Source: a virus
Virus record (IMG/VR): IMGVR_UViG_3300007276_000234
Span: 1 to 27,471 of that record
Direction: 5' to 3' (one strand)
Length of the DNA: 27,471 nucleotides
The notes beneath the pieces were generated by a model. That model was not told the DNA's origin, ran no database searches, and saw only the letters and a program-made list of their open reading frames with translations. Position 1 is the stretch's first letter. Each line of letters starts with the position of its first letter. A program made the translations under genes and the position numbers. Shown in pieces: positions 1-27,471 of this stretch.

Positions 1-211
1 ATACACACATTAAAGCTATCCATCTACGAGTATGCTTAGTATGTGCATCTTTAACATCACGAGCTTTGTCAGTTTGTTTAGCTGCAAACCCAGCACGTTG
101 CATTAATAACTTTTGTTTCTCTGCTTCAGCTTGTCCTTTCTGTGCCATGATAGACATAATGCCACCTAGTACAGTAGAGCCGAGCATTGATATAAGTTCC
201 ATTGGTATCAT
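1..211 (-). CDS. Partial small membrane protein, C-terminus outside window
   Basis: The reading frame opens at ATG 211 and runs off the left edge of the window, giving about 70 visible residues. It begins with a hydrophobic, glycine-containing helix (MELISMLGSTVLGGIMS), followed by a charged helical stretch rich in Lys, Gln and Ala. A second hydrophobic segment starts at the window edge (RRWIALMCV). The start overlaps the stop of the upstream 60-codon gene in an ATGA junction, with GGAGG at suitable distance upstream, so the pair is translationally coupled. A two-helix membrane protein beside a coiled-coil/TM protein at the end of a tail operon could belong to the lysis or entry machinery. 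That role is inference; I do not recognise a family. Confidence 0.7.
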   Translation of the reverse strand, partial: MIPMELISMLGSTVLGGIMSIMAQKGQAEAEKQKLLMQRAGFAAKQTDKARDVKDAHTKHTRRWIALMCV

Positions 212-390
212 TCTGATAACCTCCATCCTAATATAGCTATAACTATTGTACCAACCCAGACTAACACTCGTACACCACCTTTACCTATATTTATGATATT
301 GTTTAGTTCAATAATATCTCTACTATTACGTTCTACGATCTTGGTTAGAGCATCAATCTTCTCGGCTAATTGTTCGTTAGTTACTTTCAT
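208..390 (-). CDS. 60-aa coiled-coil plus C-terminal transmembrane protein (XhlA/holin-like architecture)
   Basis: The start chosen is ATG 390, which forms a TAATG overlap with the stop of the upstream adhesion gene; a longer frame from 444 would run back into that gene and is less likely. Residues 1-35 form a charged amphipathic helix with heptad-like spacing (EQLAEKIDALTKIVERN). Residues 40-56 are a single hydrophobic segment (VRVLVWVGTIVIAILGW) with a short charged tail. This arrangement, an N-terminal coiled coil followed by one C-terminal membrane anchor, is that of XhlA-type holin-associated proteins. It also occurs in unrelated phage membrane proteins. The position next to another small membrane protein supports a membrane or lysis role without proving it. 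Confidence 0.65.
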   Translation of the reverse strand: MKVTNEQLAEKIDALTKIVERNSRDIIELNNIINIGKGGVRVLVWVGTIVIAILGWRLSE

Positions 391-1538
391 TAAAATGCAG
401 TTCCTAATACTTTGTTTGTTCCAACCATAGGCGCACCCGCCCATGCTATGTAGAAGTAATAATATCCATCGCCATTGTGTTTACCATCTGTTGTAGCTGG
501 TGAAAATCCATTACTAAAGATATCAAGAGCAACTTGGTTTTGTTCATTCCATGTTGAAGCATCTCCAAGTTTTAAATTATGTCCTATTGGATTACCATGA
601 TTAGCCCCACTACTTGATGCTGCTGCATTAGTAGCACTAGTAAATCTAGTTGTAACTGTTTTCAAATGAGGATCTTCGGTTAATCCTGGTTTAGTCCATA
701 TTGTTCTTGGTCTAAAACCTGTAAAAATAAATGGTCCATGAGATTTATTATTACCTTGATACGAACCAGCTCGTACTGAGCCATTAGTATTTGCAATACA
801 AATTGCCATATGTAATATGCCACTTTGGTTTACATTGTTAGAACTACCTATAGAAAATACTGTGCTAGTAGGTTTGGTGTCATTAAAGTAAGTATTGTCA
901 TCATCAGGATCAGCTGTGCCATCATTATCAAAAAATCTAATGTGATGGTCTTCATCTGATGATGCATTATTTTCAGGGCTACCACCAGCATTACCTGAGT
1001 GCATATAAACTTCCCAATGATAACCATCTTGTCCTATATCTTTCATTATTATACAGTCAGGCGCTCTACCTAAACCATGAGCTATAGTGCCATTTGCACC
1101 TGTGCCTGTCCAAGTAACTACTGATATACCTGAATCTTGGTTTGCACGATAACTTGAATCTATTGTGCCAACGCCTGTAGCACTAGCGTCATTGGTAGTT
1201 GTTGAACCAGCTAGTTTAAAACAATGTGCAATAAATCCATCATCAGCGTCATTAGTGTAAGATATATTTCCAGCTACAGTAAAACCATCTGACGTAATCG
1301 CAGTTACTCTAGATGCGGTGTCTTGTCCATCTGTTTTATTAAGGTATATATTCTTATCAATACCTCTAACAGTATCGACAATATTATGCCATCCATCTGC
1401 ATTTTCTACTCTGTTTTTTATATGTAACCAATCAGGTTGAAAACCTAAACCAGTAAGGGTTTGGTTACTATCACTACCTGAATATAATACTTCGTCATGA
1501 TGTGCTGATGGTTTTGCTATTTTTGTAAATGTTGCCAT
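390..1538 (-). CDS. Virion-associated adhesion/fibre protein, DUF7483-like
   Basis: This 382-aa protein is rich in Gly, Ser, Asn, Asp and Thr and is predicted mostly beta. It has two similar blocks: residues about 17-140 (LTGLGFQPDWLHIKNR, later SDGFTVAG) and about 148-380 (IAHGLGRAPDCIIMK, GFRPRTIWTKPG, ending YYFYIAWAGAP). The pattern 'G(F/L)xP(D/R)xxxxK' followed by a Trp/Tyr-rich end is one I associate with DUF7483 proteins in marine phage fibre regions. It follows the lectin-like gene, with GGAGGG before ATG 1538. A role in receptor or glycan contact at the tail tip is inferred from context. It could instead be a decoration protein. Confidence 0.7.
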   Translation of the reverse strand: MATFTKIAKPSAHHDEVLYSGSDSNQTLTGLGFQPDWLHIKNRVENADGWHNIVDTVRGIDKNIYLNKTDGQDTASRVTAITSDGFTVAGNISYTNDADDGFIAHCFKLAGSTTTNDASATGVGTIDSSYRANQDSGISVVTWTGTGANGTIAHGLGRAPDCIIMKDIGQDGYHWEVYMHSGNAGGSPENNASSDEDHHIRFFDNDGTADPDDDNTYFNDTKPTSTVFSIGSSNNVNQSGILHMAICIANTNGSVRAGSYQGNNKSHGPFIFTGFRPRTIWTKPGLTEDPHLKTVTTRFTSATNAAASSSGANHGNPIGHNLKLGDASTWNEQNQVALDIFSNGFSPATTDGKHNGDGYYYFYIAWAGAPMVGTNKVLGTAF

Positions 1539-1539
1539 A

Positions 1540-2958
1540 TTACCCTCCGTCTGTTTGAATGTTTTCGCTACATAAAGCTAAGAATCCAGTAGGTGGTGCA
1601 TACTCAAACGAGCCTTTACCATTACCATCTGCATTTGCTGATGCTACTGCTGTAGTTCCAAAGTAGCCATGTCCAAAATTTATATACATATATCTGTTTG
1701 TTGAATCTGAGTTTCTTCCACTAATATAAAATGACATTAAATCATTATCTGTGTTTGTTAATACTGTACCACTATCGTATGTGCCAGCAGCTGGATTACC
1801 AACATTAGAAGTTCCCGGTGCATTGTTCCAAGTTCCATTTCTACCTGTCCATACCTTGCCTGTAGCTGAATCAAAAGCAAACATAATAATATCTCCATCA
1901 CTACAGTTAGCACCATAAGTTACTGTGCTACCAGCATTTTGAATTTGAGATGAACTAGCAGATGTTAAAAAACTAACTGCTCGTTTACCACCATTAGCAG
2001 CAGATTGTAAAGCTAAGTCAGCATTAAATTGTTCTATCCTTTTTGCAGATGAAAAGTCGGTCATGTATACACCAAGTGTTGATGAGTTATTTGCTTTTTC
2101 AATCTTACATTCCCAGTACCATTTACCACCTTGAAAACACATATCTATAGGAGCTACTCTGTTTGTACCTGTTGTCATCAAAGCAGTGTGTCCAGCATGA
2201 AGATTATAGTTAGCACCATCATAATCAGCATGAGTACCTCTTGGGTTTAATGCTGGAAACTTGTTTGTTGCTGTGCTATTGCTTTGTTTAAGATTACCAT
2301 TAACTGTAAAATTATTTGAACCTTTGCTATCAGTTCCCAATGCTCCTGAGTTTTCAAATTTGAGCATAGCTCCATTTGTACCAGCAGTAAAGGTTGGGCT
2401 AAGTATAGGCTTCCATATTCCAGTCGTACTATCTGTTTCACCAAATACTGTAGGAGCTAAACTAGAACCATCAGCTATACAAACCATACCCATTTCTCCC
2501 TCAAAAAAGTTTGAAGATGAGCTTGGGTGTCTTGCACCAATTAAAGTAGCACTCCCGCTTTTGAATAATCCTAAATCATCATTTTGACTTGGAATAGTGT
2601 TAGTGCCAAAAGCAGTAACTTGACTTCCGTTAACATAGAATCTAACTCTATCTGCTGCTGTACTTTGCGTTGTATCACATCTTAATACTAAATGGTAAAA
2701 TGCAGTTGTGTCTATAAACTTAGGTACTGATACTATATTTGCAATTATACTAGAAGATGCTAAAGCTAAAAATTTTAATGTGCCATCTGCTTCAATAGAA
2801 AAATGACAATAGTTTGCACCATCATCTTCTACATCACTACCTACAATATGTCTTGGATTTGATATTACCATAGATTGTCTTACCCATGCTGATACTGTAA
2901 AAGTTTTTTGGTTTCCACCTGATGATGTTGCTTTTGATAAATATGAATTTGCTGCCAT
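1540..2958 (-). CDS. Tail adhesion protein with LamG/concanavalin-like and SPRY-like domains
   Basis: This 472-aa protein has two lectin-like folds in series. Residues about 17-160 look like a LamG/concanavalin A-like domain (FTVSAWVRQS, FYHLVLRCD, RVRFYVNGSQV, GEMGMVCIADG). Residues about 260-440 look like a SPRY-type beta sandwich (GGKWYWECKIE, LGVYMTD, GDIIMFAFDSATGKVW, GRNGTWNN). The middle has ALKF-type strands (AMLKFENSGALG). Such proteins are thought to bind or present carbohydrate at the virion surface. The start at 2958 shares its A with the fibre stop codon (TAATG), so it is coupled to the fibre gene. It probably attaches to the fibre or tail; this is inferred from position. Confidence 0.75.
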   Translation of the reverse strand: MAANSYLSKATSSGGNQKTFTVSAWVRQSMVISNPRHIVGSDVEDDGANYCHFSIEADGTLKFLALASSSIIANIVSVPKFIDTTAFYHLVLRCDTTQSTAADRVRFYVNGSQVTAFGTNTIPSQNDDLGLFKSGSATLIGARHPSSSSNFFEGEMGMVCIADGSSLAPTVFGETDSTTGIWKPILSPTFTAGTNGAMLKFENSGALGTDSKGSNNFTVNGNLKQSNSTATNKFPALNPRGTHADYDGANYNLHAGHTALMTTGTNRVAPIDMCFQGGKWYWECKIEKANNSSTLGVYMTDFSSAKRIEQFNADLALQSAANGGKRAVSFLTSASSSQIQNAGSTVTYGANCSDGDIIMFAFDSATGKVWTGRNGTWNNAPGTSNVGNPAAGTYDSGTVLTNTDNDLMSFYISGRNSDSTNRYMYINFGHGYFGTTAVASANADGNGKGSFEYAPPTGFLALCSENIQTDGG

Positions 2959-4793
2959 TAGTTGAATTGTCCTGTGTTGTTCATTCCTACTGATACTGTT
3001 ATACTAAATGCCCTGTCTACTGTTTGACTTTCTGCATCTGTTAATCGTAATGTAAAGTTATATGTTGTCTCACTTGTTGGAGATGGGGCTGTACCGCTTA
3101 TCACTCCAGTACTGCTGTTAAGTGATAAATTCATTGTACTTGCTGGCGTGTCAGAATTACTGGTCAATACGCTTGTAGTCTCACTAAACGCTACTGTTGA
3201 GTCTGACGATCCATCTACATCTATAGATACTGATGATCCAGCAGATACACTCCCTAAACTTCCAGCCGATGTGCTAAAGGTAGGAGCTGTACTAGCTGTA
3301 AGAATATTATTGGTACTACGCCCAGCATTACCATCTGGATTCTCTACTCGTACATGATAGCTACCAGATGCAAGCGTTACATTTACAGATAACGTTGTAG
3401 CATTAGTAAACGATACTGAGTTTGGTCTAGTAATAGATCCATCAGTTTTTATAAATTCAACAATAGGTACAGTTACAAAGTTTGTACCTGTAATATTAAT
3501 GGTTGTTGCACTATCAGGTGCAATCGTCTGACTAACATCAGCTACTGTTGGTTTTGTTTCTGTTGGTACTTCTGCAAACGATAAGTTTCCAGAACCATCT
3601 GTTTTCAAATAATAATTATTTGTGATACTAGATGGCAAAGTCAAGGTATAAGATTGAGCTGCCGAATGTGGCGGTCCTTTAATTTTTACACCATGTGAGT
3701 TATCTTCACAGTTAAGCTGTATAGTACCAGCATTAGTATTGCCTTTAACTTCCAGCATACCTGTACCATTTGGGGTAAGTATAATATTGCCATTAGTTGT
3801 AGAGGTATTAATCTCTCTGGCTTGTACATCCAGATTACCGCCTAGTTGTGGACTAGCATCTCCTACAATATCTGTAAGTCCTGTATCAATACTGGTCCAT
3901 GATGAACCATTGTAATATTTTAAATTGTTATCAGTAGAGTTATAAAATAAATCTCCCTCATCTAATGAAGATGTAGGATCAGATGAGCCAATTCTATAAA
4001 TAGCTGCAAAGTTATTAACACTAGATATATTGTCAGCTACTGTCGTTACATTAGATGCAATTCCAGCCACACTAGTAACGTTAGATGATATCCCAGCTAC
4101 TGTAGTTACATCTGAGCTGATACCAGCAACAGTTGTAACATTAGAAGAAACTCCGGCAACAGATGTAACATTAGACGAGATGCCGGCAACGGTTGTAACG
4201 TTTGAGGAAATACCAGCTACAGTCGTAACATCGCTAGCTATCCCAGCTACAGTGCCGGTGTCTACTGCTGCAAATGTCGTTGTTACATTTCCATCGCTAT
4301 CAAAGGTTAATACCTTAGATGCTCTGGTCGCCTTTGCTGGTAAACTGGTTGTTGCAGATATTGAGTCTGTGTCCAGAAGTTTTACTGAACGCTGTATATG
4401 TTGATCTAAATCTGCAAGTTTTGCATATACTTTATCTAAATCTGTGTTCAAAGATGCTACTGCAAATGCTCCTGTTGGAGAAAAATCAGATGCTCTTTCT
4501 ATAGTAATGTCACGAATAATTGTGATAATAGCTCCAGAAGAAATACCAGTAGCTCCAATGTTTACTGTACCACCAGCTCCATACTCATATGCTTCATCAC
4601 TATCAGAAGCTGCGCCTGTAATACTATATTCATTTACCGCATCTGCATTAGCGTCATAAGTGAGCAGTGTTGTGCCATTGTATACCTTTACATCATCTAC
4701 AGAAAAAAACTCAAACGGTATTGTAAACGTTTGTTGGTTTTCTGTTGCTGTATAAGCAACTCTTGGTGTATTTTTATTACTAGCTATTGTCAT
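2958..4793 (-). CDS. Tail fibre protein with T7 gp17-like N-terminus
   Basis: Residues about 8-140 match the T7 tail-fibre attachment domain in style: QQTFTIPFEFFSVDDVKV, GAIITIIRDITIERASDF, then LNTDLDKVYAKLADLDQHIQRSVKL, where a helix begins. This part should dock the fibre to the tail hub. Residues about 178-253 are a run of ten-residue repeats (VAGISSNVTT). A segment follows with GDLFYNSTDNNLKYYNGSSW, common in marine phage fibres. The C-terminal third has two Ig-like beta domains: about 415-500 (IPT/TIG-like, ending GSYHVRVENPDGN) and about 505-605 (cadherin/He_PIG-like, TGVISGTAP). No chaperone or depolymerase motif was seen. The C-terminal Ig domains may contact the host surface. Confidence 0.85.
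   Translation of the reverse strand: MTIASNKNTPRVAYTATENQQTFTIPFEFFSVDDVKVYNGTTLLTYDANADAVNEYSITGAASDSDEAYEYGAGGTVNIGATGISSGAIITIIRDITIERASDFSPTGAFAVASLNTDLDKVYAKLADLDQHIQRSVKLLDTDSISATTSLPAKATRASKVLTFDSDGNVTTTFAAVDTGTVAGIASDVTTVAGISSNVTTVAGISSNVTSVAGVSSNVTTVAGISSDVTTVAGISSNVTSVAGIASNVTTVADNISSVNNFAAIYRIGSSDPTSSLDEGDLFYNSTDNNLKYYNGSSWTSIDTGLTDIVGDASPQLGGNLDVQAREINTSTTNGNIILTPNGTGMLEVKGNTNAGTIQLNCEDNSHGVKIKGPPHSAAQSYTLTLPSSITNNYYLKTDGSGNLSFAEVPTETKPTVADVSQTIAPDSATTINITGTNFVTVPIVEFIKTDGSITRPNSVSFTNATTLSVNVTLASGSYHVRVENPDGNAGRSTNNILTASTAPTFSTSAGSLGSVSAGSSVSIDVDGSSDSTVAFSETTSVLTSNSDTPASTMNLSLNSSTGVISGTAPSPTSETTYNFTLRLTDAESQTVDRAFSITVSVGMNNTGQFN
4034..4260 (-). repeat. Tandem 30-bp coding repeat in the tail fibre
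   Basis: About seven and a half units of 30 bp encode VAG(I/V)(S/A)S(N/D)VT(T/S). The protein repeat is nearly perfect, but third codon positions differ widely between units (valine and threonine codons vary). The array is therefore old and held by protein-level selection rather than freshly expanded. It probably forms a repetitive trimeric shaft between the attachment domain and the distal domains. Confidence 0.85.
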
Positions 4794-4795
4794 AA

Positions 4796-7700
4796 TTATT
4801 TAAACAGTGCCTCATAAGTAGCGTTATAACCCTTTTTAAACATTCTGTCCCATGCCCAAAAGTTATTCAAGGGAATAAATCGTCTAATAGCGTCTTTTTG
4901 ATCGTCACTATCTCCGCTTTCATAAGCTTTGTATATATCAGCAATGTTAGATCCAGCTGCTCCTAACATAGGTCTATAGACATCATGGTCTTCTGGCTCT
5001 CCATATGGATTGTCCATCCCAAACATTGGTCTTACGCCATATTGTTGACCAGACATGGTTTCTACAATGTTTGGCAAATCACTAAACATTGCTAAAACAC
5101 CTGATTTTTCTACAGCAGACAAGAATTTTTCTTCTGTTGATTTTCTATACCAAAACTCTGGAGACTTTAAAAAATCTCCCCACATAGCAAAAGCAACCAT
5201 TGCTGTAGCACCTTGCATCATGTGTTGTTCTCTACCTGATAGACCAGACATCATTAATTTTCTATTTGCTGATATCATCCATGAGTAAAATTGAAATGGT
5301 AATGCCATATAACCATTTTGAATTTTTCCGCCTTTATCAGTTTTACTAAATCCAAAGGCTCTACCTAAAGGATTGTTAAAAGCATTAGCTACTTCTTCGC
5401 TATCTATTCTATAAACACCATACATCATATTACCTTTATCATTAGGAGATGGTGTAATAATAGTTCTTTCTATATCGGCTTTTAAAGCTTGTCTAAATTT
5501 TGTTAAGGTTTGCCCAGCTCCATTATCTAACCATGCTGTAGCGTTTGGTAAATAAATACCATCTTCTAGTGTAATTACTTTTTTCTTGAATAAATTACTT
5601 ATCATCAAAGACTCTTTTTTGCCTATATTAAGAGCAGCAAGTCTTGCTATGTCATCTTTAGTTGCAGTTTTATTTGCTACTTTTAAAGCATCTTCTATAA
5701 TTCTATGTTGAGAAACATAACCAGTCATTTTTTTCATAAGCATTGTCCAAGTGGTTAAACCATTTGCCCAGAAATATGGACCTTGTGCTTTTTGAAAACC
5801 ACCTTCAATTGAACCGACAATACCTCTTTGAAATGGAGCTGTACCCATTCCTCCACCAACCATTCTTTCCATAGCTGCGCCTTGTTGTGTTAACTCAGCC
5901 ATCGGTGCTAAAAATTTTAAATCTTTTGCCATTTTAATAAATAGTTTTTTATTATCCATCATAGGTTTTAACCAATAAGACCACATCCTACTCATACCAT
6001 GTACCATAATTGGTCTTCCTAAATCAGCTTGTGCTGTATAAACTACTTTTCCCATAGAAGAAAGAGAGGTCCAGTTTCTAAGAAAGTTTGCTATTCTTTT
6101 GTTTACATTAGATGGATCTACAGTATTAAATGTTCCGTACATTTTATCTTTTGCATCTGTAAAAGCATTTAAAACTCTATTCATTTTAGTAACATCAGCA
6201 CTGGTATTCATTTTATTTGTTATAATATCTACCTCTAAATCATCTAAAAAGTTATCCATGTGTCTATCACCAAATCTTTTTGTTATAGAAATAGCTAAAC
6301 CCATACGCTGTCTATACATTTTCATAATAGAAAAAACATCCTTTTCAACAAAATCATCTAATAATCTATTAGGTATGTTTAAATGTCTTTGTAAAAAAGG
6401 CTTGCCACCAGCCTTGTATTGACCTTTTGTATTCTTGATTGATAAAATACCATCTGCATCATTATGACTTGCATCGCCTAGTATTCTTTCGTAAGTCTCA
6501 TCTACTCTTTCATCTACTGTTTTTTTAAGTTTTAAAATATTTCCGTCTTTATCTTTTAAAGGATTAGATTCGTACCATCCTTTTAATATATTTTTAAAAG
6601 CAGTTGGGTTAGTAAGCATAGCTTCTCTACTATAAAATCTAGTTATGTATTCAACATCCATTTCAAATGGTGCATGGATATCTGGATTATTTTTCATGTC
6701 ATCCAATATTTCTTGGGTTAACTCTCTTTTCTTGCCTACTTTTTCTTTAACTCTTTTTAATTGTTTAATAGCTAATTTGCTTAAACCGCCTTTGTTAAGA
6801 GCATCATCTATCTTTGTAATAAGAGCATTTCTTTTTAATATATCTTTAGCTAGATTTTTTTGACTAGCAAACATCCCTAACTCAGATGCTTGTTCTCTAT
6901 ATTCTTTAAAAAATTTTCTAGTTATAAGGGCAGCGTTTTTAATTGCTGGTTCTATTTTTGGATTATTAAAAGTTTGTTCATTTACTACAGCATCAAAAAC
7001 TTGCCTGTTAAAATTTTCATAACTTCTTTCTGTTGGATCTAATTCTCTTTTTTTAAATCTAAATATATTTTTAAAAAAATCTTTTCTTTTAAGTCTTTCA
7101 GCTGTTATATTTTTACCAGACAATGTTAAAGATTCTACTTTTTCTGCACTTTCTTTCATGTATTGCACAAAAAGATTATCTAATTCTTCTAAGTGTTCTT
7201 GTAAATGTTGTTCCCAAAAAGTCATATGCTCAAGATAAGCGGATGAATCAACTGTTTGTCCAGCTTTTGATGCTCTAGTTACAACACCATAATCTCCAGC
7301 TAACTCTAATATTTTTTTAGAAACTCTAGAAGCAAACATTGGATCATCTTTATAAGCGTGCATTGCTTTACCAGTATCAGTAAACTCATCTAAGGTTTGT
7401 AATAACCAGTTCATTCCTTTTGTATCAATATCTGTTGAAAAATCACCAACAGTTCTATTAATAGAGTCTTGTGCAACTTCTTGATTTAGTCTTATTTCGT
7501 ATTGCAAAGGTGTTTCATCTACTTCTTTTGGTAAATACTTTGCTCTCCAGACTTCTTTCTTTATTAAAAATTCCACTAGTTCATTGTCAGTATCTATCTT
7601 TTGACCAATATAATTTGGCAATGATGATTTATTAGGTACTTCTTCATTAGATATATGTTTTCTATCTTTAAACATTTTTCTTATATATGGTACATCTACA

Positions 7701-8677
7701 ACAACTTCAAGCTTTCCATCTACAGTGTTAACAACCACAGGTGCATAATTTTTTGAATAGTTAGCTCGTGCTTTATTTTTTTTTGTTTTACGAGTAATTT
7801 TTATAGGTTTACCAGACTTGCCAATCAAGCCTTTTATTTTTGGAATTGAATCTAAAAAAGTAATAATTTCTCCATCATCATTAAAAACATGACCTGTTCT
7901 ATTCTGGTTAATACTAATATCTAATTCTTCATTTCTAATATTAATTTTCATTGGACCATCATCTAATGCTCCCTCTGTTAAATTATGCGAGCTATTAACA
8001 TTATTTACTATTTGGTCTTTACCGCCTTTTGAGTTTATTGTTTTATTAATTATTTCTTGTGATGCTCTAGGACCAAACACAGAAGATAAAGCTCCGCCTA
8101 ATATAAAAGAAGTGCCTACATACATCATTGTTTCTTCATTTGTTGATGTTGGATCGTAACTTCTTCTTATTGGTTCTGTTGCTCCTACTAAAGCTGCTGC
8201 TGCTGTACCACCTTTTGCCGCTCTGGTATACCAAGCTACTCCTTTAGCAAAAGGTATTGGTATAAAGTTAATTGGATCTGCAAGTGCTGCAACTAAAGCT
8301 GGTCCCATATCTCTTTCACTAGCATCAAGTCTTTTTCTTCTTTGTGTATTTCTGGAGATAATTGCTTTTCTGTAGTCATGGTCTTCTTTGTTTCTTACAT
8401 CAAAGAATTGATCTGCATATTCTTCATACCCAGCAATATTGTTTTCAGCGAAAGGATCATATGTTTCGTCAATAGTTGTATTGAATGGTCCATTATCTAT
8501 AAACTCTTGTTCAATATATTGCCCTATCCATGACATCCAAAATTCATCTTGAACGTCAGAAGAAAAACTACGAGGTTTAATAAAAGTAGTAGAATTTTTT
8601 GTTAGAAGATATTGAGATACGTAAGGTGTTTTTGGTTTAACATCACTGATTGGACTCATTTGTACTTTATCATTCAT
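4796..8677 (-). CDS. Large internal virion (ejection) protein, T7 gp16-like
   Basis: At 1293 aa this is the largest protein of the window. It sits third in the order gp14-like, gp15-like, gp16-like, directly before the fibre, as in T7-type phages. In that family the protein is ejected and helps build the channel across the cell envelope. Residues about 124-205 hold hydrophobic stretches (GPALVAALADPINFIPIPF, TSFILGGALSSVFG). Residues about 480-720 are highly charged and helical. The C-terminal 300 residues have aromatic and Gly-rich blocks (PFQFYSWMISANR, FIPLNNFWAWDRM). I saw no lytic transglycosylase signature at the N-terminus, unlike T7 gp16. The start overlaps the upstream stop by eight bases. 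Confidence 0.75.
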   Translation of the reverse strand: MNDKVQMSPISDVKPKTPYVSQYLLTKNSTTFIKPRSFSSDVQDEFWMSWIGQYIEQEFIDNGPFNTTIDETYDPFAENNIAGYEEYADQFFDVRNKEDHDYRKAIISRNTQRRKRLDASERDMGPALVAALADPINFIPIPFAKGVAWYTRAAKGGTAAAALVGATEPIRRSYDPTSTNEETMMYVGTSFILGGALSSVFGPRASQEIINKTINSKGGKDQIVNNVNSSHNLTEGALDDGPMKINIRNEELDISINQNRTGHVFNDDGEIITFLDSIPKIKGLIGKSGKPIKITRKTKKNKARANYSKNYAPVVVNTVDGKLEVVVDVPYIRKMFKDRKHISNEEVPNKSSLPNYIGQKIDTDNELVEFLIKKEVWRAKYLPKEVDETPLQYEIRLNQEVAQDSINRTVGDFSTDIDTKGMNWLLQTLDEFTDTGKAMHAYKDDPMFASRVSKKILELAGDYGVVTRASKAGQTVDSSAYLEHMTFWEQHLQEHLEELDNLFVQYMKESAEKVESLTLSGKNITAERLKRKDFFKNIFRFKKRELDPTERSYENFNRQVFDAVVNEQTFNNPKIEPAIKNAALITRKFFKEYREQASELGMFASQKNLAKDILKRNALITKIDDALNKGGLSKLAIKQLKRVKEKVGKKRELTQEILDDMKNNPDIHAPFEMDVEYITRFYSREAMLTNPTAFKNILKGWYESNPLKDKDGNILKLKKTVDERVDETYERILGDASHNDADGILSIKNTKGQYKAGGKPFLQRHLNIPNRLLDDFVEKDVFSIMKMYRQRMGLAISITKRFGDRHMDNFLDDLEVDIITNKMNTSADVTKMNRVLNAFTDAKDKMYGTFNTVDPSNVNKRIANFLRNWTSLSSMGKVVYTAQADLGRPIMVHGMSRMWSYWLKPMMDNKKLFIKMAKDLKFLAPMAELTQQGAAMERMVGGGMGTAPFQRGIVGSIEGGFQKAQGPYFWANGLTTWTMLMKKMTGYVSQHRIIEDALKVANKTATKDDIARLAALNIGKKESLMISNLFKKKVITLEDGIYLPNATAWLDNGAGQTLTKFRQALKADIERTIITPSPNDKGNMMYGVYRIDSEEVANAFNNPLGRAFGFSKTDKGGKIQNGYMALPFQFYSWMISANRKLMMSGLSGREQHMMQGATAMVAFAMWGDFLKSPEFWYRKSTEEKFLSAVEKSGVLAMFSDLPNIVETMSGQQYGVRPMFGMDNPYGEPEDHDVYRPMLGAAGSNIADIYKAYESGDSDDQKDAIRRFIPLNNFWAWDRMFKKGYNATYEALFK

Positions 8678-10844
8678 AATTTACAATACTCATTTGAGGT
8701 TCGTCATCGTATAAATCTGCTAATTCTTGTGCTGTTACAACCAAAGGCTCTCCATCAATTCTTATACTGTAAGCATCTGTTGGCAAATCTCCAGCTTGAT
8801 AATAAATTACAAATTCTTCTTCTTGCGAGGTTGGGTTTTTTCTATATCTAATTTTTATTTCATCAACAGAAACAGGTCCAAGTGCAAGTATATTAGGTCC
8901 CATTCCAAACTCATCTTTCTTAGCATTTTTTCTAAATTTATCTAAAATATATTGTTGTGTTTTTTCAAAATTTTTTTCCTCGAAAGCTTTTTTTGATCTT
9001 TTTATTTGTTCTGGTGGAAACTTCATATATGTTTCATCTGCATCCGTTTCTTCTGTTCTTCCAGCCATATCAAAAGCTAAACCGATTCTGCTCATTCCAT
9101 ACTGAGGATCAGATTTCATGCTGTTATATACATTTACAACATGAGAATCAATAAGTTCTTCTGATATTGGATTGTCTTCATACATAATATGATTAAATAC
9201 ACCTTGAGTTATTTTTGTAAATGCTCTAGCTGTAAACAGCACGCTTTCGTTTTCACTATTTGTTGCTATTTCTTGTAATTTTGCAGATATTCTTCCATGT
9301 ATTTGTGAGGGTTCATTAAAGTCATCTACCGCCATTTGTTTTAATTTTGCAGTAATACCTACATTCATAGCGTCTTCATCTCTTAATCTGTTCTTTCTGT
9401 CAAAATAAGCTTCTATTCTTGCTCTAGGAGAGGCAAATTGTAATTCATTGTTTAAATTTTGAACAACTCCTGTCTTGTTCTTAAGGTATGTTTCTATAAG
9501 ATTCTTGTTAGAAATCGCTTGTATTATAAATCTATTTTCTATAATTGCATCAATATCTTGTTTTTCTATCGCATTTTTAATTACGTTAATTGTTGCATCA
9601 GAAACATAACCTGACTGAAGCTTCCATTCTAAAAACCTAATATCATTGAGATTAACCTCAGCTGTTGCTTCACCTTTGTTGTCACCTAAACTTTCATACC
9701 AACCATCATAAACAATTTTTTCTGCTTGTTTACCAGATTTTTTGTAGTATTCCATGTTGTTACTTCTTTGGTTTATATTTGGATTACTAAGACTATTTCG
9801 TAATAAAGCTGTATTAGTTCTTATGGTATTGCTTGTTGTAGCAGATTGACTTAATGGTTTGATTCTGTTTTCTCTTATATGAACTATTTCATTAACAGAT
9901 AATCCTTTTGTTAATTGCTCTCTGGTATATATTTTTCCGTTTATTTCAATTTCTGTTTCTTTATTGTTTGGATCTAGAAAACTATATAACAAGTCTCCAT
10001 TTATTTGAGCTTCATCATTTTGTTCTTCGCTTCCGTTGTAAGGTAAAAAAACTTTAAATCTTTCAGAAAATGTTTTGTCCGCCTGTCTCCTTTTTTCTAT
10101 TCTTTCCTTTTCACTATTGTAAAAACTTTCTGTTATAGTTTGTGCTATAAAAGCGTTTTCTAATTTTTGCAACATAAAATTATATTGATTATCAATATTT
10201 GCACCATCGCCAAAAATAATATCGTTTTTTATATTTAATCTAGAATTTGATATGTCTTCTTTTATATCTAATATTCCTTGAGAGTATTTAGCATCTAAGT
10301 ATTTACTATTTACATAGTCTCCTTTTTCTCTCATGTGTTGCATGTCTTTAAGTTTGACAAGCTGTCTTACTTCTGGATCTAAAGCTTTATATATATTTTC
10401 TAATTGACTAGTAGAGTTTTGTGCAAACTCTGATTCTTCTCTTCCATTCAAAATAGCATTAGCAGATTCTTCATCTATTATTTTGCCTGTGCTTAATCTT
10501 ATTTCATCAATATATCTATTAAACATAAGTTTGTCATATTCTTGATTTGCTGACTTGCCTACTAAAGTTTCTGGTTTTGCTGGTCTTTTAGGAACAGTTA
10601 CTTCTTCTCCTGTTTCTGGATCTTTTATAATTTCATTAATAAATTCTTGTTCTCTTGCAGCTTTTTGACCTCTAAGTTCTCCTTTTTCTACTGCTTCTTG
10701 ATAAGCACTATTAGCTAAGTTTGTAAATATTTCATCAATTTCTCCAGCTTGTCTACGAGATGTAGCGGCAGCAGAAGTAAAGCCAGCGCCTCTGTTGACA
10801 CCAATCTTTGCTAAATATGTTTCTTCTTCAAATCTTTTTACCAT
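8670..10844 (-). CDS. Internal virion core protein, T7 gp15-like by position
   Basis: This 724-aa protein is rich in Glu, Lys, Asn and Gln, largely alpha-helical, and has no cysteine cluster, signal peptide or membrane segment. Length and position, between a gp14-like and a gp16-like gene, match T7 gp15, an inner-core protein ejected into the periplasm with gp14 and gp16. Sequence motifs alone would not identify it, so the call rests mainly on gene order. The start at 10844 shares one base with the stop of the upstream gene (TAATG), and the end overlaps the next start by eight bases, keeping the three core proteins coupled. Confidence 0.65.
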   Translation of the reverse strand: MVKRFEEETYLAKIGVNRGAGFTSAAATSRRQAGEIDEIFTNLANSAYQEAVEKGELRGQKAAREQEFINEIIKDPETGEEVTVPKRPAKPETLVGKSANQEYDKLMFNRYIDEIRLSTGKIIDEESANAILNGREESEFAQNSTSQLENIYKALDPEVRQLVKLKDMQHMREKGDYVNSKYLDAKYSQGILDIKEDISNSRLNIKNDIIFGDGANIDNQYNFMLQKLENAFIAQTITESFYNSEKERIEKRRQADKTFSERFKVFLPYNGSEEQNDEAQINGDLLYSFLDPNNKETEIEINGKIYTREQLTKGLSVNEIVHIRENRIKPLSQSATTSNTIRTNTALLRNSLSNPNINQRSNNMEYYKKSGKQAEKIVYDGWYESLGDNKGEATAEVNLNDIRFLEWKLQSGYVSDATINVIKNAIEKQDIDAIIENRFIIQAISNKNLIETYLKNKTGVVQNLNNELQFASPRARIEAYFDRKNRLRDEDAMNVGITAKLKQMAVDDFNEPSQIHGRISAKLQEIATNSENESVLFTARAFTKITQGVFNHIMYEDNPISEELIDSHVVNVYNSMKSDPQYGMSRIGLAFDMAGRTEETDADETYMKFPPEQIKRSKKAFEEKNFEKTQQYILDKFRKNAKKDEFGMGPNILALGPVSVDEIKIRYRKNPTSQEEEFVIYYQAGDLPTDAYSIRIDGEPLVVTAQELADLYDDEPQMSIVNYE

Positions 10845-11494
10845 TATCCTGTGTTAAACAAACTACCAGATTCTCCGTAAATCTTAGATGCTGTTTGTAC
10901 TCCTTTAATTAAACTTGTAATGCCTGTTTGTTTCTGTGCTTTTCTTTGTACTTTAGATTCTAATCCAGATATATAAGCGTTTTCTTTAGAAGCTAACATT
11001 TGATCCATATCTACCATTCTCATGTTATTTGACGTAGACATAAAGTTATTATAGTTTTCTTCCATTAAAGCTTTATAACTAGCTGATGCAACAGTAATAC
11101 CTCTTGAGGCTAACAATGCTTTGTTGCTACTTCTTTCTCTTAAATATTTTGCTTTCAAAGCATTTTGTTTTTGCAAGGCTTCTACTTCTCTCATTTCTGC
11201 TTCACGCTTATAAGCTTTAGATTGATACTCTGCTCTTTGTGCTTCGTAATCATAGGCTCTTGCTTCTTGTCTTCCGCCTAATAAACTCATGCCTATAGTA
11301 GCTATAGGGCTAGACATTACACTTGTTATTGCTGAGCTTGCTTTATAAATACTACTGCTAGCATTTATATAACTAGCGGCATTTACCATTCCTACTCCAG
11401 CAGAAGCGATTGCACCATAAGATGATGCAGCCATTGCTCCACCAGCATAACTCATACCTGTTGAAGCTAATGTTAAAGTTACTGGATCACACAT
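10844..11494 (-). CDS. Internal virion protein, T7 gp14-like
   Basis: This 216-aa protein opens with MCDPVTLTL, a start often seen in gp14-like core proteins of podophages. Residues about 10-75 are hydrophobic and Gly/Ala/Ser-rich (YGAIASAGVGMVNAAS, IATIGMSLLGG), suited to membrane insertion. Residues 76-130 form a strongly charged helix (EAQRAEYQSKAYKREAEMREVEAL), and a further helix ends in SLFNTG. In T7 gp14 is ejected first and forms the outer-membrane part of the channel. The gene lies between the tail-nozzle gene and the gp15-like gene, joined to both by one-base TAATG overlaps. Confidence 0.75.
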   Translation of the reverse strand: MCDPVTLTLASTGMSYAGGAMAASSYGAIASAGVGMVNAASYINASSSIYKASSAITSVMSSPIATIGMSLLGGRQEARAYDYEAQRAEYQSKAYKREAEMREVEALQKQNALKAKYLRERSSNKALLASRGITVASASYKALMEENYNNFMSTSNNMRMVDMDQMLASKENAYISGLESKVQRKAQKQTGITSLIKGVQTASKIYGESGSLFNTG

Positions 11495-13965
11495 TAGTAA
11501 TATATCTCCGTTGTTATGCCTAATAACCTTAAAGGTAAAGGTACAGACTGTGTTATCTCTATTGTAGGCTCATTACTGTAACCTAAAAAGTGTACATCTT
11601 TTTTACCAGTAAACGATGTTAAGGTTGTAGATGTATCTAAATTTGATATGTCGTTAATTAAAACATCCATAGTGTTTACTTTAACGTTATAACATGATGA
11701 CAATTCTAATATAGCTTTAGCTATTTTTCTAGGCTTGCCTGTTAATGCACCAGAGTTTGCTATCTGAGCATTAGCTGGTAGTGTTTTAATTGTAACCGTA
11801 TAATCTAATCCTATATCTATTGTAGATGTAGGACTGTCAAATACAACAACACCACCACTAGTAACAGTTCCGTCTCCATAATAATTAATATTACCTCCCT
11901 CTGTTGATCCAGATGTTCCATGTACCGTTAATCCTCTCATGTCTGGTGTTGCATTTAACCCGGACCATGTTTTAGAAGTAGTAAAAGTAAGGGCTACATC
12001 ATTAGATGTGCTAACCGCAGCATTAAGGGTTAGGTTGTATTCACCAGAATTTGATGTCGCTGATGCTGCATTTATTGTAAATACTGTGGCATTGCCAGCA
12101 AAGGTAAACTTCTCTCCTACTGAGGGAGCATTAGTAAATCCATTCACTATTACACCGGTGGAGCTACTCGTTGTGCCGTTGGTCAAGGGGGACCCATGTG
12201 GTTGGTAGCTCCCAGACAATGTTTTTGTTACGGTCATGTCTGTTGGTATATCAAAAGACGTTGATGCTATTTGCTCAAGATAATAGACAGTTGCGCTGTT
12301 TATCGTTCTTTTTACTGCAATATAAATAAAATCTGTTGTACATGCTACTGATTGGATGATTCCAGATGTTTCCCACAAAGACCATCCTGATAATTCTTGT
12401 ATCTTTTGAGTATAATAAACAGCTAATGTGCCATCAGTGTTGACCAGAAAGTATGCTTGTTCATCTCTACCAGCTTGAGATTTAATTCTATCAGCGTCTA
12501 TAGGGGTGTCTATCAAATGACTAGAAACCAAACTAATTGGTGCTGACACAAATTCTTCTGTTGATGAGTTATATGTATACTCTCTAACTGTTTTACCATT
12601 AGTTTGTACAAATATTGTTGCTCCATCTATACCTCTAGCTTTAGCTTTTTGCTGACATCCTAAAGAACTTTGCCTTATTATTTGAATATCTAGAGGTGTT
12701 ATAGGTTTTGATACTTGAGGTTTAAGAAAAAACTCTGCTGTATTAGTTAATATTTCTAATACTTTCCCAGATATCAAATGTCTGATTTCGTTTATTTCAT
12801 CTGATGCAATCTGTATTTGTACAGAGTCTGCATCATTTGCCTTGCCAACATCAAAGTTATAAAACTCTCCTACTTTACTACCAGCTATTAGATCAGGTAA
12901 ATTAGTAACTCCTCCGAAAAATAATCTTTGTTCGTGAAAAGCTATCGCTTTTGGAAAACCATTAACAGCTGATAGGACTTGTTCGTCCCAGTTTCTAGTA
13001 GGCGGGTGTCCAGATACAGTCACTCTTACACCACCTCCATCTACAGATTCTGTTGCTGCATTTAACGATCCTGTTGTAAATTGATAATGGTCATCATCTA
13101 CTACTGTAATTGTTCTGGCTCCATTTAAATTTCCAAAAGCAATACCAGCCCCATCAGCATCTTGTATTGATTCTGCTCCAGCAATAGTTATTGATGCTCC
13201 TGTGCTAAAACCATGAGCTACATGAGTTACAACTACTACTGCGCTACCAGCTGATGTTGCAAATGGATCTTCATCTAACTCCATAATTGGTACTTGTTTG
13301 AGCGTTGCTGTAACTGTAGTAGCGTTTGTATAGGCTGTAATAAGCAATTCTGCGCCCATATATCGTATTCTGGTACCAACATAGGCTGATGTAAAATAAT
13401 CGGCAGAAGTAGTACATGTGACGTTTGTATCGCCTTTTGTTACTGAATTAATATCTAATGTAATATCATCGTTAGCAAACTTAAAATAAGGTTGATAAAC
13501 TTTTTCTCCGTTTACGCTAGTTGCAAAAGAAAATTCATTTGATGTAAAGCTGGTAGCTCCTGTTCTTGTAATAATTACTGGCATAAAAGATGACTGAGCT
13601 ACTATCATAGTGTCGCCTTGTTGAGTGACTGTCATCTCTCTCATAGTAGAGGTAGTCCAAGCTTGACTAGTTATTGTTTGAAGCAATGTGCCAGCAGTTG
13701 AATAAATTTTTAAAGCTGTATTATAAAAAGCAAATATATATTCTTGACTGCCGCTAAAAATAAATGGTTCTATTCTAGCTTCGGCTCCAATATCTGCTCT
13801 AAAAAAAGATCCACCTCTTCTTTCTATCCCACCTTGATTTCTTAATATACAATTTCTAGCTGTCTGTAATCCTTTACCCCAAGTTTTGACATCGTTTCTA
13901 GATATCATGTTTGGATCTAGTTCGCCAGCTGTAAAATTAGATTGGTGTACTCGTGCTATTCCCAT
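11494..13965 (-). CDS. Tail tubular protein B / nozzle (T7 gp12-like)
   Basis: The N-terminus is typical of the podophage nozzle: NFTAGELDPNMISRNDVKTW, then GLQTARNCILRNQGGIERR, the 'GG..rR.G' signature of T7 gp12 and phage stabilisation proteins. The 823-aa length also fits. Residues about 245-320 form an inserted beta domain (HVAHGFSTGASITIAG). The middle has LFFGGVTNLPDLIAGSKVG and FYNFDVG, where nozzle proteins carry a conserved 'R.vfgG...P..v..S..g.y..F' block. The C-terminal third is a Thr/Ser-rich beta region. It forms the distal tube that seals the portal channel. The start follows the tail-A stop directly without overlap. Confidence 0.88.
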   Translation of the reverse strand: MGIARVHQSNFTAGELDPNMISRNDVKTWGKGLQTARNCILRNQGGIERRGGSFFRADIGAEARIEPFIFSGSQEYIFAFYNTALKIYSTAGTLLQTITSQAWTTSTMREMTVTQQGDTMIVAQSSFMPVIITRTGATSFTSNEFSFATSVNGEKVYQPYFKFANDDITLDINSVTKGDTNVTCTTSADYFTSAYVGTRIRYMGAELLITAYTNATTVTATLKQVPIMELDEDPFATSAGSAVVVVTHVAHGFSTGASITIAGAESIQDADGAGIAFGNLNGARTITVVDDDHYQFTTGSLNAATESVDGGGVRVTVSGHPPTRNWDEQVLSAVNGFPKAIAFHEQRLFFGGVTNLPDLIAGSKVGEFYNFDVGKANDADSVQIQIASDEINEIRHLISGKVLEILTNTAEFFLKPQVSKPITPLDIQIIRQSSLGCQQKAKARGIDGATIFVQTNGKTVREYTYNSSTEEFVSAPISLVSSHLIDTPIDADRIKSQAGRDEQAYFLVNTDGTLAVYYTQKIQELSGWSLWETSGIIQSVACTTDFIYIAVKRTINSATVYYLEQIASTSFDIPTDMTVTKTLSGSYQPHGSPLTNGTTSSSTGVIVNGFTNAPSVGEKFTFAGNATVFTINAASATSNSGEYNLTLNAAVSTSNDVALTFTTSKTWSGLNATPDMRGLTVHGTSGSTEGGNINYYGDGTVTSGGVVVFDSPTSTIDIGLDYTVTIKTLPANAQIANSGALTGKPRKIAKAILELSSCYNVKVNTMDVLINDISNLDTSTTLTSFTGKKDVHFLGYSNEPTIEITQSVPLPLRLLGITTEIYY

Positions 13966-14577
13966 CTATGAGCCAACAGTGGCTTTGATAGTTCCCAAAG
14001 CACCTGTATTCCTCCTATTTCTAAATCTATCGACATCAATTCTTTTGTTGCTTTGAGCTTGTGAGTCTTGTGATTTTGCTATTGCAAGCTGTTGTATGGC
14101 TCTATTCTGATATAAAACAGACAAAGAATCATTTCTTGCTATTGCTCCAGCAAACAAAGACGCTAATTCAAAAACCAATGCTTGTGTAAAATAGGGTGGA
14201 AAGTTAGCTTCTGATGGTTGAAATGTATAATCAGCTACTACAATGTCTGTAGATGAAGCATCACAAAATATTTTATCTTCGTATCTGTCATATTGAATAA
14301 CTGAGTCGCCTACAGTTATTGTATGTATAATTAATGTTCCAGATGGTACCGCATATTTTGCAGAAAACCTTGCTGTTGGAGCATCACTTTCTCTAGATAG
14401 CTGCGATTGCTTAGAAGCAAATCTCCATCTACATCTTGTTAATAAATTTTCTAATGTTGATTCGTATAACTGATTAGCTATAACTGACTCAGTAGTATTT
14501 TCTGTGAATGAAGTAATAGTGTTAGCTCCTACTAAAACTAATGCTTTGCTACTAATTGTAAATTTACTTTCACTCAT
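13966..14577 (-). CDS. Tail tubular protein A / adaptor (T7 gp11-like)
   Basis: This 203-aa protein has the gp11 pattern: an N-terminal helix ISSKALVLVGANTITSF, then helices with a conserved Arg/Trp block (LENLLTRCRWRFASKQ), a beta core with a Tyr/Asp pair (VIQYDRYEDKIFCDA), a helical segment (PPYFTQALVFELASLFAGAIAR), and an Arg-rich tail (RFRNRRNTG) that would contact the portal or nozzle. It forms the ring between portal and nozzle. It lies after the capsid genes and before the nozzle gene, as in T7-like phages. Its start has no strong Shine-Dalgarno and lies just past the hairpin at 14589-14618, so its level may be set by read-through. Confidence 0.83.
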   Translation of the reverse strand: MSESKFTISSKALVLVGANTITSFTENTTESVIANQLYESTLENLLTRCRWRFASKQSQLSRESDAPTARFSAKYAVPSGTLIIHTITVGDSVIQYDRYEDKIFCDASSTDIVVADYTFQPSEANFPPYFTQALVFELASLFAGAIARNDSLSVLYQNRAIQQLAIAKSQDSQAQSNKRIDVDRFRNRRNTGALGTIKATVGS

Positions 14578-14588
14578 AATTTTAAAGT

Positions 14589-14618
14589 GAGAGAGGGGTA
14601 CTTGGAAACCCCTCTCTC
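14589..14618 (-). terminator. Perfect 11-bp GC-containing hairpin after the capsid genes
   Basis: GAGAGAGGGGT at 14589-14599 pairs fully with ACCCCTCTCTC at 14608-14618, leaving an eight-base loop. On the minus strand it follows the 82-codon gene and precedes the tail-A start. The downstream T content is weak (ACTTTAAAATT), so partial termination or an mRNA-stabilising 3' end is more likely than a full stop. This would allow more capsid than tail message. The base pairing is seen directly; the function is inference. Confidence 0.65.
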
Positions 14619-14625
14619 TGAAACA

Positions 14626-14874
14626 TTATGTTCCGTTTGTGCAAGTTACAGTTGCAGCTCCTGTTGCAGATGAAACAATTAATACATCTACAGTTGCAGT
14701 ACCACCAGTGGCACCTACAGCTAAGATAATATCGAATTGCTTAAGGTCATCTGTCGAGTTATTAAAATAACCAGAACCAGCAATTGTACCTACAGCGTCA
14801 GTACTTTTGTAAACAAATAAGTTTTGATCTCCAGCACCGGCAATTTTTTTTAAGTTAGTTGCATCTAAAGCCAT
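14626..14874 (-). CDS. Small beta-rich capsid-associated protein, function unknown
   Basis: The start is set at ATG 14874 because GGAGG lies seven bases upstream; a longer frame beginning at 14925 would overlap the capsid gene without a site. The 82 residues begin with a short helix (MALDATNLKKIAGAG), then show a run of strands (NLFVYKSTDAVGTIAGSGYF, DIILAVGATGGTATVDV, a Thr/Val tail). The motif 'Y.stD...i...GYF......l..fDii' recurs in small proteins coded just after the major capsid gene of many phages. A head decoration or stabilising role is inferred from that position. Confidence 0.75.
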   Translation of the reverse strand: MALDATNLKKIAGAGDQNLFVYKSTDAVGTIAGSGYFNNSTDDLKQFDIILAVGATGGTATVDVLIVSSATGAATVTCTNGT

Positions 14875-14884
14875 GATATCCTCC

Positions 14885-15709
14885 TTATTCTGTGATCTGA
14901 CATTCAATTGCGCCATCGTTGTCAATCATGACAGCTCCAGCACTAAAGTATGACGTAATCAAGTTACTGACCTTTTCAGGTACATAGTTAATTTCTGTTC
15001 TTACATCTGAACCAGTTGCCAAACCAACACTACTTGAGTGATAAGCATGACAATCTCTAGTGGTACTAGATATAGAAAGTCCTGAATGTGTGAACCACAA
15101 GAAGCCTAACCAACGCTTAGCAGTCATACCGCCAGCATATGGTAAATCTTGTTCTCCCACATATTCTGCTCTACTGAATTGGTCGATTTGTAATAAATCA
15201 GCCCAGCCAGCAGGTGATACAACAAAGTATCTTTGTCCGTCATCTGGTACATCTGCCTCACCAAATGATTCATATACTGTTAGTGCTTTAGCTAATGTTA
15301 AAGCAGCTGAACCATGAACCACATTGTTTGAGTTAGAACCAGCATCGAGTACATCGATAATTAGTTGATCCATTTTTCTTCCTAAAGCAGCCGCAGCAGA
15401 TGTAGCTAACACTTGTCTTTCATCGATGTTTGTTTTTATCTGATCTAACATATCGACATAGTCGGCAGCATAGTAATCAGCTAATGTGACATCTACGTTT
15501 GAGTGTGTAACTTCCATAGTGTTGACTTGACCATGTCTAGATTTAGTAGACGCTGCTCCTTTGCCAACTTTCTGGAATCTTGCTTGGTTGCCTTGTACGT
15601 TATTTGATTGACGTACTGTATTACGCAGTTTGCTTCCCATCCTCTGATAAGCCATGTGGACTTCGGCTTCAAACTGCTTAATAAACGCATTAGTAATTTG
15701 CGTAGCCAT
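14885..15709 (-). CDS. Major capsid protein
   Basis: At 274 aa the size suits a compact HK97-fold coat protein. Visible features are an N-terminal helix (ITNAFIKQFEAEVHMAYQRM), a basic stretch (LRNTVRQS), a beta segment with charged loops (VDVTLADYYAADYVDMLDQ), a long helix (LATSAAAALGRKMDQLIIDVL) and an aromatic domain (AKRWLGFLWFTHSGL). The C-terminus is rich in beta residues. GGAGG precedes ATG 15709 at good distance. The place directly after scaffold and gp13-like genes and before the tail-tube genes fits the coat gene. I did not recognise a T7 gp10 signature, so the call rests on order, size and fold-like features. Confidence 0.8.
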   Translation of the reverse strand: MATQITNAFIKQFEAEVHMAYQRMGSKLRNTVRQSNNVQGNQARFQKVGKGAASTKSRHGQVNTMEVTHSNVDVTLADYYAADYVDMLDQIKTNIDERQVLATSAAAALGRKMDQLIIDVLDAGSNSNNVVHGSAALTLAKALTVYESFGEADVPDDGQRYFVVSPAGWADLLQIDQFSRAEYVGEQDLPYAGGMTAKRWLGFLWFTHSGLSISSTTRDCHAYHSSSVGLATGSDVRTEINYVPEKVSNLITSYFSAGAVMIDNDGAIECQITE

Positions 15710-15755
15710 ATTAAGCCTCCAATTTGTTAATTGTTAAACTAACAGTTGTCCACTT

Positions 15756-16286
15756 CTAGCTTAGATCGGTTGTCCATTTTGGACCGATATCCCCTAAAAT
15801 GGGCTGTATCTTATTAGATACACTACGTATCTGTCTATAAAAATATAACATTTCTATGCCATTTACAATTAATTCTTTATGTTTAAAGGAAAAACCTTGC
15901 CATTTTAACCATCTAATAGTCTTTTTATTCCATTTAGGTACTATGTTTGCCACAAAATCATAGTCTGATAAGAAGTATTCTGTCCATGTTTTATTTCTTT
16001 TTAAGAAATATTTCCATTCTTGCTTAGTTAATTCACTAGAAAGAAACCATACGCTGCCATGTTTAGGATTATTTCTTTGTGAAACAACACCAAACATAGA
16101 CTTAACATTACCTTGCAAATCTAAAATAGTATAAGTGTTAACGTTTTCTCTGGTATATCTAAAAGGAGCTATTAGTGCAGTTAATGGATCGTGTCCTATT
16201 ATTGCTACTTCATATTTATCTTCTTGCCTAAGATTGAACGCCAGCTCGAATGAATGAGCTGGTGTTCCTTTTTCCACTACTAGCAT
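15756..16286 (-). CDS. GNAT-fold virion-associated protein, T7 gp13-like (DUF2833)
   Basis: The start is placed at ATG 16286, whose A is the last base of the scaffold stop (TAATG), the arrangement used at many junctions here. A frame from 16319 adds eleven residues overlapping the scaffold gene. The 176-aa protein matches T7 gp13 in pattern: VWFLSSELTKQEWKYFLKR resembles the T7 'WFVTS..v.....' block, followed by the helix, the NIVPKWNKKTIRWLKWQGF block (T7: W..V...N...I.FLk..G) and a final aromatic strand. The fold resembles N-acetyltransferases, but no acetyl-CoA loop of the R/Q-x-x-G-x-G/A type is visible. T7 gp13 is needed for virion-core assembly; a similar assembly role is inferred. Confidence 0.75.
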   Translation of the reverse strand: MLVVEKGTPAHSFELAFNLRQEDKYEVAIIGHDPLTALIAPFRYTRENVNTYTILDLQGNVKSMFGVVSQRNNPKHGSVWFLSSELTKQEWKYFLKRNKTWTEYFLSDYDFVANIVPKWNKKTIRWLKWQGFSFKHKELIVNGIEMLYFYRQIRSVSNKIQPILGDIGPKWTTDLS

Positions 16287-17104
16287 TAAACTTTGCCAGC
16301 AGTTTGCAATCTTCTCCATGCAGCGTCTACTTGATCTACATATGATTTTTCTCTAAACCTATTGTCAAAATAACGTTTATCATTCATCATTTCTTTAACA
16401 TCAGCTATTGTTAACTCTCTTGTTGGTTGAGCAACAGCGTCTGCTGTAGTCATATTAGATTGATTCATATCCATAATCCTCTCAAGAGCCGCAATACCTT
16501 GAGCAGATGTCCCTAAAGTACTAGCTATAGTCTCAAATTCTTCTGGTGGAAATACAGAAGATGCCCAAGCATTAACTGCTTCTATCCTTTCTTTCCCATT
16601 TTCACCTAAATTTTGTATTTCAGCATCTAAGTCTGGTGCGCCAGCACTCATCATGTCTATGTATTTATTAATACCACTTTGAAATTGTTCGTTATCCAAA
16701 CCAATTTCGTGGCATTTTTCTCTCCACCAACCTGTTAATGGGTTAGCCTCCACTATTTCTTCGTTTAATCCCTCGATTAATGGAGGAAGCTCATAACCAG
16801 TTGGATCTTCTGGAAGTCCTTCAGATGCTTCGGCTTGCAACTCTGCAATCACAGCTTCTCTAACTTCTTCTTGTTTACCACTAGCAAACTTTTCTAAATG
16901 AGCATATGACTTAGCCATGTCATCAATATTAACTTCACCAGCTTCTGAGTTCCAAAATTTTTCTGGAATTATTTCTGGTCTTTGAGGCACAGAAGTATTA
17001 ATTCCTGAATCTATTTCTGTTCCACGTGAAACGTCATTATTTCCTACATCTTGTTGCATAGGCTCTGCTTGTTGTTCTGCACTTTGTGCTTGTTCTTCAC
17101 TCAT
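16286..17104 (-). CDS. Capsid scaffolding/assembly protein
   Basis: This 272-aa protein is acidic and Gln/Glu-rich. It has a disordered N-terminus (about residues 1-40), a middle with PTGYELPPLIEGLNEE and a helix with a Trp/Gly block (WWREKCHEIGLDNEQFQSGINKY). That pattern, a short beta 'tgYelp' followed by 'a...gls.eqaq.l...y', is common to T7 gp9-type scaffolds. The C-terminal helix (FREKSYVDQVDAAWRRLQTAG) is basic and would bind the coat protein. It lies between the portal and capsid genes. The start overlaps the upstream stop by eight bases and has GGAGAG ahead of it. Confidence 0.83.
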   Translation of the reverse strand: MSEEQAQSAEQQAEPMQQDVGNNDVSRGTEIDSGINTSVPQRPEIIPEKFWNSEAGEVNIDDMAKSYAHLEKFASGKQEEVREAVIAELQAEASEGLPEDPTGYELPPLIEGLNEEIVEANPLTGWWREKCHEIGLDNEQFQSGINKYIDMMSAGAPDLDAEIQNLGENGKERIEAVNAWASSVFPPEEFETIASTLGTSAQGIAALERIMDMNQSNMTTADAVAQPTRELTIADVKEMMNDKRYFDNRFREKSYVDQVDAAWRRLQTAGKV

Positions 17105-17384
17105 CTTTACTCTCCTTTACTATGTTTTGGCTTGCGCCTTTGTTAATTCTTCTTTGTATTAATCCCACTAAATATCTTTGTCCCTCTAAATGTCTAAGAT
17201 GTTGATCGGTTACTTCTGGACCGGCAACAGCTTCTAATGTTAAAGCTTTGAGATGTTTGAGTACGTGAGATCCGCCAGATGTACTGAACAGGGCGTAAAA
17301 CAAAGCATTTAAGTTCTCCTCATCTTTTGGTTTTCTTTTTATTCCGTCTAAACCAATAAGCATATCGGGCTTTTTCTCTGTCAT
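17097..17384 (-). CDS. Small protein between portal and scaffold, Bbp19-like
   Basis: This 95-aa soluble protein has the pattern 'lfyalFsT.gG..VL..L' (NALFYALFSTSGGSHVLKHL), an acidic linker (AGPEVTDQHLRH) and 'EGqR.lv..I.rri' (EGQRYLVGLIQRRI). I associate this layout with Bbp19-type small proteins in podophage head modules. The precise role is unknown; in other phages members are virion or assembly proteins. TAGGAGAC precedes ATG 17384. It follows the portal stop by eight bases and overlaps the scaffold start by eight, so it is expressed with them. Confidence 0.68.
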   Translation of the reverse strand: MTEKKPDMLIGLDGIKRKPKDEENLNALFYALFSTSGGSHVLKHLKALTLEAVAGPEVTDQHLRHLEGQRYLVGLIQRRINKGASQNIVKESKDE

Positions 17385-17392
17385 AATGTCTC

Positions 17393-18976
17393 CTATTGAG
17401 GAGGTGTCTCCTCTTCAGTTGGTTGTTGTTGTTGTTGTTGCATCATCTGTTGCATTTGTTGTGCAGCAGCTTGCATTTCTTCTTCTGAACGTACCAGATG
17501 TTCTGGAACGCCTAGTTTTTTAGCTATATATTTGGCAACTTCAATCTGATTAACTAATATATTAGCTAATTCTGGACCAACTCTACCTTGTATCATACCT
17601 AAAAATCTGTCGACAGTAGCTACATCGCCTTGTTGTTGTGCTTGTGCTAGTGGAGAGGTAGATTGAATCTTAATTTCTCTACCATTTATTTTAGGAAGCT
17701 TAATTCTTCCTTGTTTTTTAAGGATAAATACTATCCTTTGTAACACTGGAACTACTAATTCTGCTTGTAATCTGCCAAAAGCAGCACCTATTTGACGAGA
17801 TAAATCAGCTTGTCTTTCTGCTACTTCAGTAGCTGACATAGGTGTTTTTTCGTTAGGATTGCCTAACATATCGTTATATAAAGCTTTTTTAATATTTGTT
17901 CTCATGTCTCTCAATACTAAATCTGAGATGTTAAAGTTACCAGCAGACGGAACAGGAGTTAATCCTTGTGATCCAGCTGCTTTAGGAATAATAGTGCCGG
18001 GAATTAAAGATATATTATCTACGTTAATAACACCATCGTCTTCTACCTGATACATACCTGATATAGACATCTGTGCATTTTCTAATATTAACTCTACTAC
18101 TAAATTTGCTGTCTTAATTGCTGGCATTGCCAACATTAATGGACCTCTTCCATAAGTTTCACCGCCACATTTACTCCATCGATAGACTAAATATGGGTTA
18201 GAACCCTGTCCTTTGTAGGTTTCTTCATAGATTTTATGCTCATGCATCTTAGAAATTACACAAAAATGATGCTCTTCTTCCTTAGTATTGTAGTAATTTC
18301 GGTATACAACCTCTATTATTTCACATTCTTTGTCTGGATTTTTTTGCATATCCATCATCATTCTTTCATCAAACACACCTTTTGGATAAGCAACAGGTAA
18401 TTCTTTGTTTTTAATCATACGTCTTCTAAAAATATGATCTACCTTATCATCGTGTCCAGATGTCATAGCTGCTTGAGGTAATGGTATTGCTTTAAATTTT
18501 ATAGGATGTACAGCATCTCCCTCTTCAACAAGTAGGATGCCTGTACCTAATGCTATATCTAAAAATGATTCATGTATTTCTTGTGAGAAGTTAGAGTTTT
18601 GTAATATTTCAAATATATAATTGGTTACATCATCTAACATTAGATTAACTTCTTTTTGATTTTCTTTAGGAATTTCTGTTCCAGCTACAAAATCTGCCCA
18701 TCTAGCATAGTTTGGAACGATACCTGACTGTAGTCTGGAAGCAAACTCCTGTACTCCAACTACAGCAGTCTCATCAAAGATGCGATCCGTGCGTCTTCTG
18801 CCTTGAGTTTCTTGATAAAAGCTTTCTCTTTGTGGTAAAGCATACTCATAACACTCTTCATATGTATCAGCCCATTGCTGTTTGATAGTTTTTGCATGTT
18901 CATATCTTGCTAACAATTGTTTTATTGGAGAAGATATTGGGCTTACATTCTCTACAGTATTCGTTTCTACTACCAT
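17393..18976 (-). CDS. Portal / head-to-tail connector protein (T7 gp8-like)
   Basis: This 527-aa protein has the gp8 family layout. An N-terminal helix (LLARYEHAKTIKQQWADTYEECYEYALPQR) is followed by a basic segment (GRRRTDRIFDETA) and then GVQEFASRLQSGIVPNYARW, a typical connector block. YRWSKCGGETYGRGPLMLAMP and NLVVELILENAQMS lie in the middle, and MSATEVAERQADLSRQIGAAFGRLQAELV follows. The C-terminal tail is a low-complexity glutamine run (MQQMMQQQQQQP) plus acidic residues. It forms the dodecameric ring for DNA passage. It follows the large terminase and a Pro-rich small gene; AGGCGG lies before ATG 18976. Confidence 0.9.
   Translation of the reverse strand: MVVETNTVENVSPISSPIKQLLARYEHAKTIKQQWADTYEECYEYALPQRESFYQETQGRRRTDRIFDETAVVGVQEFASRLQSGIVPNYARWADFVAGTEIPKENQKEVNLMLDDVTNYIFEILQNSNFSQEIHESFLDIALGTGILLVEEGDAVHPIKFKAIPLPQAAMTSGHDDKVDHIFRRRMIKNKELPVAYPKGVFDERMMMDMQKNPDKECEIIEVVYRNYYNTKEEEHHFCVISKMHEHKIYEETYKGQGSNPYLVYRWSKCGGETYGRGPLMLAMPAIKTANLVVELILENAQMSISGMYQVEDDGVINVDNISLIPGTIIPKAAGSQGLTPVPSAGNFNISDLVLRDMRTNIKKALYNDMLGNPNEKTPMSATEVAERQADLSRQIGAAFGRLQAELVVPVLQRIVFILKKQGRIKLPKINGREIKIQSTSPLAQAQQQGDVATVDRFLGMIQGRVGPELANILVNQIEVAKYIAKKLGVPEHLVRSEEEMQAAAQQMQQMMQQQQQQPTEEETPPQ
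17410..17470 (-). repeat. CAA/CAG-rich low-complexity tract coding the portal poly-Gln tail
   Basis: On the plus strand this is a run of TTG/TGT units. It encodes a mixed Gln/Met tail near the portal C-terminus, a likely slippage site and disordered extension. Confidence 0.8.
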
Positions 18977-18977
18977 A

Positions 18978-19244
18978 TTATCCGCCTAAAGTATTCTTGC
19001 TCATTAAATCTGAATTCAAAGCAAAGCCTGAACCGCCTTGTCTTGTACCAGTTAATAATGATCTTCTGCCTCTAGCACCTGATGTAGCCGCAACTCTCTC
19101 TTCGTACGCTTCATCTTTTAGTCTAGTTTTTTCAGCCAAAGCTTCTTGTCTAGCACGTTTACGAGCATCTTTTGAGCTTTCGCTTTCTACTTGTGGCTCT
19201 GGTGGTGGTGGTGGTGCGGATGAACCGCCTCCTGGTAAACACAT
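18978..19244 (-). CDS. Small proline-rich protein before the portal gene
   Basis: The start is set at ATG 19244: AGGAGA lies just upstream and the previous stop is two bases before it. A frame from 19262 would overlap terL and is less likely. The 88 residues begin MCLPGGGSSAPPPPPEP, continue with a charged helix (KDARKRARQEALAEKTRLKDEAYEERV) and finish with GARGRRSLLTGTRQGG. A short protein with N-terminal PPPPP, Arg/Ala-rich helix and 'GrrSlLtG' is found beside the portal gene of many podophages. Its function is unknown; a packaging or head-assembly role is inferred from position. Confidence 0.78.
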   Translation of the reverse strand: MCLPGGGSSAPPPPPEPQVESESSKDARKRARQEALAEKTRLKDEAYEERVAATSGARGRRSLLTGTRQGGSGFALNSDLMSKNTLGG

Positions 19245-19245
19245 A

Positions 19246-20751
19246 TCATCTTCTCCTGTCATATATTGTCTTTGGTTTTAAATCAAAGACGTTAAAATCT
19301 TTCTTTGCTACTATAGGTTTACTAGTTTTTCCACCAATAGTCAATGTTCTTCCCTCTCCAGCGCCTAATAACATGTACTGTAAAGCATCATGAATGTGCG
19401 AAAATCTGTTCTTGTTAGGTTTTTCATCGTATCTTTCGCCAGATACTTGCATACGTCTGTAATGATATCCCCCATCAAATCCTTTAATAATGTTAATACA
19501 TTTTGGATCTATTAACATTCCTGAATCTCCGTCTATCATTCGAGACAATGTAACATTGACGCTCTCTAATCTCAACATAACATCGTTACTTGGAGCTGGT
19601 CTTGCAGTAATTCCACGCCCTCTAAGTATTTGAAATGGAGTAGATTCATCTGTCTGCGCCCTATGATCGCCAGCTGGATCACCAAATATTACAAAGTTTC
19701 TGGGTAAATACTCTGCCATTTTCTGTTTCATAAGGTCTGAAAACCTCAATATTCCCATATCTTCTGCTACTAATTCATCAATAATAAGCCATCTTCCTCT
19801 AACTCTTTGCCCAAATACACACGCTGGAGTTAATCCAAAGTCAATACCTACGTATATAGGGGCATCTTTCATGATTGCTATATCTGATTTAGCTACGTGT
19901 ACATCTCTTCTAAACATTTCATAGACAGGTTTTCCATCTTCAATCTGTCCTAGTTTGTTTAATACATAAACATCTATCCATGATTTAGTCTTGCCTCGTA
20001 TAATATTTGAGTAATAATTTGGAGTTAAATTTTTTCCGTTTTCTTTTTTGTCGTTATCAAGATAAGTTTCAATATGTCCGTCTTTATCAAAGCTTTCGTG
20101 CATTGCTGGTGGTTGATTATAGAATATCCAGTTATCTGGTTTGACTAACATCTTAGCTTCTTGCTTGGTAATATAATCAGGAATAACCGATTCACCAGCT
20201 AGAATTGACCACCAATGATCTGTATCTGGAGGGTTAGTATCAGCAATAACACCATACCAACTCGGTCCACCATCTCTCATAGAGGGGTATCTGCCTACCC
20301 TCATGGTACAAGCATCAACAATTGATTTAGGAATCTCTCTTGCCTCATTGATCCAGATGCCTGTTAACTCTAAAGATAAGAGTTTCTTAACATCTTCTGG
20401 TCTATCTAAGGCTAAAAAAATAACCTCTAAGTCCAATTCGCCTTTCTTAATGTGGTGAGTATAGGGAACTGACCAGCCAAACCTACCCCAGTTATCTTCA
20501 TCAAACCAGTCTAACCAAGTCTTAATGGTAGTAGTTTTAAGCTGTGGATTGGTATTACGAATAACAGCCCATCTAGATTTTCTAATGCCTTGATCGTTTT
20601 TCTTCTGGACTAACGCTCTTCTTAGTATTTCAATACAACAACAAACCGACTTACCACTCCCTACAGGACCACGAAGTCCCCTAAAGAATGATTCATCTTT
20701 CATGAATTGCTTTATCGTATCGCCATCTGGCTTATAGTTTAACGATGCCAT
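19246..20751 (-). CDS. Terminase large subunit (packaging ATPase/nuclease)
   Basis: This 501-aa protein has both terminase activities. The ATPase has Walker A GPVGSGKS at residues 28-35 and a Walker B-like strand with catalytic acid, IWINEARE, at 132-139. The RNase H-fold nuclease shows GIDFGLTPA at about 302-310 (Asp304), FGDPAGDHRAQTDE from about 356 (Asp358), and a late HDALQY near 465. It cuts concatemeric DNA and pumps it through the portal. The gene lies directly upstream of the Pro-rich and portal genes and overlaps the 74-codon gene by 20 bases. The start at 20751 has GAGG about 12 bases upstream, so it is probably translated by coupling. Confidence 0.93.
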   Translation of the reverse strand: MASLNYKPDGDTIKQFMKDESFFRGLRGPVGSGKSVCCCIEILRRALVQKKNDQGIRKSRWAVIRNTNPQLKTTTIKTWLDWFDEDNWGRFGWSVPYTHHIKKGELDLEVIFLALDRPEDVKKLLSLELTGIWINEAREIPKSIVDACTMRVGRYPSMRDGGPSWYGVIADTNPPDTDHWWSILAGESVIPDYITKQEAKMLVKPDNWIFYNQPPAMHESFDKDGHIETYLDNDKKENGKNLTPNYYSNIIRGKTKSWIDVYVLNKLGQIEDGKPVYEMFRRDVHVAKSDIAIMKDAPIYVGIDFGLTPACVFGQRVRGRWLIIDELVAEDMGILRFSDLMKQKMAEYLPRNFVIFGDPAGDHRAQTDESTPFQILRGRGITARPAPSNDVMLRLESVNVTLSRMIDGDSGMLIDPKCINIIKGFDGGYHYRRMQVSGERYDEKPNKNRFSHIHDALQYMLLGAGEGRTLTIGGKTSKPIVAKKDFNVFDLKPKTIYDRRR

Positions 20752-20956
20752 CGTCTGTTACAACCTCTTTGTTAACCGCCATCTTGTATAACATATCCAA
20801 TGTTTCTGGTTTAAGGGTTTCAAGGACCTTATCAGCCTCATAATCGGTCATAAAATCTCTTGGGTAGTCTGACATGTATCTGAGCTTAACAGCTGTTCTG
20901 AGCTTCTTAAGACCGTCAAATGAGTACTTATTGAGTTTCTCTATGGAATGAGCCAT
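20732..20956 (-). CDS. Hypothetical 74-aa protein before terL
   Basis: This is a small mixed-charge, predicted helical protein: a basic N-terminal half (KLNKYSFDGLKKLRTAVKLRYMSD) and a second half with KPETLDMLYKMAVNKEVV. No known domain was recognised. It starts in a TAATG overlap with the 138-codon gene and ends 20 bases inside terL, so it is translationally linked to the packaging ATPase. That context would suit a terminase helper, but this is only inference. Confidence 0.7.
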   Translation of the reverse strand: MAHSIEKLNKYSFDGLKKLRTAVKLRYMSDYPRDFMTDYEADKVLETLKPETLDMLYKMAVNKEVVTDDGIVKL

Positions 20957-21372
20957 TATTTTTGTAAACCTTTAAGATGTGCAGTTGCTCCAATACCGCC
21001 TACTATCAATCCAGAACCTTGTTGAGCTTTTGTTGTGTTAAGTAATGTTTGTTTTAAAAATTGTGGTTTCGGTTCCATATAAAAACTTTTAGACTTAATT
21101 GTTTTATAAAAATCTCTTGACATTAATTTTAGATCAACACGCTCAGTTTTATTATCTGCTACTTTTTTAGCGTGTTGTAGATTTTTTTTATAAACTGAAA
21201 AAGCGTGTTTTTGTTTTAATTTTAATTCTCTGTTGTAAACTTTGTTTAGAGTTTTCCCAGCTTTATATAATAAACTTCCGCCTTTTATTACTCCACCAAC
21301 AGCTGGGATCAATGTAGCAACATTGACTGCTGTTTCTATTGGGTTCTCTTTAACGTAAGTTAGTAAGCTCAT
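20956..21372 (-). CDS. Basic glycine-rich protein, paralogue of the protein at 22248-22766
   Basis: This 138-aa protein begins MSLLTYVKENPIETA, then a hydrophobic segment (NVATLIPAVGGVIKGGSLL), a strongly basic middle (about residues 45-105, many Lys, Arg and Gln) and a glycine-rich C-terminus (GSGLIVGGIGATAHL). The opening resembles that of the 172-aa protein at 22248-22766: both have SLLT-x-VK, NP, and LIPAV-x-G, then a Gly-rich hydrophobic stretch at each end. They look like diverged duplicates. The function is unknown. Hydrophobic ends with a basic centre could suit DNA or membrane contact. It starts in an ATGA junction with the 58-codon gene. Confidence 0.68.
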   Translation of the reverse strand: MSLLTYVKENPIETAVNVATLIPAVGGVIKGGSLLYKAGKTLNKVYNRELKLKQKHAFSVYKKNLQHAKKVADNKTERVDLKLMSRDFYKTIKSKSFYMEPKPQFLKQTLLNTTKAQQGSGLIVGGIGATAHLKGLQK

Positions 21373-21545
21373 TGCCCATCAATCAGTTCTTTTGCCATAC
21401 GAGTTGCATCTTCTCTCGAATAACCTCGAGCCATTTTAGTTTCAATATAAAGTTTAACTTTGTTATTACGCTCGGCTCTAGCATTTTTAGCATCTGCTTT
21501 TGCTATAGCATCGGCTCTTTTTTGTAGTTTAGATACTCTATCCAT
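21369..21545 (-). CDS. Short basic helical protein, 58 aa, fits exactly between two genes
   Basis: ATG 21545 shares its A with the stop of the upstream 212-aa gene (TAATG), and its TGA overlaps the ATG of the downstream gene (ATGA). The frame therefore fills the gap with no spare base at either end, strong support that it is real despite its size. The product is almost wholly helical and charged (SKLQKRADAIAKADAKNARAE), ending in YSREDATRMAKELIDG. No family is known to me. It could be a nucleic-acid-binding or assembly helper, but nothing visible proves that. Confidence 0.65.
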   Translation of the reverse strand: MDRVSKLQKRADAIAKADAKNARAERNNKVKLYIETKMARGYSREDATRMAKELIDGQ

Positions 21546-22183
21546 TATCTGCCCTGTCTATTAAGTTCTTGTAGTTTAAATTGTTTCTTCCTTAGCTTTT
21601 CTAATTCAGGCATATCTACGTTAGATCCAGACAATAAAGATTTGCCGGTTTGATAAGTTTGATAAGTTAAAGCTCCTCTGCCTATTGCAGCTCCTGTATA
21701 ACCAAAACCCTTTTTAATATCTCTTAAATTTTTTGCCATGCCAATTGTAGATTTGTTTAACTTGGTAATTCTTTGATTAATTTTTTTATCAACCGATTCT
21801 AACTTCGGTACTTTTTTAAATTTTTCTCCCATACCAATTAGTTTTTGACCTTGTGGGTTTACTACCAATCCTCTCTGAAGATAAGCACTACCCAACATTT
21901 TCTGAGATGCTTTAACTTTAGCATCTGATCTAAGAATATTTTTGGTAGCTTTAAATCCTTTTAGAATATTTTCACCTCCAGCTAAGTTCTGGTCTTTAAG
22001 TCTAGATAAATACTTTGCACCCTTATAAGCCAATCCTACCTTAGCTAAAGGATTGAAAACAATACCTATCCCAGAACCAATAAGACTGGCTCCTTGCCAA
22101 GCAAGTTTTGCGCCTTTAGCCACGCCTCTAGTTACCTTTCTAAATTGATCTAAATCAGGAACTTGTTTTATTTTCTTGTCCAT
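21545..22183 (-). CDS. Basic glycine-rich protein with hydrophobic segments, 212 aa
   Basis: It resembles its two neighbours in design rather than in detail. Near the N-terminus is a Gly/Ala hydrophobic stretch (KLAWQGASLIGSGIGIVF, then LAKVGLAYKGAKYL). The middle is long and very basic (KVPKLESVDKKINQRITKLN), and a glycine-rich hydrophobic segment near the C-terminus (FGYTGAAIGRGALTYQTYQTG) is followed by a charged tail (LEKLRKKQFKLQEL). AGGAGA precedes ATG 22183. The function is unknown. It could belong to an ejected or DNA-associated protein set. Its similarity in layout to the 138- and 172-aa proteins suggests a common origin, but I cannot show this by eye. Confidence 0.65.
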   Translation of the reverse strand: MDKKIKQVPDLDQFRKVTRGVAKGAKLAWQGASLIGSGIGIVFNPLAKVGLAYKGAKYLSRLKDQNLAGGENILKGFKATKNILRSDAKVKASQKMLGSAYLQRGLVVNPQGQKLIGMGEKFKKVPKLESVDKKINQRITKLNKSTIGMAKNLRDIKKGFGYTGAAIGRGALTYQTYQTGKSLLSGSNVDMPELEKLRKKQFKLQELNRQGR

Positions 22184-22251
22184 AGGTCTCTCCTTTTATT
22201 CTTATCTTTGGCTGCCTTACGCCTTTCGTTTTTTCTATTTGCCATACTCAT
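22168..22251 (-). CDS. Possible 27-aa basic peptide (leader-like)
   Basis: A 27-codon frame opens in an ATGA overlap with the stop of the 172-aa gene and ends 16 bases inside the next gene, carrying that gene's AGGAGA site within it. The peptide is nearly all Lys, Arg, Asn, Ala and Asp (NRKNERRKAAKDKNKRR). It may be a coding sequence or only a translational bridge that feeds ribosomes to ATG 22183. Evidence is junction geometry alone. Confidence 0.35.
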   Translation of the reverse strand: MSMANRKNERRKAAKDKNKRRDLWTRK

Positions 22252-22766
22252 TTGTTTTTCAAAATATTGTAAGACGATTGAGGTGTATATGCTTGAAGAA
22301 GCGTTGTACCTCCTATGCCAAGTCCTGTTATAGCTCCAGCTTTGGTTATTTTGCTTCCAGCTGAATGAGTTTTTAAAGCTGCATTAAGAGCATTTTTTTT
22401 ATTAAACACGTAATCTTTTTGATTTGCTACCATAGATCGCTCAAGCATTTTAGTAAACCCTAGCACTTTTACCATTTTTCTGCGGTTCTTAGCGTTATCT
22501 GGAAAACTCTTTAAACTTCTTAAATGTTTTTCAGCGTCTGCTGCACCTTTCTTAATAGTTTTTACATTTGCTTTAGCTAGTTGTGCTGCCTTTAATTCAT
22601 TCGTAAGTTTACTTTGTTTAACAGCTGTACCAAGCCCTTTTACTAGCCCATAGCCTAATCTAGCGCCTCTCACGGCTGGTATTAAACTAATTGCATCAAT
22701 AGCTAATGAAGATGGGTTTGCTACGTAATGATCTTTTACTCTTGTTAATAAAGATTTTTGTGACAT
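22248..22766 (-). CDS. Basic protein with hydrophobic Gly/Ala segments, paralogue of 20956-21372
   Basis: This 172-aa protein begins MSQKSLLTRVKDHYVANPSS and continues LAIDAISLIPAVRGARLGYGLVKGLG. A basic helical middle follows (about residues 50-130, many Lys and Ala), then a C-terminal glycine-rich hydrophobic part (KITKAGAITGLGIGGTTLL) and a short polar tail. The start pattern SLLT-x-VK...NP...LIPAV-x-G is shared with the 138-aa protein. The function is unknown. Its start overlaps the stop of the 31-codon gene by one base (TAATG). Position between the small and large terminase genes suggests a packaging- or virion-linked role, which is inference. Confidence 0.68.
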   Translation of the reverse strand: MSQKSLLTRVKDHYVANPSSLAIDAISLIPAVRGARLGYGLVKGLGTAVKQSKLTNELKAAQLAKANVKTIKKGAADAEKHLRSLKSFPDNAKNRRKMVKVLGFTKMLERSMVANQKDYVFNKKNALNAALKTHSAGSKITKAGAITGLGIGGTTLLQAYTPQSSYNILKNK

Positions 22767-22861
22767 TATTTTTTCTTCTTGTTATTCATGGGTTTCTTAT
22801 CAGTCTTTTTCATAGGCGGTCTGCCTCTTTTAGATCCATATGTTCCTTTACCTTGTGGCAT
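22766..22861 (-). CDS. 31-aa basic peptide of the MPxGKGTYGxKxGRPP type
   Basis: AAGGAG lies about seven bases before ATG 22861, and the stop shares a base with the next start (TAATG), so the gene is well framed. The product starts MPQGKGTYGSKRGRPP and ends in lysines. Short peptides with a 'M-P-x-G-x-G-T-Y-G-x-x-x-G-R-P-x-K' pattern are frequent in marine phage genomes and are usually annotated as hypothetical. The GRPP block resembles a minor-groove-binding AT-hook, so DNA binding is a reasonable guess only. Confidence 0.7.
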   Translation of the reverse strand: MPQGKGTYGSKRGRPPMKKTDKKPMNNKKKK

Positions 22862-23073
22862 TGTTTTTACTCCTTACAAAAAAAATATTTTTTTCGCATA
22901 CATTGTTCAATTAATTATATATATACCATAGGTTGTGGGTGTTGTAACGAGCTTTTTTAAAGAATTGTGAGTGTCAAGGAGGTTACTACATTGCTATTCC
23001 TAGATTTTGGAACCCCCCTAGAGTCAATTGTCTCTCTATCAGCACAGAATTCACGAGGCATGTAGATATGTAT
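22862..23073. other. Gap between terS and the late-gene cluster
   Basis: This 212-bp stretch has no credible gene. It contains an A8-TA-T7 palindrome near 22878-22894, an AT-rich TATATATA run at 22918-22925 and a G6/C6 run near 23010. A minus-strand promoter is possible here (separate entry). No clear hairpin terminator for terS is seen. A packaging or cos site would be plausible beside terS, but I see no direct sign of one. Confidence 0.5.
22920..22947 (-). promoter_or_regulatory. Possible sigma70-like promoter for the leftward late genes
   Basis: On the minus strand TTACAA (22942-22947) is followed after 16 bases by TATATA (22920-22925), about 60 bases upstream of the first small gene at 22861. 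The -10 is good and the -35 poor. A TTGACA lies farther upstream (22972-22977) but has no -10 at the right distance. The position, between terS and the remaining late genes, is what supports the call. Confidence 0.35.
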
Positions 23074-23469
23074 TTATCCCAAGTCTATCTTTATGTTGAA
23101 GTCACCAGCGAGCATGTGCTGATGTTTCTCAGGTGCTTTGAAACCAGAACGATCGAGAATATCTTTGCTTGCCTCTAGTTGTACATACTCACTCTTCGCA
23201 CCTGAAGAAAGAGACACTAGACTCTCCAATGCTTTTGCACTAGATTGATTCAGCTTGTGTCTTAGTTGACTGGTATAGTATTCCTGTACCTTTGGTAACT
23301 GTAGTGCTTTACTCGCACTTACTCTTGCTGAGTTTCCCTTGTACCCAGCCAACTTTGAGGCTTTAGTTATACTACATCCTGTGGCTACGATGGTATCTAC
23401 TAAAGTCTTCTGTTTTACTGTAAGAGAATCCACAAGCTTACTCTTGCTATTCACCAAAGTTCCTCTCAT
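23074..23469 (-). CDS. Terminase small subunit
   Basis: The start is ATG 23469, with GGAGG eight bases upstream; an in-frame extension to 23499 has no site. The 131-aa protein follows the small-terminase pattern: LTVKQKTLVDTIVATGCSITKASKLAGYKG is the N-terminal helix-turn-helix that recognises DNA, then helical oligomerisation residues (LPKVQEYYTSQLRHKLNQSS), and YVQLEASKDILDRSGFKAPEKH, a C-terminal signature I know from phage small terminases. It would bind the packaging site and recruit the large subunit. Nearly the whole gene lies in the left arm of the inverted duplication, and a frame-broken copy of its DNA lies on the right arm. Confidence 0.8.
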   Translation of the reverse strand: MRGTLVNSKSKLVDSLTVKQKTLVDTIVATGCSITKASKLAGYKGNSARVSASKALQLPKVQEYYTSQLRHKLNQSSAKALESLVSLSSGAKSEYVQLEASKDILDRSGFKAPEKHQHMLAGDFNIKIDLG

Positions 23470-23519
23470 TTCAGCACCTCCATATCGTTTGTTAAGCAAA
23501 AGCTATTGGTTACATCGTA

Positions 23520-23692
23520 CTAAACACTGAGTGATTTAGCAATATCTCGTCCATTCTCTATGTCATCACTTCGCTTACGAGCAGATCCGAGAGTTACTCG
23601 AGGGTGGACATTATGGTTTGAACCTAAGTTCGCTCTCAAGTTTTCAAGTAATCTTCTGCTCTGTCCATAACTCTAGCTGTCTTCTCGTTCAT
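23520..23692 (-). pseudogene. Frameshifted, truncated copy of the 156-aa gene at 23905
   Basis: ATG 23692 opens a frame that stops after 18 codons. Adding one base at the A4 run near 23641-23644 lets it continue to TAG at 23520-23522, giving a virtual 57-residue product. That product aligns with the N-terminal half of the rightward protein: T-x-RV near the start, an acidic helix, LGSN, and later (E)N-(I)-GRD-(I)AKS-x-SV. After the stop, DNA similarity continues into terS. The 173-bp length is exactly one base short of whole codons. It could be a decayed duplicate, a sequencing error in the A run, or a programmed slip site; decay is most likely given other indels. Confidence 0.6.
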
Positions 23693-23723
23693 TTCTTAGG
23701 TCATATATTTCCAACCCTTATTT

Positions 23724-23748
23724 CGTCTAATGTATTATTTATGTACGA
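23724..23748 (-). promoter_or_regulatory. Left copy of a paired divergent promoter/operator block
   Basis: On the minus strand TCGTACATA, then AATACATT and GACGAAA, recur in the same order at 23867-23886 on the plus strand, with AAGATG and TGATTA upstream in both copies. Each copy lies just before the first gene of its direction. The CATAA/AATAAT core resembles a -10 box, but no TTGACA-like -35 is visible. A phage-specific promoter or a regulator site is therefore also possible. Confidence 0.5.
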
Positions 23749-23775
23749 AGATTAATCATCATCTTGTAACTTTAG

Positions 23776-23840
23776 GCAAGGACGAAAGAATTTACACAGT
23801 AAATTAATTCGCCAGCTTTGCTGGTCATACTGATCCTTGC
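23776..23840. other. Centre of the inverted repeat: nested three-stem structure
   Basis: GCAAGGA (23776-23782) pairs with TCCTTGC (23834-23840). Inside are two complete hairpins: AATTTAC-ACA-GTAAATT (23789-23805) and CCAGC-TTT-GCTGG (23812-23824). Together they could form a three-way junction in single-stranded DNA or a cruciform. It lies between the two divergent promoter-like blocks, at the symmetry centre of the arms, so it may mark the origin of the fold-back event or a replication or control site. Folding is seen; function is inference. Confidence 0.55.
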
Positions 23841-23866
23841 AGAAAGTGAAAGATGTGATTATCTAA

Positions 23867-23886
23867 TCGTACATAATACATTGACG
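23867..23886 (+). promoter_or_regulatory. Right copy of the paired divergent promoter/operator block
   Basis: TCGTACATAATACATTGACG matches the left block at 23724-23748 except for about five inserted bases there. It includes CATAAT, a good -10 match, and lies 18 bases before ATG 23905. Preservation in both arms, when neighbouring bases have drifted, suggests function. No standard -35 is seen. Confidence 0.5.
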
Positions 23887-23904
23887 AAAGTCGGAGGAAA
23901 TATT

Positions 23905-24375
23905 ATGACTAAGAAACAAACAATAAGCCAGAGAGTTATTGGACAGTTTGAAGAAACTTTCAATACTCTTAGCGAACTTGGTTCAAATCCAAATGGTCCA
24001 GAGTTTAAATCTGCGAATCATTCTCCAGCGAAGAGATTCCTAGAGAATATTGGACGAGATGCTAAATCAACTAGTGTTTATTTCGGTAACCTATTAGCTT
24101 TGAACAAAGCTGATATGGAGGCTGAAATGGAGGGCGTTGGTGAAGCAAGAGTTAAGATTGATGAATGTCTCAACAGTAAAATGGAAGACTTCACTACATC
24201 TCAACGCTATCAATCGGCTGTATATAAACTAAATCATTTAGTTTTTATCTGGGCAAAAGGGAAACTCAAATCAGAATTTGATTGCGAGTTCAACCCTGAT
24301 GTTTCCAAATCAGCATTGAATGCAAATAAACAGTCAAATCAGACTCAAGCATTTGCTGAATACTCAGCTATCTAG
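23905..24375 (+). CDS. Hypothetical 156-aa protein, first gene of the rightward cluster
   Basis: The start is ATG 23905, with GGAGG at 23893-23897; a longer in-frame opening from 23818 has no site and lies across the promoter block. The protein is soluble and charged: residues about 1-60 include RVIGQFEETFNTLSELGSN and FLENIGRDAKSTSV, residues 65-90 are acidic (NKADMEAEMEGVGEARVKIDE), and the C-terminus is polar (NANKQSNQTQAFAEYS). I do not recognise a family. The N-terminal half is homologous to the broken leftward copy. The second half lies over DNA that matches terS but is read in shifted frames. Its place right after the divergent promoter suggests an early regulatory or host-takeover role, which is inference. 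Confidence 0.7.
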   Translation: MTKKQTISQRVIGQFEETFNTLSELGSNPNGPEFKSANHSPAKRFLENIGRDAKSTSVYFGNLLALNKADMEAEMEGVGEARVKIDECLNSKMEDFTTSQRYQSAVYKLNHLVFIWAKGKLKSEFDCEFNPDVSKSALNANKQSNQTQAFAEYSAI

Positions 24376-24389
24376 CTGAGCAAAAGATT

Positions 24390-24415
24390 GGAGAGGCAAG
24401 TGTCTCTCCTTTCTT
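24390..24415 (+). terminator. Weak hairpin terminator after the 156-aa gene
   Basis: GGAGAG (24390-24395) pairs with CTCTCC (24404-24409) around an eight-base loop, followed by TTTCTT. The stem is completed by two C residues absent from the matching site in terS, so it may have been gained after duplication. The stem is short and termination uncertain. Confidence 0.4.
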
Positions 24416-24508
24416 CATGTTCATTCTAGTATGAACAACAGATTCAAGCACCAAATCACCAGAGAAACATGCTGAGCGTGGTAGATACTGGACGATGCGG
24501 TGCTTAGA

Positions 24509-24566
24509 TTCCTCCGATGGATGAGGCGTGTGCTACACACACAACACACGCTCATCTCTCGAGGAA
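24509..24566. other. Long bulged hairpin, possible structured RNA
   Basis: GATGAG/GCGTGTG (24520-24532, with one bulged G) pairs over 12 bp with CACACGCTCATC (24545-24556), leaving a 12-base CA-rich loop. TTCCTC (24509-24514) and GAGGAA (24561-24566) can extend the stem outside an internal loop. It has no T run, so it is not a simple terminator. It begins beyond the duplicated terS DNA. Confidence 0.5.
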
Positions 24567-24610
24567 ATAAATGACTTAATTAATTGCATAATCGAGAATT
24601 TAAATGCTGT

Positions 24611-24654
24611 TTAAAAAAATGTGTTTTTGTTCTGTGCAAACACATTTTTTTTAA
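24611..24654 (+). terminator. Strong AT-rich hairpin, bidirectional terminator
   Basis: TTAAAAAAATGTGTTT (24611-24626) pairs with the facing arm AAACACATTTTTTTTAA (24638-24654) around an 11-base loop. Flanking AAATG and CATTT can extend it. The T8 run on the plus strand and the A7 run opposite make it usable from either side. It separates the 156-aa gene and its remnant from the next rightward genes. Confidence 0.72.
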
Positions 24655-24664
24655 CAACATTTAC

Positions 24665-24692
24665 TTGTTGTTTAGCGTAAAGATGGTACAAT
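24665..24692 (+). promoter_or_regulatory. Sigma70-like promoter before the rightward accessory genes
   Basis: TTGTTG (24665-24670) and TACAAT (24687-24692) are separated by 16 bases; a TATAAC follows at 24695-24700. It lies between the strong terminator and the ribosome site at 24705-24710, so a new transcript is expected to begin here. The -10 is good, the -35 only fair. Confidence 0.5.
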
Positions 24693-24714
24693 AGTATAAC
24701 ACTTGGAGGACAAT

Positions 24715-24984
24715 ATGAAACCACTAGACCAACTAGCATTAGTAGAACATCTGGCTAAAGATGTTGAGTATAAGCTTGAGAATTTACTCTCGATTATACC
24801 AGCTAAATATCACACAACATCACTAGAATCAGAGGCAAGATGTGAGCTGTCGTATAATACAGGGCGTAGAGATATGCTCGTATCATTTCAAAAACTGTTT
24901 GAACATATGGATGCTCAGCTTACTGCTGAAGCAGACGACATGCTCAAAGATATGTATGAACAATCATTGGAGGACACAGCATGA
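24715..24984 (+). CDS. Hypothetical 89-aa acidic helical protein
   Basis: ATG 24715 has GGAGGA at 24705-24710; an in-frame TTG at 24703 would place the start before the ribosome site and is rejected. The protein is helical and acidic, with DQLALVEHLAKDVEYKLENLL near the start, an Arg-containing centre (RCELSYNTGRRDMLV) and a long acidic tail (AEADDMLKDMYEQSLED). No family was recognised. Its stop overlaps the next start by four bases (ATGA), so the two are expressed together. Confidence 0.75.
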   Translation: MKPLDQLALVEHLAKDVEYKLENLLSIIPAKYHTTSLESEARCELSYNTGRRDMLVSFQKLFEHMDAQLTAEADDMLKDMYEQSLEDTA

Positions 24985-25340
24985 CACAAATAAGACTATC
25001 ATTCTTAACTAACTTTAGTAGATTTCATAGGAATAATCCCATGATATTTAATGAGATAGTTAAGTTTGCAGACAAACAAAGATTGAAACGACACCATTAC
25101 AGTATAGAAATTATACTTAATGTTGTTAGATTTCATACAGATTTATCTGGCAAAGGAGATCCATTTAAGATTAATAATAATTACAAACCCTACTACGCTC
25201 GGATGTATATGGAGTACAGAGATTGCAAAGGTTTCTTCCAACTGCGCGGCAGCTTGGCAGATGATTATGATTTCAAGCCAGAGATAGAACACTATCAAGA
25301 ATGGCAAAAAGAATTTGGTGCTAATGTTGCATCAATGTAA
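24981..25340 (+). CDS. Conserved phage/plasmid protein of unknown function, 119 aa
   Basis: The pattern is familiar from many phages and plasmids: 'F..f...NP.v...i...a......g...y.i..i...vR......g...fk.nNny...YaR..me......gfF..R'. Here it reads FSRFHRNNPMIFNEIVKFAD, YSIEIILNVVRFHTDL, DPFKINNNYKPYYARMYME and KGFFQLRG. Members are often annotated only as hypothetical. The protein is soluble, basic in its first half, with no catalytic motif I can name. GGAGG lies at 24969-24973, and the gene overlaps the previous one by four bases. Confidence 0.8.
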   Translation: MTQIRLSFLTNFSRFHRNNPMIFNEIVKFADKQRLKRHHYSIEIILNVVRFHTDLSGKGDPFKINNNYKPYYARMYMEYRDCKGFFQLRGSLADDYDFKPEIEHYQEWQKEFGANVASM

Positions 25341-25363
25341 CTATAAAAACGTGAGGATGATAA

Positions 25364-25522
25364 ATGATGATAGATAAAAACCAAGAGGCTCTTAATATCT
25401 TGTTAGATTCTGGGGCTAAAATAGAAAAAGAACAACCAATAAAAGGTGCTATATTCATGACACTAAAACCAACAGAGGAAAGTAATAATGAAGAAGATGA
25501 TGTTGCTAACCAAAGCAATTAG
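25364..25522 (+). CDS. Small 52-aa acidic protein overlapping the DUF2958 gene
   Basis: GAGGA precedes ATG 25364 by about six bases. The frame codes a charged peptide (DKNQEALNILLDSGAKIEKE, later TEESNNEEDDVANQ) and ends 35 bases inside the next gene, providing that gene's ribosome site. Good site and gene spacing support translation; the product is not recognised. A second ATG follows immediately and could be used instead. Confidence 0.55.
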   Translation: MMIDKNQEALNILLDSGAKIEKEQPIKGAIFMTLKPTEESNNEEDDVANQSN

Positions 25523-25838
25523 AAAAAAACTAATTGATAATCACAACAAAACTAGGACAGAGGGTGAACCATCCTCACACAATGCAGTAGTGCATTTGTT
25601 TAATCCATATGGTAGAGGTCATTGGTATCTAAGTGAGTTAGATCCAGAGACTAACATTGCATTTGGTGTCTGTTGTATTACACACGCTGAGTTCGGTGAT
25701 GTATCGATGGATGAAATGGAAAGCTTAGATGTAGGACCATTAGGTCTAGGCATAGAAAGAGAATACTCTTTTCCTATGGATAAATATAATCTAGGTTGGT
25801 GCATGGACTACGCTAAAAAACATTATGGATGTGAATAA
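25488..25838 (+). CDS. DUF2958 family protein
   Basis: This 116-aa protein carries the DUF2958 pattern: LFNPYGRGHWYLSELDPETNIAFGVC (family: F-P-G-x-x-W-x-x-x-E-x-D-P-E-x-x-x-x-F-G), then EFGDVSMDEMESL (E-x-G-x-x-S-x-x-E-L) and LGIEREYSF (glpiERD..F). The family is common in phages and mobile elements of many bacteria and is of unknown function. GAGGA lies eight bases before ATG 25488. No membrane or export signal is seen. It sits in a rightward cluster of small accessory genes, where anti-host or DNA-metabolism roles would be typical, but none can be assigned. Confidence 0.85.
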   Translation: MKKMMLLTKAIRKKLIDNHNKTRTEGEPSSHNAVVHLFNPYGRGHWYLSELDPETNIAFGVCCITHAEFGDVSMDEMESLDVGPLGLGIEREYSFPMDKYNLGWCMDYAKKHYGCE

Positions 25839-25873
25839 AATACGATAACAATTAGTAAATGGAGGAAACGAAG

Positions 25874-26140
25874 ATGGAAAAAATAATTAAAAAATACGAG
25901 CAATATTTAAAAGCTAGCGGCAAAAACTTGCAAGTTATTCTAGCCGAAAAGCTAAGAGCAAACGCAGTCGTAGGCTGGCAAGGTAGTTATTTGTTCTTGT
26001 CAGAAACTGACAAAGAATGGGTTATTCATCCAGTCATTTTGTTAGATGATGAAAGCGTTAGCACAGGTAATGGATCGTATCTGTTTAAGGATAAATATAC
26101 TTATGAAGATGCGAAAGAAATCTTTCGAACAAGATCATAA
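25874..26140 (+). CDS. Hypothetical 88-aa protein
   Basis: The start is ATG 25874, with GGAGGAA just upstream (25861-25867); an in-frame ATG at 25859 precedes that site and is less likely. The protein begins with a basic helix (EKIIKKYEQYLKASGKN), has a beta-like centre (VVGWQGSYLFLSETDKEWVI, HPVILLDDE), and ends with a helix (YEDAKEIFRTRS). No family is recognised. It precedes the hairpin array at 26153-26358. Confidence 0.72.
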   Translation: MEKIIKKYEQYLKASGKNLQVILAEKLRANAVVGWQGSYLFLSETDKEWVIHPVILLDDESVSTGNGSYLFKDKYTYEDAKEIFRTRS

Positions 26141-26152
26141 ATAAAAAAGGAA

Positions 26153-26358
26153 TTGCTTAAGCTTGGCTTATAACCAGAGTAAGCAACAATGGGATAGATA
26201 GGTAGTAATCGTAAGACTGCAGTCGCTACTACTTTAAAGTTATGCGAAATAGATGCGAAGTATATGCTTATCTATCCTTAATAAATTAATGAGATAGATA
26301 GTGCAAGGAAATTGAACTATTATGCTGATAGCAAGATATTACACTCCACTATCTATCC
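26153..26358. ncRNA. Array of three long-range hairpins, candidate structured RNA
   Basis: In order: TTGCTTA (26153-26159) pairs with TAAGCAA (26180-26186); GGATAGATA (26192-26200) pairs fully with TATCTATCC (26269-26277), enclosing a second stem GTAGTA/TACTAC and the palindrome GACTGCAGTC; and GATAGATAGTG (26293-26303) pairs over 11 bp with CACTATCTATC (26347-26357). The last two units share their outer arms, so arms of one can pair with the other. No gene frame spans this area, and the array ends just before ATG 26381. RNA or DNA role is unknown. Confidence 0.5.
26269..26291 (+). repeat. 23-bp direct repeat, copy 1
   Basis: The 23 bases starting TATCTATCCTTAATAAAT are identical to those at 26350-26372, and each copy ends in AATG. 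It contains the 3' arm of the second hairpin of the array. Confidence 0.85.
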
Positions 26359-26372
26359 TTAATAAATTAATG
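26350..26372 (+). repeat. 23-bp direct repeat, copy 2
   Basis: Identical to 26269-26291, 81 bases downstream. It contains the 3' arm of the third hairpin and ends beside the GGGAGA ribosome site of the next gene. Confidence 0.85.
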
Positions 26373-26380
26373 GGAGAAAG

Positions 26381-26701
26381 ATGATGACATTGATACCAAC
26401 AGACAAGTGGATAAATCAAATACGAGTAGTACATTTTATGTATCAAGATCATAAAGTATATGCAAAGTGTAGATTTATAGATTACATAGATGATAAACAT
26501 GTATGGGAAATACAAATATATTTTAATGATGAAGCTAACTCATGGTTAGTCCATCATGTGCCATACAATTATCATCTATCATATGCTCACAGAAGTAATT
26601 CTGTAAGAAGAAACTTTAGATTGTGTATGCAAAAATATCTGGAAGATTACATTTTATTACATGAACTTGTACCAGATAGACAAAGTAGTCTACCAATATA
26701 A
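26381..26701 (+). CDS. Hypothetical 106-aa protein
   Basis: GGGAGA at 26372-26377 is three bases from ATG 26381 and six from the adjacent in-frame ATG 26384; the second is the more natural start. The protein is rich in His, Tyr, Asp and aromatics (VHFMYQDHKVYAKCRFIDYID, VWEIQIYFNDEANSWLVHHV), then a basic helix (RRNFRLCMQKYLEDYILLH). It may be a small alpha/beta domain. No known motif was found. It lies directly after the hairpin array, which could affect its translation. Confidence 0.65.
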   Translation: MMTLIPTDKWINQIRVVHFMYQDHKVYAKCRFIDYIDDKHVWEIQIYFNDEANSWLVHHVPYNYHLSYAHRSNSVRRNFRLCMQKYLEDYILLHELVPDRQSSLPI

Positions 26702-26750
26702 AAACGAATTCCTTATGGGTGTAAGGATGTAATAAAACTTGGAGGTTATT

Positions 26751-27335
26751 ATGCCAAATTGGTGTGAGAACAACGTGACTATAGGTCACAAACTTAAACG
26801 TAAACTAATACCTTTAGCTAAAGAGTGTATGAAAGATGAATGTAGATTGTTCAATCTTATTATGCCTCAACCAGACTGGATGACTACACCTAATGACAAG
26901 GGTGAGCTACCAAAACTAAAGGATATTAAAAATAAAAAAGGTGAACTCGTTATGAAAATCAAGGAGTTTCCAGATGGTACTCAAGATGATAGATGGTACG
27001 ACTGGAGGTGTAATAACTGGGGTACTAAATGGGATGTCAATGAGTTTTATCAAGACTCATTTCCTATTGACTATCATGGTGCAGACGAAGAATATATAGA
27101 TCGTAGTTATAATTACAAACTAGACATAGGCTTTGACTCAGCATGGTCGCCACCATTAGGTATCTATGCAGCGTTAGTTGAGCAAGGGTTTTATGTTTGT
27201 GCTAACTACATAGAGGGAGGCATGGGATATTGTGGCGAATGGTTGAATGGTAATGATTCATGTTTCGATTTCGATGAGGAGAATTTACCAGAACAATTCA
27301 AAGAACAAGTACAACAATGGAGGGTAGAAGATTGA
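26751..27335 (+). CDS. Api92-like / DUF1281 protein with ferredoxin-like fold
   Basis: The start is ATG 26751, with GGAGG at 26741-26745; a TTG at 26739 lies before that site. The 194-aa protein opens MPNWCENNVTIG, has a loop LFNLIMPQPDW, then WYDWRCNNWGTKWDVNEF, and near the end FDSAWSPPLGIYAALVEQGF. This order, 'MPNWC.N', 'N...P.P', 'WY.W...nWGTKWd' and 'f.saWsPP', is the signature of the Api92-like family found in many phages and mobile elements. The function is unknown. It is coupled to the next frame by a four-base TTGA overlap. Confidence 0.85.
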   Translation: MPNWCENNVTIGHKLKRKLIPLAKECMKDECRLFNLIMPQPDWMTTPNDKGELPKLKDIKNKKGELVMKIKEFPDGTQDDRWYDWRCNNWGTKWDVNEFYQDSFPIDYHGADEEYIDRSYNYKLDIGFDSAWSPPLGIYAALVEQGFYVCANYIEGGMGYCGEWLNGNDSCFDFDEENLPEQFKEQVQQWRVED

Positions 27336-27471
27336 TAGTAACATATGAAGAACATGGTGATACTAAGACAGAAGATATAGATGAGTATGGTGATATCATA
27401 TATAAAGAAGATGATTGTGAATATCAATATAGCTATGATGAGCATGAATACTGGGTGCATAAACCATCTGG
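27332..27471 (+). CDS. Partial acidic protein, TTG start, C-terminus outside window
   Basis: GGAGGG (27319-27324) lies seven bases before TTG 27332, which overlaps the Api92-like stop in a TTGA junction. The nearby ATG at 27345 is in another frame. The visible 46 residues are very acidic and Tyr-rich (EEHGDTKTEDIDEYGDI, then DDCEYQYSYDEHEYW). No family was recognised; the frame is still open at the window end. Confidence 0.55.
   Translation, partial: MIVTYEEHGDTKTEDIDEYGDIIYKEDDCEYQYSYDEHEYWVHKPS

Follow-up and report, generated by a model that had tools for sequence, protein, structure and literature searches.

A previously undescribed family of exchangeable hairpin cassettes, apparently selected as RNA, in the early regions of a marine phage lineage

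What a tandem array of hairpins with common arms and identical repeats does immediately before a small phage gene is the question raised by the window analysed here, that is, the whole 27.5-kb stretch of DNA (IMG/VR record IMGVR_UViG_3300007276_000234, positions 1 to 27,471). The window is a fragment of a short-tailed phage (podovirus), whose portal protein shares 75% identity with that of the Pelagibacter phage EXVC031P Hodr; the structural genes are carried on the minus strand, and small genes of unassigned family occupy the plus strand from ~23.8 kb. The array is placed between two small early genes of the plus strand (26140 and 26381), and is followed directly by a ribosome-binding site, GGGAG (26372-26376, plus strand), and by a gene of 106 aa (26381-26701, plus strand, start codon at 26381), whose relatives were found only in contigs L002, L005 and L006 and whose protein has no Pfam match. 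In the Hodr record, OQ414635.1 (L086), every protein is annotated as hypothetical, and the locus tags are those of EXVC032PBaldr and may be another phage's tags.

The array opens with a small hairpin, TTGCTTA/TAAGCAA (26153-26186, plus strand), whose predicted fold, taken alone, does not reach significance (z = -1.45); in L010 and L012 the element is likewise preceded by a short hairpin, with a sequence different from that of the window. Two cassette units follow on the plus strand, both with stems of the GATAGATA/TATCTATC type. Unit 1 (26192-26277) is closed by a perfect 9-bp stem of GGATAGATA (26192-26200) with TATCTATCC (26269-26277), which reaches ~13 bp via a G-U pair and surrounds a structured insert of 68 nt, and unit 2 (26293-26357) is closed by a perfect 11-bp stem of GATAGATAGTG (26293-26303) with CACTATCTATC (26347-26357) around an insert of 43 nt. 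Each unit ends in the same 23-nt repeat, TATCTATCCTTAATAAATTAATG, identical in both copies (26269-26291 and 26350-26372, plus strand) and made up of the 3' arm of the unit and the AU-rich linker TTAATAAATTAATG. An earlier sequence-only reading had described the perfect stems on common arms, the identical repeat ending each unit and a last copy adjoining the ribosome-binding site, and all of these were found exactly as described.

The whole array folds with z = -3.64 and none of 200 shuffles was equally stable, and the separate folds of unit 1 and unit 2 gave z = -3.63 and z = -3.34, respectively. Strong folding was confined to the coding strand, the reverse strand of unit 1 giving z = -2.13. 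Neither an intrinsic terminator, the array being without a U-run and the 3' arm being followed by TTAATAAATTAATG, nor a sigma-70-like promoter of its own was found in the window array. The same reading had seen no coding frame and no T-arm features of a tRNA, and both points held: coding sequence was rejected because stops interrupt all six frames, the ARAGORN and Rfam-type searches of the window revealed no tRNA or tmRNA, the array has no Rfam match, and tRNA was the sole match both of Rfam 15, above the gathering threshold, in the window and 15 related loci and of a permissive Rfam search in nine loci. ToxI, the RNA of type III toxin-antitoxin systems, was also considered and rejected, as the inserts differ between the units and have no Rfam match, and the downstream protein belongs to no Pfam family.

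A pattern built from the two arms alone, with purine/pyrimidine choices left free, matched 85 contigs in IMG/VR, many of them with two to four units, and the strict and relaxed scans gave ~98 elements; a cassette with the GGATAGATAG/CTATCTATCC arms is called a GATA unit or GATA element here. The same pattern gave 13 matches in 257 Gb of GTDB bacterial and archaeal genomes, and these were scattered and chance-like, so that a host-borne element was rejected. Among the 67 loci compared (element carriers and Hodr), 65 form a single gene-sharing group that includes the cultured Pelagibacter phage Hodr, and therefore the cassettes are regarded as characteristic of a single lineage of marine phages; the outlying pair L089 and L109 falls outside this group and was treated as chance. 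The carriers are metagenomic contigs, mostly fragments, and the sole cultured relative of the lineage that was found infects Pelagibacter HTCC1062. Hodr is without a GATA element and has an intergenic hairpin of its own at ~12827-12865, and blastn with the window region or a large array gave no match in cultured phages, though diverged relatives may escape nucleotide and pattern searches. The nearly identical contigs L002 and L003 harbor the same array as the window, L010 and L012, related through the neighbouring genes, have the same arms with different inserts, and in L006 the arms are changed to GGGTAGG/CCTACCC. No description of such cassettes was found in literature searches, and the family, with one closing stem around many inner folds, is considered new and previously undescribed.

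The constant parts of the family are GGATAGATAG and CTATCTATCC, followed by TTAATGAATT or TTAATAAATTAATG, and most members carry a TTAAT(A/G)AATT linker after the 3' arm; linkers of the TTAAT type flank the units, yet belong to the array. The insert between the arms is variable (~20-90 nt) and falls into ~50 classes, some two dozen of which occur in at least two contigs, the classes having been set by a simple similarity threshold on which the class structure depends. The inserts are modular: a class of TGGCAAAGTAGGG-CAAGT-CCCACGC recurs with a larger domain in place of the apical loop, and one inner domain is found on a different closing stem, GGGCTAAAACTTCC...TTGAAAGCGAAGT, in L137 as compared with L119 and L106, with a compensated change in the version of L106. 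Relatives of the unit 1 insert were observed in L112, L132 and L164, the last with an extra hairpin, and the unit 2 insert has none in the other loci compared, being found only in the near-identical L002 and L003. A possible H-type pseudoknot, in which A[C/G]G...C[G/C]T crosses ACTTC...GAAGT, was noted in insert class 19 (L137, L132, L106 and L119), carrying a single compensatory exchange of C-G for G-C and occurring on two different closing stems, and an apparent pseudoknot, in which CACC/GGTG crosses ACTAGC/GCTAGT, was noted in class 13 and a relative (L128, L144 and L110), where the stem in between differs from contig to contig. Kissing dimers via palindromic apical loops were not above shuffles and were rejected.

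A single GATA unit is present in 47 of the 68 arrays, and the number rises to four units, plus other modules. Outside the GATA units, the arrays contain 29 recurrent sequence groups (some overlapping), which are other hairpins on the same linker, and in three arrays (L122, L132 and L139) a genuine tRNA-Asn stands as a separate module. This tRNA-Asn (GTT) is complete and lies behind a TGAATT linker (L122:5585, L132:10126-10199 and L139:881-954); its 5' sequence, GAATTGCCTAGTG, is common to the tiny hairpin module GCCTAGTGATAGGT of many arrays, as if one had been derived from the other. Another recurrent intergenic hairpin, TCCTTA/TAAGGA, lies at the next gene junction of the window (26710-26727, plus strand), and is repeated before genes in L006, L009, L011, L106 and L142; in L092, L111, L124 and L151 it comes 3' of a GATA element, with the linker of that element in between.

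At the free positions of the arms, 121 A-T, 18 G-T and nine G-C combinations were counted, and A-C was found zero times against 7.4 expected (Fisher p = 6e-8, with copies treated as independent, a value that is optimistic because the copies are related). Since G-U is accepted yet A-C never occurs, the paired molecule is the RNA of the coding strand. Within insert classes, substitutions in the outer stem kept the pairing in a ratio of 21:2, which is biased upward because elements entered the relaxed set only if their outer nine positions paired, and inner substitutions kept it in a ratio of 19:13; five distinct compensatory double changes were also observed. Substitutions were half as frequent in insert loops (0.024) as in insert stems (0.050; p = 0.02), these statistics being approximate with related element copies. 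At the level of sequence comparison, the cassettes are shown to be RNA on the coding strand, selected for both pairing and loop sequence, and the conserved loops within covarying stems suggest a function beyond that of any hairpin. The opposite view, that the region is a non-conserved spacer or a degenerate known gene, does not agree with arms and inserts that are conserved with strand-specific covariation, nor with the absence of a known-gene match. A phage-type RNA polymerase promoter was also weighed, as the 23-mer looks T7-like by eye, and was rejected because the strand-specific pairing of the arms argues for structure instead; the RNA_pol search of the relatives was silent, and so were its controls.

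The cassettes were also found to change places. Unit 1 is present in L115 (2934-3032) with 95% identity over 101 bp, spanning the ATG just 5' of the 5' arm through the end of the 3' arm, with different flanks, and blastn of the 6.2-kb L115 against the whole window gave no match besides unit 1. The same gene pair encloses different hairpins in L006, L092, L111 and L106. A total of 18 insert classes each occur before genes of at least two unrelated families, and 11 insert classes occur before members of a single gene family. The transfer of unit 1 and the swaps at one site display the movement to unrelated flanks that marks MITE/REP-like elements, and comparison of the loci shows that whole cassettes pass from one site, gene or phage to another, and that they stand in tandem with further hairpin modules and, now and then, with a tRNA. 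At the junction before MGFDLYGMNP... (L006 841-911, compared with L092, L111 and L106), at least three hairpin inserts occur in four contigs, and an AAA ATPase family (L126:2263 and L090) follows 12 elements of eight insert classes. The most shared neighbouring gene is a Sak annealing protein/YqaJ fusion, seen in L148, and a RecE-like exonuclease and an SSB are encoded near arrays (L003). Single-strand annealing proteins recombine short, diverged homologies and have been linked to phage mosaicism (PMC5499656, PMC8093625). Shuffling of the Sak type is plausible because the constant arms and linkers offer just such homologies, across which the annealing recombinase would swap the cassettes; on this circumstantial evidence, the route of exchange probably runs through the phage's own recombinase.

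Most elements lie between co-directional early genes, along the coding strand, and many of the apparent overlaps between elements and genes involve short ORFs unlikely to be real genes. The distance from the array-final element to the start codon is typically 18-25 nt. In about a dozen contigs, sigma-70-like promoters are located 6-13 nt upstream of the stem (17 of 97 elements are promoter-preceded, against 3% at random positions), so the hairpin would be the 5' end of the transcript. The start-codon and promoter spacing, together with the coding-strand covariation, place a coding-strand stem at a 5' end or junction, as in stabilising or processing hairpins. In L113, the element at 3474 (minus strand) is followed by a gene with an ArdC N-terminal (anti-restriction) domain. 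The sequence-only reading had left three options for the array, namely a noncoding RNA in repeated copies, a leader that controls translation or a module for recombination; what stands of this is a structured RNA family that moves between phages and lies upstream of ribosome-binding sites, and what finds no support is the switching between folds that was attached to it.

We propose that the arrays are interchangeable structured RNA cassettes within early phage mRNA, each cassette consisting of a long closing stem (the 'adapter' GGATAGATAG/CTATCTATCC), a variable compact fold and a short AU-rich single-stranded linker. The cassettes would act in cis as self-folding caps and dividers wherever an early transcript begins or passes from one gene to the next, and there they may shield the mRNA and hold the adjacent downstream ribosome-binding site open, and they could perhaps be cut free at the AU-rich linkers. 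We put the chance that they are such protective or insulating caps, possibly released at the linkers and exchanged by Sak-type recombination, at about even. Tandem cassettes, with up to four GATA elements and further modules, exceed the need of one junction and count against the cap reading, and the conservation of the loops and the diversity of the folds exceed the needs of a purely mechanical cap, which hints at insert-specific binding partners. The main rival, possible and clearly short of an even chance, builds on such features: the linkers would be cut, and the folds would act in trans as small RNAs whose binding partners in early infection are proteins or RNAs of the host or the phage, for instance by serving as decoys against defence or against nucleases of the host, with the common stem as a handling or processing tag only. 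The many distinct inserts with conserved loops, the conservation of inserts even where neighbouring genes change, the genuine tRNA-Asn in arrays on the same linker and the array upstream of the ArdC-like anti-restriction gene in L113 all favour it, whereas the fixed short spacing to the start codon and the coding-strand orientation fit cis elements, and no processed RNA is known. Extended further, this rival would describe an RNA cassette pool, with dozens of small folds in a common stem adapter, reshuffled among sites and genomes of the lineage and each acting in trans at the start of infection, for which we would allow roughly one chance in four; that the targets are host or defence components, like those of shuffled anti-defence genes, is held just as tentatively.

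The remaining explanations are less probable than either the cap reading or the trans-acting RNAs. Selfish or neutral recombination modules, in which mosaic joints are kept by frequent recombination of the arms and the RNA brings no benefit, would fit the clear transfer of units, the swapping at one site and the Sak/YqaJ recombination genes nearby; the strand is irrelevant to hairpins at the DNA level, however, and the G-U pairs without A-C, the compensatory changes and the conserved loops point to selection on RNA, which makes this explanation improbable. A riboswitch that senses a ligand and serves the downstream gene is suggested by the 5' position and by inserts that are compact, perhaps pseudoknotted, and conserved in their loops, but it has no Rfam riboswitch match, and a gene-specific riboswitch is rejected because insert class and gene family are uncoupled, as the 18 and 11 classes above attest; we consider it very unlikely. 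The alternative-fold switch of the sequence-only reading, a two-state device formed by cross-pairing of the identical arms, is given hardly any weight. The arms of both units are indeed mutually complementary, but the cross-paired fold is minor (-56.9 against -60.8 kcal/mol for the local hairpins, 3.9 worse, with a pair probability of ~0.2%), each unit folds alone, and 47 of the 68 arrays hold a single GATA unit.

The phages of Pelagibacter (SAR11) rank with the most abundant marine viruses, and their early regions are almost wholly unannotated. A widespread pool of RNA cassettes, if true, would be an overlooked component of the takeover of cells by pelagiphages, and the family offers a rare case in which the exchange of interchangeable RNA folds, not genes, can be traced site by site, as well as several dozen recurrent RNA modules open to direct testing. 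Among known systems, phage tRNA clusters hold extra stable RNAs, such as RNAs 1 and 2 of phage T4, and resemble the present arrays as structured RNAs in an early or middle transcript, sometimes with real tRNAs (here tRNA-Asn), whereas the cassettes are mostly not tRNAs, share one closing stem around many inserts and are shuffled singly. The intergenic processing and stabilising hairpins of phages, such as the RNase III sites of T7 and the gene 32 leader of T4, are likewise stable coding-strand stems at junctions or 5' ends, just upstream of ribosome-binding sites, but the cassettes differ in their arms conserved across phages, exchangeable inserts, conserved loops and tandem arrays. REP/MITE-type elements are palindromic mobile elements, similar as short inverted-repeat units in intergenic sites that turn up at new places, and different in that selection on the cassettes acts on the RNA strand. 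The manA and wcaG motifs (Weinberg et al. 2010, PMC2864571) are structured RNAs located in what may be the 5' UTRs of genes in marine phages, and share this setting with the cassettes, although they are single fixed motifs before particular metabolic genes and the cassettes are many folds on one adapter, independent of the gene. Finally, as in the mosaicism ascribed to annealing proteins (PMC5499656, PMC8093625), the arrays have a gene for a Sak-type protein close by, but the unit exchanged here is an RNA cassette of 45-110 nt and not a gene.
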